Source of the DNA: Solimonas aquatica
Lineage (GTDB): Bacteria; Pseudomonadota; Gammaproteobacteria; Nevskiales; Nevskiaceae
Reading direction: 5' to 3'
Assembly: GCF_900111015.1 (NCBI RefSeq)
Contig: NZ_FOFS01000006.1
Coordinates: 62,001-126,000, forward strand
Length of the DNA: 64,000 nucleotides
Part shown: one piece after another, positions 1-64,000 of the stretch
Layout: every line of letters begins with the position of its first letter
Position numbering within the stretch: position 1 is the stretch's first letter
The notes under the pieces: model-generated
Seen by the model: the letters and a program-made list of their open reading frames with translations, nothing else
What the model was told of the DNA's origin: nothing
Databases searched by the model: none
Program-made: the position numbers and the translations under genes

Positions 1-511
1 TGCCGATATTGCGCACGCTGGTGATGTCGAAGCGGAACACGTTCTTGCTGATCACGCCACCGGCGAAGGTGTACTTGCGTCCCGCCACCAGACCATCACC
101 GCCACCGGCGATGTACGAGGTGTAGCTGAGCATGTGATGCGGATCGTTGTGCGAGTCCGAACCCAGCAGGCCGACGATGTTGCCCGCCACGTTGGAGGCC
201 AGCACGTTGGGCAGCTCCGCCGTCCAGATCACGTTGCCGTAGGTCGTGGAGTTGGGTTCTGCGTCGAGCACCGCCAGGAAGTCCTGGCTGGTCTTGGTCG
301 AGCAGACCGGCGTCGAACAACCGTCGGCACTCCACACCAGCAGCACCGAGCCGTTGGGAATGACATTGCCCGTGTACTTGTTGACCGCCGCCGGCGCACC
401 GGCAACCGCGGCCCCGGCACCCGCCAGCGCACCGAGCGCCAGCGCGCCGGCTGCCGCGCGTCGCCAAGGCGAAGCACGGCACCCAACCGTTTCTTTCACT
501 TTCTGTTCCAT
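1..511 (-). CDS. SBP56/methanethiol-oxidase-like periplasmic protein, 3' part missing
   Basis: The ORF opens at an ATG with GGGGAG just upstream and runs off the left edge, so only about 170 N-terminal residues are visible. The N-terminus has an arginine pair followed by an Ala/Leu-rich stretch, which looks like an export signal. The mature part contains a segment reading LAVLDAEPNSTTYGNVI and then DPHHMLSY. These resemble the 'DVDP...YGxV' and 'HH' segments of 56-kDa selenium-binding proteins, whose bacterial members include periplasmic, copper-dependent methanethiol oxidase. mtoX genes are known to lie near mauG and SCO1-type genes, and a MauG-like gene lies nearby here. The assignment rests on short motifs and the catalytic C-terminus is outside the window. 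Confidence 0.6.
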   Translation of the reverse strand, partial: MEQKVKETVGCRASPWRRAAAGALALGALAGAGAAVAGAPAAVNKYTGNVIPNGSVLLVWSADGCSTPVCSTKTSQDFLAVLDAEPNSTTYGNVIWTAELPNVLASNVAGNIVGLLGSDSHNDPHHMLSYTSYIAGGGDGLVAGRKYTFAGGVISKNVFRFDITSVRNIG

Positions 512-812
512 GAAACTCCCCATGTGTCGATGAATCCGGCGCGAGCGCCGGCCGTCAATCACACACACGCAAGACCCCCGTCTGCTTTGCGCCAACTTGT
601 TATGCAATGCCACAGAGGACTGCGGTATCGATTGCGCGGCGGATCGTACACTCCCGGGTATGGTTCCCAGGCTGCGGCGCCTAGACTATTTGGCAACATG
701 CATAGATACATTTTTGCAGAGGCAAATGATTCATGACGTTAGCTTGTGCAAGCGCTCACAGCCGACGACGAAGTGCTGTGCATATGAAGCAAAGCGTCGC
801 TGGCGATCGCCA
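512..812. other. intergenic region upstream of the SBP56-like gene
   Basis: About 300 bases lie between the RND permease stop and the SBP56-like start, both on the minus strand. The stretch around 690-760 is distinctly more AT-rich than its surroundings and probably holds the promoter of the SBP56-like gene. No convincing -35/-10 pair, operator or terminator could be fixed, and no credible small gene was seen. Confidence 0.4.
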
Positions 813-3800
813 TCAGTAAGCGTGCTGCCGCGCAGTCTCGCGCAGCAGGCGCTGCGTGGCGCCGGCGCCGAAGCGCAGATACAGCCAGGGCGTGAGGAAG
901 CTGTCGAGCAGCGTGCTGCTGATCAGGCCGCCGAAAATCACCAGTGCCACCGGATGCAGGATTTCCTTGCCGGGCGCCTGCCCTGCGACGACCAGCGGCA
1001 ACAGGGCCAGGGCCGCGATCAGCGCCGTCATCAGCACCGGCGTCAGCCGCTCGGCCGAACCACGCAGCACCTGCGCTGTTCCGAAAGACTCATCCCCGTG
1101 CAGCGCCAGATTGAGAAAGTGACTGAGCTTGAGAATGCCGTTGCGCGCGGCGATACCCGCCAGGGTGATGAAGCCGATCAGGCTCGCCACCGACAGCGGC
1201 GTGGCGCTGAGCTTGAGCGCCAGCACGCCACCGATCAGCGCCAGCGGCACATTGCCCAGCACGATCAGGCTCAGGGTCCAGGAGCGATAGCGGCCATAGA
1301 GCACCAGCAGCATCAGCGCCAGCGACAGCAGCGAGAGCAGGCCGATGCGCAGCTGCGCGGCCTGCTGCGCCTGCACCTGTCCTTCCACCTTCAGCGTGTA
1401 GCCTTGCGGCAGCGGCAGACGCGCCAGCCGCGCCTGCGCCTCGACGCTGGCCGCCGCGAAGCCGCTGTCCGCAGGATACGCCGTCACCACCAGCCGTCGA
1501 CGCAGGTTCTCGCGCAGGATCTGATTGGCGCCGCTGTGCGTGCGGAACTCGGCGATCTGCGCCAGCGGCACCGGCCCGGCGGGCGCGTCGAGCAGCAGCG
1601 CCGGCAGCGCGCTGGCCTGCCGCGCTTCGGGCGGCAGGCGCAGCACCAGCTCATAGCGTCGCTCGCCTTCGATGATCTGCGACAGCGGCAGCCCCAGACT
1701 GAGCTGACTCAGGGTCTGCTGCACCGCCGGCGCCGCGAGGCCATATTGCGCGGCGCGGCGCGTGTCGACGTGGATGTCCAGCTGCGGCACTGCCTGCTGC
1801 GCCTCGATCTGCACCTCGGCCAGACCCGGCAGCGCCGCCAGCTGCGCGCGCACCTGCGCGGCCAGCGACTGCAGGACGTTCAGGTCTTCACCGAACAGCT
1901 TCACCACCAGCGGCGCGCGCACGCCGGAGAGCAGATGATCGAGCCGATGCGAAATCGGCTGGCCGATGGCGATGTTCGCCGGAAGCGCCGACAGCCGCTC
2001 ACGGACCTGCGCCACCACCGCCTCGCGGCTGCGCCCGCCTTCGCGCAGGGCCAGATCCAGTTCAGCGTAATGCACGCCCTCGGCATGCTCATCGAGTTCG
2101 GCGCGGCCGGTGCGCCGGCCCACGTGCAGGACTTCCGGAATCTGCAGCAGCTGCGCTTCGGCCATGCGCCCCAGACGATCCGATTCCGCCAGCGAGATGC
2201 CGGGCTGCGCAATCAGATTCACGGTCAGCGTGCCCTCGTTGAACGGCGGCAGAAAGGTTCGCGGCAGCGTGAACGCGCAAGCGCTGGCCAGCAGCGCCAG
2301 CAGCAGCGTCGGCAGCAGCACCCGGCGCGGCTGCTGCAGAACCGCCTGCAGCGCGCGGCGATACGCCGCCTTGAGCGCCTGCAGCCAGCGCGGCTCCTGC
2401 GGTGTCTGCTGCTGATCGAGCAGCCATAGCGCCAGCACCGGGGCGGTGCTCACCGCCACCAGCAGGCTGGCGAGAATCGCGGCGATATAGGCCAGGCCCA
2501 GCGGCGCAAACAGACGCGCCTCGATGCCCTGCAGCGCGAACAGCGGCACGAACACCAGCACGATGATCAGGGTCGCGTACAGCACGCCGGAGCGCACCTC
2601 GATGGTGGCCTGCGCGATCAGTGCCATCACGCTCTGCTGTTCGCGGCGCTGTCGCAAGCGGCGCAGGATGTTCTCCACGCCCACCACCGCATCGTCCACC
2701 AGCTCGCCGACGGCGATGGCCAGACCGCCGAGGGTCATGGTGTCGATGGCAAAACCGAAGGCACGCAGCACCAGCAGCGCCGCCAGCAGCGACAGCGGAA
2801 TCGCCGCCAGGCTCACCGCCGTGGCGCGCGCGCTGCGCAGAAAGACATAGAGCACCAGCAGCACCAGCAGGGCGCCGCCATAAAGGGCCTCGCGCACATT
2901 GTGCAGCGCGCGCGATATGAAGTCGGCCTGGCGGAACAGCTCGACGCGCTGCAGGCCCGCCGGCAGTCCGGCATCGAGTTCCCGCAGACGCGTCTGCAGA
3001 TCCTGCGTGAGGCGCAGGCTGTCCACGCCGGGCTGCTTCTGGATGGAGAGAATCACCGCCGGCTGTGCATCCACACCGGCATCGCCGCGCTTGAGCCGCG
3101 CACCGACGCCCAGCTCCGCCACCTGCGACAGCCGCAGCGGCGCATTGCCGCGCCAGGCCACCGCCAGATCGCCGAGTTCTTCCAGCGAGAACGGCCGGCC
3201 GTGGCTGCGCAGCGCCAGCTCACGGCCGCCGCTGTCGGCGTAGCCGGCGCCGTAGTCGCGACCATAGCCGCGCGCCGCCTCGATCAGCTGCTGCAGGCTC
3301 AGCTCGTGCAGACGCAGACGCTGCGGATCGGGACGGATTTCGTACTGCCGCGATTCACCGCCGATCACCAGCACCTGCGCCACGCCGGGCACCGCCAGCA
3401 GCGCCGGACGCAGACGCCAGTCGGCGAGATCGCGCAGCTGCATGGCGTCGAGACTGCCGTCGCCGGCATGCAGGCCGATCAGCATCACCTCGCCCATCAG
3501 CGAGCTGAGCGGTCCGATGCGCGGCTGCGCGTTTTCCGGCAACTGCGCGCGCACCGTCTCCAGCCGCTCGGCCACCAGCTGACGGTTGCGATAGACATCG
3601 CTGCCCCAGGCGAATTCCGCGTAGATCACCGCCAGACCGGTGCTGGACACCGAGCGCACGCGCTCCACGTCGGGCAGCGCACTGAGCGCGGCTTCCACCG
3701 GCAGGCTCAGCTGCGACTCGGCGTCCTCGGCCGCCATGCCGGGTGCCTCCAGCTGCACGCTCACGGTCGGACGCGTGAGATCCGGCAACACGTCCACCGG

Positions 3801-3905
3801 CAGCGTGCGCACGCGATACAGGCCCAGCAGCAGCAACAGCGCGGAAGCCAGCAGCACCAGCAGACGATGGCGCAGACTCCAGTTGACGATGCCTTCGTAG
3901 ATCAA
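813..3905 (-). CDS. HME-type RND metal efflux permease (CzcA/CusA family)
   Basis: This 1030-residue protein is full length for the heavy-metal RND permease family, which drives metal export from periplasm or cytoplasm using the proton gradient. It starts at a TTG that overlaps the upstream TGA as TTGA. The first membrane segment follows at once, and the fourth carries GGLAIAVGELVDDAVVGVEN, the family's proton-relay region. The porter region has FNEGTLTVNLIAQPG and HAEGVHY, typical of CzcA-like members. I do not see the methionine pattern expected of CusA, so the substrate cannot be read from sequence. It is the last gene of the MbnP-MbnH operon, and no full membrane-fusion or outer-membrane partner is visible. 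Copper is suggested by context only. Confidence 0.9.
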   Translation of the reverse strand: MIYEGIVNWSLRHRLLVLLASALLLLLGLYRVRTLPVDVLPDLTRPTVSVQLEAPGMAAEDAESQLSLPVEAALSALPDVERVRSVSSTGLAVIYAEFAWGSDVYRNRQLVAERLETVRAQLPENAQPRIGPLSSLMGEVMLIGLHAGDGSLDAMQLRDLADWRLRPALLAVPGVAQVLVIGGESRQYEIRPDPQRLRLHELSLQQLIEAARGYGRDYGAGYADSGGRELALRSHGRPFSLEELGDLAVAWRGNAPLRLSQVAELGVGARLKRGDAGVDAQPAVILSIQKQPGVDSLRLTQDLQTRLRELDAGLPAGLQRVELFRQADFISRALHNVREALYGGALLVLLVLYVFLRSARATAVSLAAIPLSLLAALLVLRAFGFAIDTMTLGGLAIAVGELVDDAVVGVENILRRLRQRREQQSVMALIAQATIEVRSGVLYATLIIVLVFVPLFALQGIEARLFAPLGLAYIAAILASLLVAVSTAPVLALWLLDQQQTPQEPRWLQALKAAYRRALQAVLQQPRRVLLPTLLLALLASACAFTLPRTFLPPFNEGTLTVNLIAQPGISLAESDRLGRMAEAQLLQIPEVLHVGRRTGRAELDEHAEGVHYAELDLALREGGRSREAVVAQVRERLSALPANIAIGQPISHRLDHLLSGVRAPLVVKLFGEDLNVLQSLAAQVRAQLAALPGLAEVQIEAQQAVPQLDIHVDTRRAAQYGLAAPAVQQTLSQLSLGLPLSQIIEGERRYELVLRLPPEARQASALPALLLDAPAGPVPLAQIAEFRTHSGANQILRENLRRRLVVTAYPADSGFAAASVEAQARLARLPLPQGYTLKVEGQVQAQQAAQLRIGLLSLLSLALMLLVLYGRYRSWTLSLIVLGNVPLALIGGVLALKLSATPLSVASLIGFITLAGIAARNGILKLSHFLNLALHGDESFGTAQVLRGSAERLTPVLMTALIAALALLPLVVAGQAPGKEILHPVALVIFGGLISSTLLDSFLTPWLYLRFGAGATQRLLRETARQHAY

Positions 3906-4447
3906 GCGTGCGCTTCCCGACGGCGGCGCAGCCGCCACCGCAGAACCAGCAGCGCCAGCGGCAACAGCAGCAGCGCCAGCCATGCGGGCGGCGCGTGCGA
4001 GGCCGCCGGCGCCGCCTGGGTTTCGGCCGCGAGCACACCGTCGAGCTGCTCCTGCCAATGCTCGCCGCGCGCGATGATTTGCAGCGGCAAGGCCTCACGC
4101 GCCGGCAGCACACCCGGCGGCACGCGATACAGACCCTCGCCTGCCGGTGCCGCCTGCACGCTGCGCGCGCCGCTGCGCAACTGCAGGTTCAGGCCCGACA
4201 GCGGCGCATTGCTCTGATAGTCATCGGCATAGATCAGCAGGCCGGCGTCGCCATCGCGCAGCACGACCAGCTCCAGATGCGTGCCGCTCAGCGCCAGGCG
4301 CGGCGAGTCATCCGGTGGCGGCGGCATCGACTCTGCGGCCTGCGGCGGCACTTCCTGCGCCGGCTCGTGGACATGACCCTCATGCGCCGGCGCGCGCAAG
4401 GCCAGCGCCAACAGTGCGAGCAGCAGACCAGCCTGGGCTGCCTTCAT
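3902..4447 (-). CDS. His-rich, membrane-anchored periplasmic protein of the MbnP operon
   Basis: This 181-residue protein has a signal peptide, then a His-rich stretch (HEGHVHEP from residue 22), about 90 residues of probable beta-rich domain, and one C-terminal membrane helix ending in an Arg-rich tail. It is therefore a periplasmic domain tethered to the inner membrane. The start ATG overlaps the MbnH stop as ATGA, and its own stop overlaps the RND start as TTGA, so translation is probably coupled. From memory, the central domain resembles the N-terminal Ig-like region of some adaptors of CzcA-type pumps, but the adaptor hairpin and lipoyl parts are absent. A role in handing metal to the permease is inferred. 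I do not recognise a named family. Confidence 0.75.
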   Translation of the reverse strand: MKAAQAGLLLALLALALRAPAHEGHVHEPAQEVPPQAAESMPPPPDDSPRLALSGTHLELVVLRDGDAGLLIYADDYQSNAPLSGLNLQLRSGARSVQAAPAGEGLYRVPPGVLPAREALPLQIIARGEHWQEQLDGVLAAETQAAPAASHAPPAWLALLLLPLALLVLRWRLRRRREAHA

Positions 4448-5490
4448 GAATCTTCTCCGGGATCGGCAAAGCGCGGATCGTGCAGAAAGCGCTCGTCGGT
4501 GAGCGTGTCGAGAAACGCGCGCAGTGCGGCGCGGTCCGCCGCGTCGAGCTTCAGACCCTGGCGCAGCGCCGGGTCCAGCGTGGCGGAAGACACGATGCCT
4601 TCGGCGTAATGGGCCAGCACCGCGTCCAGGGTTTCGAAGCGACCATCGTGCATGTACGGCCCGCTCACCGCGATGTTGCGCAGCGAGGGCACGCGGAACA
4701 GGCCGCGATCCTCGGCGCGCTCGGTGATGTGTGCACGGCCCGGATCCCGGGGCTCGGCATCCAGGCCGTTGTTGCGGAAACTGTAGTCGCTGAACAGCGG
4801 CTCGCGATGGCAGCTGACGCATTGCGCGCGGAACACCGCCAGGCCGCGCTGCTCCTGCGCATTGAAACGCACACGGCCGGCCAGGTAGCGGTCATAAGGC
4901 GAATCCGCCGACTGCAGCGTGCCGACGAACTGGGTCAGCGCCAGCAGCACGTGCTGACCATCGATGCGCGGCGAGCCGAAGGCGGCGGCGAAGCGCGGCG
5001 GATAGCGCGGATCATCCTGCAGCTTGCGCACCACGCCCGCCAGGGTCTCGGCCATCTCCACCGGATTGCTGATGGGCCCCAGTGGCTGCACTTCCAGCGG
5101 ATGCACGCCACCGTCCCACATGAAGCTCGGCTGCCAGGCCAGATTGAACAGCGCCGGGGCATTGCGCGTGCCCAGCGCATTGTTGACGCCATGGCTGAGG
5201 CGGTGCCCGGCGTTGGCAAAGGCCACGAACTGCTGATGGCAGTTGGCGCAGGCAATGCTGTCGTCGCGCGACAGCTTGGGCTCGTAGAACAGCGCGCGGC
5301 CCAGCTCGAAGCCGGCGCGGCTGAGCGGATTGCCGGAGAAATCGTAGACCGGTCGCGGCCAGCCCTCAGGCTGCTGCAGTCGCGGTGTGCCGTGCCGGCG
5401 CCAGCTGTCGGCAGCCAGCTGCGAAAACTGCGGCCAGCCCAGCGCCAGACCCAGCCCCACCAGCGTCAGGAACACAGCCAGCCATTTCAT
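4444..5490 (-). CDS. mbnH: di-haem MauG/cytochrome-c-peroxidase-family protein, MbnH-like
   Basis: The 348-residue protein has an N-terminal membrane/signal segment and two c-type haem motifs, CANCH (81-85) and CVSCH (224-228), with the spacing of the bacterial CcpA/MauG family. It should act in the periplasm. MbnH of methanobactin loci is a member of this family that oxidises a tryptophan of MbnP to kynurenine. Here the gene follows an MbnP gene directly, with an ATGA overlap (stop at 5487-5489, start at 5488-5490), which is the reason for preferring MbnH to a plain peroxidase. No methanobactin precursor or biosynthesis gene is visible. An ordinary cytochrome c peroxidase is the alternative. 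Confidence 0.82.
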   Translation of the reverse strand: MKWLAVFLTLVGLGLALGWPQFSQLAADSWRRHGTPRLQQPEGWPRPVYDFSGNPLSRAGFELGRALFYEPKLSRDDSIACANCHQQFVAFANAGHRLSHGVNNALGTRNAPALFNLAWQPSFMWDGGVHPLEVQPLGPISNPVEMAETLAGVVRKLQDDPRYPPRFAAAFGSPRIDGQHVLLALTQFVGTLQSADSPYDRYLAGRVRFNAQEQRGLAVFRAQCVSCHREPLFSDYSFRNNGLDAEPRDPGRAHITERAEDRGLFRVPSLRNIAVSGPYMHDGRFETLDAVLAHYAEGIVSSATLDPALRQGLKLDAADRAALRAFLDTLTDERFLHDPRFADPGEDS

Positions 5491-6293
5491 GAATCATGCG
5501 CGCGATGGCGAGGCTCGTTGTGGACATGATCGACATGGAACAGACCCGGCAGATTGTCGGACAGGGTCTTGCCCGCACTGCTGCCCATCACGGTATTGAG
5601 CTGCGCGATGCGGATCTCGTGCGTGCCACGGAACAGCTCGGCCAGATCCACGTACAGATGAATCTCGGGCTCGATGCGCTCGCTGACTTTCGCGACACTC
5701 GGCGCAAGCGGCAGATACACGCTGCGTGCGCGGTCCTGCGCATCGACGCTGCCCAGATGATAGGTCAGCGCATGGTCGTCCGCGCCGGACTGCGGCGAGT
5801 GGCCTTCGAGCTGCAGGAAGATGTAGCCGGACTTCCAGGTCCAGAACAGACCCTGGGCCGGATCGAGCGTACCGGACTGCACGCCGGCGTGATTGCGCGC
5901 CTCGTCCACCCCCACCAGGAATTCGATGCCATCGTAATCACCGGGCGGCACCGCTTCGATACGAAAGCGCAGCGAGGCCGGATCGGCCGCGTCCACCAGG
6001 TAATAGCCCTTGCTGGACTGCGCATCGACGGCCGGCACGAACCACTGGCCGTCGCGACGGTGCAGACGGAAGTTGCTCAGGTAATAGCGGAGCTTGTCGA
6101 CGCTGAAACGCTCGCCCTGCGGCGTGGGATATTGCGCCTCGTGCAACTGCAGCGCCTGGCCATCCACCTGATGCGTGATCTCCAGCGCCACCGCGCCGAC
6201 GGCCGTGGCCTGATGCCGGCCGCAAGCGGCCAGCATCACGGCCATCACGAGCCAAAGCACCCCCATGCGCGCTTTGCGCAGTCCCCAACTCAT
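5487..6293 (-). CDS. mbnP: MbnP-family copper-associated lipoprotein
   Basis: The 268-residue protein begins with charged residues, a hydrophobic stretch and a lipobox ending LAAC, so it should be a periplasmic lipoprotein. It carries hallmark segments of the MbnP family, including RYYLSNFRL, a GVD-containing region and WTWKSGYIFLQLEG. The two tryptophans at 151 and 153 sit where MbnP proteins carry the residue that MbnH converts to kynurenine. MbnP binds copper. The chosen ATG at 6293 follows a GGGGTAGGG stretch, and an in-frame TTG two codons earlier is less likely. It is the first gene of a four-gene overlapping operon. Its start lies inside a 120-bp element that is repeated upstream of the first CruR-like gene. 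Confidence 0.85.
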   Translation of the reverse strand: MSWGLRKARMGVLWLVMAVMLAACGRHQATAVGAVALEITHQVDGQALQLHEAQYPTPQGERFSVDKLRYYLSNFRLHRRDGQWFVPAVDAQSSKGYYLVDAADPASLRFRIEAVPPGDYDGIEFLVGVDEARNHAGVQSGTLDPAQGLFWTWKSGYIFLQLEGHSPQSGADDHALTYHLGSVDAQDRARSVYLPLAPSVAKVSERIEPEIHLYVDLAELFRGTHEIRIAQLNTVMGSSAGKTLSDNLPGLFHVDHVHNEPRHRAHDS

Positions 6294-6410
6294 GAGCAAC
6301 CCTACCCCGTATGCCTGCTTTTGCTATAGGCGGGGCATGCTAAGGCTTGCGCCTGCGACGACAAAGCAATTCTTGGGACTACCGTTATGCCATTTTGTTT
6401 GGGCCGGCAG
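6291..6410 (-). repeat. 120-bp leader/promoter repeat, copy 1 (upstream of mbnP)
   Basis: This stretch matches 9451-9570 along its length with only a one-base indel, at roughly three-quarters identity by eye. Read on the minus strand it ends with GGGGTAGGGT, a short spacer and the mbnP ATG. Conserved blocks include AAAATGRCATAACRGTAG and TTAGCATGCC. Possible -35 TTTGTC and -10 TAGCAT hexamers sit 17 bases apart at the same places in both copies. A shared promoter with a metal-responsive operator is the likely role, but that is inference. Confidence 0.75.
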
Positions 6411-6501
6411 CCCGGCACTCGCCGGGAATCAGGCAGCGGGCGGCGGCTCGGCTGCGCCCGCTGCCTTACCTCAGATCCGCATGAGGCCGCGCCCGCTGCG
6501 A

Positions 6502-8880
6502 TCAGAAGTCATAGTGCAGCTCGGCGAAGGCGCTGCGCTGCGGGAAGGGATGGAACAGGAAATACTTCTCGTTGTTGAGATTGTCCACGCCCAAGGCCGC
6601 CGACCAGTGCTTGTCGAGCTGATAGCGCACGCGGGTGTCGAACACCGTGTAGCCTTCGAAGCCCTGATAGGTGTGCGTGACGATGTCGCTGCCGTCCACC
6701 GTGGCATACAGGCGCGTGGCGTAGCGGCCGGCCAGCGACAGCGTCCAGTCCTCGTCCGGCCGGTAGCTGAGCACACCGCTGGCACGCCACTTCGCCACAT
6801 ACGGCGTGCGACGCCCCACCGAGTGCGCGCCCGCCGTCGTCGGCACATAGCTGTCGTTTTCCAGGATTTCGGCATCGACATAGGTGGCGCTGCCGGTGAA
6901 AGACAGGCCGTCGAGGAACAAGCGATCCTTGCCCACTTCCACTTCCACGCCACGCTGCCGGGTCTTGTCCAGGTTCTGCACGAAGGAGGTGGTGACGGTG
7001 CTGCTGAGCTGGGCGTTCTGCGAGATCAGCAGGTCCTTGACCGTTTCCTGGAACAGCGTCACGCGCAGCAGCGCATCATGGTGCCGATAGATGGCACTGA
7101 ACTCGCCGGCCCACACATCCTCCGGCTTGAGGTAAGGATTGGCCTGGGTGTAGGTCGAGCCGGTGGCGATGTTCTGATACAGCTCGCCGACCGTGGGGAA
7201 ACGCAGGGCGCGACCCAGCGAAGCCTTCAGCTCCAGCGCCGGCAGACTCTGCCAGGCCAGCGTGGCCTTGGGCGAGACACCACGCTTGTCGAGCTCGGGC
7301 TGCTGGACCGGGAAGTAGGTGAAGCTCGAAGTCCCGCTGCGGTTGTTGTTGAAACCGTCGAACGCTTTCCATTTCTCGTAGCGGGCGCCGACGGTGGCGG
7401 TCCATGCCGGCGCGATGCGCCACTGCTCCTGCGCCCAGGCCGCCAGCGTACGCGTCTTGCCGCGCGAATCACTGAACAGCGCGCCCTTGCCGGCGCTGAA
7501 CCAGTCGGGGCTGTCGTACAAGGGACTGGCCAGGTGGTACTGATCGGCATGCAGACCGGCGCTGAGGGTGTGCACGCTGGCCAGGCCCTGCGGGTGATAG
7601 CTGATCCGGGCGTCGGCCGTGCGCCAGCCGGTGTCGCCGGCGTCGGTGATGCGCCCGCTGCTGCTCTGATAATTGCTGCCGCTGCTGTTGCTGGGCGTCG
7701 AGGTCCGCGACAGATCCTTCACATAGTCGAAGTCACTGACCGCGAGCTGCCAGTCCAGGGTTTCGCTGCGATCCGTCAGGGACAGGCCCTGCGCCAGACG
7801 ACGCTGATCCACGGTACCGTCGCTGTACAGCGCGGCGATGGTGTTGGCGCTGTAGCTGTTGCCATTGATCGTGACCTTGCCGCTGCTGCCACCGCTGTTG
7901 CCGATATAGCTTGCGCCGCTGGCATCCTGCAGATAAGTCTGCGGCCGCGTGGTGGCGGTGTTCTGCCAGTAGGCCAGGGTGTAGACCAGCTGCAGCGTGC
8001 TGCTGAAGTCGTAGCCGAGACGGGCCACGGCGCTGTCCTGCGTGGTATGCGTCAGATTGCCCGCGCCCAGCACCAGGATGTTGCCGCCGGTGCGGTTGCG
8101 GTCGGCATAGGCGCCGCTGATCACGGGATCGCCGCTGGCCGCAGTGGTCGTGGATTTGCCGATGGTCAGATAGGTGACCGGCTGGCTGTTGCTGTCCAGG
8201 TGATTGAAATCCAGACGCCAGAACCAGGCACCGCGACGATCCGCCAGATCCGCGCCCAGCTCGTAGGCCTTGTAATCGCTATCGCTGCCGTACTGCCTGA
8301 AAGGCTGGAACGAGCTGTTGAGGCGCAGGCTGCTCTCGAACGTCTCCGGCGTGCGCGTGGCGATCTCCACGACCGCGCCATAGGAATTGCCGGGATAGGC
8401 CGCCGCGTAGGGGCCATAGAGCACATCGACATGGTCGATGGCGCCGGGCGGCACCAGAAACCATTGCGGCGAACCATTGCCGTTGTTGTTGTTGACCAGG
8501 GTCGAGAGCAGCAGGCCATCGGCGTAGATCAGGCTGCGGGCGCTGGCATTGATACCGGTGGTGCGCGTCGCCACCGGTGCATTGGTGTCGCCGATGTAAC
8601 GCTTGCGCACCAGCAGGCTGGGCAGATATTTCAGCGCATCCTCGGTGTTGCTCAGATTGACGGTCTGCTGCAGCTGCTCGGCCGAGACCGTCTGCACAAT
8701 CGCCGGCGTCCTGGCCGGCGCCGGGCGCTGGCGCAGCGCCTCCACCACCACGGTTTGCTCATCCACTTCTGCTACTGCCAGCGGCTGCACGGCATCCGCT
8801 TCGGCCCTGGCGAGGGCGGGCAACAGAAGCGCACTGGAAAACAGCCCGGCGGCACGCCAGGCGATATGACGATAAGACAT
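6502..8880 (-). CDS. TonB-dependent outer-membrane receptor downstream of CruR-like uORF
   Basis: This 792-residue protein starts at an ATG preceded by GGGGAAGG, has a signal peptide ending ALARA, a plug domain with the TonB-receptor pattern (VLYGPYAAAYPGNSYG and neighbouring residues) and a barrel ending in aromatic FAELHYDF. An ATG further out in the same frame would give a much longer N-terminus with no signal peptide, so it was rejected. The gene follows the DUF2946/CruR-like gene by 85 bases and precedes the MbnP operon. Copper or a copper chelate is the likely substrate from this context, since CruR controls TonB receptors for copper in Bordetella. Residues that would define the ligand are not evident. 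Confidence 0.9.
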   Translation of the reverse strand: MSYRHIAWRAAGLFSSALLLPALARAEADAVQPLAVAEVDEQTVVVEALRQRPAPARTPAIVQTVSAEQLQQTVNLSNTEDALKYLPSLLVRKRYIGDTNAPVATRTTGINASARSLIYADGLLLSTLVNNNNGNGSPQWFLVPPGAIDHVDVLYGPYAAAYPGNSYGAVVEIATRTPETFESSLRLNSSFQPFRQYGSDSDYKAYELGADLADRRGAWFWRLDFNHLDSNSQPVTYLTIGKSTTTAASGDPVISGAYADRNRTGGNILVLGAGNLTHTTQDSAVARLGYDFSSTLQLVYTLAYWQNTATTRPQTYLQDASGASYIGNSGGSSGKVTINGNSYSANTIAALYSDGTVDQRRLAQGLSLTDRSETLDWQLAVSDFDYVKDLSRTSTPSNSSGSNYQSSSGRITDAGDTGWRTADARISYHPQGLASVHTLSAGLHADQYHLASPLYDSPDWFSAGKGALFSDSRGKTRTLAAWAQEQWRIAPAWTATVGARYEKWKAFDGFNNNRSGTSSFTYFPVQQPELDKRGVSPKATLAWQSLPALELKASLGRALRFPTVGELYQNIATGSTYTQANPYLKPEDVWAGEFSAIYRHHDALLRVTLFQETVKDLLISQNAQLSSTVTTSFVQNLDKTRQRGVEVEVGKDRLFLDGLSFTGSATYVDAEILENDSYVPTTAGAHSVGRRTPYVAKWRASGVLSYRPDEDWTLSLAGRYATRLYATVDGSDIVTHTYQGFEGYTVFDTRVRYQLDKHWSAALGVDNLNNEKYFLFHPFPQRSAFAELHYDF

Positions 8881-8908
8881 GAACCTTCCCCGATAGATCC
8901 GGCGCGCA

Positions 8909-8921
8909 GCCTCCTGGAGGC
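8909..8921 (-). other. small palindrome in the CruR1-receptor gap
   Basis: GCCTCC and GGAGGC flank a single base, making a compact palindrome 28 bases before the receptor start. It lies in the 85-base gap where copper-induced termination would act in a CruR unit. There is no U-tract, so it is not a standard terminator. Confidence 0.4.
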
Positions 8922-8965
8922 CGCACGCGCTTTTGCGTAGTTGAAACGGCAGGAAAAAAGAGAGC

Positions 8966-9331
8966 TCAGGGAAACTGTGGTGGCGCGCGGGACGGTGGAC
9001 GCAGCCGTTTGCCGCGCGCATGCCGCGCCGGCAGGTCAAGACTGAACGAGGGGCCCCGCAGCGGAAGCAGCGTTGCAAACAGCGGCGCCTTGCCCGGCAC
9101 GCCGGCCATGGCGCTGAACGCAAATGCGCAGTGCGAAAATCCGGACTGCGTCGACGTCAGATGATCCTTCTGTGCCGGTGAAGCGTTCTGCTCGCCACAC
9201 AGAATCAGGCCGTAGGCATCGCTGCCGGCCTCGCGGCCGAGCATGTAGCCGGCCGGAATCAGCGCGCGCAGCAGCACGGCCGCGAGGGCCAGCCACAAAG
9301 CCAGACGCTGCGCGCGCAAGGGAATCAGCAA
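8966..9331 (-). CDS. cruR: DUF2946 CruR-like copper-responsive upstream regulator 1
   Basis: The 121-residue product has a hydrophobic N-terminal helix (ALWLALAAVLLRALIPAGYM) typical of DUF2946, C45 in LILCGEQ, an HC pair at 67-68 and the sequence RAPP at 115-118, six residues before the stop. In Bordetella pertussis the homologous CruR senses copper during its own translation through a CXXC motif, and its RAPP motif arrests ribosomes and controls termination before the TonB receptor gene. Here the second Cys of CXXC is alanine (HCAFA). The start is a TTG that overlaps the end of a 42-codon ORF. The gene is followed by a TonB receptor. It is probably a regulatory ORF rather than a protein with a separate function. 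Confidence 0.8.
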   Translation of the reverse strand: MLIPLRAQRLALWLALAAVLLRALIPAGYMLGREAGSDAYGLILCGEQNASPAQKDHLTSTQSGFSHCAFAFSAMAGVPGKAPLFATLLPLRGPSFSLDLPARHARGKRLRPPSRAPPQFP

Positions 9332-9453
9332 GGGCGGGTAACCTGACAGTGCACGCTCAGGAATGGGCGCCCCGGGCGCTCATCTGCCACCGAACCTTGT
9401 GGCCAGGGCAGAGCCCGGCCGCACAGGCCTTGCGCACGCTCCCCCCGATTCAT
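9325..9453 (-). CDS. possible 42-codon leader ORF overlapping cruR1
   Basis: The ATG that ends leader-repeat copy 2 matches the position used as the mbnP start in copy 1. It opens a 42-codon ORF whose TGA lies inside the TTGCTGA that begins cruR1. GGGGTAGGG lies upstream as a ribosome site. The product has three cysteines and no recognisable fold. The arrangement would couple cruR1 translation to this leader. It could also simply be vestigial. Confidence 0.45.
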   Translation of the reverse strand: MNRGERAQGLCGRALPWPQGSVADERPGRPFLSVHCQVTRPC

Positions 9454-9570
9454 GAGCCACCCTACCCCGTATGTCTGCTATTTCCGTCAGCGGCGGCATG
9501 CTAAGACTTGCCCCCGCCGCGACCAAGCAATTTCTGGCACTACTGTTATGTCATTTTGTTCGGGCCGGCC
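9451..9570 (-). repeat. 120-bp leader/promoter repeat, copy 2 (upstream of cruR1)
   Basis: This is the partner of 6291-6410. Only 23 bases separate it from the end of the PepSY gene, so the promoter of the cruR1-receptor unit probably lies inside the repeat. Candidate TTGGTC and TAGCAT hexamers are 17 bases apart, and AAAATGACATAACAGTAG lies upstream of them. Confidence 0.75.
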
Positions 9571-9593
9571 GCCTCGCCGCAGCCGGCTCCGGT

Positions 9594-10958
9594 TCAGTGC
9601 GGCTGCAGGCCCAGAAACGCGCGCAGCGGCGCATGCCGGCGCAGCAGATAGCGCTCGCTCAGATACACCAGCAGCAGGCTCGCGCCCATCAGCGGCAGCA
9701 GCAATCCGAGCAGCAGCACCAGCGCCAGCAGCCAGGTGACGAAGCGTGGCGGCGCACCGGCCGGCGGCGCACCCAGCTGCCCCTGCGGACGACGCGTCCA
9801 CCACAGCTGCACGGCGCTGATGCACAGCGTGATCAGCCCCAGCGCGGTGAGCAGACCCAGCAGCTGATTGAACCAGCCGAACAGCTGCCCCTCATGCGCG
9901 GCGACGCCGGTGCCGATGATGCGGTCGAGCAGCTTGCGGTCGGCAAAGTTCTCGCGCTGCACGACGGCGCCGGTCTGTGCGTCCAGCAGCAGCCGCACCC
10001 GCTGCGGCCGGTTCTGCGTATCCGAGCGCGCGGTCCACCGCGGCTCGCGCGCGGTGGGCGGCGCGATCAGCACCGGCGGCGGCAGCTGCAGGGCGCTCAC
10101 TGCCGGCAGCACACGATCCACGGCTGCGAGATCGACGGGCGGCTGCCCGCTCATGCTGCCGTGATGATGGCCGGCATGCTCGCCGCCTTCTTCCACACGG
10201 CGCTGGACCAGCTCGGCGGAATGGCCGGTGGTCCAGTCCTGCTGAATCGGCACGCTGGCCACGATCTGCCGCACCGCCTTGAGATTGCCGCCCCAGAACT
10301 TGGCCCAGGGCAGGCCGCTGAGCAGCAGGAACAGCGCGAATACCGAAACCCAGAAGCCGGTCACCGCGTGCAGATCGCGCCAGAACAGACGGCCATGGGC
10401 CAGGCGCGGATACAGCACGCCGCCCAGGCCCCGCTGCCCGCGCGGCCACCACAGCACCAGGCCGGTGATCACCAGCACGATGGCCCAGCAGGCCGCCAGC
10501 TCCACCAGCGCCGAACCGGCATCGCCCGCCAGCAGCTCGCCGTGCAGCAGGAACACCAGCCGCGTGAAGCGCTGGTCCTCGTCAACCCGCTTGAGTACCT
10601 GCAGGGTCTGCGGATGCACGTACACGCGGTACAGCGCGGTGTCGCGCCCCACCAGCACACGCACCGCCGACTGCGGCGTGGCCGGCAGCTCGTAGGCTTT
10701 CAGGCGCGCGCCGGGCACGGCGGCAAGCGCCGCCTCGATCTGCGCCTGGGCACTGGCGCGCGGTCCGTCGACGCGCAGCTGCTCGTAAGGCGCATCGATG
10801 CCTGCATCCAGCTGCGGCTTGAACAGATAGATGGCGCCGGTGAGCGACAGCCAGATCACGAAGGGAATGCAGAACAGTCCCGCGTAGAAATGCCAGCGCC
10901 AGATGGCCCGGTAATCGGGCCAGGCCGGCGCGGCGCGTACTGAGGTCGAAGTGCTCAT
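9594..10958 (-). CDS. PepSY-associated TM helix protein
   Basis: The 454-residue inner-membrane protein has the PepSY_TM layout: an N-terminal helix after WRWHFYAGLFCIPFVIW, paired central helices around ITGLVLWWPRG, a periplasmic region and two C-terminal helices. A His-rich loop (EHAGHHHGSMSG, near residue 270) could bind metal. Such proteins commonly accompany TonB receptors and are thought to reduce or release the imported metal. Its ATG is two bases after the receptor stop, so the two are co-transcribed. The order CruR, TonB receptor, PepSY resembles the Bordetella bp2923-bfrG-bp2921 operon. Substrate is inferred from context. Confidence 0.88.
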   Translation of the reverse strand: MSTSTSVRAAPAWPDYRAIWRWHFYAGLFCIPFVIWLSLTGAIYLFKPQLDAGIDAPYEQLRVDGPRASAQAQIEAALAAVPGARLKAYELPATPQSAVRVLVGRDTALYRVYVHPQTLQVLKRVDEDQRFTRLVFLLHGELLAGDAGSALVELAACWAIVLVITGLVLWWPRGQRGLGGVLYPRLAHGRLFWRDLHAVTGFWVSVFALFLLLSGLPWAKFWGGNLKAVRQIVASVPIQQDWTTGHSAELVQRRVEEGGEHAGHHHGSMSGQPPVDLAAVDRVLPAVSALQLPPPVLIAPPTAREPRWTARSDTQNRPQRVRLLLDAQTGAVVQRENFADRKLLDRIIGTGVAAHEGQLFGWFNQLLGLLTALGLITLCISAVQLWWTRRPQGQLGAPPAGAPPRFVTWLLALVLLLGLLLPLMGASLLLVYLSERYLLRRHAPLRAFLGLQPH

Positions 10959-10960
10959 GA

Positions 10961-13330
10961 TCAGAATTTCCAGTTGAAGCCGCCGTAGACGGCGCGCGCG
11001 CCGCCGGCATAGATCGAGCCGGTGCTGGCGGCCAGGGCCGTGGCATCACGCTGCGCGCCGGTGCCCGAATCGATGCTGTCGGAAATGTTGGCGGCTGATC
11101 CCACATAAGTCTTGTCAAACAGGTTCTGCACCGCCAGATGCAAACCCAGGCGCGACCACAGTCCCTGCTCCGCTGCCGGCTGATAGTGCAGATTCAGGTT
11201 GTAGATCGTGTAGCCCGGCGCCTTGAGCAGATTGGCATTGTCCAGAAAAAAACTTTCCCGGTAATTGGCTTCGACATAAGCGCCCCAGCCCTTGAGCCAG
11301 CCGGCCGGCTGATCGTAGGCCAGACGGGCATTGAGATACTGCGGCTGCACGCCGGGAATCTTGTTCTTGTCGCGCGTGAACAGGCGCGACTGGCTGCCGG
11401 CGCTGAGCCGCTCCTGATAATCGCGGTACAGCTGATCATCATAGAGATAGGCCAGCGAGCTGCTCAGGCCCGGCAGCCGCTGCGGCAGCATCTGCCACTT
11501 CAGCGCCAGTTCCACACCGCGATGCTCGGAACGCGGCGCGTTGTAGGTGTAGCTCAGCAGATTGGCGCCGGGCGACTGCGAAACCAGCTCATTGCGGAAG
11601 AACTCATAGAAGCCGGTGAGCGCGGCGCTGAACGCGGCATTCGGCGTCCAGCTGGCGCCCAGATCGAAACCCAGATTGCGCTGGGCCTTGAGCCGGGTGT
11701 TGTTGCCGGCCACGCCCTCCGGCGTCACGAACAGATTGCTCACCTGCGGCGTGCCGTAGCCGCTGGCCGCGCGCGCATGCAGGCGCCAGGCGGCATCGGG
11801 CCGGTACTGCAGCGCCAGCTCCGGTGCGAGATTGAAGAAGCTGCGCTGCGCGGTGGTGATGCTGGTGGTCGGTGCGCCGCTGCTGGGGTAGCTGTACGCG
11901 GTATTGCGTCCCAGCAGCCTGGTGAACTCGCCCGCCAGTCCGCCCACCAGGCTCCATTGCGAGGCCAGCTGCAGTTCCTCGCGAAACTTCAGGCCCATGC
12001 TCTGCACGCGCGCCGGGCTGTACTGCGTCATGCCGCCCAGCGCGGCGTGGCCATCCGGACGCAGATTGAAGCTGTAGGCATTGCTGTTCTGATACTGATA
12101 CCAGCCGCCGAGCGTGAGCTGCGAAGCGCGCTCCCACAGCAGGCCGCCGTGCGCCAGCTCGCCGGAGAAATTGAAGGACGGATAGTTGCCCAGACCGCCG
12201 GTGGCGCTGGTCGGCTGCTTGATGTCGCGGTTGTCGAACACCGCCTGCAGCCGCGCCTGGGTCTGCGCGTCGAAGTCATGCTCCCAGCGTGCACCGAGGA
12301 TGGTGCGGCGGTCGTTGCGCAGCAGGCCGGCCTGCTGCGGGCTCCGAAGCACCTTGCTGCCGTTGAAGCCGTTCTCGAACAGGCTCACCGAGGCGCAGGC
12401 CGTGCCTTCCAGCGCGCCGCAGTGCTGCTGGTAGGGATTCTGCCGGTACTGGTTGAGCGACAGGCGGATGGACAGGCTTGCATCCATCTCGTTGTCGATG
12501 AACTTGAACACCACGCGGTCGCGCGGCGTGAGCTGGAAGCTGGCCAGGATGTTCGCGGTGTTGGTCAGATAGCCGGTGTGCGCGGTCTTGCTTTCGCCGC
12601 GGGCATTGCTGAAGAAGCCGCTGTACTCGTAGCGCTCACCCTGATCGCCTACGGTTGCATAGGCGTTCAAATAGTCATAGCTGCCCGCGTCCAGCGCCAG
12701 TTCGGCACCGCGCAGCTCGCGGCCCGGACGCGTGTAGAACAGCACCGCACCGCCGGTGGCGTAATTGCCGTAGCCCGCCGAGGACGGCCCCTGCACCACA
12801 TCGATGCGCGAGTAGGCATGCGGATCGGTGAGATCGGTGCGCCCCAGGCCGTCGGGCTGCGTCACGGGAAAGCCGTCCTCGAACAGCTTGATGTTGCGCA
12901 CGCCGAAGGTCTGGCGGTTGTTGGAGCCGCGCACCGAGAGCGACACATCGCGCGGGCCATTGCCCTGCACGAAGGTCACGCCCGGCGTCATCGCCAGTAC
13001 CTCGGCGATGTTCAGTCCCGGCGCATGACGGAACTGCTCGCGCTCGACGCTGAGCGCGGTCTGTGCCACCGGCAGCGGCGCGGCGTGCGGGCGCTGCACC
13101 TGCACCAGCACGGTCTCCAGCTCCTCGTCGCTCACGGCGGCGGCGCTGCTTGCAGGCGCTGGCGCGGCCTGACGATCCAGTTCGCGCAGCTGGGCTTCGA
13201 TTTCGGCTTTCTGCTTTTCCAGCGCCTCGCGGCGGGCGCCGGCATCGGCGCTTTGCTGCGCTTCGGCCAGCATGGGCGCCAGCACCAGCAGGGAGGACAG
13301 CAGGCTCAGGGTTTCACGCTTGGACAACAT
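10961..13330 (-). CDS. TonB-dependent outer-membrane receptor downstream of CruR2
   Basis: This 789-residue protein has a signal peptide ending AEAQ, then a short Lys/Glu-rich coiled-coil-like segment (EALEKQKAEIEAQLREL) not seen in the other receptor, a plug with NIAEVLAMTPGV and SVRGSNNRQ, and a beta-barrel ending YGGFNWKF. The plug and barrel are more like siderophore/YncD-type receptors than like the first receptor. The coiled-coil insert may contact TonB or the periplasm. It is followed after two bases by the PepSY gene and preceded by the second CruR-like gene, with a 259-base gap that contains a perfect hairpin. Copper-related uptake is inferred from these neighbours. Confidence 0.9.
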   Translation of the reverse strand: MLSKRETLSLLSSLLVLAPMLAEAQQSADAGARREALEKQKAEIEAQLRELDRQAAPAPASSAAAVSDEELETVLVQVQRPHAAPLPVAQTALSVEREQFRHAPGLNIAEVLAMTPGVTFVQGNGPRDVSLSVRGSNNRQTFGVRNIKLFEDGFPVTQPDGLGRTDLTDPHAYSRIDVVQGPSSAGYGNYATGGAVLFYTRPGRELRGAELALDAGSYDYLNAYATVGDQGERYEYSGFFSNARGESKTAHTGYLTNTANILASFQLTPRDRVVFKFIDNEMDASLSIRLSLNQYRQNPYQQHCGALEGTACASVSLFENGFNGSKVLRSPQQAGLLRNDRRTILGARWEHDFDAQTQARLQAVFDNRDIKQPTSATGGLGNYPSFNFSGELAHGGLLWERASQLTLGGWYQYQNSNAYSFNLRPDGHAALGGMTQYSPARVQSMGLKFREELQLASQWSLVGGLAGEFTRLLGRNTAYSYPSSGAPTTSITTAQRSFFNLAPELALQYRPDAAWRLHARAASGYGTPQVSNLFVTPEGVAGNNTRLKAQRNLGFDLGASWTPNAAFSAALTGFYEFFRNELVSQSPGANLLSYTYNAPRSEHRGVELALKWQMLPQRLPGLSSSLAYLYDDQLYRDYQERLSAGSQSRLFTRDKNKIPGVQPQYLNARLAYDQPAGWLKGWGAYVEANYRESFFLDNANLLKAPGYTIYNLNLHYQPAAEQGLWSRLGLHLAVQNLFDKTYVGSAANISDSIDSGTGAQRDATALAASTGSIYAGGARAVYGGFNWKF

Positions 13331-13449
13331 GGATGTTCCTTGATGACGGCGTCCGGGCGGCGTACGGCGCCACCACGGCTTTTTTGAAGACGCGTCAGGA
13401 ACAGGCCGGGCTCGTCCGTTCGCACACGGACGCGGCCGGGGCTCGCGCG

Positions 13450-13466
13450 GTGGACATCGTGTCCAC
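13450..13466 (-). other. perfect hairpin in the CruR2-receptor gap
   Basis: Arms GTGGACA and TGTCCAC enclose three bases. The structure lies in the 259-base stretch between cruR2 and the receptor, where a CruR unit would control Rho-dependent termination. It has no U-tract. It could be an RNA structure or a protein-binding palindrome. The rest of the gap shows only a weaker GTCCG/CGGAC hairpin near 13411-13432. Confidence 0.5.
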
Positions 13467-13589
13467 GGTCTGGGCGCGACCCCGAACCAGCTTCAGATGG
13501 CTGCTGTCCCTGGGGAAATCTGCGGCCACGCCGGACGTGCGCAGCAGAGCCGCGCGCGCCGTGAAGCGCTCACCGCAGGCAAACGCGGT

Positions 13590-13955
13590 TCAGGACAAGG
13601 CAGGAGGCGCGCGTGGTGGCGGTCGCAGATGATCGCCAAGCGCATGGGGAAACAGCGCGGCCGTGCTGTGCGGGTCTTCGCGGCGCAGCGTCGGCAGGAA
13701 CAGCGGCAGCGCCGAGCCCGGCACGCTGGCCATGGCGCTGAGCGCGAAGGCACAGTGTGAAACGCCGCCCTGCGCATGCGTGACACTGTCCTTGAGCGAG
13801 GAGAAGGCGCTCTGCTCGCTGCACAGCACCAGTCCATAACTGCCGCTGCCGGCATCGCGGCCCAGCATGAAGCCGCCGGGAATCAGCGCGCGCAGCAGCA
13901 TGGCCGACAGGGCCAGCCACAGGGCAAGACGATGCGCGCGCAGCGGAATCAGCAC
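13590..13955 (-). CDS. cruR: DUF2946 CruR-like copper-responsive upstream regulator 2
   Basis: The product is also exactly 121 residues. It matches the first CruR-like protein closely over its first 45 residues and again at SHCAFA and GHL/RPPPRAPP. RAPP is at 115-118 in both, with only three residues after it. C45 and H67-C68 are kept, and the second Cys of the usual CXXC is again alanine. The start is a GTG at the position that matches the TTG of copy 1. It heads the receptor-PepSY operon and is divergent from an ECF sigma gene. Control of that operon by copper through translation arrest is inferred from the Bordetella system. Confidence 0.8.
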   Translation of the reverse strand: MLIPLRAHRLALWLALSAMLLRALIPGGFMLGRDAGSGSYGLVLCSEQSAFSSLKDSVTHAQGGVSHCAFALSAMASVPGSALPLFLPTLRREDPHSTAALFPHALGDHLRPPPRAPPALS

Positions 13956-14122
13956 AGGAGGCAGAGATCAATACCGGGTCGGCGAAAGTGTAACAGGCTC
14001 CGAGCCGCCGCCGGAACGTGCGGCGGATGCCGACACGATCGCCGCCCGCGCTCCTGTAGGATGACGACCGGTCCGCTGCGGCTGGCGCTCGGCGACGGCA
14101 CGCTTTTTTCTACCCCTGGCCT

Positions 14123-14677
14123 ATGACAGAGATCACGCAGCTGCTGGATGAGCTTCGCGCCGGCGACGAGAACGCCCGCAACGAATTGTTCTCGGCGATC
14201 TACCCCACCCTGCAGCAGATCGCGCGGCAACGCCTCGGCCTGCAGCAGCACACCCTGCTCGATGCCCCGGCCCTGGTGCACGAGGCCTATCTGCGTCTGA
14301 CGCAGCGCGCCGGCCTGCCGCCCAGCAACCGCGCCAGCTTCTTCGCCTACGCTTCCTCGGTGATGCGCAATGTGATCATCGACTACGTCCGGCAACGCCA
14401 GGCCGACAAGCGCGGCGGCGGCGTCACCGAGCTGACGCTGACCACGGCCGAGCCGGAGGCGCCGCTGGCCAATGCCGATATCGAATCGCTGAACTCGGCG
14501 CTGGAAGCGCTGGCGCGTATCGACGCCCGCGCCCACGGCATCGTCGAGATGCGTTTCTTCGGCGGACTCACCATCGAAGAGATCGCCGAGGTGCAGCAGC
14601 TCTCGGTCGCCACCGTCAAACGCGACTGGCTCAAGGCGCGCGGCTTTCTGCTGCACACCCTGGAAGGCGCTGGCTGA
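14123..14677 (+). CDS. ECF-like RNA polymerase sigma factor (TIGR02999 type)
   Basis: The 184-residue protein has region 2 (AYLRLTQR through SVMRNVIIDYVRQRQADKRGGG) and a region 4 helix-turn-helix (TIEEIAEVQQLSVATVKRDW). The 'DKRGGG' linker is typical of the TIGR02999 group of ECF-like sigma factors. Two bases separate its stop from the start of the kinase gene, and sigma/kinase pairs of this kind are common, so the kinase may control it by phosphorylation instead of an anti-sigma factor. No strong ribosome site precedes the ATG. Confidence 0.88.
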   Translation: MTEITQLLDELRAGDENARNELFSAIYPTLQQIARQRLGLQQHTLLDAPALVHEAYLRLTQRAGLPPSNRASFFAYASSVMRNVIIDYVRQRQADKRGGGVTELTLTTAEPEAPLANADIESLNSALEALARIDARAHGIVEMRFFGGLTIEEIAEVQQLSVATVKRDWLKARGFLLHTLEGAG

Positions 14678-14679
14678 AG

Positions 14680-17607
14680 ATGAGCGGCAGCTCGCCTCAC
14701 ACGCAGCTGTGGCGCGAAGCCTTTGCCCTCGTCGATCAGCTGCTGGAGCAGACGGCGGCTCAGCGCGAAAGCGAGCTGCAGCGGCTCGCAGGCAGCCGCC
14801 CCGGGCTGCACCAGCGCGTGCTGGAACTGCTGCAAGCCACCGAGCAGGAGCAGGCGCCGGGCTGGTTCGAACAAGGCCCCATCGCGCTGCTGCCGACGGA
14901 CGCTGCACCCGGCGACTCGGCGCTGCGCCCCGCGCAGCTGCTGGGCGCTTACCGCCTGGAGCGTCCGCTCGGCCTCGGCGGCATGGGCGAGGTCTGGCTG
15001 GCGCGACGGGCCGACGGCCTGTTCGAAGCGCCGGTGGCGCTCAAGCTCCTGCACCTGCATCTGGCGGGCTCCACGGCGCGCGAGCGCTTCGTGCGTGAAG
15101 GACGGATTCTGGGTCAGCTCAGTCATCCCGGCATCGCGCGCCTGCTCGATGCCGGCGTGCTGCCGGGCGGGCAGCTGTATCTGGCGCTCGAATATGTGGA
15201 AGGCGAACGCCTGGATCAGTTCTGCGACGCACAGCGCCTGGACATCCGCGCGCGTCTGCAGCTGTATCTGCAGGTCTGCGAGGCGGTCGCGCATGCCCAC
15301 GCGCATCTGGTGGTGCATCGCGATCTCAAGCCCGGCAATGTGCTGGTGGGCGCCGGCGCGCAGGTCAAGCTGCTGGATTTCGGCATCGCCACGCTGGTGC
15401 AGGACGATGAACAGCCCCCCTCCGAGCTGACGCGCATCGGCGGACGCGCGCTGACGCCGGAGTACGCGGCGCCCGAGCAGATCAATGGCCAGACCGTCAC
15501 CGTCGCCACCGATGTCTACGCGCTGGGCGTGATGCTGTATGCGCTGCTGTGCGGCGAACGCCCTTACGGTGCGCCGGGTCAGTCGGCGGCGCAGCTGGAA
15601 CGCGCGGCGCTGCAGGCGCAGGTGCCGCCGATGAGCCGCACCGCGCTGCATGGCGCGGATCAGGCCGCTGCGCTGCGCGCAGCACAACGCGCCAGCAGTC
15701 CGCAGCGCCTGCGCCGCAGCCTGCGCGGTGATCTCGACACCATCGTCGCCAAGGCGCTGAAGAAGAATCCGCAGGAACGCTACGCCAGCGTCGCGGCCCT
15801 CGCCGACGATCTGCGCCGCCATCTCGCCGACGAGCGCGTGCTGGCCACGCCCGACAGCCTGCTGTACCGCAGCCGCAAGTTCGTGCGTCGCCATCGCCTC
15901 GGCGTGGCGCTGGCGGCGGTGGTGCTGCTGCTCGGCGCCGCCGGTCTGAGCAGCACGCTGTGGCAGGCGCACAAGGCGGCGCTGGAGGCCAGCAAGGCCA
16001 CCGCCGTGAAAAACTTCCTGCTGGGCATCTTCAACGCAAACGGCCTGGACAATCCGGACGGCGCCCAGGCAAGGCGGACCACCGCCGAGCAGCTGCTCGA
16101 CATCGGCGCCCGGCAGATCCAGAACGGCTTGCAGGAAGCGCCGGAGGTGCGCGCGGAGCTGCTGGGCATCATCGCGGGCCTGTATGACGATCTCGATCTG
16201 AGCGAGCGTGCCGCCGATCTGTATGCCCGCCAGCTGGCGGTGCTGCGCCAGACCCTGGGCAGCGGCGCCGATGCACGGCTCGCCGCCGTGCAGATCGCGC
16301 TGGGCGGCGCGCAGGCGGAAGGCGCCCGCTATGGCGAGGCGGAGCGCACCCTGCGGGAGGCGCTGCGCATGCTCGATGTCCTGCGGGATCGCGACTCCAG
16401 CGCCCGCGCCCATGCCCTGGCCTGGCTGTCGCAGATCGCCTATCAGACCCGCCCCATCGCCGACCCCGCCGCCGAGCAGCAGGCTGGCGAATCGCTGCGC
16501 ATCCTGCAAGACCATCATCCCGACGATGGCTTTCGCCTGACCGCGCTTCTGCAGCTGGCGCGCATCCAGCGCCGTCAGGGACATTTCGATCATTCCGAAG
16601 CGTATTTCCGCCAGGCGCTGGCGCTGCTGCAGACCCCGCCGTTCGCCAGCAGTCCAAGCGATCTGGCCAATGCCCGCATCGAATACGGCGAGATGCTGCG
16701 CAGCGCCCACCGCTGGGACGAGGCCGAGGCGCAGCTGCGCGAGGCCATGGCGCTCTACGCGCATCAGGTGGGAGAAGACCATGTGCGCTTCGCCGTGGCC
16801 CAGGAAGATCTCGGCGCGGTGCTCTACGACCGTGGCCGGCTCAGCGAGGCCAAGCCCCTGCTCGGCACCGCGCTGGCAACCTTGCGCAAGCTGCGCGGCG
16901 AGGATGATCTGGAATGGACGGTGGATGCGCGCATCTTCTACGCGCGCCTGCTGTTCGCACGCGGCGAGATCGATGCCGCCGGCGCGCTGCTGGATCAGAG
17001 CATCGCCTTCCTGCGCGCACAGGCGCCGGACAGCGTGTACCTGCCGATCGCCCTGCGCCAGCAGGCCGAGCGCCTCGCGACCCAGAAACAATGGCGGCTG
17101 GCCGAAGCCTGCATCGCCGAAGCCAGGCGCGGACTGGCGCGCTTCTACGGCCGCAGGCATGAGCGCTACGACGAGGCCTTGCTGACCCAGGCCGAGCTGC
17201 GCCTCGCGCAGGGTCGCCTGGACGAGGCGCAGTCGCTGTATGAAAGCCTGCAACAGGCGCCGCCGCCGGCGCCGGCCTGGCTGCCGGACCGCTGGCTGTA
17301 CACACAGCTGGGCCTGGCCCGTGTCGCGCTGGCGCGTGGCGATGCGCAGCGCGCAGTGGCGCGCACACGCGAGGCGCTGACGCATCTGCTGGCCTCCGCA
17401 CATCCGGAGCAAAGGCTGCGCCAGCAGGCGCAGCTGCAGCTCTGGCTGGGTCAGGCCCTGCTGCAGGCCGGCCGCGCCGACGAGGCCGTATCACCGCTGC
17501 GAGCGGCCGTGGCGCTGCGCGAAGCGATGGACGCCGCCGACAGTCCCTGGCTGGCGCAGGCGCGCGCCGCTCTGGCGCGCGCGCAGCGCGCCCGAGCGCA
17601 GCACTAG
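14680..17607 (+). CDS. transmembrane serine/threonine kinase with TPR sensor domain
   Basis: This 975-residue protein has a Hanks-type kinase domain with glycine loop GLGGMGEVW (98-106), lysine K122, catalytic HRDLKPGN (213-220) and DFG (233-235), all intact. A single membrane helix lies at about 405-427, and the rest is alpha-helical TPR-like repeats, predicted outside the cytoplasm. The domain order kinase-TM-TPR is common next to TIGR02999 sigma factors. It lies two bases after the sigma gene and should be co-translated with it. The signal that the TPR region detects is unknown. No protein phosphatase is visible nearby. Confidence 0.9.
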   Translation: MSGSSPHTQLWREAFALVDQLLEQTAAQRESELQRLAGSRPGLHQRVLELLQATEQEQAPGWFEQGPIALLPTDAAPGDSALRPAQLLGAYRLERPLGLGGMGEVWLARRADGLFEAPVALKLLHLHLAGSTARERFVREGRILGQLSHPGIARLLDAGVLPGGQLYLALEYVEGERLDQFCDAQRLDIRARLQLYLQVCEAVAHAHAHLVVHRDLKPGNVLVGAGAQVKLLDFGIATLVQDDEQPPSELTRIGGRALTPEYAAPEQINGQTVTVATDVYALGVMLYALLCGERPYGAPGQSAAQLERAALQAQVPPMSRTALHGADQAAALRAAQRASSPQRLRRSLRGDLDTIVAKALKKNPQERYASVAALADDLRRHLADERVLATPDSLLYRSRKFVRRHRLGVALAAVVLLLGAAGLSSTLWQAHKAALEASKATAVKNFLLGIFNANGLDNPDGAQARRTTAEQLLDIGARQIQNGLQEAPEVRAELLGIIAGLYDDLDLSERAADLYARQLAVLRQTLGSGADARLAAVQIALGGAQAEGARYGEAERTLREALRMLDVLRDRDSSARAHALAWLSQIAYQTRPIADPAAEQQAGESLRILQDHHPDDGFRLTALLQLARIQRRQGHFDHSEAYFRQALALLQTPPFASSPSDLANARIEYGEMLRSAHRWDEAEAQLREAMALYAHQVGEDHVRFAVAQEDLGAVLYDRGRLSEAKPLLGTALATLRKLRGEDDLEWTVDARIFYARLLFARGEIDAAGALLDQSIAFLRAQAPDSVYLPIALRQQAERLATQKQWRLAEACIAEARRGLARFYGRRHERYDEALLTQAELRLAQGRLDEAQSLYESLQQAPPPAPAWLPDRWLYTQLGLARVALARGDAQRAVARTREALTHLLASAHPEQRLRQQAQLQLWLGQALLQAGRADEAVSPLRAAVALREAMDAADSPWLAQARAALARAQRARAQH

Positions 17608-17611
17608 CGGC

Positions 17612-18118
17612 TCAGCGCGGACCGCTGCTGCCGGTGGACTTGCTCATCAGCTGCATGCCCGAGCCGCCGAGAATCTGATGCCGCAGGCCGGCCAGCTGCT
17701 CCTGCCAGTGCGTGCAGCAGCCTTCTCCGGCCGGCGGCCTGATGCGCTCCAGCAGCGCATAGCTCATCACCTTGGCCACCAGATCCTGCACGCGCGGTGA
17801 GGGGCCGGGCAGCGGCCAGCCGCGATGCAGCAGCTTGATCAGCTCCGCCAGCGGCACCGAGCCGCAGTAGTCATCGTACAGGCGCCCGGCCTGCTGGCTC
17901 AGGCCGTCCTTGAGTTCACCGCCGACGGTGACCGCCAGCTGATAGAGCCGCACCGCATCGACTGCGGCGCTGATCAGCTGCTGCTCCGGCAGCGAGGGCA
18001 GACGCTCCGCGAGCTGAGCCTCGCCTTCAGACCCATGGTGCGGCCGCGGCCAGCCCGGATACGTGGTGCCACAACCGGGAATGTCTTCAAAGGCCAGTGC
18101 GAGCTTGTAAATCGACAT
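17612..18118 (-). CDS. unknown 168-residue protein
   Basis: I do not recognise this protein. It has no signal peptide or membrane helix, is mixed alpha/beta by composition, and has a GEGCCTHW segment with adjacent cysteines near the C-terminus. The start is the ATG at 18118. It ends convergently four bases from the kinase gene and is divergent from the NHL propeller gene across a 479-base region, so it might share regulation with that gene. The codon use matches the neighbours. Confidence 0.6.
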   Translation of the reverse strand: MSIYKLALAFEDIPGCGTTYPGWPRPHHGSEGEAQLAERLPSLPEQQLISAAVDAVRLYQLAVTVGGELKDGLSQQAGRLYDDYCGSVPLAELIKLLHRGWPLPGPSPRVQDLVAKVMSYALLERIRPPAGEGCCTHWQEQLAGLRHQILGGSGMQLMSKSTGSSGPR

Positions 18119-18597
18119 GGAGGGATCCCCTTGTTTGATCAGTGAACGAAAAAGCGGAACGAAGGCGCCACGGCCACCGCAGGGGCCTGGCTTTTTCATA
18201 AACGGAATTCGGCCTCGAAACGGCTCATGCCGCAGCGCGCATGCGCATCTGCGGACTCCGCGCAGCTTAGCAGCGTGCTGAAAAACGAAGCTTTTGGCGC
18301 GCTGTGCTTGGCACATGCAGGTGCCAGGGGCCATCCAGCACGCCAGCGCTGGATGGCCGGGAGCGCAGGAAAACCACGCTTTTGCGTAGCGAGCTGCTGG
18401 CGGAACGTGATGCCGCACACAGGCAATTTCTGTCGGCATGAGCCATTCGTCGCGTGCTTTGCGTTGAACAGATCAGCAAGCAGATGCAACACCGCCTTGC
18501 CAGGCCGCTGAGGCGGCACCGGCTGCGGGGCAGCTGCTGCGATCCGGCCGGCGACGGAAGTCCCGGCCCTCATCCGCAATTTCTTGGAGTGCATGTC
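18119..18597. other. 479-base divergent intergenic region with a structured repeat
   Basis: This gap separates the unknown 168-residue protein from the NHL propeller gene. Its central part (about 18278-18392) is copy A of a dispersed repeat described separately. The remaining flanks should hold the two promoters. I could not fix clear -35/-10 elements, and no credible small ORF was found. Confidence 0.5.
18300..18392 (+). repeat. dispersed structured intergenic repeat, copy A
   Basis: Copy A matches the reverse complement of 39851-39944. Conserved blocks are CGCTGTGCTTGGCACATG, GGTGCCA and GGGAGCGCAGGAAAACCACG. Between them is a 30-base stem (18329-18358, arms GGCCATCCAGC and GCTGGATGGCC) whose arms differ from copy B by paired changes. 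A second hairpin forms from TGGCAC and GTGCCA. Confidence 0.75.
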
Positions 18598-21012
18598 ATG
18601 AGCGCGAATTTGAGCAAGTCCCTGATCGTCCCCGAATACAAGAACGGCAAGGTCAGTGCCTACATCCCGGATCCGATGAGCGGCGCCGCGCAGGCGTATC
18701 CGAGCTATCAGATCGATGTGCAGGCCATCATCGACAGCCTGTTTCCCGGACAGGGGCGGATCGCCGCACCCAATGCCTGTGCCTTGCACGGCAACGATCT
18801 GTTCATCGCCTGCAGCTCGCCCAATGCACAGTGCGTGCTCAAGCTCGCCGACTATCTGCATCTGGGACGGGAAGCCAGCGCCAAGGCTTTCGTCTTCACC
18901 CTCGACGGCAACGACTACGTGGGCATGGCTTTCGATGCGGCGAATCTGCTCTACGTCGCCGAAGGCAATTTCGGCGACAACCAGATCGTCCAGTATTCGG
19001 GGACCGGTGGCGGCTATCCCGGGGCCGCCACCGCCGGGCAGGACAACTACAGCACGCGCATCGTGCTGGGCAATGCCGGCAAGACTTCCTACTTCGCCAA
19101 TCTGGTCTTCGATGCGGCCGGCAATCTCTGGGCCTCCGATTACCAGAATCATCGCGTGGTGGTCTTCACCCCGACGGCGGCGGGCTGGCAATGGCGCGAG
19201 CTGAGCAATCTCAGTGGTCCGATTCCGGTCGCCAACAGCACCGCCGCCCTGTCGGCGCCCTCCGGCTTTCTGTTTGCGCAGCCCGAAGGCCTGGACTTCG
19301 ATGCCGCTGGCAATCTCTGGGTGGCCAACAACAACGACGGCAGCGGCGGCGTGAAAAACGGCAAGACCTCGCTGGTCAGGCTCAGCCCCGCGCTGCAGGC
19401 CGCGCTCCTGAGTCAGGCGCCGGGCAGCAGCCATACGCCGCCGCTGGCATCCGCCAACAACAGCTTCTTCATCTATCAGCTGCCCAATCTCAACAACAAC
19501 GCCGGCGCCCAGCCGCAGCTCGGCGGCCTGCAGATCGATCGTGCGCTCGGCCGCCTCTACGTCAACGAGGAAGCGGGACTCAATGGCCGCGCTTATGACA
19601 TCGCCACGCTGGCCGGCATCGGCACCACCACGGCCGGCAATGACTTGAGCGTCACGTCCACCAATCCCGGCAACGGCGGTCTGGTGCTGGTGAGCAGCCA
19701 TGCCGCCGTGCTGTACATCCGCGATGCGCCCGGCGACAGCGGCGCCGAACCCGATGTCAGCACCACGCGGCCCTGGGAAACCGGCGAGATCTGGCCGCGT
19801 CAGATCGCCGACGGTGGTCTGGTGCAACAGGATCTCGCCCCCGGCCAGCCGGCCGTGCTCTACGCGCGCGTCATCAATCGTGGCCTGACGCCCAGCGACG
19901 GTAGCGAGGTGCTGCGCAGCTACTGGGTGCGCGCCAGCACCGGGCTCGCCGTGCCGGGTAACTGGAACGGCGCCAGCCCGGGCAACGGCGGCATGATCAA
20001 TGCGCAGGTGCCGATTCCGGTGATTGCCGCCGGCGGCAGCGCGCTGGTGCCGACCAACTGGCCCAATCCGCCGACGCCGGCATCCGCGGCCGACAGCGAT
20101 ACCCATTACTGCCTGCTGGCACACATCACCCAACCGGGCGCCGCTGCCTTCGCCGGCTTTCCCGGCAGCGATCTGATGAGCGATGTGCTGGCGCTGCGCA
20201 GCGTGGCCTGGCGCAATATCCACATCATCGCGCCCAACACCATTCAGAAGATGGGCCGCTTCCCGACCCTGGGCGTGGTGCGTGTGCAGAACACCAGCAC
20301 GCGCGAGATCAGCACCCAGCTGGAATTCGAGATTCTGGACGGCCACCGCAGAGCGGCACGCCACGAAGGCGCGCAACTGCTGCTCGAACCGCATGGGCGC
20401 CTGCTCGAACAGCTGGCCGGGGCGCATCACGCGCTCGAAGCACCGTATCCCGGCATCTACCAGCTGCGCGATCCGAAGCGCGGCCTGCCGCAGCTGCGTC
20501 TGGCGCCGGGCGAGACACAAAGCCTGACCCTGAGCTATGTGCTGGAGAAAGCGGTGAAGGGCTTTGCGATCCGCGTCACGCAGTACGCCCTCGAGGGTGA
20601 GACGCGCACCATCATCGGCGGGCAGACCTTCGTGTTCGGCGAGGTGGCGGGATTCACCAGCCTGCCCGCCGTGCAGCCGGCAGCGGCCAGTCCGGTGATC
20701 GCGCCGTTTGATGCCTACACCTTGAGTTACCGCAGCGGTCATCCGACGCTGGCGGCGCGCATCTACTGCTGGAGCGGCGCCCGGCGCGTCGGCACCATCG
20801 ACTTCCAGAACGAGGGCGCGCCCCTGCCTGCCAATTTTTACGACGGCGGCAATGGCGGCTGGGGCGTGTATCTCTTCCATCCTCTGTCGCGTTTCGAGGA
20901 CGTGCTGCGCATCCTGGATTCGGAGCGGCCGCTGCATCTGTACTTCACGCCCGACACCCTGGACGCCGGCATCATCAGCAGCGCAGCGCAGGCGGTCGGC
21001 AGAAGCGTCTGA
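18598..21012 (+). CDS. NHL/SMP-30-type beta-propeller protein with C-terminal CARDB-like region
   Basis: The 804-residue protein lacks a signal peptide. Its first half has repeated propeller strands such as GMAFDAANLLYVAEGN, LVFDAAGNLWASDYQNHRV and LDFDAAGNLWVANNND, the pattern of NHL/SMP-30 propellers. Its second half (about residue 380 on) has a segment from PWETGEIW to VLYARVINRG that looks like the CARDB/Ig-like domains used for adhesion or display. The ATG at 18598 has TTGGAG upstream, and an out-of-frame ATG lies five bases earlier. The function is unknown. It stands alone, divergent from the unknown 168-residue gene and just before the pilus operon. Confidence 0.75.
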   Translation: MSANLSKSLIVPEYKNGKVSAYIPDPMSGAAQAYPSYQIDVQAIIDSLFPGQGRIAAPNACALHGNDLFIACSSPNAQCVLKLADYLHLGREASAKAFVFTLDGNDYVGMAFDAANLLYVAEGNFGDNQIVQYSGTGGGYPGAATAGQDNYSTRIVLGNAGKTSYFANLVFDAAGNLWASDYQNHRVVVFTPTAAGWQWRELSNLSGPIPVANSTAALSAPSGFLFAQPEGLDFDAAGNLWVANNNDGSGGVKNGKTSLVRLSPALQAALLSQAPGSSHTPPLASANNSFFIYQLPNLNNNAGAQPQLGGLQIDRALGRLYVNEEAGLNGRAYDIATLAGIGTTTAGNDLSVTSTNPGNGGLVLVSSHAAVLYIRDAPGDSGAEPDVSTTRPWETGEIWPRQIADGGLVQQDLAPGQPAVLYARVINRGLTPSDGSEVLRSYWVRASTGLAVPGNWNGASPGNGGMINAQVPIPVIAAGGSALVPTNWPNPPTPASAADSDTHYCLLAHITQPGAAAFAGFPGSDLMSDVLALRSVAWRNIHIIAPNTIQKMGRFPTLGVVRVQNTSTREISTQLEFEILDGHRRAARHEGAQLLLEPHGRLLEQLAGAHHALEAPYPGIYQLRDPKRGLPQLRLAPGETQSLTLSYVLEKAVKGFAIRVTQYALEGETRTIIGGQTFVFGEVAGFTSLPAVQPAAASPVIAPFDAYTLSYRSGHPTLAARIYCWSGARRVGTIDFQNEGAPLPANFYDGGNGGWGVYLFHPLSRFEDVLRILDSERPLHLYFTPDTLDAGIISSAAQAVGRSV

Positions 21013-21142
21013 GCGGCGGCTAGAGTGCGGCGGATCGCGCGGCAGGGACGCCGCCCGATCTGCCGCCACTGTGCTTTGCTTCGCAGTCCGGCAAGCCGCG
21101 CCGGCGCGATGCTCCGCGCGGCTTCACCTTGGGGCGCGCCGC

Positions 21143-21685
21143 ATGCGCAGAACCGGCAGACCGCAGACAGGCAAGGGCTACAGCTTGATCGAGCTGCTGG
21201 TCGGGCTCGCGCTGCTCAGCCTGCTCGCCAGTCTCGGCCTGCCCGCTTACACGCATCTGCTGCGCGAGCTGCGCAGCGACAGCGAGGCACAGCTGCTGCT
21301 CGGTCTGCTGCAGCTGGCGCGCGCCGAGGCCCTGCAGCGCAATCGCAACGTGCTGCTGTGCAAGGCCAGCGGCAGCGCGTGCAGCAGCAGCGGCGGCTGG
21401 GAACAAGGCCTGCTGATGTTCGTCGATGCCAATGGCAACAGCCGCTATGACGCCGCCGATGTGCTGCTGCGCGCCGAGCAGCCGCTGAGCCGGCGCAGCC
21501 AGATCAACGGCAATGGCGCGCTGGCCAGCCGCATCAGCCTCAATTCCCTGGGCCGCTGCAGCGTCGCCGGCACGCTCACGATTCTGCCCCTGGGCGCGGA
21601 CGGCGAGCGTCGCGCCATCGTGCTGTCCACCACACGCAGTCCGCGCAGCTGCCAGCCCGACCGCGTGCCGAGCGATTGCCCATGA
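21143..21685 (+). CDS. GspH/FimT-type minor pilin
   Basis: The 180-residue protein has a short leader ending in Gly and the type IV prepilin start GYSLIELLVGLALLSLLASLGLPAY with Glu at mature position 5, as prepilin peptidase substrates need. The C-terminal part has the GspH/FimT composition (AEALQRNRNVLLCK). It is first in an operon of six pilus genes. Its stop overlaps the next start as ATGA. It should help prime assembly of the type IV pilus at the inner membrane. Confidence 0.88.
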   Translation: MRRTGRPQTGKGYSLIELLVGLALLSLLASLGLPAYTHLLRELRSDSEAQLLLGLLQLARAEALQRNRNVLLCKASGSACSSSGGWEQGLLMFVDANGNSRYDAADVLLRAEQPLSRRSQINGNGALASRISLNSLGRCSVAGTLTILPLGADGERRAIVLSTTRSPRSCQPDRVPSDCP

Positions 21686-22146
21686 CGCGCGCACAGGGCA
21701 GCAGCCTGATCGAGGTGCTGGTGGCCTTGAGTCTGCTCACGCTCGCGCTCACCGGCCTCGCGCCCCTGCTGCAGCACGCGGTGCAGCTGCGCCTGCACAG
21801 CGAGCGCCTGCTGCAGGCGCAGCTCATGCTGCAGACACTCGCCGAACAGATGCGCGGCAATGCTGCATTCGCAGCGCAGTACGCGCGCAGTCCCGGCGCC
21901 ACGCCCACCGCCGGCAGCGACTGCCGCAGCGGCTTCTGCGATGGTCCTGCCCTGGCGCAGTGGCAGCTGGCGCAGGCCGCGGGCAGCCTGCCCCGCGCGC
22001 TGCTCGGCATCGCCTGTGTGGACTGCGGCGAAGCCGGCCGCTTGCGCCTGCAGCTGTACTGGGATCAGGCCGGCACGGCCGCGCCGCTGGACTGCGGCGC
22101 CGCCCAGTCCTCGCGCAGCTGTCTGCAGCTGCTGTGGACGCGATGA
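21682..22146 (+). CDS. pilV: type IV pilus minor pilin PilV
   Basis: This 154-residue protein starts with a short leader and GSSLIEVLVALSLLTLALTGL, the prepilin pattern with Glu5 that is typical of PilV. The ATG at 21682 overlaps the preceding stop. A TTG two codons upstream also lies in frame but is less likely. Two cysteine pairs in the C-terminal half (DCRSGFC and CVDC) may form disulfides in the periplasm. It overlaps pilW as ATGA. PilV, PilW and PilX form a priming complex with PilY1. Confidence 0.85.
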   Translation: MTRAQGSSLIEVLVALSLLTLALTGLAPLLQHAVQLRLHSERLLQAQLMLQTLAEQMRGNAAFAAQYARSPGATPTAGSDCRSGFCDGPALAQWQLAQAAGSLPRALLGIACVDCGEAGRLRLQLYWDQAGTAAPLDCGAAQSSRSCLQLLWTR

Positions 22147-23147
22147 ACGGGCGCCAGCGCGGCTACTCGCTGCTGGAAGTGCTCGCGGCGCTGAGCGCCG
22201 CCACGCTGCTGGGCCTGGCACTGACGCAGCTGCTGGTGCTGGAGCAGCGCCTCTGGCGCAGCCAGCAGGCCGGCGCAAGGCAACAGGACAATGCGCGCAC
22301 GGCCCTGGAACTGCTGGCGCGCGCCATCCGCAGCGCCGACAGCTGGGGCGGCGTCGAGGCCGGCGCGATCCGCGTCGCGGCCAATCTGCATCCGGCCGGA
22401 CGCAGCGGGGCCAAAGCCTGCACCGGTGACTGGATCGCCGATCCGCTCGATGCGGTGCATGGCTTCGACGGCGGTGCCGCGCCGCCCTTCGACTGCCTGA
22501 GCGGCAGTGACTATCGCCGCGACAGCGACATGCTCGCCCTCAAGAGCGTCGATGCCGATGGCCTGAGCACCACCCAACCCGGCGGCAACGCTGCCGGCAT
22601 CTGGCTGCGCGTGGCTGCGGGGGGCGGCGCCTATCTGTTCGCCGCCGGCGACTGGAGTGCGGCACAGGCCGCGGTGCCGGCGCAGAACGCGGCGGATCAC
22701 GGCGTCTATCAGCTGCCTTATCGCGTCGCGGTCTATGCGCTGCGCCCCTGCAGCGTGCAGAACAGCAGCGGCCAGTGCAGCAGCAAGGCCGACGGCGGTC
22801 AGCCGATTCCCACCCTGGTCGCCATCCAGCTCACCAGCGCCGGCAATCTGGAAGAAAAGCCGCTGGTGGAAAACATCGAGCAGCTGCAATTCGATTACGG
22901 CCTCGACAGCGATGGCGACCGCCGTCCGGACCGCTATCTCGCCGCCGCCGCGGTGAGCGACTGGTCGCGCGTGTGCAGTGTGCGCGTGGGTCTGATTGCG
23001 CGCGCCGACTGGCGCAGCGGCAGCCGCGACACGCGTCGCTACGCGCTGCCCGGTGCTTATCAGTATCAAGCCTCTGGCGCCGAACAGCTCTGGTCGCGGC
23101 AGGTCTACTCACGCGAGCTGACGCTGCGCAGCCGGCGCGCGCCATGA
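22143..23147 (+). CDS. pilW: type IV pilus minor pilin PilW
   Basis: The 334-residue protein has the prepilin start GYSLLEVLAALSAATLLGLAL with Glu5 and a long C-terminal domain as in PilW. It includes a segment VENIEQLQFDYGLDSDGD, which is typical of PilW and carries a possible calcium-type acidic loop. It overlaps pilV and pilX by ATGA on both sides. Its place in the operon supports a role in the pilus tip/priming complex. Confidence 0.88.
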   Translation: MNGRQRGYSLLEVLAALSAATLLGLALTQLLVLEQRLWRSQQAGARQQDNARTALELLARAIRSADSWGGVEAGAIRVAANLHPAGRSGAKACTGDWIADPLDAVHGFDGGAAPPFDCLSGSDYRRDSDMLALKSVDADGLSTTQPGGNAAGIWLRVAAGGGAYLFAAGDWSAAQAAVPAQNAADHGVYQLPYRVAVYALRPCSVQNSSGQCSSKADGGQPIPTLVAIQLTSAGNLEEKPLVENIEQLQFDYGLDSDGDRRPDRYLAAAAVSDWSRVCSVRVGLIARADWRSGSRDTRRYALPGAYQYQASGAEQLWSRQVYSRELTLRSRRAP

Positions 23148-23740
23148 TGATCAACAGGGCGCAGCGCGGCTGGGTGCTGCTGAGCAGCCTGATCGTGCTG
23201 GCCTTGCTGAGCCTGATCTCGTTCTTCGCACTGCGGCATCTGACGCTGAACCTGCGCGCCGGCGCGGCCTACAGCGCACAGCTCGCGGCTTTTGAAGCCA
23301 GCGAGGCGGGCCGTTCACAGCTGCACGAGCTGCTGCGCGCGCATCTGGCCACGCGCGGCTGGCCGCAGCGTTTCGGTGGCGGGATCGAGGATGCGGCCTT
23401 TGCCGGCGTGTCGCCGGCGCTGACGCTGAGCGCGGGCACGCAGCGGCTCTGGTACGCGGGCAACAGTGAAACCGCCGGCAGCTTCGCGCCGCTGTCGCTG
23501 GATGTGGATGCCCGCTACGCGCAGGACGAGAGCAGCGCAACGCTGGCGGTCTATCGCCTGCGCGCCATCGGTCTGCCCGGCGGCAATGCCGCCTTCGCGC
23601 AAGGCTATGAAGGCGCCGGCGCGAGTCTGGCCGCCGGCGGCGGCGCATTGATTTTCTATCTGCACAGCGAGGGCCGCGCGCAGAAGCAGAGCGCCAGCGT
23701 CATCACCGGCGCGATCTACCGTCAGGTGCTGGAGCCCTGA
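23144..23740 (+). CDS. pilX: type IV pilus minor pilin PilX
   Basis: This 198-residue protein begins with two methionines, a short basic leader and GWVLLSSLIVLALLSLISFF. The glutamate at mature position 5 is missing (GWVLLS), as is common in PilX. FEASEAGRSQ is similar to the 'AEAALR' segment after the PilX helix. It overlaps pilW by ATGA and its stop touches the PilY1 start by one base. It is probably part of the minor-pilin/PilY1 tip complex. Confidence 0.82.
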   Translation: MMINRAQRGWVLLSSLIVLALLSLISFFALRHLTLNLRAGAAYSAQLAAFEASEAGRSQLHELLRAHLATRGWPQRFGGGIEDAAFAGVSPALTLSAGTQRLWYAGNSETAGSFAPLSLDVDARYAQDESSATLAVYRLRAIGLPGGNAAFAQGYEGAGASLAAGGGALIFYLHSEGRAQKQSASVITGAIYRQVLEP

Positions 23741-26031
23741 TGCGCCGCCTGCCGCTGGCCGCGCTGCTGGCACTGCTGCTCTCCCGCAGCGGCGATGACA
23801 GCCGCGCGCAAAGCCTGCCCGCCTGCCCGCTCGATGGCGGCGAGATCGTGGCGCAGACGCGCATCGGCGGCGATCTGGCCTTGCTGGCCTCGTATCGCCT
23901 GCTTCAGCGCGATGCGCACCAGCACGAAGCGCGCTGGACCGGTGAGCTGCGCGCGCTGTTCGTCGATGCACGGGGCTGGCTGCGCGAGGACGGTGATGGC
24001 GATGGCCAGCTGGGCGATTACACGCAAGACCCTGCGGTGGCGCTACGTTACGAGGCCGGTGAAGTGGCGAGCCGCTTCGATCGCTATCAGCGCGATCCGC
24101 AGCTGGGCCTGTTCGACAGCCTGCCGCTGTCGGCGCTGCGTCCGCTCTGGCGCGCGGGCGCCTGGCTGTCCGCCGTGCCGGATGCGCGCCTGCAGCGCGA
24201 CTACGCCAGCGCGCAGCGCGCGCGTCATCTGTTCACCGCCCTGGATCTGGATCAGGACGGCCGCTTCTCCGCCGATGAACAGCTGCCCCTGCAGCCGGCC
24301 AGCTTCAGTGCCGGCCGCTACGGCCTGCTCGATCTGCCCGACGCCGGCAGTGCCACGCAGCTGATCGAGCATGTGCGCGGCGCCGCCGTGCCGGAACTGC
24401 GCGCGCGTGAACTGCTGGAAGACGGCGTCCTGCGCACGCAGCGTCTGGGCATGATCCTGAACTCGCAGCCGCTGCTGATCGGCGCGCCGGCCGAGCACTA
24501 CGATCTGCTCTATGCCGATACCAGCTACAGCGCCTTCTTCAAACGCTACCGGCAGCGTCGTCGCGTGGTCTATCTCGGTGCCGGCGATGGCCTGCTGCAC
24601 GCGTTCAACGCCGGCTTCGCCGGCAGCGCGCCGGATGGCCTCAGCGCGCACGCGCCGGGCGCCGAACTGTGGGCCTATGCGCCCTACAACCTACTGCCGC
24701 ATCTGCGCGAGCTGGGCAGCGACAGCGCGCCGCAGCAGGCCTGGGTGGACGCCGCGCCCACCGCCTTCGATCTGCGTATCTTCAACGAAGACGCCGATCA
24801 TCCCGGCGGCTGGGGCACGCTGCTGGTGGTCGGCATGCGCCTGCGCGCCGCGCCACGCACGCTGCCGCGCAATGCGGCGCCTGCCGCCTTCGCCGGTTTT
24901 GCCGGCAGCGAACCGCTGCGCACACGGCCGGCGCTGCTGCTGCTCGATGTCAGCAATCCCGAACAGCCGCCGCGCCTGCTCGCGGAACTCAGCGATGCCG
25001 CGCTGGGTTTCACGCTTGCCCAGCCGGCGGCGTTTCGCGTCGGCGGCAAATGGTTTCTGCTGTTCGGTTCCGGACCGGATGATGCGAGGCGCGCCAGCGC
25101 CAGCAGCAGCGCGCGGCTCTACGTCTACGATCTTGCGGCTGCACGCTATGTCAGCGGCTACGCGCCACGCGATCTCGGCAGCCTGGCACCGGCGAGCTTC
25201 ATCGGCAGCGCGGTGGCCGTGGACTGGAATCTGGATTTCAACACCGACTCGCTTTACTTCGGCACCGCCAGCGGCGAGGCTGCCACGCCCGGCGGTCGCC
25301 TGCTGCGTCTGGATCTGCACGACAGTCCCGAGCCATCGGCCTGGACCCTGCACAGCGTGCTGGAAGCGCGACGCCCGCTGCTGGAAAAACCCGCGCCGCG
25401 TCTGGACGCGCAGCAAAGGCGCTGGCTGTATCTGGGCAGCGGCCGTCTGCTCAGCGACAGCGATGGCAGCAGCCGCGCCGCGCAGGCGGCCTTGGGTGTC
25501 ATCGACGACGGCAGCACGCTGCTCGATGCCGAACAGCTCTACAACAGCAGCGCCGCCAGTCTCGATGGCCGCGACACGGTGAGCGGCATCAGCGGCATCC
25601 GCAGCCTCGCACAGCTGCGCAGCGCGGTGGCGGCACGCGGCGGCTGGCGCGTGGACCTGCCGGTGGAAAGCAGCGCCGAACGCGCCAGCGCCGCGCCGCT
25701 GCTGGCGGACGGCAGCCTGCTGCTGGCCACCGCCATCCCCACCGCCGCCGGCAGCTGTCTGGCCGCGCAGCGCCGCCTGTATGCCCTGGAGCCCGACAGC
25801 GGCGCGCTGCGTCTGCGCACTGGCGCGGATGCAGCCGGCGCATTAAGGTCCGCCACGGCGCTGGGCGCGGGACCGCCGCTCAAACCCGCCTTGCTGCTGG
25901 CGGGCGGCAAGACCCCCGCCCCGCCGCTGCGCATCCTGCCCGGTGCAGGTGCGGTGCTGAATGCGCCGCAGGCGGATCACGGTGCGCCGGCTGGCAGCGG
26001 TGAAATCGACTGGTGGGAACTGCATCCATGA
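23740..26031 (+). CDS. pilY1: PilY1-like pilus tip protein, short form
   Basis: The 763-residue protein has a signal peptide and the PilY1 C-terminal propeller, recognised by VVYLGAGDGLLHAFNAG and LYFGTASGE. Typical PilY1 is over 1000 residues with an N-terminal von Willebrand A-like domain, and this one lacks that part. It has two acidic loops: D84-G-D-G-D-G-Q-L-G-D93 and an EF-hand-like D169-L-D-Q-D-G-R-F-S-A-D-E180. Both suggest calcium binding, which in PilY1 controls retraction and adhesion. It lies between pilX and pilE in one overlapping operon. Confidence 0.85.
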   Translation: MRRLPLAALLALLLSRSGDDSRAQSLPACPLDGGEIVAQTRIGGDLALLASYRLLQRDAHQHEARWTGELRALFVDARGWLREDGDGDGQLGDYTQDPAVALRYEAGEVASRFDRYQRDPQLGLFDSLPLSALRPLWRAGAWLSAVPDARLQRDYASAQRARHLFTALDLDQDGRFSADEQLPLQPASFSAGRYGLLDLPDAGSATQLIEHVRGAAVPELRARELLEDGVLRTQRLGMILNSQPLLIGAPAEHYDLLYADTSYSAFFKRYRQRRRVVYLGAGDGLLHAFNAGFAGSAPDGLSAHAPGAELWAYAPYNLLPHLRELGSDSAPQQAWVDAAPTAFDLRIFNEDADHPGGWGTLLVVGMRLRAAPRTLPRNAAPAAFAGFAGSEPLRTRPALLLLDVSNPEQPPRLLAELSDAALGFTLAQPAAFRVGGKWFLLFGSGPDDARRASASSSARLYVYDLAAARYVSGYAPRDLGSLAPASFIGSAVAVDWNLDFNTDSLYFGTASGEAATPGGRLLRLDLHDSPEPSAWTLHSVLEARRPLLEKPAPRLDAQQRRWLYLGSGRLLSDSDGSSRAAQAALGVIDDGSTLLDAEQLYNSSAASLDGRDTVSGISGIRSLAQLRSAVAARGGWRVDLPVESSAERASAAPLLADGSLLLATAIPTAAGSCLAAQRRLYALEPDSGALRLRTGADAAGALRSATALGAGPPLKPALLLAGGKTPAPPLRILPGAGAVLNAPQADHGAPAGSGEIDWWELHP

Positions 26032-26486
26032 GCAGAACACACAGGCAGCAGGGGCTGACACTGATCGAGCTGGTGCTCACGCTGCTGCTGGCCGCGCTGC
26101 TGGCCATGATGGCCGTGCATCTGCATCAATCCAGCATCCTGCGCAGCCATCGCGCCCTGGCCACGCGCACGCTGGCCGAACTGGCCGCACAGCAGGAGCA
26201 ATACCGGCTGCTGCATCAAAGCTACGCGCAGGATTTTTCGCAGCTGCTGCAGCGTGACAGCGCGCAGCTCTACGTGCACGAGGACGGCAGCCTCGTGAAC
26301 CAGAGCGACGCGGCAAGCCGCTACGCCATCAGCCTGCAGGCGCAGGCGGAAGGCTTCCTGCTGGAAGCGCGCGCCGTCGGCCTGCAGCTGAACGACACGC
26401 CCTGCCAGAGCTGGACGCTCGACGCACAAGGACGCAAGAGCGCCGACGGCAGCAGCCGCGACGCGCTGCGCGAGTGCTGGCCTTGA
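26028..26486 (+). CDS. pilE: PilE-like minor pilin
   Basis: The 152-residue protein has leader-type residues then GLTLIELVLTLLLAALLAMM with Glu5, and a C-terminal domain with LRECWP at the end and one more Cys, fitting the disulfide loop of pilins. The ATG at 26028 overlaps the PilY1 stop as ATGA. It is last in the pilus operon. A name beyond PilE-like minor pilin would need comparison with a database. Confidence 0.8.
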   Translation: MSRTHRQQGLTLIELVLTLLLAALLAMMAVHLHQSSILRSHRALATRTLAELAAQQEQYRLLHQSYAQDFSQLLQRDSAQLYVHEDGSLVNQSDAASRYAISLQAQAEGFLLEARAVGLQLNDTPCQSWTLDAQGRKSADGSSRDALRECWP

Positions 26487-26562
26487 ACGCGCTGCAGGCA
26501 TGCGCCAGGCCTGCGCTGCTGATGGCAGCTGACTCCCCCTCACCCTGACCCGCTCCCCATCG

Positions 26563-26572
26563 CTGCGCGATG
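26563..26572 (+). repeat. 10-bp direct repeat, left flank of the prophage remnant
   Basis: CTGCGCGATG occurs here and again at 27888-27897. The sequence just to the left (CCCCCTCACCCTGACCC and CATCGC) looks like the left arm of a REP-like hairpin whose right arm follows the second copy. Confidence 0.55.
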
Positions 26573-27070
26573 TGGTGCGGATGGTGGAGGGGCAAAAAAC
26601 ATGGCGGGATTTTGATCGGCCAGATATCCGCACCATCGCTGACGCTGATCGCATCGCGGCGCCACCCATGCTACCGATGGCGGAAACGCGTGAGGCTGCG
26701 GTGGCTGAGGTGTTCGGCGTCTCGCCGGAGCAGAGGCAGCGTGTGTTTTACACGCCCATCGAGCCGGTGATCGTCGACTACTCGCGCCTGCCTCACATGG
26801 TGGAAAAGCCACAGGACGCACGCGAGCGTTACGCCCTCCACGCACTGAGCGCCCTTGCAGACCCCTATGAGATCTATGTTGACCGAGTACGAAGACGGCT
26901 TCCGGACCCGATACATCGGGGTCTTTAGGGGCAACTCACAACTGCTGGTGGTGGTGCGCATCAATCAGGACGGCACGATGGTCTACAACTACATGCACGG
27001 CAGCGACAAGCGCCTGAACCAGCTCCGAGTTGGGCAGCTGATCTATACGAGGGAAGAGGGAAAAAGGTGA
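26572..27070 (+). pseudogene. Mu-like head morphogenesis (gpF/MuF) fragment, frameshifted
   Basis: The first frame (to about 26880) reads GQKTWRDFDRPDIR and LPHMVEKPQDARERYALHAL, as in the C-terminal part of Mu-type gpF head proteins. The product continues in another frame from about 26877 as LTEYEDGFRTRYIGVF and LLVVVRINQDGTMVYNYMHG, the PBECR2-type nuclease/toxin-like domain found at the end of many MuF proteins. A one-base shift near ATCTATGTTGACC separates the halves. The N-terminal portal-binding part is missing. It is a dead fragment in the current sequence unless frameshifting occurs. Confidence 0.75.
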
Positions 27071-27887
27071 GTGGTCTCGCATCGGCCGGGCAGATCCGGC
27101 GTAACGCCCCTAACGCTGGCTATTGGCATCGGCGCCAGCCAGTTTCGCGCACTCACCGGAGCCCATATTACGGCGACCAGACATGAAAATCGACATCGAG
27201 ACCAACTTCCCCGCGGTGCATGCTGCGTTCCTGGATCTGGCCCATCGCGCGGCCGACATGACGCCGGCAATGGAGCAGCTCGCCCACCTGCTGCTGGACG
27301 AGTCCGAAGATGCATTTGCGCGCCAGCGGTCGCCCAACTCCGGCGACTCCTGGCCGACGCTGGCCGCGACGACCATTCGGGAGCGCGCCGAGCTGGGCTA
27401 CTGGCCCGGCAAGATGCTGCAGCGCACCGGCCACCTGGCTGCGAGCCTGGTGCCCGACCACGGCCCCGACTTCGCGGCGGTCGGCACCAATCTGGATTAC
27501 GCCGCCGTGATGTTTTTTGGCGCCGAGCGCGGCGAGTTCGGCTCCACGAGCAAGGGCGCCCCGATCCCCTGGGGCGACATTCCCGGCCGCGAGTACATGG
27601 GCCTGTCGGCGGAGCGAGAGCCCGACGCCCTGGACATCGTCGGCGACTATTTGCTGCGCCTGCCGCCCACGTGATCGATGGAAATTTTGCCGGCGTTTTT
27701 TTCCACCGTTTCACCCACTACATTGGCGCTTCGCCGACATTTTCCGGCCTAAAATCGGCATTCAAACCCCATTAGAGCCGACTCATAGCCGATTTTTCGC
27801 GCTTATTTTTCTGTCACGCATCTCGCTGATCGTTCGGCTTTTTTTGTTTTCGGGCCTTATTTTCTCTGCCTCAGAACAAACAACCCC
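26573..27887 (+). mobile_element. Mu-like prophage remnant
   Basis: The 1.3-kb segment holds a broken gpF-like gene and an intact gpG-like gene in the order found in Mu-like phages, and no transposase, integrase or other late genes. The right part (27675-27887) is AT-rich compared with the host. Matching 10-bp sequences flank it and it splits what looks like an intergenic hairpin repeat. The exact ends are inferred, not proven. Confidence 0.65.
27183..27674 (+). CDS. phage virion morphogenesis protein, Mu gpG-like
   Basis: The 163-residue protein starts MKIDIETNF, with an earlier in-frame ATG (27123) that adds 20 residues. It shows the virion-morphogenesis family pattern: AFARQRSPNSGDSWPTLA, GKMLQRTGHLAASLV and YAAVMFFGAERGEFG, ending with an IP.REYMGLS segment. 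gpG acts in Mu-type tail/head completion. It is intact but sits alone after the broken gpF-like gene, so it is probably not active in producing phage. Confidence 0.8.
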   Translation: MKIDIETNFPAVHAAFLDLAHRAADMTPAMEQLAHLLLDESEDAFARQRSPNSGDSWPTLAATTIRERAELGYWPGKMLQRTGHLAASLVPDHGPDFAAVGTNLDYAAVMFFGAERGEFGSTSKGAPIPWGDIPGREYMGLSAEREPDALDIVGDYLLRLPPT

Positions 27888-27959
27888 CTGCGCGATGAGG
27901 GAGAGGGAAATGGGTCGATGCGGCTGCGCGGATTTCTGAAACTGCCCTGGCGCCGGCAT
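27675..27959. other. AT-rich intergenic stretch after the prophage remnant
   Basis: This 285-base region has T-rich tracts near 27690 and 27838-27850 and is clearly lower in GC than the host DNA. It appears to be leftover phage or insertion-junction DNA. It then passes through the right arm of a REP-like hairpin at 27888-27911. No gene was seen. Confidence 0.5.
27888..27897 (+). repeat. 10-bp direct repeat, right flank of the prophage remnant
   Basis: CTGCGCGATG is followed by AGGGAGAGGG, the right arm expected for the interrupted REP-like hairpin. It pairs with the copy at 26563-26572. Confidence 0.55.
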
Positions 27960-30113
27960 TCAGGCCGCCGCACTCACCCGCACCGCCAGACCATTGAGCG
28001 CGGCATTGCCGGAGAGTGCGTCCAGCGCCTGCTCGTCGGTGAGATCGTTGATGCTCTGCCCGCCCTGCTCGCGCGCGATGCGCAGGCGCACGCCGCTGCG
28101 GGCATGACCCCAGCCATGCGGCAGCGACACCACGCCGCGCATGATGTCCTCGGTGGCCTGCACTTCCACTTCCACGGCGCCGACGCGCGAGCGCACGCTG
28201 ACCCGTGCGCCGTCGGCAATGCCGCGCGCGGCCAGATCCTGCGGATGCATGAACAGCTGATGGCGCGGCTTGCCTTTCACCAGGCGCTGCGCGTTGTGCA
28301 TCCAGGAGTTGTTGCTGCGCACATGACGGCGTCCGATCAGCCACAGCTCCTCGGCCCCCGGCACGGCGGCTTCCTGCGCGCCCAGATGCGCATCCAGGCG
28401 CGCGAGGTCCGCGAGCACCGCCGGCACCGCCACCGCGATGCGCCGGTTTTTGGTCTTGAGCCGCTGCGGCAGGCAGCTGCGCAGCGCGCCCAGATCGATG
28501 CCTTCAGGCCGCGCACGCAGCTTGGCCAGCGTCAGCTTGTGCGCGCTCTTGCGCCCGTAAGGGCCCATGCGCAGCGCGATGTCGAGCAGGCGATGCGGCG
28601 GCAGGCGCGCGAGGATTTCGTTGCCCAGGCGCTTGAACAGCGAACCCTGCGCGCCCAGCTCGGCGCGCAGACGCCGGCCCAGGCGCGCGAAGATTTCCCA
28701 GTCATGCAGCGCACCCGCCGGCTTGGGCAGTACCGCCGGGCTGTACTTGACGGTGTTGCGCACCGCGAGGTGGTGAAAAATGATGTCGTAGTGATCGTGT
28801 TCCAGGCGGCTGGTCGGCGGCAGGATGTAATGCGCAAAGCGCGTGGTCTCGTTGCAGAAGCAGTCGATGCTGACCATCAGCTCCAGGCCGGCGAGCGCCT
28901 TCTCCAGCTGCCGGCCATTGGGCGTGGACAGCACCGGATTGCCGGCCACCGTGTACAGCGCGCGCACCTGGCCTTCGCCCGGCGTGAGGATTTCCTCGGC
29001 CAGCGCCGCCACCGGCAGCTCGCCGCCGAATTCCGGCAGGCCGCGCACGCGGCTCTGCCACACGCCCATATGTCCACGCTTGCCGGCATCGGCCACCAGA
29101 TCGAAAGCCGGCTGCGGAAACATCAGGCCGCCTTCGCGATCCAGATTGTCGGTGACGATGTTGAGCAGCGCGATGGCCCACTGGCAGACGGTGCCGAAGG
29201 CCTGCACCGAGACGCCCATGCGGCCGTACACCGCTGCCGCCCTGGCAGTGCGCAGCTCGTCGGCGATGCCGCGTATGGCCTCGGCGCTGATGCCGGTGAC
29301 GCGCGCCGCGCGCTCCGGCGTATAAGCCTCGAGCTGCGCCGCCACTTCATCCAGACCTTCGACCAGCGGCGCGAGCCGGCGCGGACGCAGACCGTGTTCA
29401 TTGAGCAGCACCTGGAGCAGCGCCAGCAGCAGCGCGGCATCGCTGCCGGGCCGGATGAAATGATGCGCGCTGGCCAGCTGCGCGGTTTCCGTGCGGCGCG
29501 GATCGATCAGCACCAGCTTGCCGCCGCGCGCCTGCAGCGCCTTCAGGCGCTCGCGAAAATCCGGCACCGTCCACAGGCTGCCGTTGGAGGCCATGGGATT
29601 GGCGCCGAGCATCAGGATGTAATCGCTGCGGTCGATGTCCGGCACCGGCAGCATCAGCTGATGGCCGTACAACCACATCGCCACCAGATGATGCGGCAGC
29701 TGATCCACGGAAGTCGCCGAATAGCGGTTGCGGGTTTTCAGCGGCGAGAACAGCTGCGGCGAATGGGTGAGATTGCCCCAGTTGTGGACCGAGGGATTGC
29801 CGGCGTACACGGCGATGCTGTTGTTGCCGTGCGCGCGGCGGATGGCGGCGGTCTTCTGCGCAATCTCGGTGAACGCCTGCGCCCAGGAGATTTCCTGCCA
29901 CTGCTCGCCCACGCGCTTGACCGGCTTGCGCAGACGATCCGGGTCTTCGTGCAGATCCTGCAGGGCCACGGCCTTGGGGCAGATGTGCCCGCGCGAGAGC
30001 GGATCGCGCTCGTCACCGCGTATGGACACGATGCGGCCGTCGCGCACGCGGAACTCCAGACCGCAGATCGCCTCGCAGAGATTACAGGCGCCGTAATGCG
30101 TGCTCTCGCTCAT
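27960..30113 (-). CDS. cytoplasmic molybdopterin oxidoreductase (formate-dehydrogenase-like)
   Basis: The 717-residue protein has an N-terminal 4Fe-4S motif C10-x2-C13-x3-C17-x27-C45, followed by the molybdopterin fold with VYAGNPSVHNWGN, YILMLGANPMASNGS and a C-terminal molydopterin-dinucleotide-binding barrel with SLPHGWGHARSGVRL. There is no twin-arginine signal, so it should be cytoplasmic. The ATG at 30113 has GGGAGAG upstream. It lacks small-subunit or electron-transfer partners nearby. The substrate cannot be told from motifs, and BisC/formate-dehydrogenase-like proteins of this size are often annotated only as molybdopterin oxidoreductases. Confidence 0.85.
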   Translation of the reverse strand: MSESTHYGACNLCEAICGLEFRVRDGRIVSIRGDERDPLSRGHICPKAVALQDLHEDPDRLRKPVKRVGEQWQEISWAQAFTEIAQKTAAIRRAHGNNSIAVYAGNPSVHNWGNLTHSPQLFSPLKTRNRYSATSVDQLPHHLVAMWLYGHQLMLPVPDIDRSDYILMLGANPMASNGSLWTVPDFRERLKALQARGGKLVLIDPRRTETAQLASAHHFIRPGSDAALLLALLQVLLNEHGLRPRRLAPLVEGLDEVAAQLEAYTPERAARVTGISAEAIRGIADELRTARAAAVYGRMGVSVQAFGTVCQWAIALLNIVTDNLDREGGLMFPQPAFDLVADAGKRGHMGVWQSRVRGLPEFGGELPVAALAEEILTPGEGQVRALYTVAGNPVLSTPNGRQLEKALAGLELMVSIDCFCNETTRFAHYILPPTSRLEHDHYDIIFHHLAVRNTVKYSPAVLPKPAGALHDWEIFARLGRRLRAELGAQGSLFKRLGNEILARLPPHRLLDIALRMGPYGRKSAHKLTLAKLRARPEGIDLGALRSCLPQRLKTKNRRIAVAVPAVLADLARLDAHLGAQEAAVPGAEELWLIGRRHVRSNNSWMHNAQRLVKGKPRHQLFMHPQDLAARGIADGARVSVRSRVGAVEVEVQATEDIMRGVVSLPHGWGHARSGVRLRIAREQGGQSINDLTDEQALDALSGNAALNGLAVRVSAAA

Positions 30114-30181
30114 GCCGCTCTCCCGAATGTTTCTGTCTGTGCCGACATGGTGAGCCGAGACCGCGCGCTTGAGAAGCCGTG

Positions 30182-30829
30182 CTAGTCCAGCGCCGGCCAT
30201 CGCCAGCGCCGCCACAGCGCGCTGACCATCAGGCAAGTGCCCAGCACCACCAGATACGAGCCCAGCACATCGCTGGCGAAGTGCTTGCCCTGCAGCATGC
30301 GCACCGCCCCGATGCTCACACCGGCGGCGATGCCCAGCCAGTGCCAGCGCCGCCGCTGCCGCGGCCAGGCATAGCCGAAGGCCAGCAGGTAGAAGCCCAT
30401 CACCGCATGGCCGCTGACGAAGGAGCAGTTCTTGTCGCAGTACCGGCTCGGCACTGCCGCCGGCACCAGCGGCTGCGTGCCGCCGAAGACCTGCGTCTCC
30501 ACCGGGCGCGGCCGGCCCCAGTGATCCTTGAGCAGGGGATGCGCAATCAGGCCCGGGCCCAGCGCCAGCACCAGCAGCAGAAAGCCGGCGCGCGCGCGCA
30601 GCGGCCGCAGCGAAGGCCGCAGGCTGCCGGCGAGCAGCGCCAGCAGCAGCCCGGCAATCAGCAGCGGCGCGAGCACATTCACCGCACGATAGATCAGCAG
30701 CACGGCCGGCGCCTGCGCCCAAACGAAGCCTTCTCCCGCGCGATAGCCGATGCTGCTCAAGGCCACATCCAGCTGCGGGAACAGGGCGAACAGCAGCAGC
30801 AGGAGCAATCCGGCGATCAGCTGCGGCAT
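30182..30829 (-). CDS. PAP2-family membrane phosphatase
   Basis: The 215-residue protein has several membrane helices and the three acid-phosphatase signatures: KDHWGRPRP, SGH with following AVMG, and RMLQGKHFASDV. PAP2 proteins remove phosphate from lipid carriers such as undecaprenyl or lipid A phosphates at the outer face of the inner membrane. Its start overlaps the end of the upstream glycosyltransferase by 13 bases. An adjacent ArnT-like transferase suggests lipid or lipopolysaccharide modification, but the substrate is inferred. Confidence 0.85.
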   Translation of the reverse strand: MPQLIAGLLLLLLFALFPQLDVALSSIGYRAGEGFVWAQAPAVLLIYRAVNVLAPLLIAGLLLALLAGSLRPSLRPLRARAGFLLLVLALGPGLIAHPLLKDHWGRPRPVETQVFGGTQPLVPAAVPSRYCDKNCSFVSGHAVMGFYLLAFGYAWPRQRRRWHWLGIAAGVSIGAVRMLQGKHFASDVLGSYLVVLGTCLMVSALWRRWRWPALD

Positions 30830-32286
30830 GCCTGCAAATCTCCATCGCGGGTGATCAGCACCAGCTGCAAGTCGAGCGCGGCATCGCGGCGCAGCGGCAC
30901 GTGAATGGGCGCCAGCCGCTGCGCCTGCGCGACGCGTCCGGCCAGCGTCTGCAAGGCATCGCCGCGCCGCGCCACGTACAGCCAGCAGGCGGCATCGCCG
31001 GCCGGCGCCACCAGATCGTAGTGATGCCGGGGCGCACCGGGCAGGGTCAGCGACTGGATCGCGGTGCCCTCGGGGCGCAGATAATAGGCCAGCTCGGCCA
31101 GCACATCGCGCTCCTCGGCCAGCAGCTGCGCCTGCGGATACTCGCGCCAGACTTCGCGGATCTGCGCGGCCGCCTGACGCCAGCCCATGATGCGCACATA
31201 AGGATCATTGCGCCGCGTCAGCTCCACACCGAAGGCACCGGCCAGGGCGTGGTAGTTGTAGGCCAGCAGACCCAGCAGCACATTGAGCGCGATGGCGGCA
31301 GCGAGCCAGACCGTGCGCTGCTCCCGCAGCGCCTCGCCGACGATGAACAGCACGATGCCGACGAAGGCCAGCGCCGCCCAGTTGCCATTGGCCTTGGCCA
31401 GCAGCGCCTGCGCGGTCATCAGCGCCAGCAGCGGCAGCGAAAACCAGGCCAGCAGGCGCCGGCGTGCTCGTGCAGGTTCATCCAGCGGCAGACGCGGGCG
31501 CAGCAGCAGCAAGCCGAGCAGACCCAGCAAGGGCCCGATGATGGCCAGCTGCTCGCCGATGAAGTCGAGCAAGGCTTTCGGCCGCAGCAGCGCGCCACGA
31601 TCCCACTGCGCAATCGACACCGTGTGATGCACGGTGACCATGCCGCTGTGCAGATTCCAGAGCAGATGCGGCGCGAAGATCGCCAGCGCCAGCAGCGCCG
31701 CCGCCCAGGGCTTCGGCGACTGGAGCAGACGCCGCCAGCTCAGCGGCAAGGCGCCGAGGAAGAAAAACACCATGGGATACTTGGCCAGCAGACCCAGGCC
31801 GACCAGCAGGCCCAGTGCCAGCCACCAGCGCCAGGCGTCTTCGTCCAGCGCGCGCAGCAGGCAGTACAGCGCCCAGATCCAGCAGCACAGCAGCGGCACA
31901 TCGGTGGACACGATCAGCGCCGAGATATCGATGCCGGGCAGCAGCAGGAAGCCCAGCGCGGCGATGGCGCCGACGCGCGCATCGTAGAGCCGCGCACCCA
32001 CGAAGAAGAAGCCGAGCGTGCTGAGCGGATACAGCACGAAGCTCGAAGCCTTCACGCACAGCTCGCCGTCACCGCAGACACTGGTGGTCGCCGCAATCAG
32101 CCAGGCGATCAGTGGCGGCTTGGAGAAATAACCCCAGGCCGGCGACTGCGCCCAGTACCAGTACTGCGCTTCATCGACGAACAGTTCCAGCTGCTGCTGG
32201 CGCAGCCAGATCACCCGCAGCGCGGTGATGCCCAGCGCGCCCAGCAGTACCAGCCAGAAGGCTTGCCGCCGGTCGCCCAGATTCAC
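30817..32286 (-). CDS. ArnT/PMT-like membrane glycosyltransferase
   Basis: The 489-residue protein starts at a GTG overlapping the NUDIX stop as GTGA. It has about ten membrane helices, the N-terminal DE pair (LFVDEAQYWYW) and GYFSKPPLIAWL, which are hallmarks of PMT_2/GT39/GT83 lipid-linked sugar transferases. A longer in-frame start was rejected because it overlaps the whole NUDIX gene. It is followed by a PAP2 phosphatase. It may add a sugar to lipid A or another envelope lipid from a polyprenyl donor. Which sugar it uses is not visible. Confidence 0.83.
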   Translation of the reverse strand: MNLGDRRQAFWLVLLGALGITALRVIWLRQQQLELFVDEAQYWYWAQSPAWGYFSKPPLIAWLIAATTSVCGDGELCVKASSFVLYPLSTLGFFFVGARLYDARVGAIAALGFLLLPGIDISALIVSTDVPLLCCWIWALYCLLRALDEDAWRWWLALGLLVGLGLLAKYPMVFFFLGALPLSWRRLLQSPKPWAAALLALAIFAPHLLWNLHSGMVTVHHTVSIAQWDRGALLRPKALLDFIGEQLAIIGPLLGLLGLLLLRPRLPLDEPARARRRLLAWFSLPLLALMTAQALLAKANGNWAALAFVGIVLFIVGEALREQRTVWLAAAIALNVLLGLLAYNYHALAGAFGVELTRRNDPYVRIMGWRQAAAQIREVWREYPQAQLLAEERDVLAELAYYLRPEGTAIQSLTLPGAPRHHYDLVAPAGDAACWLYVARRGDALQTLAGRVAQAQRLAPIHVPLRRDAALDLQLVLITRDGDLQACRS

Positions 32287-32822
32287 GGCAACTGCGCGCG
32301 CAGAAAATACAGCGCGGTGTAGATGCGCGGCTCGATCAGCAGACCCTCGGCGGCGCGGGCGCGCAGCCAGCCGTCCACCTCGCGCAGCGCCACGCGATGC
32401 ACGGTGATGTCCTCGCCCGGCACGCCGCCGCCGGGGCCCACCTTCGTCAGGTCCGTGACGCGCACCAGATGCAGCATCTCGGAAGTCAGGCCGGCGGCCA
32501 CCGGACCGGAAATCAGGATCTCGGCCTGCGCACCGCGATAGCCGGTTTCCTCCTCCAGCTCGCGGATCGCCGAAGCCTCGATGCTTTCGTGGCGGAACTC
32601 GTGCTCGTCGCCGATCATGCCGGCCGGCAGCTCGATGCAGCGCGCCTGCAGCGGCAGGCGGTACTGCTCCACCAGCAGCAGTTCCTGCGCATCGGTGACG
32701 GCGAGAATGAAACCCGCGCCGCTGCTGTTGACGCGCGAGACATATTCCCAATGCCGGTCGCGCACCAGGCGCAGAAACCGGCCGCGATGCAGCTCCTGGA
32801 TGTCGGCTTGCGGATCACTCAT
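32283..32822 (-). CDS. NUDIX hydrolase, ADP-ribose pyrophosphatase type
   Basis: The 179-residue protein has the NUDIX core AIRELEEETGY with the preceding glycine and glutamate spacing, plus ELPAGMIGD upstream, as in ADP-ribose/nucleoside-diphosphate-sugar hydrolases of the NudF/NudE type. It should be cytoplasmic and use Mg. It overlaps the next gene as GTGA and follows the RlmJ gene by 22 bases. Confidence 0.85.
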   Translation of the reverse strand: MSDPQADIQELHRGRFLRLVRDRHWEYVSRVNSSGAGFILAVTDAQELLLVEQYRLPLQARCIELPAGMIGDEHEFRHESIEASAIRELEEETGYRGAQAEILISGPVAAGLTSEMLHLVRVTDLTKVGPGGGVPGEDITVHRVALREVDGWLRARAAEGLLIEPRIYTALYFLRAQLP

Positions 32823-32844
32823 CGTGTGCTCTCGATCAGCGGGG

Positions 32845-33681
32845 TTATTTCTTCACGGGCCAGAGTTCGGCGCGCGCCTGCGCCTGCGGCCCATGCGCCA
32901 GATAGCGCGCCAGCCAGGGCAGCGCCGGCGCGATCTCCTGCTGGAAGCGATACGGCGGATTGACGATCAGCATGCCGCAGGCATGCATCTGTCCTTCGCT
33001 GGGCGCGCCGGTTTCCAGAATGTAATTGGCCGCCTCGCGCTTGAGGCTCTCGCGCACGCGGCGCAGCCAGCGCTCGGTGTCGAAGCGCTTCTTGTAGGGA
33101 TACCAGACCGCGTACACGCCCCCGGCGAAACGCGCCAGCGCGCGGCTCAGCGCAGTCTGCAGGGCATCGAATTCATCGGGGCGCTCGAAGGGCGGATCGA
33201 TCAGCACCAGGCCGCGACCGCTGGCCGGCGGCAGCAGGCTGTGCAGCTCGTAGCCGTCGCGGCGGTGGATGGCGATGCGCGGGTCTTCCCCGAGGCGCTG
33301 CCTGAGCTGCGCGGCAATCGCCGGCTCGCGCTCGCAGAGCACCAGCTGATCCTGCGCACGCGCCGTGCGCGCCGCCAGCCAGGGCGAGCCCGGATACCAG
33401 GCCAGGCCGCGCGCGTCCGTGCATTGCTGCAGCAGTTCCAGATACGGCGCCAGCGCCGGCGGCGGTGTGGCGGCGGCCAGCACCCGCGCCACGCCCTGCT
33501 GCGCCTCGCCGGTGCGCTGCGCCGCCGCGCTGCCCAGATCGTAGCCGCCGGCGCCGGCATGGCTTTCGTAATAAGTCCAGGCCGCCGGCTTGTCGTTCAT
33601 CGCGCGCAGCAGCGCGCACAGCAGGGCGTGTTTGAACACGTCCGCGAAATTGCCGGCATGAAACAGATGTTGGTAGTGCAC
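32845..33681 (-). CDS. rlmJ: 23S rRNA (adenine-N6)-methyltransferase RlmJ
   Basis: The 278-residue protein matches E. coli RlmJ in length and motifs: YQHLFHAGNFADVFKHALL at the N-terminus, YYESHAGAGGYDL for SAM binding, and LIDPPFERPDEF as the catalytic N6-adenine motif. RlmJ methylates A2030 of 23S rRNA. The GTG at 33681 gives the family-type N-terminus (one residue before HYQHLF), although no clear ribosome site precedes it. It heads the NUDIX/glycosyltransferase/PAP2 run. Confidence 0.9.
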   Translation of the reverse strand: MHYQHLFHAGNFADVFKHALLCALLRAMNDKPAAWTYYESHAGAGGYDLGSAAAQRTGEAQQGVARVLAAATPPPALAPYLELLQQCTDARGLAWYPGSPWLAARTARAQDQLVLCEREPAIAAQLRQRLGEDPRIAIHRRDGYELHSLLPPASGRGLVLIDPPFERPDEFDALQTALSRALARFAGGVYAVWYPYKKRFDTERWLRRVRESLKREAANYILETGAPSEGQMHACGMLIVNPPYRFQQEIAPALPWLARYLAHGPQAQARAELWPVKK

Positions 33682-33793
33682 GCGCTGCGCGTCGATGGAT
33701 CTTGCGTGAAGCGCGCAGTGTAACCCGCGACGCCAGCAACTTATCCGTCGCAAGCGGGCGCAAGCCACGGATGAGTCCTTACGGCAGCCTTGC

Positions 33794-33837
33794 AAAAAAA
33801 AGACCGCGGTTCCCCGGGAGTGAGGGGGGAACCGCGG
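33794..33837 (-). terminator. rho-independent terminator of the porin gene
   Basis: Arms CCGCGGTTCCCC (33804-33815) and GGGGAACCGCGG (33826-33837) form a 12-bp stem. On the minus strand it is followed by a run of at least seven T residues. It lies about 65 bases after the porin stop. Confidence 0.9.
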
Positions 33838-33903
33838 CGATGACATCGCGCCGGACCTGAGGTCTTGGGCGCTGCGCCCCCGGGGAGGGCGGCTTGGAGG
33901 AAC

Positions 33904-35133
33904 TCAGAACATGTACTTGGCCGAGAACTGCACGCGGTCCAGCTTGCCTTCGGCGCTGCTGTCCACTTCGCGCTTGGCGTGGCGGTATTCCAGGCCCAGG
34001 GTCAGCGGCTTGACCGGCGAGTACAGCAGATTGGCGCTGGCGCTGTAGAGCTTCCTGGTGACGCCGGTACCGACCAGGGCGGTTTCGTTGTCGGCCTTGA
34101 AACCGGAGACGGTGAAGGTGCTGCGCCAGGTGCCGGTCCAGACATGGCGATAGGCCATGTAACCGTTGTAGACCTTCACCGGCTTGAGGTCGTGGCTGAC
34201 GTCATTCATGGCCGCGTCCGCCACCGTGCCCAGCGCCAGATAACGGCCGATGCCCTTGCCGCCGTTGAGCATGAAGCGGAGGTCGTCGCCGGGGCCGAAG
34301 GTGATCTTGCCGGACAGCGAGGCGCCGCCGCCAAAAGCGGTGTCGTTACGCAGGGGCGCGGTGGGCGCGGTGGTCACCGCCGGATTGTCGATCTTCAGCT
34401 GTCGCGCGACGCCGGCGAGATTGATATCGGCCGGACCCAGCTTCACGGCGTAACGCAGGGTCAGATCCGGCAGCACGTTGTCGTCGGTGTTGCCGGCGGT
34501 GGTGCCGCTCAAGTTCTGCACCGTGGTCTCGCCGTTCTCCAGGGCCAGCGACAGGCCGCCGCTGCTGTAACGCACCTGCGGCTGACGGCCGAACACCGTG
34601 CCGTCGCTGGGGAAGGCGACGAAGTCCAGGGTTTCCGGCAGCGCGGTGAGATTGATGAAGTTGGTCCACTCCTGACCGAACAGCCAGTTGTCGAAGGTGA
34701 TGAAGGCGCGCCGCAGCGAAGGGTTGTAGGCGTTGGTCACGCCTTCGTTGCCGGAGCCGGAGATGGTCTGCGCGATCTGGCCGCTGATGAAGTCGGCCTC
34801 GATGTGGGTGCCGAGCTTGTGGCCGTCGAGATTGGTGTCGGTCTTGACGATCAGGCGCGTTTCCTTGGCGTGCGCGTCCAGACGCTGATAGGCCTGGCCG
34901 CTGCCGGTGGACACCGGGATGCTGCTGGGCACATAGAAATCACGGCCGGTGCCTTGCGCCACCTCACCGTCCGAGAAGCGGCTGTAGAGCGTGTCGAACT
35001 TGATGTACCCGCCGATGGTGAGGCTGGTGCTGTCGCTGATCTTCACCTCGGCAGCCGAAACTGCCTGCGCTGCCAGCAGCGCCGAGCCGGCGGCCAGCAG
35101 GCAAAGCCCGTGCGTGGACTTCATCGCCTTCAT
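33904..35133 (-). CDS. DcaP-like outer-membrane porin
   Basis: The 409-residue protein has a signal peptide ending AVSAAEV and a 16-strand-type barrel ending VQFSAKYMF. The N-terminal pattern TSLTIGGYIKFDTLYSRF, and FITFDNWLFGQEWTNF within the barrel, are typical of DcaP trimeric porins, which take up dicarboxylates or other small organic acids. The ATG at 35133 has AGGAGA upstream. A sigma-54 promoter at 35196-35211 and a CbrB-type palindrome at 35295-35313 precede it, so expression is probably under CbrAB carbon-source control. Confidence 0.88.
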   Translation of the reverse strand: MKAMKSTHGLCLLAAGSALLAAQAVSAAEVKISDSTSLTIGGYIKFDTLYSRFSDGEVAQGTGRDFYVPSSIPVSTGSGQAYQRLDAHAKETRLIVKTDTNLDGHKLGTHIEADFISGQIAQTISGSGNEGVTNAYNPSLRRAFITFDNWLFGQEWTNFINLTALPETLDFVAFPSDGTVFGRQPQVRYSSGGLSLALENGETTVQNLSGTTAGNTDDNVLPDLTLRYAVKLGPADINLAGVARQLKIDNPAVTTAPTAPLRNDTAFGGGASLSGKITFGPGDDLRFMLNGGKGIGRYLALGTVADAAMNDVSHDLKPVKVYNGYMAYRHVWTGTWRSTFTVSGFKADNETALVGTGVTRKLYSASANLLYSPVKPLTLGLEYRHAKREVDSSAEGKLDRVQFSAKYMF

Positions 35134-35195
35134 GTCTTGCTTCTCCTCTAGTGTTTATCGAAAGCGGCGCGGGCGGCGCCGCTGGCGCGAATAGG

Positions 35196-35211
35196 GGCAA
35201 GGCCCATGCCA
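35196..35211 (-). promoter_or_regulatory. sigma-54 promoter of the porin gene
   Basis: Read on the minus strand the sequence is TGGCATGGGCCTTGCC. It matches the TGGCAY-N5-TTGC consensus with the GG and GC pairs exactly ten bases apart. It lies about 60 bases before the porin start. Confidence 0.85.
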
Positions 35212-35294
35212 CGGAACAAAATCCCGCGTTGACAGACACTTGCGTCGCCAGGCCGGCTTTTGCGGGGAGTACGCATGTCACCTGGCGAAACCGA

Positions 35295-35313
35295 CTGTTA
35301 CGCTAAGTAACAG
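35295..35313. promoter_or_regulatory. CbrB-type operator
   Basis: CTGTTAC and GTAACAG flank five bases, making a perfect palindrome of the TGTTAC-N5-GTAACA form known for CbrB in Pseudomonas. It is about 85 bases upstream of the porin sigma-54 promoter and 41 bases before cbrX, so it could serve both genes. A second copy is at 47366-47384. Confidence 0.8.
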
Positions 35314-35353
35314 CCGTCCGGCTCGATCCGGCGCGACGACGAGAGGGGAGTAC

Positions 35354-35539
35354 ATGAGCAGTTCGCAGCCGCCCGGCCGGGACGACGCGGGCATCGCCTT
35401 GCTGTTGGTCGTGGGTCTGTTGCTGCCGCCGGGCTTATGGCTGTGGGTGGACAGCGGCCGTGCCTGGTGGCTGCTGTATCTGGCCTGGGGCCTGTGCATT
35501 TTCGGCGTCGCGGCGCTGCGCTGGCGGCGCCGCGCATGA
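35354..35539 (+). CDS. cbrX: CbrX-like small membrane protein
   Basis: The 61-residue protein has two membrane helices (ALLLVVGLLLPPGLWLW and LLYLAWGLCIFGVAAL) and a basic C-terminus. GAGAGGGGAG precedes its ATG. Its stop overlaps the cbrA start as ATGA. In Pseudomonas a similar small ORF, cbrX, is translationally coupled to cbrA, and the position and size match. Its own molecular role is not established. Confidence 0.8.
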   Translation: MSSSQPPGRDDAGIALLLVVGLLLPPGLWLWVDSGRAWWLLYLAWGLCIFGVAALRWRRRA

Positions 35540-38442
35540 GTCCGGCCTTGCTCACCCTGTTCGGCGTCGGCATCGCCTATCTGGCGGCGCTGTTCATCGT
35601 CGCCTATGCCGCCGAACGCGAATGGATTCCCGCGCACTGGGTGCGCCATCCGCTCACCTACACCCTGTCACTGGGCGTGTACGCCACCACCTGGACCTTC
35701 TACGGCAGCGTGGGTCTGGCGGCGAATCAGGGCTTCATGTTCCTGACCATCTACGTCGGCGTCACCGCGTCGTTCCTGCTGGCGCCGGTGCTGCTGCAGC
35801 CGCTGCTGCGCCTGGTGCGCGATTACCAGCTCAGCTCGCTGGCCGATCTGTTCGCCTTCCGCTACGTGAGTCCCTGGACCGGCTGGCTGGTCACGGCCTT
35901 CATGCTGATCGGCATCCTGCCCTACATCGCGCTGCAGATTCAGGCGGTGGTGACCTCGGCGCAGGTGCTGACCCGCGAAGCGCCGCCCGGCGTGCTCGCC
36001 GCCGGCTTCTGCATCACGGTGACCTTGTTCGCGGTGCTGTTCGGCGCGCGTCATCTCACGCCGCGCGAGAAGCACGAAGGCCTGGTGATGGCCATCGCCT
36101 TCGAGTCGGTGATCAAGCTGGTGGCCCTGCTGGCCTGCGCGGGTTTTGCGCTGTTCGGCGTGTTCGGGGGTTTCGGCGGCCTGAGCGATTACCTGCTCGC
36201 GCATCCGCAGGCGGTGGAGCGCATGCAGGCGCCGCTGCGCGAAAGCGGCTCCTGGACCACGCTCTGCCTGCTGGCCTTCGCCGCCGGCTTTCTGCTGCCG
36301 CGCCAGTTCCACATGATCTTCAGCGAGAACATCGATCCGGCCGGCCTGCGCACCGCCAGCTGGGCGTTCCCGGCGTTTCTGTGGCTGCTCAACCTGGCCA
36401 TTCCCATCCTGCTCTGGGCCGGACAGGAACTGCACCTGGACGTGCCCACCGAGTACTACGCCTTGGGGCTGGCGCAGCGCGAGAGCAGCGGCCTGCTCAC
36501 GCTGCTGACCTTCGTGGGCGGCATCTCGGCGGCCAGCGCGATGATCATCGTCGAGAGCCTGGCGCTGGCGGCGATGTGCCTGAATCATCTGATCCTGCCA
36601 CTGTGGGTCAACTCCGGCGCCGCGCCCTCGCAGGATCTCTACCGCCGTCTGCTCTGGGGCCGCCGCGCGCTGATCGCGCTGGTGATCGCCATCGGTTATC
36701 TGGCCTACATCAGCATGCAGCGCAGCACGGGACTGGTGCAGCTGGGCCTGGTGTCCTTCGTCGCGGTCACGCAGTTTCTGCCGGCGGTGGTCGGCATGCT
36801 GGTCTGGCCGCGCGCCAACCGCGTCGGCTTTCTCGCCGGCTTGTGCGCGGGCATGAGCATCTGGTTCCTGATCCTGGCCTGGCCGCTGCTGATCGGCACC
36901 CCCTCGCCGCTGCAGAACCTGCCGCTGCACGAGCGCGATCCCTGGCTGTTCGCCACCTTCTGGTCGCTGGGACTGAACCTGCTGCTGTTCGTGCTCGGCT
37001 CGCTGCTGGCCAGACCCAATGCCAAGGAACAGGCCGCCGATCAGGCCTGCCGTATGGATGCGGTGACGATCCTGAGCGAAGCGCCGCAGGCCGGCGGCGT
37101 GGGCGAGCTGCGCCTGCGCATCGAACAGGCCCTGGGCGGTGATGTCGCGCAGGCCGAGCTGCGGCGCGCGCTCACCGAACTCAAGCTCGACGCCGGCGAA
37201 CGCCGGCCGCGCCAGCTGCATTTTCTGACCGAGCGCCTGCGCCGCAATCTCTCCGGTCTGATCGGCCCGCAGCTGGCCAGCGAGGTGCTGGCCGGCCGAC
37301 AGAATGAGCAAAGCATGCGCCGTCATCTGGTGGAGGAAGAACTGGAGCACTCGCAGGATCGTCTGCGCGGTCTGGCCGCCGAGCTCAACCGCCTGCGCCG
37401 CTTCCATCGCCAGGTGCTGCAGGATCTGCCCATCGGCGTCTGCTCGCTGGGCGATCACGGCGAGGTGCTGATCTGGAACGAGCGCATGGCGCAGATCGCC
37501 GGCCTCTCCGCCGATCAGGTGCTGGGCTCGCGCGTGCGCGAACTGCCGCCGCCCTGGCGCGAGATCTTCTCGCGCCTGCTCGATACCGAGTCCGCGCATC
37601 TGTACAAGCAGCCGGTGCATCTGCGCGGCGGCCTGCGCTGGCTGAACCTGCACAAGGAAGCGATTGCCGGCGACGGCGAATCCGCGCAGCTGGTGCTGCT
37701 GGTGGAAGACCTCACCGAGCAGCAGCAGCTGGAAGCCGAACTCACGCACAGCGCGCGCCTGGCTTCCATCGGCACGCTGGCTTCCGGTGTCGCGCACGAG
37801 ATCGGCAATCCGCTCACCGGCATCAGCTGCATCGCACAGAACCTGCTCGACGAGGACGATGCCGGCGAGCGCCGCCAGGGTCTCGACGACATCCTGGAAC
37901 AGTCACGACGCATCAGCGACATCGTGCAGTCGCTGCTCAGCTTTGCGCGGCCCTCGGCGCCGGCGCGCGATCTGGAACCGCTGGAGCTGCACAGCCTGGT
38001 CAAGGAAGCGGCGCGGCTGGTGCGCCTGTCGCGCAGCGGCCGCAACATCGCCTTCGACAACCGCGTGCCCGAGGCCTTGATCATCGATGGCGATCGCGCG
38101 CGCCTCACGCAGGTGTTCGTCAATCTGCTGGGCAATGCCGCCGACGCCTCGCCGCCCAATGGCCGCGTCGAGATCGAGGCCAGCCGCGGCGCGGCCTCGG
38201 TGACCATCAGCGTGCGCGACTGGGGCAGCGGCATTCCCGAAGAACTGCTCGGCCGCATCTTCGAACCTTTCGTCACCACCAAGCTGCCGGGCCAGGGCAC
38301 GGGCCTGGGCCTGCCGCTGGTCTACCGCATCGTCGCCGATCATGGCGGCAGCATCAGCGTGGACAGCCGCGTCGGCGAGGGCAGCACCTTCGTGCTGCGT
38401 CTGCCGCTGGCGCCGGACGCCGCGCTGGGCATTCTCACCTGA
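35536..38442 (+). CDS. cbrA: sensor histidine kinase CbrA
   Basis: This 968-residue protein has an N-terminal sodium:solute-symporter-like region with about 13 helices, a PAS-like domain at roughly 640-740, a dimerisation domain with phospho-accepting H754 in GVAHEIGNPLTG, and an ATPase with NAADAS, GSGIPEE and GTGLGL boxes. This is the CbrA architecture. CbrA senses carbon/nitrogen status and phosphorylates CbrB. Its start overlaps cbrX and cbrB follows by seven bases. Confidence 0.93.
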   Translation: MSPALLTLFGVGIAYLAALFIVAYAAEREWIPAHWVRHPLTYTLSLGVYATTWTFYGSVGLAANQGFMFLTIYVGVTASFLLAPVLLQPLLRLVRDYQLSSLADLFAFRYVSPWTGWLVTAFMLIGILPYIALQIQAVVTSAQVLTREAPPGVLAAGFCITVTLFAVLFGARHLTPREKHEGLVMAIAFESVIKLVALLACAGFALFGVFGGFGGLSDYLLAHPQAVERMQAPLRESGSWTTLCLLAFAAGFLLPRQFHMIFSENIDPAGLRTASWAFPAFLWLLNLAIPILLWAGQELHLDVPTEYYALGLAQRESSGLLTLLTFVGGISAASAMIIVESLALAAMCLNHLILPLWVNSGAAPSQDLYRRLLWGRRALIALVIAIGYLAYISMQRSTGLVQLGLVSFVAVTQFLPAVVGMLVWPRANRVGFLAGLCAGMSIWFLILAWPLLIGTPSPLQNLPLHERDPWLFATFWSLGLNLLLFVLGSLLARPNAKEQAADQACRMDAVTILSEAPQAGGVGELRLRIEQALGGDVAQAELRRALTELKLDAGERRPRQLHFLTERLRRNLSGLIGPQLASEVLAGRQNEQSMRRHLVEEELEHSQDRLRGLAAELNRLRRFHRQVLQDLPIGVCSLGDHGEVLIWNERMAQIAGLSADQVLGSRVRELPPPWREIFSRLLDTESAHLYKQPVHLRGGLRWLNLHKEAIAGDGESAQLVLLVEDLTEQQQLEAELTHSARLASIGTLASGVAHEIGNPLTGISCIAQNLLDEDDAGERRQGLDDILEQSRRISDIVQSLLSFARPSAPARDLEPLELHSLVKEAARLVRLSRSGRNIAFDNRVPEALIIDGDRARLTQVFVNLLGNAADASPPNGRVEIEASRGAASVTISVRDWGSGIPEELLGRIFEPFVTTKLPGQGTGLGLPLVYRIVADHGGSISVDSRVGEGSTFVLRLPLAPDAALGILT

Positions 38443-38449
38443 GCCTCAC

Positions 38450-39799
<1,350 letters not shown>

Positions 39800-39820
39800 G
39801 GCCTTGCAACTAACAGCTTG

Positions 39821-39850
39821 CTGAAAAACGCCATCCCTGGCGTTTTTCAG
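39821..39850 (+). terminator. terminator-type hairpin after cbrB
   Basis: Arms CTGAAAAACGCCA and TGGCGTTTTTCAG make a 13-bp perfect stem with a TCCC loop. The T-rich part is within the stem, so it can act in both directions. It joins repeat copy B, and CTGAAAAACG also borders copy A. Confidence 0.75.
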
Positions 39851-39944
39851 GTCGCTACGGAAAAGCGTGGTTTTCCTGCGCTCCCGGCAATCAAGCGCTT
39901 GCGCGCTTGACTGCCGTTGGCACCTCCATGTGCCAAGCACAGCG
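39851..39944 (-). repeat. dispersed structured intergenic repeat, copy B
   Basis: It is the inverted partner of 18300-18392. Its 30-base stem (39886-39915) differs from copy A by compensating base changes. It fills the gap between the cbrB terminator and the stop codon of the reductase gene, so both flanking genes converge on it. Confidence 0.75.
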
Positions 39945-41027
39945 TTAAGCCTCCAGCACGTGGCTGCGGTCGAGGAACTTGTCGAAGAAAATCGCCTCGT
40001 CGCCGACACCCGCATCCCGCAGCATCCTGATGCAGCTGTCGATCATCGGCGGCGGTCCGCACAGATAGGCCTGATGCGCGGCGAGACGCTCGCCCAGCAC
40101 GGCGCCCAGATGCTCGGCGATGAAACCGCGGCGGCCCGTCCAGCCGGCATCTGTGTCCAGCGCCGAGAGCACGGGCTCGAAGGCAAACGCGCCCTTCCAC
40201 CTCGCCTTGAGCGACTCGATCCTGTCCAGCGCATACAGATCGCGCTGCGTCCTGGCGCCGAAGAACAGCGTGACATCGCGGCTGACACCATCGAGCAAGG
40301 CCTGCTCCAGCACCGCCAGAACCGGCGCCAGGCCACTGCCACCGGCGATGAACAGCAGCGGCGCCAGGCCATCACGCAGCCAGAAGTCGCCATAAGGGCC
40401 ATGCCCTTCGAGCACCGTGCCGACCTTGGCCTCGGTAAACAGCCAGTCCGTGAACGCGCCGCCCGGCACCCGGCGGATGAAGAACGAGACCCGATGGTGA
40501 TCGGGGTCCGCGCCGGGCGCACTGGCAAAGGAATAGCTGCGGGTCTCGCGCACCCCGTTGACGATGACGCCCGGCACGCAGATTTCCGCGTACTGGCCGG
40601 CGCTGTACTGCGCCGCGTCCTTGAGCCTGGCCTGCACGTGCACGATATCGTCGGTCAGATGCTCGATGGCGGTGATCTCGCCGCTGGTGTGCACCAGCGC
40701 ATGACGCGGGCCATGGCCGGCCGCGAGTTCCACCTCCACGCTCACGTCCGTCAGCGGCACGCTCTGACAGGCGAGAATGAAATTGCGCCGCAGCTCCTCG
40801 GCGCTCAGGACATAGCTCTTGTCCGTCATCTCGCGGACCTTGCCGCTGAGCAGCCGGCATTTGCATTTGCCGCAGCCGCCGGCGCGGCAATGGTGCGGAA
40901 ACGCGACGCCCTGATCCAGCGCCGCCTGCAGCAAGGTGGCCTTGGCGTTGACCTTGAGCATCTGCCCGGCCGGCTCGATGCGCATCGTGGTGTCCACGGG
41001 TGAACGGCGAAATAGTCGCGACAGCAT
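39945..41027 (-). CDS. ferredoxin-NAD(P) reductase for a hydroxylase (XylA-like)
   Basis: The 360-residue protein has an N-terminal plant-type [2Fe-2S] domain with C47-x4-C52-x2-C55 and C87, then an FAD domain with TRSYSFASAP, and an NAD domain with AGGSGLAPVLAVLEQ and YLCGPPPMID. This is the layout of XylA and related oxygenase reductases, which pass electrons from NADH to a di-iron hydroxylase. The AlkB/XylM-like hydroxylase lies 2.9 kb away beyond the regulator gene, so a functional pair is likely. The start could be the ATG at 41027 or a later ATG at 40985. Confidence 0.88.
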   Translation of the reverse strand: MLSRLFRRSPVDTTMRIEPAGQMLKVNAKATLLQAALDQGVAFPHHCRAGGCGKCKCRLLSGKVREMTDKSYVLSAEELRRNFILACQSVPLTDVSVEVELAAGHGPRHALVHTSGEITAIEHLTDDIVHVQARLKDAAQYSAGQYAEICVPGVIVNGVRETRSYSFASAPGADPDHHRVSFFIRRVPGGAFTDWLFTEAKVGTVLEGHGPYGDFWLRDGLAPLLFIAGGSGLAPVLAVLEQALLDGVSRDVTLFFGARTQRDLYALDRIESLKARWKGAFAFEPVLSALDTDAGWTGRRGFIAEHLGAVLGERLAAHQAYLCGPPPMIDSCIRMLRDAGVGDEAIFFDKFLDRSHVLEA

Positions 41028-41155
41028 GTGGGGATTCCCGCAGTGGAGGATGTTTGCGCCTTGACGCCGGAGCGCGGATCGCGGATCGCAAGGTAGCCGG
41101 CGTCACGGCAAAGGTCTCCTACCGATCGATAGGAACGCGCGCAGCGCGCCCTTCT

Positions 41156-43744
41156 TCAGATCAGCCCTGCGCGCTGCGCCGCTCTCACTGCGGCGGTGCG
41201 CCCCCGCACATCCAACTTGCCGTAGATGTTGTGGAGATACCATTTCACCGTGCCCTCGCCCAGAAAGCAGCGCCTGGCGATTTCGGCATTGCTGATGCCC
41301 TCGGCCAGCAGTTTCACGATCTGGATTTCGCGCTTGCTCAAGGCATCGAGTTGTTCTTTCTTGCGGGCCGGCGAGACGCTTTCCCGCAGCTGTGCGGCGA
41401 TCGCGCTGGCGCGCGCCTGACGCTCGCTGGCGTAGACCTCCAGCAAGGGCGAGAGCAGCGGGTATTCGTCGAGATAGACGCGGAAGTAAGCCTCCACCTC
41501 GCCGAGTTCGAAGGCTTCCTGCAGCTGCTCCAGCGCGGTCACGGCATTGCCACTGTCGAAATGGGCGATGGCCGCCAGCAGCAGGCACTCACAGAGCTTG
41601 AACTGCTGTCCGGTGTTGCGGGCCCGGAGCAGAATGGGTTCGATCAGCGCCAGCGCGCGCCTGGGCTCACCGCGCAGCAAGGCCAGGCGCGCAAACAGGC
41701 GCCCGGCGCGGTCGCGGGCCACCGGGTCTGCGCTGTCCGGCGTCAGGAAGGCATCCCTGGCCACCAGCTCCGCCTGATCCAGAGCGCCGGCGCGCAACAG
41801 GCTGAGCACGCGCTCGGCGGCAATGGCCTTGGCCATGCGCGGAAAGCCGCGATGCACACCCATGCGTTCACCTTCGGCCAGCAGATCCAGCGCCGAGCCC
41901 AGATCGCCATCGGCGCAGCGCAGCCGGGCCGCGGTGACGTAGCCGCAGACGATGGCATCGACGATGCCCTGATCCGGCAGCGCCGGCAGACAGTCCTCCA
42001 GCGCCGCCCTGGCCTGCGCCAGCTCGTCGCGTTCGTAGTGCAGCATCGACTGGATGCCCAGCAGCATGGCGCGCAGATTGGACAGCCCGCCCTCGCCGGC
42101 CGCCAGGCGCAGACTCGTCGCCACCTCGGCGCGCGCGTGGCGATGCCGTCCGGCCTTGAGCAGATTGAGCAGGGACACCACGTGCACCCAGGACAATCCG
42201 TAATGGGAACTGGTCCTGGCGAACAGCGCCCGGGCCCGCGACAGACTGTGCGTGGCCTCGTCGAACTGGCATTGGCACTTCTGCTTGAACGCGACGATCA
42301 CGCGCGCCGCACCTTCCTGGAAATCATTGTGGCAGTCGCTGCGCAGCCATTCCTCGGCGAAGGCGGCGGCCGAGCTGTAGTCGTCGCACATGGCGGCAAT
42401 GGTGGCGCGCTGCAGAATCACGACCTGGCCCGCGTCTTCGGACACCGAACGCGCGCGCATCAGCCTTTGTTCGGCATCGGCATGGCGATGCTGGAAGATC
42501 AGCGCCCACACCGCGAACTGCTCCAGCTCGTCGCGCTGCTGCGTGCTCAGCGGCTCGCAACGCTGCAGCAGATCGAGGAAGGTCTGATGCCGGCCCGTCA
42601 GGAACACCAGCGCTTCGGCTGCGGCGCGCAGCCAGCCGGCGGCACGCTCGCGGTCGCCCGCATCGGCGGCAAGCCCGACGGCGCGATGGATATCCGCCTG
42701 CTCGTACCACCACTGTGCGAGGTCGCGCCGGAACGCATGGAGCTGCGGCGCCACCCTGCCGCTGGCGGAACGCAGGATCGACTCGCGCAGAATCGGATGC
42801 ACACTCAGGCATTCGCCTTCCGGCCCGCCGCTGCGACGCTGCACGATGCCCAGCCGCTCCAGGGCGAACAGCACGGCTTCGGGCGCCTTGATCGCCAGCG
42901 CGTTCAGCGCCTGCAGCGGCACGATGTCGTCGATCGCCAGCACCGCGAGCAGACGCAGCTCGTCGTCGTCGAGCTTGGAGAGGAAGCGGTCTTCGATGTA
43001 CTGCCTGATCGGCGTGACATCCGAGATCGTGCGTGACATCGGCTCGATCGTCGTCGGCTGGCCCGACAGTGCCAGCTGCAGCAGCACCGGCCAGCCCTGC
43101 GTGCTGCGCACCAGGGCCTTGACCTGCTCGGGCGCCCACTCGCTGCTGCGCGCAGCGGCCAGACACAGCGCCTCCTCCTCGGTCATCGCCAGCGACTGCG
43201 CGCCGATGCGGCGCACCATGCCGGCCGCGGAGAACTCGCTGATGGACAGCGAGGACTCGCGAAAATCCCTGGCGCTCAGCACGAAGCGGAGATTGGGCCC
43301 CGCGCCATGCAGCAAGCGGTTCAGATAGCGGATGGACGGACTGCCTTCCAGCAGATGCACATCGTCGAAAAACAGACGATGGCACTGCGAAGGGTTTTCC
43401 ACGATCTTGGTGAACTGCAGGAACAGGTCCGCTGCATCGGCGCGTGCCGCCGCCGGGCCGGCGGCCTCACCGCCCAGCCGTTCGAGCAGTTCGCGCAGCA
43501 GCACCGTGGCGTCGCGGTGTTCGGCGCCCAGGGTGATCACCAGGGTTCTGAGGTCCGCAGGCGTGGCCTGCAGCTGCTGATTGATCAGGGTGGTCTTGCC
43601 GTATCCGGCGGGTGCTTCGATCAGCACGATGGGTTCGGCCGGCGCCACGTTCGCGAGGCGGGCCCTGGCGATGGCGTAACGCAGATTGCCCGGCGACGGC
43701 TTGTCCGCCGCCACACCGCTTTCCTGCGGTCCGCGCCTGCCCAT
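41156..43744 (-). CDS. LuxR/MalT-type ATP-dependent regulator (AlkS-like)
   Basis: This 862-residue protein has a P-loop APAGYGKTT at 44-52, a DDVHLLEGS Walker B region, a long TPR-like middle part and a C-terminal LuxR helix-turn-helix (LSKREIQIVKLLAEGISNAEIARRC). It belongs to the large ATP-binding LuxR group that includes MalT and the alkane regulator AlkS. It is divergent from the AlkB-like hydroxylase across a 137-base region with two palindromes. It therefore probably activates that hydroxylase on an alkane or related inducer. The inducer is inferred. Confidence 0.85.
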   Translation of the reverse strand: MGRRGPQESGVAADKPSPGNLRYAIARARLANVAPAEPIVLIEAPAGYGKTTLINQQLQATPADLRTLVITLGAEHRDATVLLRELLERLGGEAAGPAAARADAADLFLQFTKIVENPSQCHRLFFDDVHLLEGSPSIRYLNRLLHGAGPNLRFVLSARDFRESSLSISEFSAAGMVRRIGAQSLAMTEEEALCLAAARSSEWAPEQVKALVRSTQGWPVLLQLALSGQPTTIEPMSRTISDVTPIRQYIEDRFLSKLDDDELRLLAVLAIDDIVPLQALNALAIKAPEAVLFALERLGIVQRRSGGPEGECLSVHPILRESILRSASGRVAPQLHAFRRDLAQWWYEQADIHRAVGLAADAGDRERAAGWLRAAAEALVFLTGRHQTFLDLLQRCEPLSTQQRDELEQFAVWALIFQHRHADAEQRLMRARSVSEDAGQVVILQRATIAAMCDDYSSAAAFAEEWLRSDCHNDFQEGAARVIVAFKQKCQCQFDEATHSLSRARALFARTSSHYGLSWVHVVSLLNLLKAGRHRHARAEVATSLRLAAGEGGLSNLRAMLLGIQSMLHYERDELAQARAALEDCLPALPDQGIVDAIVCGYVTAARLRCADGDLGSALDLLAEGERMGVHRGFPRMAKAIAAERVLSLLRAGALDQAELVARDAFLTPDSADPVARDRAGRLFARLALLRGEPRRALALIEPILLRARNTGQQFKLCECLLLAAIAHFDSGNAVTALEQLQEAFELGEVEAYFRVYLDEYPLLSPLLEVYASERQARASAIAAQLRESVSPARKKEQLDALSKREIQIVKLLAEGISNAEIARRCFLGEGTVKWYLHNIYGKLDVRGRTAAVRAAQRAGLI

Positions 43745-43803
43745 GAAGAAAACACTCCCCCGTCTTGAGTGGCAAAACCTACCGAACGGGAGGAGACGCT
43801 GCC

Positions 43804-43819
43804 ATTGACGGTGGTCAAT
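43804..43819. promoter_or_regulatory. palindrome 1 in the alkS-alkB-like intergenic region
   Basis: ATTGAC and GTCAAT flank four bases in the region between the divergent regulator and hydroxylase genes. It is a candidate operator for the LuxR-type regulator. Confidence 0.45.
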
Positions 43820-43830
43820 CTACGGACGCC

Positions 43831-43852
43831 GGCGGAATCGAGCGAATCCGCC
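43831..43852. promoter_or_regulatory. palindrome 2 in the alkS-alkB-like intergenic region
   Basis: GGCGGAATCG and CGAATCCGCC make a 22-bp palindrome with one mismatched pair. It lies 30 bases before the hydroxylase ATG and may be an operator or a leader hairpin. Confidence 0.45.
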
Positions 43853-43881
43853 ACATCAAGCTTTTTCGAAGGAGACAGGTC

Positions 43882-45048
43882 ATGAAGTACGTGCGTTCAT
43901 TGACCATGCCAGCGATGATGGCGTGGATCACTTATACCCTGATGTTGGGCGGATGGTGGATGTGGTTCGGCATCCTCGCGGTGATCATCGGTTTTGTGGT
44001 GCTGGATGCGGTGTTGCCGGAAGATCTGTCCGAGCCGGATTTCGGCGCCACCTGGCTGCTCAATCTGGCGCTGTTCATGGTGTTGCCGCTGCTGGTGGTG
44101 ATGGATGGCACCTTCCTGTGGATGATCGGCAGCGGTGATCCCATGGGTCTGGGCGCCTGGGTGCAGCAGCATCTGGGCATCGACATGTTCGCGGGTCGCG
44201 CCGCGACCACGCATTGGTCGATGTGGGTGGGCGGCATCCTCAGCGTCGGCCTGTTCAACGCAGTGGGCGGCACCAATGTCGGCCATGAACTGACGCACCG
44301 CACCGCCAAGCCGGTCGACATGTTCCTCGGCCGCTGGATGCTGGTGTTCAGCAGCGATGTGTCCTTCGCCATCGAGCACGTCTACGGTCATCACGTCAAC
44401 GTCGGCACCGCCATCGATCCGGCCTCGGCGCGTCGCGGCGAAAGCCTCTATCCGTTCATTCTGCGCTCCACCATCGGCAGCTATGCGCATGCCTGGAAGA
44501 TCGAGAAGCAGCGTCTGGCCAAGACCGGCAAGTCGGTGTGGAATCCGCTGCAGAGCCGTCTGATGCGCGGCAATCTGATGTGCCTGGTGCCCTTCGTCGG
44601 CGCCTATTACATCGCGGGCTGGGCGGGTGTCGGTCTGTTCGCCGCGGTCTCGGCCTGGGCCAAGGCCATCCTGGAGATCGCCAACTACTTCGAGCATTAC
44701 GGGCTGGTGCGCGATCCGAGCACGCCGGTGCAGCCGCGCCACTCCTGGAACTCCAACAAGATGCTCAGCAGCATGACGCTGTTCAGCCTGACCCGTCATT
44801 CGCATCATCATGCGGAAGCCGAGGCCGAGTTCTGGAAGCTGCGGGCGATGCCGGATGCGCCGATGCTGCCGTATGGTTATCTGACCATGATTCTGGTGGC
44901 GCTGGTGCCGCCGCTGTTCAAGCGCGCCATGGTGCCGCTGCTCAACGACTGGGACGCGCGATACGCCACCGCCAAGGAGCGCGCGCTGGCACGCGAGCAG
45001 TCCATCCGCAGCGGCATGCGCGGACTCAAGCTCGCTGCGGAACACTGA
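43882..45048 (+). CDS. alkB: AlkB/XylM-type membrane di-iron hydroxylase
   Basis: The 388-residue protein has about six membrane helices and all four AlkB signatures: HELTH (135-139), EHVYGHH (165-171), NYFEHYGL (268-275) and LTRHSHHH (303-310). These ligate the di-iron centre that hydroxylates terminal methyl groups. AAGGAGAC precedes the ATG. The divergent LuxR-type regulator and the 2Fe-2S/FAD reductase support a complete hydroxylase system. Whether the substrate is an alkane or an aromatic methyl group cannot be told. A strong terminator follows. Confidence 0.9.
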   Translation: MKYVRSLTMPAMMAWITYTLMLGGWWMWFGILAVIIGFVVLDAVLPEDLSEPDFGATWLLNLALFMVLPLLVVMDGTFLWMIGSGDPMGLGAWVQQHLGIDMFAGRAATTHWSMWVGGILSVGLFNAVGGTNVGHELTHRTAKPVDMFLGRWMLVFSSDVSFAIEHVYGHHVNVGTAIDPASARRGESLYPFILRSTIGSYAHAWKIEKQRLAKTGKSVWNPLQSRLMRGNLMCLVPFVGAYYIAGWAGVGLFAAVSAWAKAILEIANYFEHYGLVRDPSTPVQPRHSWNSNKMLSSMTLFSLTRHSHHHAEAEAEFWKLRAMPDAPMLPYGYLTMILVALVPPLFKRAMVPLLNDWDARYATAKERALAREQSIRSGMRGLKLAAEH

Positions 45049-45075
45049 GTGCAGCACGCAGCGGTCTGCAGCCGG

Positions 45076-45108
45076 CCTGGCGGTGCGCGAGCACCGCCAG
45101 GTTTTTTT
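45076..45108 (+). terminator. rho-independent terminator after the hydroxylase gene
   Basis: CCTGGCGGTGC and GCACCGCCAGG form a perfect 11-bp stem with a GCGA loop, followed by seven T residues. Confidence 0.95.
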
Positions 45109-45122
45109 GCTGCAGCGGCGTT

Positions 45123-46079
45123 TCAAACCGGCTCGCGGCTGGCCTCTTCCAGCAGGCGCAGATCCGCAGCACTGAGCGCCAGATGCAGCGCGCCGACGAT
45201 TTCCGTCAGCTGCGCCACGCTGGTGGCGCTGGCGATGGGCGCGGTGAGTCCCGGCCGCGTGAGTTGCCAGGCCAGCGCCACCTGCGCGGGTGTGGCGCGC
45301 TGCGTCGCCGCCACCGCATGCAAGGCCTCGACGATGCGCCAGCCGCGCGGGGTGTCGTAGGCAGCGAGGCTGCCGGCGCGGGCGTGGCCGGCGAAGTCGG
45401 CGGCGCTCTTGTACTTGCCGCTCAGAAAACCATTGGCCAGGGCATAGAAGCTGATCACCCCCAGCTGCTCGCGCTGCGCCAGCGGCGCATAGTCACGCTC
45501 GAACGGCGCGCGCGCATAGAGGTTGTATTCCGGCTGCAGGGTTTCATAGCGCGGCAGATGATGGCGCGCGCTCACTGCCAAGGCTTCCTCGATGCGCGCG
45601 GCGGAATAGTTGGAGGCGCCGATGGCGCGCACCTTGCCCTGTTCGATCAGCCGCGAGAAGGCGCCCAGGGTATCGGCCAGCGGCGTGTCGGGATCATCGG
45701 CATGCGCCTGGTAGAGATCGATGTGATCGGTCTGCAGTCTTGCCAGCGAGGCTTCCACTGCGCGCGCGATGTAGTCCGGCGCCAGGCCCTTGAGCCCCGG
45801 GCCCATGGACTTGCCGACCTTGGTGGCGATCAGCACGCGATTGCGCTTGCCGCTGCGCTGGAGCCAGCGGCCGATGATGGTTTCCGATTCGCCGCCACGA
45901 TTGCCGGGCGCCCAGTAGGAGTAGACGTCGGCGGTATCGATCAGATTGCAGCCGGCATCGACGAAGGCATCCAGAAGCTCAAAGGCGCGCGCCTCGTCCA
46001 CCGTCCAGCTGAAGACATTGCCGCCGAACACCAGCGGCACGATGTTGAGACCGGAACGGCCGAGCGGACGCTGCTGCAT
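45123..46079 (-). CDS. aldo/keto reductase
   Basis: The 318-residue protein has the AKR barrel pattern: LIDTADVYSYW with the catalytic Tyr and Asp, the lysine in IATKVGKSMG, and the histidine in LYQAHADDPDT. GASNYSAARIEEAL and PEYNLYAR are conserved AKR segments. It should reduce aldehydes with NADPH in the cytoplasm. The ATG at 46079 has AGGAG upstream. It is convergent with the hydroxylase gene. No sequence motif shows the substrate. Confidence 0.88.
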   Translation of the reverse strand: MQQRPLGRSGLNIVPLVFGGNVFSWTVDEARAFELLDAFVDAGCNLIDTADVYSYWAPGNRGGESETIIGRWLQRSGKRNRVLIATKVGKSMGPGLKGLAPDYIARAVEASLARLQTDHIDLYQAHADDPDTPLADTLGAFSRLIEQGKVRAIGASNYSAARIEEALAVSARHHLPRYETLQPEYNLYARAPFERDYAPLAQREQLGVISFYALANGFLSGKYKSAADFAGHARAGSLAAYDTPRGWRIVEALHAVAATQRATPAQVALAWQLTRPGLTAPIASATSVAQLTEIVGALHLALSAADLRLLEEASREPV

Positions 46080-46240
46080 GTGAGTGCACTCCTGACACAG
46101 ATGTAGGGTGGTGGCTGAGTGGCCGCGCCTGAACCGCCGAAAGCGGGCGCAGGCACCGACGAGCGGTGAACGCAGACCTGATGGCCGCGGCTGATACGCA
46201 GGATGATACTGTGGCCACGACTCACCCGGAGCGCCTTGGA

Positions 46241-47287
46241 ATGGCCACGCATATTGCACGAAGGCTGCCTTGCTTATCCCTGCTGGCAGCGCTGTTCTGC
46301 CTGCCTGCGGCAGCGGCCACCGGCACCGTCACCACGGTGAAGAATTTCGTCGGCGCGCGCAGCGGTGCCATCGGCACCCTGAGCGTGGGTTCAGCGGTCT
46401 ACGGTCCCAAGACCACCGCCAACGGCCTGGTGAAGTACAACAACCACTGGGTGTATCTGGCGCGCAATACCGCGATCTTCGATGTCACCTTCACGGATGG
46501 CGGCAACACCCGCCGCTTCGCGATCGTGCGCCCGGAGCCGGCCACCAAGGCAGCACCGGCGCTGCTGATGCTGCACGGCGCCGGCGGCGATCCCGAAGGC
46601 CAGGTGACGCTCAGCTATGTGGCCGCCAGTGTCGCCGCCAACGGCTACTGGGCGGTGCTGCCGCAGGGCCTGAGCGGCAGCTGGAATACCGATCCCCTGA
46701 ACAGCAGCGGCGGCGCCAACGATGTCGGCTTCATCGCCAAGGTGATCGACATCGCCACCGGCTACTTCGGTCTGAACGGCAAGCGCGTCTACGCCAGCGG
46801 CATGTCGGAAGGCGGCTTCATGACTGCACGCCTGGCCTGCGAGCTGTCGGATCGCATCGCCGCCTTCGCCACGGTGGCGGCGACCCTGAGCAGCGGCCTG
46901 TCGCGCGCCTGCGCGCCGTCTTCGCCGCGCACCCTGCTGATGTTCTCCGGCACGGCGGACACGCTGGTGCCGTACAACGGCGGCCGCACCGGCGTGCTGT
47001 CGGTGGCCGATGCGTTCAATCTCTGGCTGAGCCGCAACAACTGCACGGCCAGCAGCACCGTGAGCAGCAATCTGCCGGACAGCGTCAGCGACGGCACCAG
47101 CGTCACGCTCAAGCGCAACAGCGGCTGCGGCAGCGGCGGGCAGGTGCGGCTGTACACCATCAACAACGGCGGCCACACCTGGCCGGGTGGTTATCAGTAC
47201 CTGCCGGAAGCGCAGATCGGCAAGACCAGCCAGGACCTGAGCGCCACCGCCGAGCTCTGGCAGCAGCTCAGCGCCTACTCGCTGTAA
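46241..47287 (+). CDS. secreted PHB-depolymerase/feruloyl-esterase-type hydrolase
   Basis: The 348-residue protein has a signal peptide (LSLLAALFCLPAAAA) and an alpha/beta-hydrolase core with oxyanion LHGAGGDPEG, nucleophile S189 in GMSEGG, acid in SGTADTLVPYNGG and histidine in NNGGHTWPGG. These are the marks of the LpqC/PHB-depolymerase-esterase family. An ATG at 46166 would put the signal peptide too far inside, so 46241 was chosen. Secreted ester hydrolysis is likely. The natural polymer or ester is unknown. Confidence 0.85.
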   Translation: MATHIARRLPCLSLLAALFCLPAAAATGTVTTVKNFVGARSGAIGTLSVGSAVYGPKTTANGLVKYNNHWVYLARNTAIFDVTFTDGGNTRRFAIVRPEPATKAAPALLMLHGAGGDPEGQVTLSYVAASVAANGYWAVLPQGLSGSWNTDPLNSSGGANDVGFIAKVIDIATGYFGLNGKRVYASGMSEGGFMTARLACELSDRIAAFATVAATLSSGLSRACAPSSPRTLLMFSGTADTLVPYNGGRTGVLSVADAFNLWLSRNNCTASSTVSSNLPDSVSDGTSVTLKRNSGCGSGGQVRLYTINNGGHTWPGGYQYLPEAQIGKTSQDLSATAELWQQLSAYSL

Positions 47288-47365
47288 GCGCACGATTCCG
47301 GACGCCGCCAGCAGGCGCGGCGCCCCTCGCCCGGACGCCCCGACCGCTTTCGTTTCGTGACGCAG

Positions 47366-47384
47366 CTGTTACGCAAGGTAACAG
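47366..47384. promoter_or_regulatory. CbrB-type operator
   Basis: CTGTTAC-N5-GTAACAG, the same palindrome found next to cbrX at 35295. It lies 50 to 85 bases upstream of the sigma-54 promoter of the MHS transporter gene. Confidence 0.8.
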
Positions 47385-47435
47385 CACCCCGGCGGCTGTC
47401 ACACACAAGACCTTGATTTTGAATAAGCTCGGTTC

Positions 47436-47451
47436 TGGCATTGGAACTGCT
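47436..47451 (+). promoter_or_regulatory. sigma-54 promoter of the MHS transporter gene
   Basis: TGGCATTGGAACTGCT has GG and GC pairs ten bases apart, with -24 close to consensus and -12 slightly off. It is about 70 bases before the ATG. Confidence 0.78.
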
Positions 47452-47519
47452 TTAGCTGATGCCAGGACCTGTGCGCGAAGCCGGGGACCACGACACCTAC
47501 ACAAAGAGGAGAGTTCGCT

Positions 47520-49196
47520 ATGAGCAGCCCTGCCAGCACCATCGCCGGTGGTGCCCCCGATATGAGCCGAGCCGATGTCCGACGCGTGATCTTCGCGTCC
47601 TCGCTCGGCACCGTATTCGAGTGGTACGACTTTTATCTTTACGGCTCGCTGGCCGCGATCATCGCCAAGCAGTTCTTCTCCGGTCTGAATGACACCAGCG
47701 CCTTCATCTTCGCGCTGCTGGCCTTCGCCGCCGGTTTTGCGGTACGTCCCTTCGGCGCGCTGGTGTTCGGCCGCCTGGGCGATCTGGTGGGCCGCAAGTA
47801 CACCTTCCTGGTCACCATCCTGATCATGGGTCTTTCGACCTTCCTGGTCGGCGTGCTGCCCAGCTACGCCTCCATCGGCGTGGCCGCGCCGGTGATTCTG
47901 ATCTCGCTGCGACTGCTGCAGGGCCTGGCGCTCGGCGGCGAGTACGGCGGCGCCGCGACTTACGTGGCCGAGCATGCCCGCGACGACAACCGCGGCTACT
48001 CCACCTCCTGGATCCAGACCACCGCGACCCTGGGCCTGTTCCTCTCGCTGCTGGTGATCCTCGGCTGCCGCCTGACGCTGGGCAACGATGCCTTCGAAGC
48101 CTGGGGCTGGCGCATTCCCTTCGTGGTCTCGGCCCTGCTGCTGGCGATCTCGGTGTACATCCGTCTGCAGCTGAATGAATCGCCGCTGTTCAAGAAGATG
48201 AAGGAAGAGGGCAAGCAGTCCAAGGCCCCGCTTTCCGAATCCTTCGGCCAGTGGGCGAATCTGAAGATCGTGATTCTGGCCCTGCTCGGCGCCACCGCCG
48301 GCCAGGCCGTGGTCTGGTACACCGGCCAGTTCTACGCCCTGTACTTCCTCACGCAGACGCTGAAGGTCGATGCCACCACGGCCAACCTGCTGATCGCCGC
48401 AGCGCTGGCCATCGGCACGCCCTGCTTCGTGCTGTTCGGCTGGCTGTCCGACCGCATCGGCCGCAAGTCCATCATCATGACCGGCTGCCTGATTGCGGCG
48501 CTGACCTACTTCCCGATCTTCAAGGCCATCACCCACTACGCCAATCCGACCCTGGAAACCGCCGCCGCCAGCAGCCCGGTGAGCGTGGTTGCCGATCCGG
48601 CGCAGTGCAGCTTCCAGTTCGATCCCGTTGGCAAGAAGGTCTTCAACAGCTCCTGCGACATCGCCAAGAGCGCGCTGGCCAAGGCCGGCATTCCCTACAG
48701 CAATGTCGCGGCACCGGCCGGCACGGTGGCGCAGGTGAAGATCGGCGAAAACGTGGTGCCCTCCTTCGACGGCAAGGCGCTCGACAAGGCCGCGTTCAAG
48801 GAGCAGAAGGGCGCCTTCGACAAGACCCTGGGCGGCGCGCTGGAAGCGGCCGGCTATCCCAAGAAGGCGGATGATGCGCTGATCAACAAGCCCATGCTGG
48901 TGGTGCTGCTGACCCTGCTGGTGCTCTACGTGACCATGGTCTACGGCCCCATCGCCGCCTGGCTGGTGGAGATGTTCCCCACCCGCATCCGCTACACCTC
49001 GATGTCGCTGCCGTATCACATCGGCAACGGCTGGTTCGGCGGCTTCGTGCCCACCATTGCCTTCGCCCTGGTGAGCCTGAAGGGCGACATCTACTACGGC
49101 CTCTGGTATCCCATCGGCGTGGCGCTGATGACCCTGGTGATCGGCGTGCTGTTCACGCGCGAAACCAAGGGCAGCTCGCTGCACGTGCATGACTGA
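47520..49196 (+). CDS. MHS-family (MFS) proton symporter for organic acids
   Basis: The 558-residue transporter has the metabolite:H+ symporter pattern: SLGTVFEWYDFYLYG at the N-terminus, RPFGALVFGRLGDLVGRK, and LGGEYGGAATYVAEH. It is like KgtP/ShiA/ProP. The loop between helices 9 and 10 holds an extra domain of about 110 residues with C363 and C379, predicted to be periplasmic. GAGGAGAG precedes the ATG. A CbrB-type operator and sigma-54 promoter precede it, so it may import a carbon source under CbrAB control. The gene for acetyl-CoA synthetase follows. Confidence 0.87.
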   Translation: MSSPASTIAGGAPDMSRADVRRVIFASSLGTVFEWYDFYLYGSLAAIIAKQFFSGLNDTSAFIFALLAFAAGFAVRPFGALVFGRLGDLVGRKYTFLVTILIMGLSTFLVGVLPSYASIGVAAPVILISLRLLQGLALGGEYGGAATYVAEHARDDNRGYSTSWIQTTATLGLFLSLLVILGCRLTLGNDAFEAWGWRIPFVVSALLLAISVYIRLQLNESPLFKKMKEEGKQSKAPLSESFGQWANLKIVILALLGATAGQAVVWYTGQFYALYFLTQTLKVDATTANLLIAAALAIGTPCFVLFGWLSDRIGRKSIIMTGCLIAALTYFPIFKAITHYANPTLETAAASSPVSVVADPAQCSFQFDPVGKKVFNSSCDIAKSALAKAGIPYSNVAAPAGTVAQVKIGENVVPSFDGKALDKAAFKEQKGAFDKTLGGALEAAGYPKKADDALINKPMLVVLLTLLVLYVTMVYGPIAAWLVEMFPTRIRYTSMSLPYHIGNGWFGGFVPTIAFALVSLKGDIYYGLWYPIGVALMTLVIGVLFTRETKGSSLHVHD

Positions 49197-49239
49197 TGAG
49201 GGCTGTGGTACACACACTGTTCCAGCGGTGTGACAACAC

Positions 49240-49267
49240 AAAACCCCGGCCGCGAGGTCGGGGTTTT
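49240..49267 (+). terminator. terminator after the MHS transporter gene
   Basis: AAAACCCCGGCC and GGTCGGGGTTTT form a 12-bp stem with one G-T pair and a GCGA loop. The T tract is in the stem, so it works in both directions. Confidence 0.85.
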
Positions 49268-49355
49268 GTCCGCAAGACGCTTGCGGAATAATGACCGATC
49301 TGCGGCGTGAGCTCCGCCGCTTTCACATAACTCCGAGGCGAGGAGACGATCCACC

Positions 49356-51326
49356 ATGAGTGACAAACAGCAGACCATCCAGTCCGTGCTCAGCGAAAAG
49401 CGCGTGTTCGCCCCCAGCGAGCAGTTCGTGCGCAGTGCGCGCCTCAACGCCGACAAGCTGGCTGCCCTGCACGCAGCCGCCGCCAAGGACCACGTTGGTT
49501 TCTGGACCGATCTGGCGCGCAAGGAAATCAGCTGGCAGACGCCGTTCACCAAGACGCTCGACGACAGCCAGGCGCCGAACTACACCTGGTTCGCCGACGG
49601 CAAGCTCAACGCCTCGGCCAACTGCCTCGACCGTCACCTCGCCACGCGCGGCAACAAGCTCGCGATCCGTTTCGAGGGCGAGAAGGGCGATGTGCAGCTC
49701 TACACCTATCAGCAGCTGCACGCCGAAGTCTGCAAGCTCGCCAATGCGCTCAAGTCCCTGGGCATCACCAAGGGCGATCGCGTGGTGATCTACATGCCGA
49801 TGGTCGCCGAGGCGGTGATGGCCATGCAGGCCTGCGCGCGCATCGGCGCGGTGCACAGCATCGTGTTCGGCGGTTTCTCCGCCGGCTCGCTGCGCGACCG
49901 CATCGACGATGCCGGCGCCAAGCTGCTGATCACGGCGGACGGCGGTCATCGCGCCGGCAATATCGTGGACCTGAAGAAGGCCGTCGACGAAGCCCTGTCG
50001 GAAGGCTGCAAGAGCATCGGCAATGTGCTGGTGCTGCGCCGCACCGGCCACAAGGTGGGCTTCCAGGAAGGCCGCGACATCTGGTGGCACGATCTGGTGC
50101 CCAAGCAGTCCGACCGCTGCGAACCGGAATGGGTGGACGCCGAGCATCCGCTGTTCCTGCTCTACACCTCGGGCTCCACCGGCAAGCCCAAGGGCATCCA
50201 GCACTGCACCGGCGGCTATCTGCTGGGCGCCACGGTGAGCAGCCAGTGGGTGTTCGATCTGCGCGAGGATGATGTGTTCTGGTGCACCGCCGACATCGGC
50301 TGGATCACCGGTCACTCCTACGTCTGCTACGGTCCGCTGGCCAATGGCGCGACCATCATGATGTACGAAGGCGCGCCCACCGTGCCGGACGCGGGCCGCT
50401 TCTGGAAGATCGCGCAGGAACACGGCGTGACCATCTTCTACACCGCGCCCACCGCGATCCGCGCGCTGATGAAGCTCGGCGACGACTGGCCGAAGAAGTA
50501 CGATCTCTCCAAGCTGCGCCTGCTCGGCAGCGTCGGCGAGCCGATCAATCCCGAAGCCTGGATGTGGTATCACACCGTGATCGGCCAGGAGAAGCTGCCG
50601 ATCGTGGACACCTGGTGGCAGACCGAAACCGGCGCGATCATGATCTCGCCGATTCCCGGCGCGGTGCCCACCAAGCCCGGTTCCTGCACCAAGCCCCTGC
50701 CCGGCATCGCCGTGGAAGTGGTGGATGAATCCGGCGAGATCATCAAGGACAACGACGTCGGCGGCTATCTGGTGGTCACCAAGCCCTGGCCGTCGATGCT
50801 GCGCACGATCTGGGGCGACAACGACCGCTACATCAAGACTTACTGGGGTCAGTTCGGCAACAAGTACTACGTGGCCGGCGACTCCACGCATCGCGATGCC
50901 GATGGCTATTACTGGATCATGGGCCGCATCGACGACGTGCTGAACGTCTCCGGTCATCGTCTCGGCACCATGGAGATCGAAAGCGCGCTGGTCAGTCACC
51001 CGGCGGTGGCGGAAGCGGCCGTGGTCGGTCGCCCGCACGAGGTCAAGGGCGAGAGCGTGTTCGCCTTCGTGATCTGCCGTGGCGAGCGCCCCATCGGCGC
51101 CGAGGCCGAGAAGCTGGCCAAGGAACTGCGCGACCACGTCGGCCGCGAGATCGGCGCCCTGGCCAAGCCGGACGACATCCGCTTCGCCGAAAACCTGCCC
51201 AAGACCCGCTCCGGCAAGATCATGCGCCGTCTGCTGCGCTCGATCGCCAAGGGCGAAGCGATCACGCAGGACGTCTCCACGCTGGAGAATCCGGCCATCG
51301 TCGCGCAGCTGGCTGGCAAGGCTTGA
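49356..51326 (+). CDS. acs: acetyl-CoA synthetase
   Basis: The 656-residue protein matches the usual Acs length of about 650. It has the AMP-binding loop [13 protein letters not shown], the [11 protein letters not shown] region, [21 protein letters not shown], and the C-terminal [10 protein letters not shown] with the regulatory lysine that is acetylated in Acs. It makes acetyl-CoA from acetate and ATP in the cytoplasm. GAGGCGAGGAG precedes the ATG. A strong terminator follows. A relic of the 3' end of a second copy is at 52627. Confidence 0.96.
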
Positions 51327-51341
51327 GCTTTGCGTAATGGC

Positions 51342-51369
51342 AAAAGGCCCGGCACCTGCCGGGCCTTTT
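51342..51369 (+). terminator. terminator after acs
   Basis: AAAAGGCCCGGCA and TGCCGGGCCTTTT form a perfect 13-bp stem with a two-base loop. It can also end the convergent hydroxylase-like gene. A near-copy follows the acs relic at 52730. Confidence 0.93.
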
Positions 51370-51394
51370 GCTTTTCTGTGGCACGAACGAGGCT

Positions 51395-51946
51395 TCAGTT
51401 CCGCTCGTCGCTGCCGAACAGCTGATCCCAGAAGGCGGTCGTCACGCCGTAGTGCGTGGCTTGCCCGCCGCGACGATGGTGCAGGCCATGCCAGCGACGG
51501 CGGCGCTGCAACCAGGCCTGATTGCTGCGCCAGAGGTGTATGGCATGGTGCGTCATGGCATAGCTCTGATAGCCGATCAGCACGCCCAGCAGCAGCGCGC
51601 AGGCTTGCCATCTTCCGGCCAGCGCTGCGGCGGGCAGAAAAACCAGCATGACGAACAGCATCGCGCTCAGCACGGTGGGCGCGCCGACCAGGGCCGTCGG
51701 CCGGCGATGGTGCTCCGCGTGCCAGCGACGGAAGGGCTGCATGCCGTGCAGAATGAAGCGGTGCACCAGATACTCCATCAGACTCCAGGTGCACAGACCC
51801 AGCAGCACCAGCGCGCAGAGCCCCGCCGCTTGTCCGCGCGGGCCGGCCACCAGCAGCAGGGTCGTCAGCACGGCCAGCGCGGAGCCGTACAGCGCGAAGT
51901 CGGCGTAATACGCCACCTTGCCGTGTTCCAGTGCGAAGAGCCGCAT
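51395..51946 (-). CDS. fatty-acid hydroxylase/sterol desaturase-family protein
   Basis: The 183-residue membrane protein has the His boxes of the family: HRFILHG, RWHAEHHRRP, THHAIHLW and WHGLHH. The di-iron centre would oxidise a lipid C-H bond. It is short, as are bacterial members. The start is the ATG at 51946 with GGGAG upstream, rather than a GTG at 51964. The substrate is not visible. It lies between acs and its relic. Confidence 0.8.
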   Translation of the reverse strand: MRLFALEHGKVAYYADFALYGSALAVLTTLLLVAGPRGQAAGLCALVLLGLCTWSLMEYLVHRFILHGMQPFRRWHAEHHRRPTALVGAPTVLSAMLFVMLVFLPAAALAGRWQACALLLGVLIGYQSYAMTHHAIHLWRSNQAWLQRRRRWHGLHHRRGGQATHYGVTTAFWDQLFGSDERN

Positions 51947-52133
51947 GCCGCTCCCATGCGCCACCTGGCGCCGTGCGGGCGCAGGCTCGCTTCGTGGATC
52001 CCTGGATTGCAGATTAGGCGCGGCCTACCGGGGCGTCTGTGTTGCACCGAACCGACAGCTTGCGGTGCTGCGCGCATCTTTCATGCTTGGCCTGACGGAC
52101 ATCCCCGCCGGCCCATCGGTTGAAGGAATCAAT

Positions 52134-52598
52134 ATGCACAGTCAAGACACCGTGAAGCTACTCAACGAACTCATTCAGACATCGGAGGACGGCAAGAAAG
52201 GTTTCACCGAAGCCTCCCAGGAAGCCAAGAAAGCGGACCTGAAGTCCCTGTTCAAGCAGCGCGCCGCCGATTGCGGCACCGCCGTGCTGGAACTGCAGAC
52301 CCTGGTGCACTCGCTCGGCGGCACGGCCAGCGACGGCGGCACGGTCAGCGGCGCGATGCATCGCGGCTGGGCGAAAGTGAAAACGGCGATGGGCGATGCC
52401 GACATCGCGGTGCTCGAATCGGTGGAGCGCGCCGAGGACAAGGCCAAGGCGGCCTATCAAAAGGCATTGACCGGCACGCTGCCGCAGCAGATCCGGCTCG
52501 TCGTACAGCGTCAGCATGACAATGCCGTGCGCAACCACGACATCGTTCGCAATCTGCGTGACAGCTACAAGTCCATCAAAGGCATCCACGCCGACTGA
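52134..52598 (+). CDS. PA2169/DUF2383-family four-helix protein
   Basis: The 154-residue protein starts HSQDTVKLLNELIQTSEDGKKGFTEAS, the pattern of the DUF2383/PA2169 ferritin-like helical family. It has a tail rich in Arg/His/Asn (VVQRQHDNAVRNHDIVRNLRD). It should be cytoplasmic. The function of these proteins is poorly known, and a role under stress has been suggested for relatives. It stands alone, just before the acs relic. Confidence 0.8.
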   Translation: MHSQDTVKLLNELIQTSEDGKKGFTEASQEAKKADLKSLFKQRAADCGTAVLELQTLVHSLGGTASDGGTVSGAMHRGWAKVKTAMGDADIAVLESVERAEDKAKAAYQKALTGTLPQQIRLVVQRQHDNAVRNHDIVRNLRDSYKSIKGIHAD

Positions 52599-52626
52599 AA
52601 CGCGCTGAGTCCTGCGTGCGGCGCCC

Positions 52627-52709
52627 ATCGTCAAGGCGAAGCGATCAGGCAGGAGGTCTCCACACTGGAGAATCCGGCCCTCGTCACGCAGCCCGCCGGC
52701 AAGGCCTGA
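52627..52709 (+). pseudogene. relic of a second acs gene, 3' end
   Basis: This stretch aligns with 51243-51326 of acs at high identity up to the same stop codon, with one base lost near the start of the match. The residues GEAIRQEVSTLENP and AGKA are recognisable. The rest of the gene is gone. A near-copy of the acs terminator follows it. Confidence 0.85.
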
Positions 52710-52729
52710 AGCTTTTGGCTGCTGTGTGG

Positions 52730-52759
52730 AAAAAGGCCCGGCATATGCCGGGCCTTTTT
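52730..52759 (+). terminator. terminator duplicated from acs
   Basis: AAAAAGGCCCGGCA and TGCCGGGCCTTTTT flank TA, a perfect 14-bp stem with T residues. It resembles the acs terminator at 51342 and may now serve the DUF2383 gene and the convergent MoxR gene. Confidence 0.9.
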
Positions 52760-52856
52760 GCTGGTCTCGCAGCGCCAGTCAAATCCGCAGGGTGGCTTGG
52801 TAATCGCAGGGCGGGGCAGGCGCGCCTGACCCGCCCTGCGGCCGCTTCTGCAACAC

Positions 52857-53696
52857 TCAGCTGCGACGCGCCATGAATGCCACGCGCTCGAACAGATGCA
52901 CGTCGGCTTCGTTCTTGAGCAGCGCGCCGTAAAGCGGCGGCAGCGATTTCTTGGTGCTGGAATCGTGCAGCACGCTGGGATCGATGTCTTCGGCCATCAG
53001 CAGCTTGAGCCAGTCCAGCAGCTCGGAAGTGGACGGCTTCTTCTTCAGGCCCGGCAGTTCGCGCAGCCCGAAGAACACTTCCATGGCTTCCTTCACCAGA
53101 TTCTTCTTCAGGTCCGGGAAATGCACGTCCACGATGCGCTGCATCGTGTCCTTGTCCGGGAAGCGGATGTAGTGGAAGAAGCAGCGACGCAAAAAGGCGT
53201 CCGGCAGTTCCTTCTCGTTGTTGGACGTGATGATGATCAGCGGCCGGTGCCGCGCCTTCACCGTCTGGCGCGTCTCGTAGACGTAGAACTCCATCTGATC
53301 GAGTTCGCGCAACAGGTCGTTGGGGAATTCGATGTCAGCCTTGTCGATCTCGTCGATCAGCAGCACCGGCTGCACCTCGGAATCGAACGCCTCCCAGAGC
53401 TTGCCCTTGATGATGTAGTTGCCGATGTCCTTGACCTTGGACTCGCCCAGCTGCGAATCACGCAGACGCGAGACCGCGTCGTACTCGTACAGGCCATGCT
53501 GGGCCTTGGTGGTGGACTTGATGCCCCAGTCCAGAAACGGCCGGTTCAGGGCGCGCGCGATCTCGCGCGCCAGCTGGGTCTTGCCGGTGCCCGGCTCACC
53601 CTTGACCAGCAGCGGCCGCGCCAGCGTGGCGGCGGCGTTGACCGCCATCATCAGATCGTCGGTGGCGACGTAGGTATCAGTGCCTTCGAAACGCAT
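52857..53696 (-). CDS. MoxR-type AAA+ ATPase
   Basis: The 279-residue protein has Walker A GEPGTGKT (33-40), Walker B LLIDEIDKAD, and sensor TSNNEKELPDAFLRRC, in the short MoxR form. MoxR ATPases act as chaperones that load metal or assemble complexes, often with a VWA protein. Such a partner is not next to it here. The SNF2 helicase gene lies upstream on the same strand with a 73-base gap. Confidence 0.9.
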   Translation of the reverse strand: MRFEGTDTYVATDDLMMAVNAAATLARPLLVKGEPGTGKTQLAREIARALNRPFLDWGIKSTTKAQHGLYEYDAVSRLRDSQLGESKVKDIGNYIIKGKLWEAFDSEVQPVLLIDEIDKADIEFPNDLLRELDQMEFYVYETRQTVKARHRPLIIITSNNEKELPDAFLRRCFFHYIRFPDKDTMQRIVDVHFPDLKKNLVKEAMEVFFGLRELPGLKKKPSTSELLDWLKLLMAEDIDPSVLHDSSTKKSLPPLYGALLKNEADVHLFERVAFMARRS

Positions 53697-53769
53697 GGTG
53701 ATTCCAGTTCAGGTTTGAAAGTCGGATGGAAAAGGTCAGTTACGCCTAGTGTGCCCGCCCGCGCCCCGC

Positions 53770-56700
53770 TCACGCCAGCGGCGCGAACAGCTCGGCCACG
53801 GCCGCGCTGTCCAGTTCGCGCAGCGCACCGCCGGTCTCCGCGAACAGCCCTTCGGCCAGTTCGCGCTTGTGCTGCTGCAGCTCGGCGATCTTCTCTTCCA
53901 CGGTGTCTTCGCTGAGCAGCTTGTAGACGAATACCGGCTTGTCCTGGCCGATGCGGTGCGCGCGGTCGCTGGCCTGGTTTTCGGCGGCAGGGTTCCACCA
54001 GGGGTCGTAATGAATCACGGTGTCGGCGGCCGTGAGATTCAGGCCCACGCCGCCGGCCTTGAGGCTGATCAGGAACAAGGGCACCTCGCCGCGCTGGAAG
54101 CGGTCCACCAGCTGCTCGCGGTTGCGCGTCTCGCCGGTGAGCTTGAGATAGCTGATGCCGGCCTCGTGCAGGGCCTGCTCGATCAGCTCCAGCATCGAGG
54201 TGAACTGCGAGAACAGCAGCACGCGCCGGCCTTCCAGCAGCATCTCCGGCAGCAGGGTCATCAGCAGATCGAGCTTGGCGGATTCCTGCACCTCGCGCGC
54301 TGCGTCGAGCTTGAGCAGACGCGGATCGCAGCAGATCTGGCGCAGCTTGAGCAGGGCGTCGAGCAGGGCGATGCGCGCGCGCGAGAACCCATGCGCCTCG
54401 ATCTCCAGGCGCAGCTGCTCGCCCAGCGAGGCGCGCACGGTTTCATACAGATCACGCTGCGCGCCGCTCAGGGCCACGCTGCGCACGATGTCGGTCCGCG
54501 GCGGCAGCTCCGGCGCCACCTCGCGCTTGGTGCGCCGCATGAGAAAGGGCGCGACGCGCCGCGCCAGCTGGGTCTGCACGGCGCGGTCGGCGTGCTTTTC
54601 GATGGGCGTGCGAAAGCGCACGCGAAACTGCTTCTCATCGCCCAGATACCCGGGCATCAGGAAGTTGAACAGCGACCACAGCTCGCCCAGATGATTTTCC
54701 AGCGGCGTGCCGGTGAGGCAGAGACGATGCCGAGTGGCCAGCTCGCTGGCCGCCTGTGCGGCCTTGGCGCGGGCGTTCTTGATGTTCTGCGCCTCGTCGA
54801 GAATCACCAGATGCCAGCTGTGCTTGCGCAGCTCGGCCAGATCGCGCGGCAGCAGCGCATAGGTGGTCAGCACCAGATCGTGCTGCGCCACCTGCTCGTA
54901 GCGTGCGTGGCGGTCGCTGCCGTGTAGCACCAGCACGCGCAGATCGGGTGCAAAGCGCGCTGCCTCGCGCCGCCAGTTGAACACCAGGCTGGTGGGCGCC
55001 ACCACCAGCGCCGGACGATCCAGCCGTCCGGCCTCTTTTTCCAGCAACACGTGCGCGAGCGTCTGCAGGGTTTTGCCCAGGCCCATGTCGTCGGCCAGCA
55101 CGCCGGCCAGCTGATTGCTGCGCAGGAACTGCAGCCAGCCCAGGCCCTCGCACTGGTAGCTGCGCAGCTCGGCCTTCAGGCCTTGCGGCGGCGTGACCGC
55201 CGGCGGCGCGCTGGCACGCCGCAGCTGTGCGCCGAGTTCGCGCAGACGCTCGCCGCCGTGCACGCTCAGCTGCGTGTCCTCGGACACCTCGTCGAGCAGG
55301 CCGCTGGCCAGACGCGGCAGGCGCAGACGGCCCAGAGGATCGAGCGGACGCTCGTCGTAGAGCTCCAGCAAGGTCGCCAGCAGGCGCCGCACACGTGCCA
55401 CCGGCAGGCGGATCAGCCGGCCCTTGGCATCGTGCACGACGATGGGTGCGTCATCGGGCAGCTCCTGCAGCCGCGCCGGCGTGTAGCGTTCGGCATCGCT
55501 GCGCAGCAGGTTGACCAGCAGCGGCAGCAGCGACACGGCCTCGCCATCCACCGTGATGTCCACGCCCATGGCGAACCAGTCGCGGGCATCCTCCACGCGC
55601 AGATCCCAGAGCAGCTCGGCCTCATGCAGGCGCCAGGGGAAGTCCAGACCGAATTCGAGGCGCCAGCCCTCGGCCTGCAGCTGCGGCGCCTCGTGCGCGA
55701 GAAAGGCGATCCAGGCGCTGCTGCCGCCGATGGGCGCGAAGAACGGCGTCTCCGCCCCGTAGTAATCCACCACGGTCTGCAGCGCGGTCTTGCTCAGGCG
55801 CAGGCGGCAGGCACGCTCCACTTCCGGACGGCGCTGCACCTGGGTGACGTGATGATCGACCACGCGCGTCAGCACGCTCTCGGCGTGCTCGGCGGCGCAG
55901 CGCAGGCCGCCGTAGTCGTAGAGCAGGCGCGCCACGTCCTGCTCGGAGCGCTGCGCGCCCAGACGCGGCGCGGGATTGCGCTCCAGCACCAGCACCGGCG
56001 TGGGTGCGGCGATGTCCAGCCGCTGCAAGGACAGGCGCGGCGGCGGCGCCACCGCATCGAGCGGCAGCGTGAGCGCCTTGTGCCAGCGTACCGCCTTGCG
56101 CGAACCGTCCTGCGCCGGAAACGGCGGCAGGCGCAGCAGCTCGGCGTCCTGCTCGATGCTCAGCCCGGTCTCCAGCACCGAACATTCCTGGTTTTCGGAA
56201 TTGACGTACCAGGGCGGCTGCAGCGGCAGCACCGCACCCTGGACCTGGGCCTGCAGGCGCAGCTGCAGGGCGCCGTCGGCCTGCAGACTCCAGTCGTAGT
56301 GAGCCGCGCGCGGCGAGCCGAGCCATAGCGGCGGATTGCGCTCGCTCTGCCAGTGGCAGCGCTGCGTGGCCACCAGCAGGCGCAGCAGGTCTGCGCCCCA
56401 CTGGTCCTGCAGCAGCAGGGCTTGCGGACGGCCGCCGGCCTGATGCGATTCCAGCTCCTGCAGCAAGCGACGGTCCTCGTCGCTGATATAGCTGGCGTGG
56501 CGATGCCCCGCGCCCGGCGCCGGCCGCGCGCCGGCATAACCGCCGTCGCGGCGCAGGCGCGCGCTGATCGGCGTCACGCGCAGCACTGCCTGATGATCCT
56601 GGCCCTGCAGGTCGAGCAGATACAGCAGGCGCTGGGTGTTGACCGCCTGCGCCTCGGCGCCATGGGCAGCGGACTCGCCCGGCACCGGCAGCGCGGGCGG

Positions 56701-56982
56701 ATGCACGCTGGCCTGAATCAGGGCGGCGGCGACATGCTTGCAGTTGCGGCCCACCGGGCAGTCGCAGAGCCCATCGATGACCAGGGCGCCGCGGCGTTCG
56801 TGCCAGTGCACCTCGCATTCATAAGGCTCGTCGGCATTGCCCTGCACCAGGGCGCCGAGGCGGTTGGGGCCGCCGCCGGCCCAGACCTGCAGCACGCGAC
56901 CGTCGCGCACATAGTCCAGACCCTTGTTGTACGCCGTGCCGAGCAGGGAACGCAGCACGCTGGTGCCGGGCAGCTGCATCAT
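53770..56982 (-). CDS. SNF2/DEAD-box helicase with SWIM zinc finger
   Basis: The 1070-residue protein has an N-terminal SWIM finger (C73-x-C75-x5-C81-x-H83), a central unidentified region, a SNF2 ATPase with DDMGLGKTLQT and DEAQNIKN, and a helicase C domain with FSQFTSMLELIE and HRIGQDKPVFVYKLL. Such proteins remodel nucleic-acid complexes. The ATG at 56982 was preferred to a TTG further upstream because it gives the family-type start. The role in the cell is unknown. Confidence 0.9.
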   Translation of the reverse strand: MMQLPGTSVLRSLLGTAYNKGLDYVRDGRVLQVWAGGGPNRLGALVQGNADEPYECEVHWHERRGALVIDGLCDCPVGRNCKHVAAALIQASVHPPALPVPGESAAHGAEAQAVNTQRLLYLLDLQGQDHQAVLRVTPISARLRRDGGYAGARPAPGAGHRHASYISDEDRRLLQELESHQAGGRPQALLLQDQWGADLLRLLVATQRCHWQSERNPPLWLGSPRAAHYDWSLQADGALQLRLQAQVQGAVLPLQPPWYVNSENQECSVLETGLSIEQDAELLRLPPFPAQDGSRKAVRWHKALTLPLDAVAPPPRLSLQRLDIAAPTPVLVLERNPAPRLGAQRSEQDVARLLYDYGGLRCAAEHAESVLTRVVDHHVTQVQRRPEVERACRLRLSKTALQTVVDYYGAETPFFAPIGGSSAWIAFLAHEAPQLQAEGWRLEFGLDFPWRLHEAELLWDLRVEDARDWFAMGVDITVDGEAVSLLPLLVNLLRSDAERYTPARLQELPDDAPIVVHDAKGRLIRLPVARVRRLLATLLELYDERPLDPLGRLRLPRLASGLLDEVSEDTQLSVHGGERLRELGAQLRRASAPPAVTPPQGLKAELRSYQCEGLGWLQFLRSNQLAGVLADDMGLGKTLQTLAHVLLEKEAGRLDRPALVVAPTSLVFNWRREAARFAPDLRVLVLHGSDRHARYEQVAQHDLVLTTYALLPRDLAELRKHSWHLVILDEAQNIKNARAKAAQAASELATRHRLCLTGTPLENHLGELWSLFNFLMPGYLGDEKQFRVRFRTPIEKHADRAVQTQLARRVAPFLMRRTKREVAPELPPRTDIVRSVALSGAQRDLYETVRASLGEQLRLEIEAHGFSRARIALLDALLKLRQICCDPRLLKLDAAREVQESAKLDLLMTLLPEMLLEGRRVLLFSQFTSMLELIEQALHEAGISYLKLTGETRNREQLVDRFQRGEVPLFLISLKAGGVGLNLTAADTVIHYDPWWNPAAENQASDRAHRIGQDKPVFVYKLLSEDTVEEKIAELQQHKRELAEGLFAETGGALRELDSAAVAELFAPLA

Positions 56983-57098
56983 GCGCGCACCCCGCCGCAC
57001 CGCCGGCGGCAGCAGATGGACGCAGGGGAAAAAATCAGCTGACCGGAACTCACCGCGACCCTCCGTTGCGACCGCCAAGTGCGGCCCAACTGAGCAGT

Positions 57099-57599
57099 CT
57101 ACAGAAGCACAGGCGAATCGGGCAGTTCGTTGCCGACGTCCGGGCGCGCCGGCGGGTAACGGGCCAGCACCTCGGCCACCGCCTGCACGCCGGCGACCGC
57201 GCCGCCGGCGAAATCACCGCCGGCAAAATGCGTGGTCATGCGCTGCGCGCAATGCTGCCATTCGGCGGCCGGCACGCGGGCATCGCCCACGCCGCGGTCG
57301 GCGACGATCTCCACGCTGCGCTCGGCATAGAGCACGTAGATCAGCACGCCGTTGTTGTGCTCGGTGTCCCAGACCTTGAGCTCGGCAAACAGCTGCGCGG
57401 CGCGCTGGCGCGGCGTGAGCCGGCGCCACAGCGCCGGCACGCCGAGCGCGCCCTCCACCACGAAACGGATTTCACCGGCATGCCGGCCTTCGGTCTGGCG
57501 CACGGCCTCGGTGATGGCCTGCTGCACGGCCGGCGTGAAGGCGCGGCGCAGGCCCCAGGGTGTGGCGAACAGATGGCGCAGCCAGCGTGAGGGGCTCAT
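57099..57599 (-). CDS. TPM-domain protein
   Basis: The 166-residue protein has the TPM fold pattern EIRFVVEGAL, NNGVLIYVLYAERSVEIVADRGVG and a C-terminal HFAGGDFAGG. Such proteins are often found with LemA and a second TPM protein, as here. The start ATG is one base from the preceding stop. It is the last gene of the LemA-TPM-TPM operon. The function is unclear, and a phosphatase activity is known for some TPM proteins. Confidence 0.82.
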   Translation of the reverse strand: MSPSRWLRHLFATPWGLRRAFTPAVQQAITEAVRQTEGRHAGEIRFVVEGALGVPALWRRLTPRQRAAQLFAELKVWDTEHNNGVLIYVLYAERSVEIVADRGVGDARVPAAEWQHCAQRMTTHFAGGDFAGGAVAGVQAVAEVLARYPPARPDVGNELPDSPVLL

Positions 57600-57600
57600 T

Positions 57601-58443
57601 TCACCACCGTCCCGAAGAACCGCCGCCGCCGAAACCACCGCCGCCACCGCCAAAGCCGCCCCCGCCAAAACCACCGCCGCCGCGCGAACTCCAGCCGCCG
57701 CCACCCACGGGAATCGCGGCGCCGAACAGCGTCAGCACGAAGGCGACGATGCCCAGCAGAATCGCCAGACCCAGCACCTGCGACACCAGCCAGACCAGTA
57801 GGAACACGCCGCCGCCGGAAAGCACCGCGCCCAGACCCGAGCCGAAGATGCGGCGCAAAAACTGTGTCATCACCAGCGCGAAGATCAGCAGCGGCAGCAG
57901 CGAGTTGAAGCGGCCATCATCCACAGCCTGGCGTTTGGGCGGCGGCGGCAGGGGTTCGCCGTTGACCAGGCCGATCAGCTTGTCCACGCCGGCCTCGATG
58001 CCGCCGGCGTAATCACCGGCGCGAAAGCGCGGCACGATGATCTCGTCAATCACGCGATGCGCGATGGCATCCGGCACCACGCCTTCCAGGCCGTAACCGA
58101 CCTCGATGCGCAGCGCGCGATCGTCGCGCGCAACCAGCAGCAGCAGACCGTCGTCCACACCCTTGCGGCCGAGCTTCCACTGCTCGGCGACGCGGATGGC
58201 GTACTGCTCGATGGTTTCCGGCTGTGTGCTCGGCACGATCAGCACCGCGATCTGGCTGCCCTTGGCCGCCTCGAAGGCGGCGAGCTTTTGCTCCAGCGCG
58301 CTGCGCTGCTCGCTGCTCAGCACGCCGGCCAGATCGGTGACGCGCGCCGACAAGGCCGGCACCGCCACGTCGGCGCGTACGCCGAAGCTGCCCAGGCACA
58401 GCAGCAGCAAGAGGCCGCGCAGCAGGGCGCGCGCGCTGGTCAT
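57601..58443 (-). CDS. membrane TPM-domain protein with Gly-rich tail (YgcG-like)
   Basis: The 280-residue protein has a signal peptide, a TPM domain (VTDLAGVLSSEQRSALEQKL, IAVLIVPST and EVGYGLEGVVPDAIAHRVI), three membrane helices and a Gly/Ser-rich tail ending SSGRW. This is the YgcG layout that goes with LemA. The TPM part should face the periplasm. It lies between lemA and the second TPM gene with a three-base gap and a one-base gap. Confidence 0.87.
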   Translation of the reverse strand: MTSARALLRGLLLLLCLGSFGVRADVAVPALSARVTDLAGVLSSEQRSALEQKLAAFEAAKGSQIAVLIVPSTQPETIEQYAIRVAEQWKLGRKGVDDGLLLLVARDDRALRIEVGYGLEGVVPDAIAHRVIDEIIVPRFRAGDYAGGIEAGVDKLIGLVNGEPLPPPPKRQAVDDGRFNSLLPLLIFALVMTQFLRRIFGSGLGAVLSGGGVFLLVWLVSQVLGLAILLGIVAFVLTLFGAAIPVGGGGWSSRGGGGFGGGGFGGGGGGFGGGGSSGRW

Positions 58444-58446
58444 CGC

Positions 58447-59037
58447 TTACTTGCCGAAATCCACGGTCGGCGGGCTGGCAATCGCCTTTTCGTTTTCCAC
58501 CGTGAAGCTGGGCTTCACCTGCATGCCGAACATCTTGGCGGTGAGATTGCTGGGGAAGCTGCGCACGGTGGTGTTATAGGTCTGCACCGCCTGGATGTAG
58601 CGGTTGCGCGCCACAGTGATGCGGTTTTCGGTGCCTTCCAGCTGCGCCTGCAGATCGCGGAACAGCGCATCGGACTTCAGCTGCGGATAGTTTTCGCTCA
58701 CCACCAGCAGGCGCGACAGCGCGCCACTGAGCTGGCCCTGCGCGGCGGCGAACTGCTTGATCGCGGCCTCGTCGTTGAAGCTGTCGGCATTGACCTTCAC
58801 CTGCCCCACTTGTGCGCGGGCATTGGTGACCTCGGTCAGCACTTTTTCTTCCTGGGCCGCATAGCCCTTCACGGTGTTGACCAGATTCGGCACCAGATCG
58901 GCGCGACGCTGGTACTGGTTGAGCACCTCGGCCCAGCTGGCCTTGATCTGCTCATCCTGGCTCTGCAGGCTGTTGTAGCCACAGCCGGATAACAGCGTGG
59001 CGCTCAGCAGGCCCAGCAGCACGAACAGCTTTTTCAT
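58447..59037 (-). CDS. lemA: LemA-family lipoprotein
   Basis: The 196-residue protein has a signal with lipobox LLSGC and the LemA pattern: SWAEVLNQYQRRADLVPNLVNTVKGYA and NRYIQAVQTYNTTVRSFPSN. LemA proteins are helical, membrane-anchored, and of uncertain role. The ATG at 59037 has GGGAG upstream. It is the first gene of the LemA-TPM operon. Confidence 0.9.
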   Translation of the reverse strand: MKKLFVLLGLLSATLLSGCGYNSLQSQDEQIKASWAEVLNQYQRRADLVPNLVNTVKGYAAQEEKVLTEVTNARAQVGQVKVNADSFNDEAAIKQFAAAQGQLSGALSRLLVVSENYPQLKSDALFRDLQAQLEGTENRITVARNRYIQAVQTYNTTVRSFPSNLTAKMFGMQVKPSFTVENEKAIASPPTVDFGK

Positions 59038-59168
59038 GGCGGCAAACTCCCGTGGACTCATTGCGATGTGGCGGCGAGCCCCCGGGTTTTCAAGATGTGC
59101 CGGGCGCCGTGCCACAAAGGCCGCGCCATTGTGCAGCAAACGGGCGGCCGTCCGCCGACCCGGCCGAA

Positions 59169-59552
59169 TCAGGCCGCGCGCCGCACCGGAGACAGGCGGG
59201 AGAGTTCCTGGGCTTCATACAGGCGCGAGCGCGTGATGAAGCGCCGGCCGGTGCCATTGTCCAGGGAGAACATGCCACCCATGCCGCTGATCACATCGAT
59301 GATCAGCTGGGTGTGCTGCCAGTATTCGAACTGGCTCTGACTCATATAGAACGGCACGCCGCCGATTTCGCCGAGCCAGACATCCTGCTCGCCGACCTTG
59401 AACTCGGCCTGCGGGTAACACATGGGCGAGGAGCCGTCGCAGCAGCCGCCGGACTGGTGAAACAGCAGCGCGCCATGCCGCGCGCGCAGCTCCTCGATGA
59501 GCGCCAGGGCCTCAGACGTTGCCAGCACGCGTTCGATTGCCGCATCCGCCAT
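59169..59552 (-). CDS. DUF779 protein associated with aldehyde dehydrogenase
   Basis: The 127-residue protein has FHQSGGCCDGSSPMCYP, the conserved Cys-rich part of DUF779, and YMSQSQFEYWQHTQLIIDV. DUF779 genes are usually next to an ExaC/AcoD-type aldehyde dehydrogenase, as here, and their products may help the dehydrogenase work or mature. The ATG at 59552 has GGAG upstream. A hairpin-plus-T structure sits just before it, so expression may be reduced relative to the dehydrogenase. Confidence 0.87.
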   Translation of the reverse strand: MADAAIERVLATSEALALIEELRARHGALLFHQSGGCCDGSSPMCYPQAEFKVGEQDVWLGEIGGVPFYMSQSQFEYWQHTQLIIDVISGMGGMFSLDNGTGRRFITRSRLYEAQELSRLSPVRRAA

Positions 59553-59570
59553 CGCCGCCGTCTCCAAATG

Positions 59571-59617
59571 AAAAACGGCGCGGCCGGCCTAGGGAGGGAG
59601 AGCTAGCCGACCGCGCC
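59571..59617 (-). terminator. hairpin-plus-T structure between the dehydrogenase and DUF779 genes
   Basis: GGCGCGGCCGGC (59577-59588) and GCCGACCGCGCC (59606-59617) make a 12-bp stem with one mismatch, followed on the minus strand by five T residues. It sits 19 bases before the DUF779 ATG. It would end most transcripts from the dehydrogenase. Confidence 0.7.
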
Positions 59618-59667
59618 GCCAGGGGGAGCATCACACTCCCGGCTGCTTCAAATCATCTCGACACCAG

Positions 59668-59705
59668 CCCCTCTCCCGCCCTCGCTGCACGATGACGGGA
59701 GAGGG
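59668..59705. repeat. REP-like intergenic hairpin
   Basis: CCCTCTCCCG and CGGGAGAGGG flank a CTCGCTGCACGATGA-type loop. Similar arms are found, split apart, on either side of the Mu-like remnant near 26540-26572 and 27888-27911. Confidence 0.6.
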
Positions 59706-59729
59706 AATACTTCAACAAGGTCCGCCGCT

Positions 59730-61250
59730 TCAGAAGAAGCCCAGCGCCTTCGGGCTGTAGCTCACCAGCATGTTCTTGGTCTGCTGGTAATGGTCCAGCA
59801 TCATGCGGTGGGTTTCGCGGCCGATGCCGGACTGCTTGTAGCCGCCGAAGGCCGCGTGCGCGGGATAGGCGTGGTAGCAGTTGGTCCAGACGCGGCCGGC
59901 TTCGATGCCGCGGCCGAAGCGGTAGCAGCGGTTGGCGTCACGGCTCCACACGCCGGCGCCCAGGCCGAACATGGTGTCATTGGCGATCTGCAGCGCTTCC
60001 TCTTCGGTCTTGAAGGTGGTGACGGCCACCACCGGTCCGAAGATTTCTTCCTGGAAGATGCGCATCTTGTTGTGGCCGTGGAACACCGTGGGCTTCACAT
60101 AGAAACCGCCGGACAGCTCGCCATCCAGCGCATTGCGCGTGCCGCCGGCCAGTACCTTGGCGCCTTCCTGCTTGCCGATGTCGATGTAGCTCAGGATCTT
60201 GTCCATCTGCTCCTTGGACGCCTGCGCACCGATCATGGTGGAAGGATCCAGCGGGCTGCCCTGCTTGATGGCGGCCACGCGCTTGAGCGCACGCTCCATA
60301 AACTTGTCGTAGATCTTCTCGCTGATCAGCGCGCGGCTCGGGCAGGTGCAGACTTCGCCCTGGTTGAGCGCGAACATCACGAAGCCTTCGATGGCCTTGT
60401 CGAGGAAATCGTCGTCTTCGTTGCAGACGTCGGAGAAGAAGATGTTCGGCGACTTGCCGCCCAGTTCCAGCGTCACCGGAATCAGGTTCTGGCTGGCGTA
60501 CTGCATGATCAGGCGGCCGGTGGAGGTCTCACCGGTGAAGGCGATCTTGGCGATGCGGTTGCTGGACGCCAGCGGCTTGCCGGCTTCCAGGCCGAAGCCG
60601 TTGACGATGTTGAGCACACCGGCGGGCAGCAGGTCACCGATCAGCTCGGCGAGCACCAGAATGCTCGACGGCGTCTGCTCGGCGGGCTTGAGCACCACGC
60701 AGTTGCCGGCGGCGAGCGCGGGCGCCAGCTTCCAGGCCGCCATCAGGATCGGGAAGTTCCAGGGAATGATCTGGCCGACCACGCCCAGCGGTTCATGGAA
60801 CTGGTAGGCGATGGTGTCGTGATCGATCTCGCCAATGGAACCTTCCTGCGCGCGGATGCAACCGGCGAAGTAGCGGAAGTGGTCGATGGCCAGCGGCACG
60901 TCGGCGACGGTGGTTTCGCGGATGGGCTTGCCGTTGTCCCAGGTTTCGGCGAGCGCCAGCAGCGGCAGGTTCTGCTCCATGCGGTCAGCGATCTTGTTGA
61001 GGATGTTGCCGCGCTCGGCCACGCTGGTGCGGCCCCAGGCCTGCTTGGCCTTGTGCGCGGCGTCGAGCGCCAGCTCGATGTCCTTTTCATCGGAACGCGG
61101 AATCTCGCAGATCACCTTACCATTGATCGGCGAGGTGTTCTCGAAGTAGCGGCCATTGACCGGCGCCAGCCACTGGCCGCCGATGAAGTTGCCGTAGCGC
61201 TGCTTGAACGGCGACTTGGTGGAAGGGGAAAGGGTTTCAGCTTGGGTCAT
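59730..61250 (-). CDS. NAD-dependent acetaldehyde-type dehydrogenase (ExaC/AcoD-like)
   Basis: The 506-residue protein has the ALDH active-site glutamate E262 (LELGGKSPN) and cysteine C301 in GEVCTCPSR, plus [12 protein letters not shown] at the C-terminus. The C-x-C pair is usual in ExaC/AcoD/AldB-type acetaldehyde dehydrogenases. The ATG at 61250 was chosen over earlier starts with no homology. It has a sigma-54 promoter and a divergent AcoR-type activator. It probably oxidises acetaldehyde or other short aldehydes to acids that feed Acs. Confidence 0.93.
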
Positions 61251-61292
61251 GACCGGACTCCTCGTGTAGGTTGATGGTGTGGGGGCACAAGC

Positions 61293-61308
61293 GCAGCAGC
61301 CGTGCCAA
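61293..61308 (-). promoter_or_regulatory. sigma-54 promoter of the aldehyde dehydrogenase gene
   Basis: On the minus strand TTGGCACGGCTGCTGC has a perfect -24 TGGCAC and a GC ten bases after the GG. It is about 45 bases before the dehydrogenase ATG and downstream of two operators. Confidence 0.82.
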
Positions 61309-61416
61309 GGCCTTTCCGGGAACCCGCAGCTGCAGCCATCCATATGACTTTTCAAGAGAAAATCGGAGTGTCTCAGCCCTGACGCAATGCCCCGACTTGC
61401 CAAAGCCGCGCAATAG

Positions 61417-61433
61417 TGTCGATATGCGCGACA
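61417..61433. promoter_or_regulatory. upstream activator site 1 for the AcoR-like regulator
   Basis: TGTCG-N7-CGACA palindrome, 31 bases centre to centre from site 2. Confidence 0.7.
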
Positions 61434-61447
61434 CAAGACAGGACAAC

Positions 61448-61464
61448 TGTCGCAGCCTGCGACA
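61448..61464. promoter_or_regulatory. upstream activator site 2 for the AcoR-like regulator
   Basis: TGTCG-N7-CGACA, here extended to a perfect 25-base palindrome at 61444-61468. It also overlaps the region just before the regulator ATG. Confidence 0.75.
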
Positions 61465-61483
61465 GTTGCCGGAGGAGGTCCCC

Positions 61484-63373
61484 ATGCAAGCCGCACCCAC
61501 ATCCCCCGATCTGGCTGCCGCGCGCCGCCGTTTCTTTCTCGACGGTCAGCCGCCCAAAGGCCTGGTGCCGGAAACCATTCTGCGTTCCTGGATCCGCTGC
61601 GCGGGCCTGGGCCTGGAAGAAAGCCGGGCCCCGCGCCTGGAGCCCCTGAACGCGCGCGAGCTGCGCGAAGCCTGCGAGCGCAACGAAGCCCTGCGCCGGC
61701 TCTGTCGCCCCGAGCTGGAGTGGCTGCACGCCGAAGCCCGCGGCACCGAGAGCATCGTGGTGCTCACCGACGCGCAGGGCCTGGTGCTGGACACCGTGGG
61801 CAGCGTGGACTTCGCCGACCGCGCCGCGCAGGTGGCGCTGCGTCCCGGCGTCAGCTGGCAGGAAGGAATGACCGGCACCAATGCCATCGGCACCGCACTG
61901 GTGGAGCGCAGACCGGTGGAGGTGCGCGGCGGCGAACATTACTTCTCGCCGCATCGCATCCTGAGCTGCTACGCCGCGCCCATCATCGATCCGCAAGGCC
62001 AGCTCGCCGGCGCACTGGATCTCTCCGGCAATGCCAACGTGCCGCATCTGCATGCCTTGGGCATGGTGCGTCTGGCGGTGGATCAGATCGAGCATCGCCT
62101 GTTTGAGCAGCGCTACGCCGACTGCGAGGTCTTGCGTCTGCACAAGGACGCCACGCGGCTGGGCACTGCGCGCGAAGGCATTCTGGTGTTTCGCGATCAC
62201 CAGCTGATTGCCGCCAACCGTCACGCCCTGGAGCTGCTCGATCTGGACTGGCAGGCCCTCACGCAGACCCGCTACAGCGATCTGTTCAGCACCTCGCTCA
62301 CGCAGCTGCGCGACGGCTCACGGCTGCGCGACCGTCATCATCGCGAGCTGGTGGCGCAGCTGGATCGGCCGCGTCCGCGCCTGACCGTACCGGGCACTAC
62401 GCCGCCGCTGCCGGCCGAACCGCAGCCGGCGCCCAGCGCACTCGGCAACCGCCCCACCCCATCCGCCGAACGCCTGGCCGACCCCGTGGTGTTCGACAGC
62501 GCACTGCGCCACAGCCTGCAGCGTGCCACGCGCATGCTCGACGCCGGGCTGCCGGTGTTGCTGCAAGGTGAAACCGGCGTCGGCAAGGAAGTGTTTGCGC
62601 GACGACTGCACGCCAGCTGCAGCCGCGCCCAGGGCCCGCTGATCTCCGTGAACTGCGCGGCGCTGCCGGAGTCACTGATCGAAGCCGAGCTGTTCGGCTA
62701 CGAAGAAGGCGCCTTCACCGGCGCCCGCAAGCGCGGCGCGCCGGGCCTGCTGCGCCGCGCCGACGGCGGCGTGCTGTTCCTGGACGAGATCGGCGACATG
62801 CCGCTGTCCCTGCAGACCCGCCTGCTGCGCGTGCTGCAGGAACGCGAGGTGATGCCGCTGGGCGGCGAACGCGCGGTGCCGGTGGATTTCATGCTGATCT
62901 GCGCCACGCATGCCGCACTGGACCGCGCCGTGGCCGAAGGCCGCTTCCGCGCCGACCTCTACTACCGCATCGCGCAATACGTGGTGCCGCTCAAACCGCT
63001 GCGCGAGCATGCTGATCTGCGCAGCCTGGTGGCGGAACTCTGGAGCAATCTGCCGCCGCCCAGCGCCACGCTGCCGAACCCGGTGCTGGACGCCCTCGCC
63101 GCGCATCACTGGCCGGGCAATTACCGCGAGCTTTCCGCTGCGCTGCGCATGCTCAAGGTGCTCGCCGCCGAAGGCAGCCCGCTGTGCGTGGACGACCTGC
63201 CGCCCACCATCCGCCGCGAAGTCGCGATCGAAGCCCGGCCCGGGGCGTTGCAGGCCCTGGCCCGCGACGCCATGCGCGAAGCCCTGCAGGCCTGCGAAGG
63301 CAACGTCAGTGCGGCGGCCAAGAAGCTGGGTGTGAGTCGCAGCACCCTGTATCGGCGCGTGCTGTCCAGTTGA
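61484..63373 (+). CDS. AcoR-like sigma-54 transcriptional activator
   Basis: The 629-residue protein has an N-terminal GAF-type sensor region ([15 protein letters not shown] and [15 protein letters not shown]), an AAA+ domain with GETGVGKE and GAFTGA for sigma-54 contact, and a Fis-type helix-turn-helix ([19 protein letters not shown]). This is the AcoR/DhaR layout. It is divergent from the aldehyde dehydrogenase gene that has a sigma-54 promoter and two palindromic sites, so it probably activates that gene in response to an alcohol, aldehyde or ketone. GGAGGAGG precedes the ATG. Confidence 0.93.
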
Positions 63374-63380
63374 ATACGCA

Positions 63381-63412
63381 GGGCGGCCTGGCGCGCAATG
63401 CGCAAGCCGCCC
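63381..63412. terminator. GC-rich hairpin between convergent genes
   Basis: GGGCGGC and GCCGCCC form a stem just after the regulator stop. There is no T tract, so termination is only possible. Confidence 0.35.
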
Positions 63413-63439
63413 CGCTGTTACAGACGGGATCGCGGGCGA

Positions 63440-63934
63440 CTACTCGAGCTTGTCGTAGCCCAGCTGCTTGTAGCAGGCATCCGGCTTCAGATCGATGCAG
63501 TAGCCGGTATCGACACGCTGCGGTCCCCCTTCGGAAACCCAGCCCTGCTCGGTCTGCCGGAACTCGATCTGGCCGCGCCGCACCGCCGTGGTACCGGCCG
63601 GCAGATCTTCCTTCTGCACATAAAGGCCGCGGCCATCGTCGCGGACGAACTTGTGCTGACCCAGGCCCAGCAAGCCGCCCTTCACCCAGGCAATCCCCTC
63701 CGGCAAGGTGGTGGCCGCGAGGTAGTGATAGATGTAAATCTTCTGCCCCGAGCGCTCCAGCGCTTCACCGTTGGCCTTCGTAAAGTCCGTGAGTGGCCCG
63801 GCGCCCAGCTTCTGAATATCCGCAAACGACTGCTCCACGATCTCCCGCGCCTGCTTGTCGCTGGGCTTGGACGCGCCGCAGGCGCAGAGCAGCAGTGCAG
63901 CGGCTGCTGGGACAAACGCAAGAATCACCTTCAT
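63440..63934 (-). CDS. unknown 164-residue lipoprotein
   Basis: The protein has a signal peptide with a Cys-rich lipobox (LLLCACG), so it is probably a lipoprotein, followed by a domain with VEQSFADIQKL, VRRGQIEFRQTEQGW and a C-terminal CIDLKPDACYKQLGY with two cysteines that may form a disulfide. I do not recognise the family. The ATG at 63934 fits the signal peptide. It stands alone at the right end of the window. Confidence 0.65.
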   Translation of the reverse strand: MKVILAFVPAAAALLLCACGASKPSDKQAREIVEQSFADIQKLGAGPLTDFTKANGEALERSGQKIYIYHYLAATTLPEGIAWVKGGLLGLGQHKFVRDDGRGLYVQKEDLPAGTTAVRRGQIEFRQTEQGWVSEGGPQRVDTGYCIDLKPDACYKQLGYDKLE

Positions 63935-64000
63935 GACTGTTTCTCTGCCGTTATTTCGAGGCTGGAAGAATAATGGGAGCAAGCTGTGCCTGGGCTACAA

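Follow-up and report, generated by a model that had tools for sequence, protein, structure and literature searches.

CruR (Bp2923) of Bordetella pertussis, the DUF2946 leader of the bfrG/crtA operon, is among the closest known systems to the genes considered here. Ribosome arrest at its RAPP motif has been shown in vitro (PMC12992588), and both this motif and a CXXC motif are required in vivo (PMC9426467). Pairs of MbnP and MbnH proteins have already been reported in CruR-headed operons (PMC9426467). A DUF2946-like leader, CutF, precedes cutO in Rhodobacter capsulatus. In the SecM-secA system and the related monitoring peptides with RAPP-type motifs, the stalled ribosome frees the Shine-Dalgarno sequence (SD) of the next gene (PMC10987492). 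As to how CruR-type stalling switches the next gene, the accessible parts of this literature hold one worked example, Rho in B. pertussis, and one different solution, the stem-loop of CutF.

The 64,000-nucleotide stretch of Solimonas aquatica DNA analyzed here (the window) carries two leaders of this kind:

8966..9331, minus strand: cruR1, one-Cys DUF2946 leader ORF, TTG start, 121 aa
9197..9199, minus strand: C45 codon of cruR1
9128..9130, minus strand: C68 codon of cruR1, aligned with the first Cys of CXXC
8978..8989, minus strand: RAPP codons 115-118 of cruR1
13590..13955, minus strand: cruR2, one-Cys DUF2946 leader ORF, GTG start, 121 aa
13602..13613, minus strand: RAPP codons 115-118 of cruR2

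The initial annotation described two DUF2946 products of 121 residues sharing C45, H67-C68 and RAPP at residues 115-118, and the coordinates, translations and PF11162 profile scores (29.5 and 27.9 bits, both above the curated Pfam cut-off of 23.7) bear this out. It was also correct that both lack the second Cys of CXXC, a motif by which CruR is defined: they read C68-A-F-A71. RAPP lies three residues before the C-terminal end in both. The spacing from C68 to R115 is 47 residues compared to 49 in CruR, a distance from motif to RAPP within the one or two residues allowed for a CruR-type leader; the median is 49 in the CXXC class and 48 in the one-Cys class. The N terminus of both products appears hydrophobic by eye. 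The length of 121 residues depends on annotation, as the open frames that contain the TTG and GTG starts run to 137 and 125 codons.

The two leaders are 77% identical in DNA over 256 nt without gaps and 63% identical in protein. On this similarity they are paralogs from a duplication, and their equal length and motifs were thus inherited once, in one event, and are not independent. The overall dN/dS of the pair is 0.46; the C-terminal part diverges fast (dN 0.62 from codon 84 to the end). A second duplicated segment lies close by:

9443..9586, minus strand: repeat copy 1, before cruR1, matching 6283-6425 at about 80% identity
6283..6425, minus strand: repeat copy 2, upstream of mbnP
9325..9453, minus strand: 42-codon ORF, its stop overlapping the TTG start of cruR1 (TTGCTGA)

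A dispersed or conserved element was considered for this 143-nt repeat and discarded, the genome holding two copies and one 25-nt match at E 0.55. Sixty relatives gave no match at E 0.01. With two copies in the genome and none in these relatives, the repeat is taken as a local duplication; the copy before cruR1 is probably a duplicated promoter or leader, and the 42-codon ORF may be a remnant of the copied mbnP start. A riboswitch or other known RNA was also sought, and Rfam at gathering scores returned no matches in the window. Between positions 4200 and 14300 there are no sigma-70 consensus promoters and five terminator-like sites, compared to a chance mean of 4.4.

The genes behind the two leaders are as follows:

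4444..5490, minus strand: MbnH-like di-haem protein of unit 1 (Pfam CCP_MauG, E 1.2e-50)
5487..6293, minus strand: MbnP-family copper-binding protein of unit 1 (Pfam PF20243, E 2.8e-53)
6502..8880, minus strand: TBDT1, TonB-dependent receptor of unit 1, 792 aa
9594..10958, minus strand: PepSY_TM protein of unit 2 (Pfam)
10961..13330, minus strand: TBDT2, TonB-dependent receptor of unit 2 (Pfam Plug and beta-barrel)
13331..13589, minus strand: unit-2 gap from cruR2 to TBDT2, 259 nt

Pfam and gene order agree with the earlier proposal that each DUF2946 ORF heads its own TonB receptor gene, with PepSY added in unit 2, and gene order supports a CruR-like operon layout: both leaders head an operon of the TonB-receptor and/or PepSY_TM type. 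Leader and receptor lie on the same strand, separated by 85 nt in unit 1 and 259 nt in unit 2. The nearest solved structures of both receptors are YncD/PqqU, and a PDB sequence search with TBDT2 gave no entry named CrtA among those listed.

The MbnP and MbnH-like genes of unit 1 did not figure in the initial annotation. By eye, the MbnP protein has a lipoprotein-like signal and a WTW motif; its TIGR04052 score is under the curated NCBIfam cut-off, and so is the TIGR04039 score of the MbnH-like protein in spite of an E value of 5.2e-64. A search for both by tblastn (E 1e-4), covering about 1.5 kb on each side of the TBDT1-like genes at three other loci (L271-L273), found no match. A conserved block of TBDT1 with MbnP and MbnH is therefore unsupported within that distance.

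The mode of action of such leaders is best approached through the family. Cognate complementarity between leader tail and SD is a new result of the present analysis. The codons that follow the Pro-Pro motif tend to complement the SD of the downstream gene, with a longest run of 4.94 nt compared to 3.84 nt after partners were swapped (n=139, z 13.8). In the order of G166, 56 further leaders gave 4.77 compared to 3.92 nt, with 0 of 3000 permutations reaching this; the loci of this replication differ from the first set, but that set contains at least one member of the same order (L069). The test required a gap of 20-320 nt and a C-terminal PP, leaving 139 of 160 and 56 of 70 ORFs (the latter 70 from 102 rows), and its downstream genes and starts were assigned heuristically, not taken from annotation. 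A non-redundant set of 148 leaders gives z 13.2, and a choice of starts blind to the SD gives z 15.4 (179 ORFs, in 144 of which the start is unchanged). The signal is strongest (z 14) within roughly the first 12 nt that follow the second Pro codon, and the modal tail after Pro-Pro is three residues long (109 of 195). Ordinary gene pairs, 48 in one set and 106 in another, lack the signal. Against synonymous recodings of 180 ORFs, the natural tails have a mean percentile of 0.71 by run (p 8e-19) and 0.75 by energy (p 6e-20). When 150 ORFs with gaps of at most 200 nt were folded, the probability of pairing between SD and tail was 0.337, compared to 0.139 with exchanged tails. Weaker positive scores occur elsewhere: in the first set, windows lying 21-45 nt ahead of the stop score z 2 to 3.8, and in the replication set the position -54 reaches z 3.8. 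The leaders with the signal come from two classes of the phylum, Gammaproteobacteria and one taken for Alphaproteobacteria, a name that was inferred.

Stalling on RAPP would place the ribosome over this anti-SD, an arrangement that resembles a SecM-like switch. We are inclined, with some reservation, to regard DUF2946 leaders in general as such switches, in which about three codons after Pro-Pro would form a dedicated anti-SD for the leader's own gene, so that one stalled ribosome would both signal low metal and unlock translation. In the one-Cys branch the sensor half would have been exchanged, and the output half kept on the same operon.

In unit 1 the elements of the switch are:

8966..8974, minus strand: anti-SD (UUUCCCUGA), formed by the two final codons of cruR1 and its stop
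8885..8893, minus strand: TBDT1 SD region (UCGGGGAAG), predicted partner of 8966-8974
8902..8928, minus strand: hairpin in the unit-1 gap, between anti-SD and SD

Folding gives a pairing probability of 0.99 for SD and tail, and an SD accessibility that rises from 0.01 in the free RNA to 0.21 in the stalled state. The tail-SD energy is -12.6; by this measure the native SD ranks within the top 3.1% of 195 SDs and the native tail within the top 8.2% of 195 tails. The run length of 5 nt is unremarkable, being equalled by 31% of the SDs and 17% of the tails, the synonymous percentile is 0.42, and the gap is no more stable than its shuffles (z -0.67 and -0.89). Unit 2 is different. Its predicted tail-SD pairing probability is 0, and SD accessibility is 0.36 in both states; compared with the other SDs its SD stands at 68%, compared with the other tails its tail stands at 21%, and the tail codons beat their synonyms (percentile 0.95). 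The TBDT2 SD lies inside a local hairpin (13320-13469, z -2.81, with 1 of 200 shuffles as stable) far from the cruR2 leader. Thus, by prediction, a structure masking the SD overlaps the footprint of the stalled ribosome in unit 1, but not in unit 2. An SD-masking switch for unit 1 had not been considered in the initial annotation. Both leaders have C-over-G bubbles at their 3' ends, and a CU-rich stretch follows the cruR1 stop. The bubbles are only moderately unusual, since the cruR1 value is reached by 1 of 38 gene ends in the window and that of cruR2 by 3 of 38, cruR2 itself among these, and Pro codons inflate the measure.

Family membership, motif state, operon content, the family tail-SD complementarity with its location, and the unit-1 pairing were computed here; stalling, copper as the ligand, the direction of the response and the part of Rho are what we infer in the following scheme. 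At low copper the ribosome would stall at codons 115-118 (RAPP). There, in unit 1, it would cover the last codons of cruR1 (UUUCCCUGA), the anti-SD, which when uncovered would pair with the receptor-gene SD 85 nt downstream; with the anti-SD covered, the receptor would be made. The genes for MbnP and MbnH may lie on the receptor transcript or use a promoter of their own in the repeat before mbnP. Copper binding to the nascent chain, by C68 and probably also by C45 or by His residues, would end the stall; the anti-SD would then pair with the SD, and a stretch of unstructured C-rich RNA would become accessible to Rho. Because the unit-2 gap is 259 nt long and in the model the tail fails to reach the SD, that unit is probably controlled through Rho-dependent attenuation, the mode demonstrated for the B. 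pertussis CruR. Taken as a whole, duplicated one-Cys CruR-type leaders acting as metal sensors during translation, with SD masking in unit 1 and probable Rho attenuation in unit 2, are the reading that we favor with moderate confidence.

The one-Cys motif has to be seen against the family. HCAFA had been thought peculiar to this locus, yet C-x-[FYW]-[AGS] replaces CXXC in 17 of 143 PF11162-found ORFs, both window ORFs counted, and is a recurrent type. These 143 comprise 26 of 39 rows in one listing (two further rows of which entered through the next), 28 of 35 in another (omitting four own rows, two without loci, and L091, whose frame did not appear DUF2946-like) and 89 of 90 rows taken from a listing of 122 (one ran off its locus). 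The A1-found ORFs are 17 of 27 rows, omitting six own rows, three with internal stops and one 53-codon frame. The window genome's own four DUF2946 ORFs are included in the sample sets. R[AG]PP is present in 102 of 110 CXXC ORFs and 23 of 33 one-Cys ORFs. H67 had been proposed as a metal ligand, but no more than 5 of 33 one-Cys ORFs have His directly before the motif Cys, and a conserved role for it is rejected. The suggestion that C45 substitutes for the lost Cys is consistent with its presence in 33 of 33 one-Cys ORFs. It is, however, no evidence for such a ligand, because C45 is common in CXXC ORFs (92 of 110; Fisher p 0.013, which is not relied on as the profile that retrieved 16 of the 33 has C45 invariant) and because replacing the semiconserved Cys (C51S) made no difference to B. 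pertussis CruR (PMC9426467). Among the PF11162 ORFs from the class of G556 the counts for C45 are 12 of 12 against 62 of 68. Counts of TonB-dependent receptors (14 of 30 one-Cys, 29 of 147 CXXC) come from a crude BLAST and are not used as evidence. Closely spaced DUF2946 pairs are not rare: at least 12 genomes, this one included, have matches within 7 kb on one contig, on opposite strands in two of the 12 (G970 and G1015).

In the genus, the receptor-PepSY operon is headed by a CXXC leader in two genomes and by a one-Cys leader in four, this one included. The one-Cys variant probably works like CruR, and the sensed metal is most likely copper. MbnP and the MbnH-like protein in unit 1 favor copper, as do the CXXC-type ORFs above the TBDT2-PepSY orthologs of G001 and G009 (56-61% identity); the CXXC that B. 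pertussis requires for copper control is missing from both leaders, which speaks against it. This loss is also the starting point for supposing that the leaders sense something else, for instance zinc, some other metal or the state of export. Among the CutF-like clusters there are His-only forms with a link to nickel/cobalt genes (PMC9973294), two DUF2946 genes were downregulated in a Caulobacter Zur study (PMC4176598), and TBDT2 resembles PqqU/YncD; but given MbnP/MbnH and the CXXC leaders on the same operon in those two genomes, we consider a non-copper signal unlikely. That one or both leaders are decaying duplicates, constitutive and devoid of metal sensing, is a quite improbable explanation. 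The second Cys is gone, the C-terminal dN is high, and the TBDT1 orthologs lie below no frame with a PP-motif ending in G018 and below a CXXC frame without intact RAPP in G029; the pair has nevertheless retained C45, C68, A71 and RAPP at an overall dN/dS of 0.46, and many genomes carry the one-Cys form.

The output could also be that of a plain copy of CruR, with both units controlled by Rho-dependent termination in the gap and the unit-1 tail-SD pairing incidental. Rho has been demonstrated for B. pertussis CruR, and the bubbles at both leader ends, the CU-rich stretch, the long unit-2 gap lacking predicted tail-SD pairing and the ordinary run length in unit 1 would all suit this scheme. Against it stand the cognate complementarity across the family, with its replication and negative controls, and a unit-1 gap of just 85 nt with near-complete predicted pairing, and we rate it as somewhat unlikely. 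Simple coupling, in which the receptor SD would be opened by every ribosome that terminates, without regulated arrest, would agree with the overlap of anti-SD and stop codon and with the tail-SD signal that persists in 35 ORFs with motifs other than RAPP/RGPP (z 5.65). The absence of the signal from ordinary gene pairs, the prevalence of R[AG]PP in both classes, and the loss of downstream expression in B. pertussis RAPP mutants (PMC9426467) make it a decidedly doubtful account. SD masking in unit 1 combined with probable Rho attenuation in unit 2 thus remains the preferred reading.

A cognate anti-SD straight after the arrest motif is a simple rule, open to compensatory mutations. It would explain the usual three-residue tail past RAPP and would predict, from DNA, the metal genes under such control. 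The one-Cys branch offers natural variants for probing what metal sensing needs of a nascent chain.

Compared with the known systems, the window leaders have C-x-x-A where CruR has CXXC, and a Cys-to-Arg distance of 47 instead of 49 (C90 to R139). The unit-1 gap is 85 nt and that of CruR 162 nt; unit 1 has MbnP/MbnH in place of PepSY and, unlike CruR, a predicted anti-SD tail. Unit 1 shares a PF20243 MbnP and a MauG-like di-haem partner with the MbnP-MbnH pairs, although its NCBIfam scores are under the cut-offs of the curated families. We know of no sequence relation between SecM-type peptides and DUF2946, and the SecM-secA type senses protein localization, not metal. With CutF the proposed switch would share a nascent exported metal sensor, a C-terminal Pro motif and an SD-shielding stem-loop opened by stalling. 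The CutF motif is CXXXC, however, and there copper promotes stalling and turns on a detoxifying oxidase; the accessible parts of the CutF reports place the anti-SD in the intergenic stem-loop and describe no cognate post-arrest codons across the family, whereas in the DUF2946 leaders these codons are themselves the predicted anti-SD.

The genes of the two units all lie on the minus strand and run, from right to left, cruR2, TBDT2, PepSY_TM, cruR1, TBDT1, the MbnP-family gene and the MbnH-like gene:
13590-13955, minus strand: cruR2, DUF2946 leader, over the Pfam cut-off
10961-13330, minus strand: TBDT2, TonB receptor of unit 2
9594-10958, minus strand: PepSY_TM, unit 2
8966-9331, minus strand: cruR1, DUF2946 leader, over the Pfam cut-off
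6502-8880, minus strand: TBDT1, second TonB receptor, unit 1
5487-6293, minus strand: MbnP-family gene, unit 1
4444-5490, minus strand: MbnH-like di-haem gene, unit 1

The residues named for the leaders in the initial annotation (C45, H67-C68, A71 and RAPP) are present in both. Their equal length is borne out, but the exact figure of 121 residues is uncertain because the TTG and GTG starts have no obvious Shine-Dalgarno sequence (SD). Over 256 gapless nucleotides the two share 77% identity, and as proteins 63%; their dN/dS of 0.46 indicates moderate purifying selection. Judged from sequence, the likeness is beyond chance, but counts as one event, since equal length and motifs were inherited from one parent. 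The pair is thus real: two one-Cys DUF2946 leaders that arose by duplication. Elsewhere the genome has two more DUF2946 matches. One is above the cut-off and carries CALC and RAPP; the other scores 21.9 bits, under the cut-off, carries CLDCC and RGPP, and is followed 3' by a frame read by eye as PCuAC.

An ECF sigma factor and a Ser/Thr kinase with TPR repeats (14123-17607, plus strand) adjoin cruR2 divergently. A repeat of about 143 nt and about 80% identity lies upstream of mbnP (6283-6425) and of cruR1 (9443-9586, minus strand), both copies having CATACGGGGTAGGGT and a common ATG. It occurs twice in the genome, has no match in 60 relatives, and is probably a duplicated promoter or leader. 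The stop of a 42-codon ORF 5' of cruR1 (9325-9453, minus strand) overlaps the cruR1 start (TTGCTGA), and cruR1 translation is possibly coupled to it.

Loss of the second cysteine had been regarded as unusual here. The one-Cys form recurs: the 143 DUF2946-profile ORFs comprise 109 with CXXC, 17 with C-x-[FYW]-[AGS], both window ORFs included, 16 others and one without a C-terminal PP. Within the class, a profile built from seven one-Cys leaders had matches in 6 of 369 genomes, and within a sample of the phylum in 15 of 299; both counts include the window's own genome, and not all of the matches are intact one-Cys leaders. The Cys-to-Arg spacing, 47 in the window leaders against a median of 48 in the one-Cys class and of 49 in the CXXC class, identifies the retained residue, by position, as the first Cys of CXXC. 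C45 is found in 33 of 33 one-Cys ORFs, a figure whose comparison with CXXC is confounded, 16 of them coming from the profile in which C45 is invariant. H67, proposed as a metal ligand, is not conserved, being present in only 5 of the 33. The supplementary logos of PMC9973294 may already include a one-Cys cluster.

The most valuable outcome is an anti-SD rule across the family sample. Leader ends like CAG TAC TCC TGA mirror the following gene's SD. The last 15 nt of each leader were compared with the region from -20 to -2 of its own gene or of other genes. Over the 139 leaders tested, out of 160, the longest Watson-Crick run averaged 4.94 for own genes versus 3.84 for others (z 13.8), and the duplex energy -9.76 versus -7.40 kcal/mol. 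The unchanged test was replicated on additional leaders, taken from the order to which genome G166 belongs, with 4.77 versus 3.92 (56 of 70 tested; 0 of 3000 permutations), and a redundancy-filtered set of 148 gave z 13.2. Ordinary neighbouring genes gave no signal (48 and 106 pairs). An SD-blind choice of start, which left the start as it was in 144 of 179 leaders, gave an unchanged result (z 15.4), and with amino acids held fixed synonymous codons lean to pairing (mean percentile 0.71 for run and 0.75 for energy, 180 leaders).

When the leaders are aligned by their arrest motifs, the signal begins to climb at the second Pro codon, is strongest immediately 3' of it (z 14) and has vanished 12 nt further on; the commonest tail is three residues after PP (109 of 195). 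The localisation is somewhat blurred: in the first set, windows lying 21-45 nt ahead of the stop scored z 2 to 3.8, and in the replication set one far window, at -54, scored z 3.8. Runs of at least 6 occur in 62 of 195 leaders versus 6.4% of swapped pairs, and therefore about two thirds of leaders are without a long run. The signal is present in every gap-length class, and weakest at 150-320 nt. In folding predictions the SD-tail pairing probability is 0.34 versus 0.14 with exchanged tails, and with the footprint of a stalled ribosome blocked, SD accessibility goes up from 0.25 to 0.42, compared with 0.31 to 0.41 for exchanged tails, the gain exceeding 0.2 in 67 of 150 leaders versus 25% with exchanged tails. 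Some good runs are not predicted to fold in this manner, as in leader L039, which has an 8-nt run and a pairing probability of 0.01. Leaders without R[AG]PP retain the signal as a group (35 ORFs). Arg-less endings (ATGPP, STGPP, AIGPP, SQGPP), which are possible new arrest motifs, occur in leaders L051, L052, L048, L096, L110, L103, L105 and L044, all one-Cys except L044.

In unit 1, UUUCCCUGA (8966-8974) is predicted to pair with UCGGGGAAG (8885-8893) at nine positions, two of them G-U, around a gap hairpin. The predicted pairing probability is 0.99, and SD accessibility is 0.01 when free and 0.21 with a ribosome on RAPP. By energy its own SD falls among the top 3.1% of the 195; its run length is ordinary, and the gap is no more stable than shuffles. 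The best reading of unit 1 is as a translational switch of the SecM kind. Unit 2 departs from this pattern: its gap is 259 nt, the pairing probability is 0, and its SD ranks at 68% in energy and sits in a stable hairpin of its own (z -2.81). Rho-type attenuation is the likeliest control of unit 2; C-over-G stretches mark the ends of both leaders. Its gap also holds a perfect palindrome with 7-nt arms, GTGGACATCGTGTCCAC (13450-13466), the only copy in the window and a possible operator.

Receptors are kept while the leader ahead of them is exchanged. Within the genus, genomes G001 and G009 have a CXXC leader in front of the TBDT2-PepSY orthologues (56-63% identity); in G003, G007, G008 and the window the leader is of the one-Cys type. 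G007 and G008 belong to the genus of the window's genome; their leaders are not among the matches listed by the Pfam-profile search and end in ATGPP. TBDT1 orthologues (65 and 69% identity) in two genomes of another genus in the same family lie directly 3' of a PepSY gene that is 54 and 63% identical to that of the window, the arrangement found in the window too. Between the two genes one genome has a CXXC frame whose RAPP is not intact, and the other lacks any frame with a C-terminal PP. This exchange on one receptor operon is the best argument that unit 2 would respond to copper. Two DUF2946-TonB units also share a locus in a metagenome-assembled gammaproteobacterium (L067, 5929-12126), with PepSY- and PCuAC-like frames, read by eye, between them, and one genome has three DUF2946 matches inside 7.1 kb (G610:C1, 1256061-1263098).

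CruR mediates repression by copper and needs both CXXC and RAPP, a semiconserved Cys is dispensable and termination in the gap is by Rho; its authors disfavoured coupling on account of the long gap (PMC9426467). Arrest at RAPP in vitro is reported in PMC12992588, the text of which lacks the terms Shine-Dalgarno, stem-loop and intergenic in a term search. In CutF a stem-loop shields the SD, and 29 clusters have varied metal sites (PMC9973294); a review (PMC10502375) repeats the CutF model. SD masking of the SecM type is described in PMC10987492 and CrtA in PMC12914433. Searches of a largely open-access library on CruR, DUF2946, arrest peptides and copper-linked upstream ORFs, at the level of listings and selected passages, gave no report of a cognate anti-SD in the codons that follow a DUF2946 arrest motif. 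In another genus of the family, locus L273 (733-4949) has a distant TBDT1-like receptor (34%) with a leader ending ARGPPQAS upstream and a PepSY gene (31%) downstream, the gene order of B. pertussis. The window's leaders are not CruR in the strict sense, and are probably CruR-like in action.
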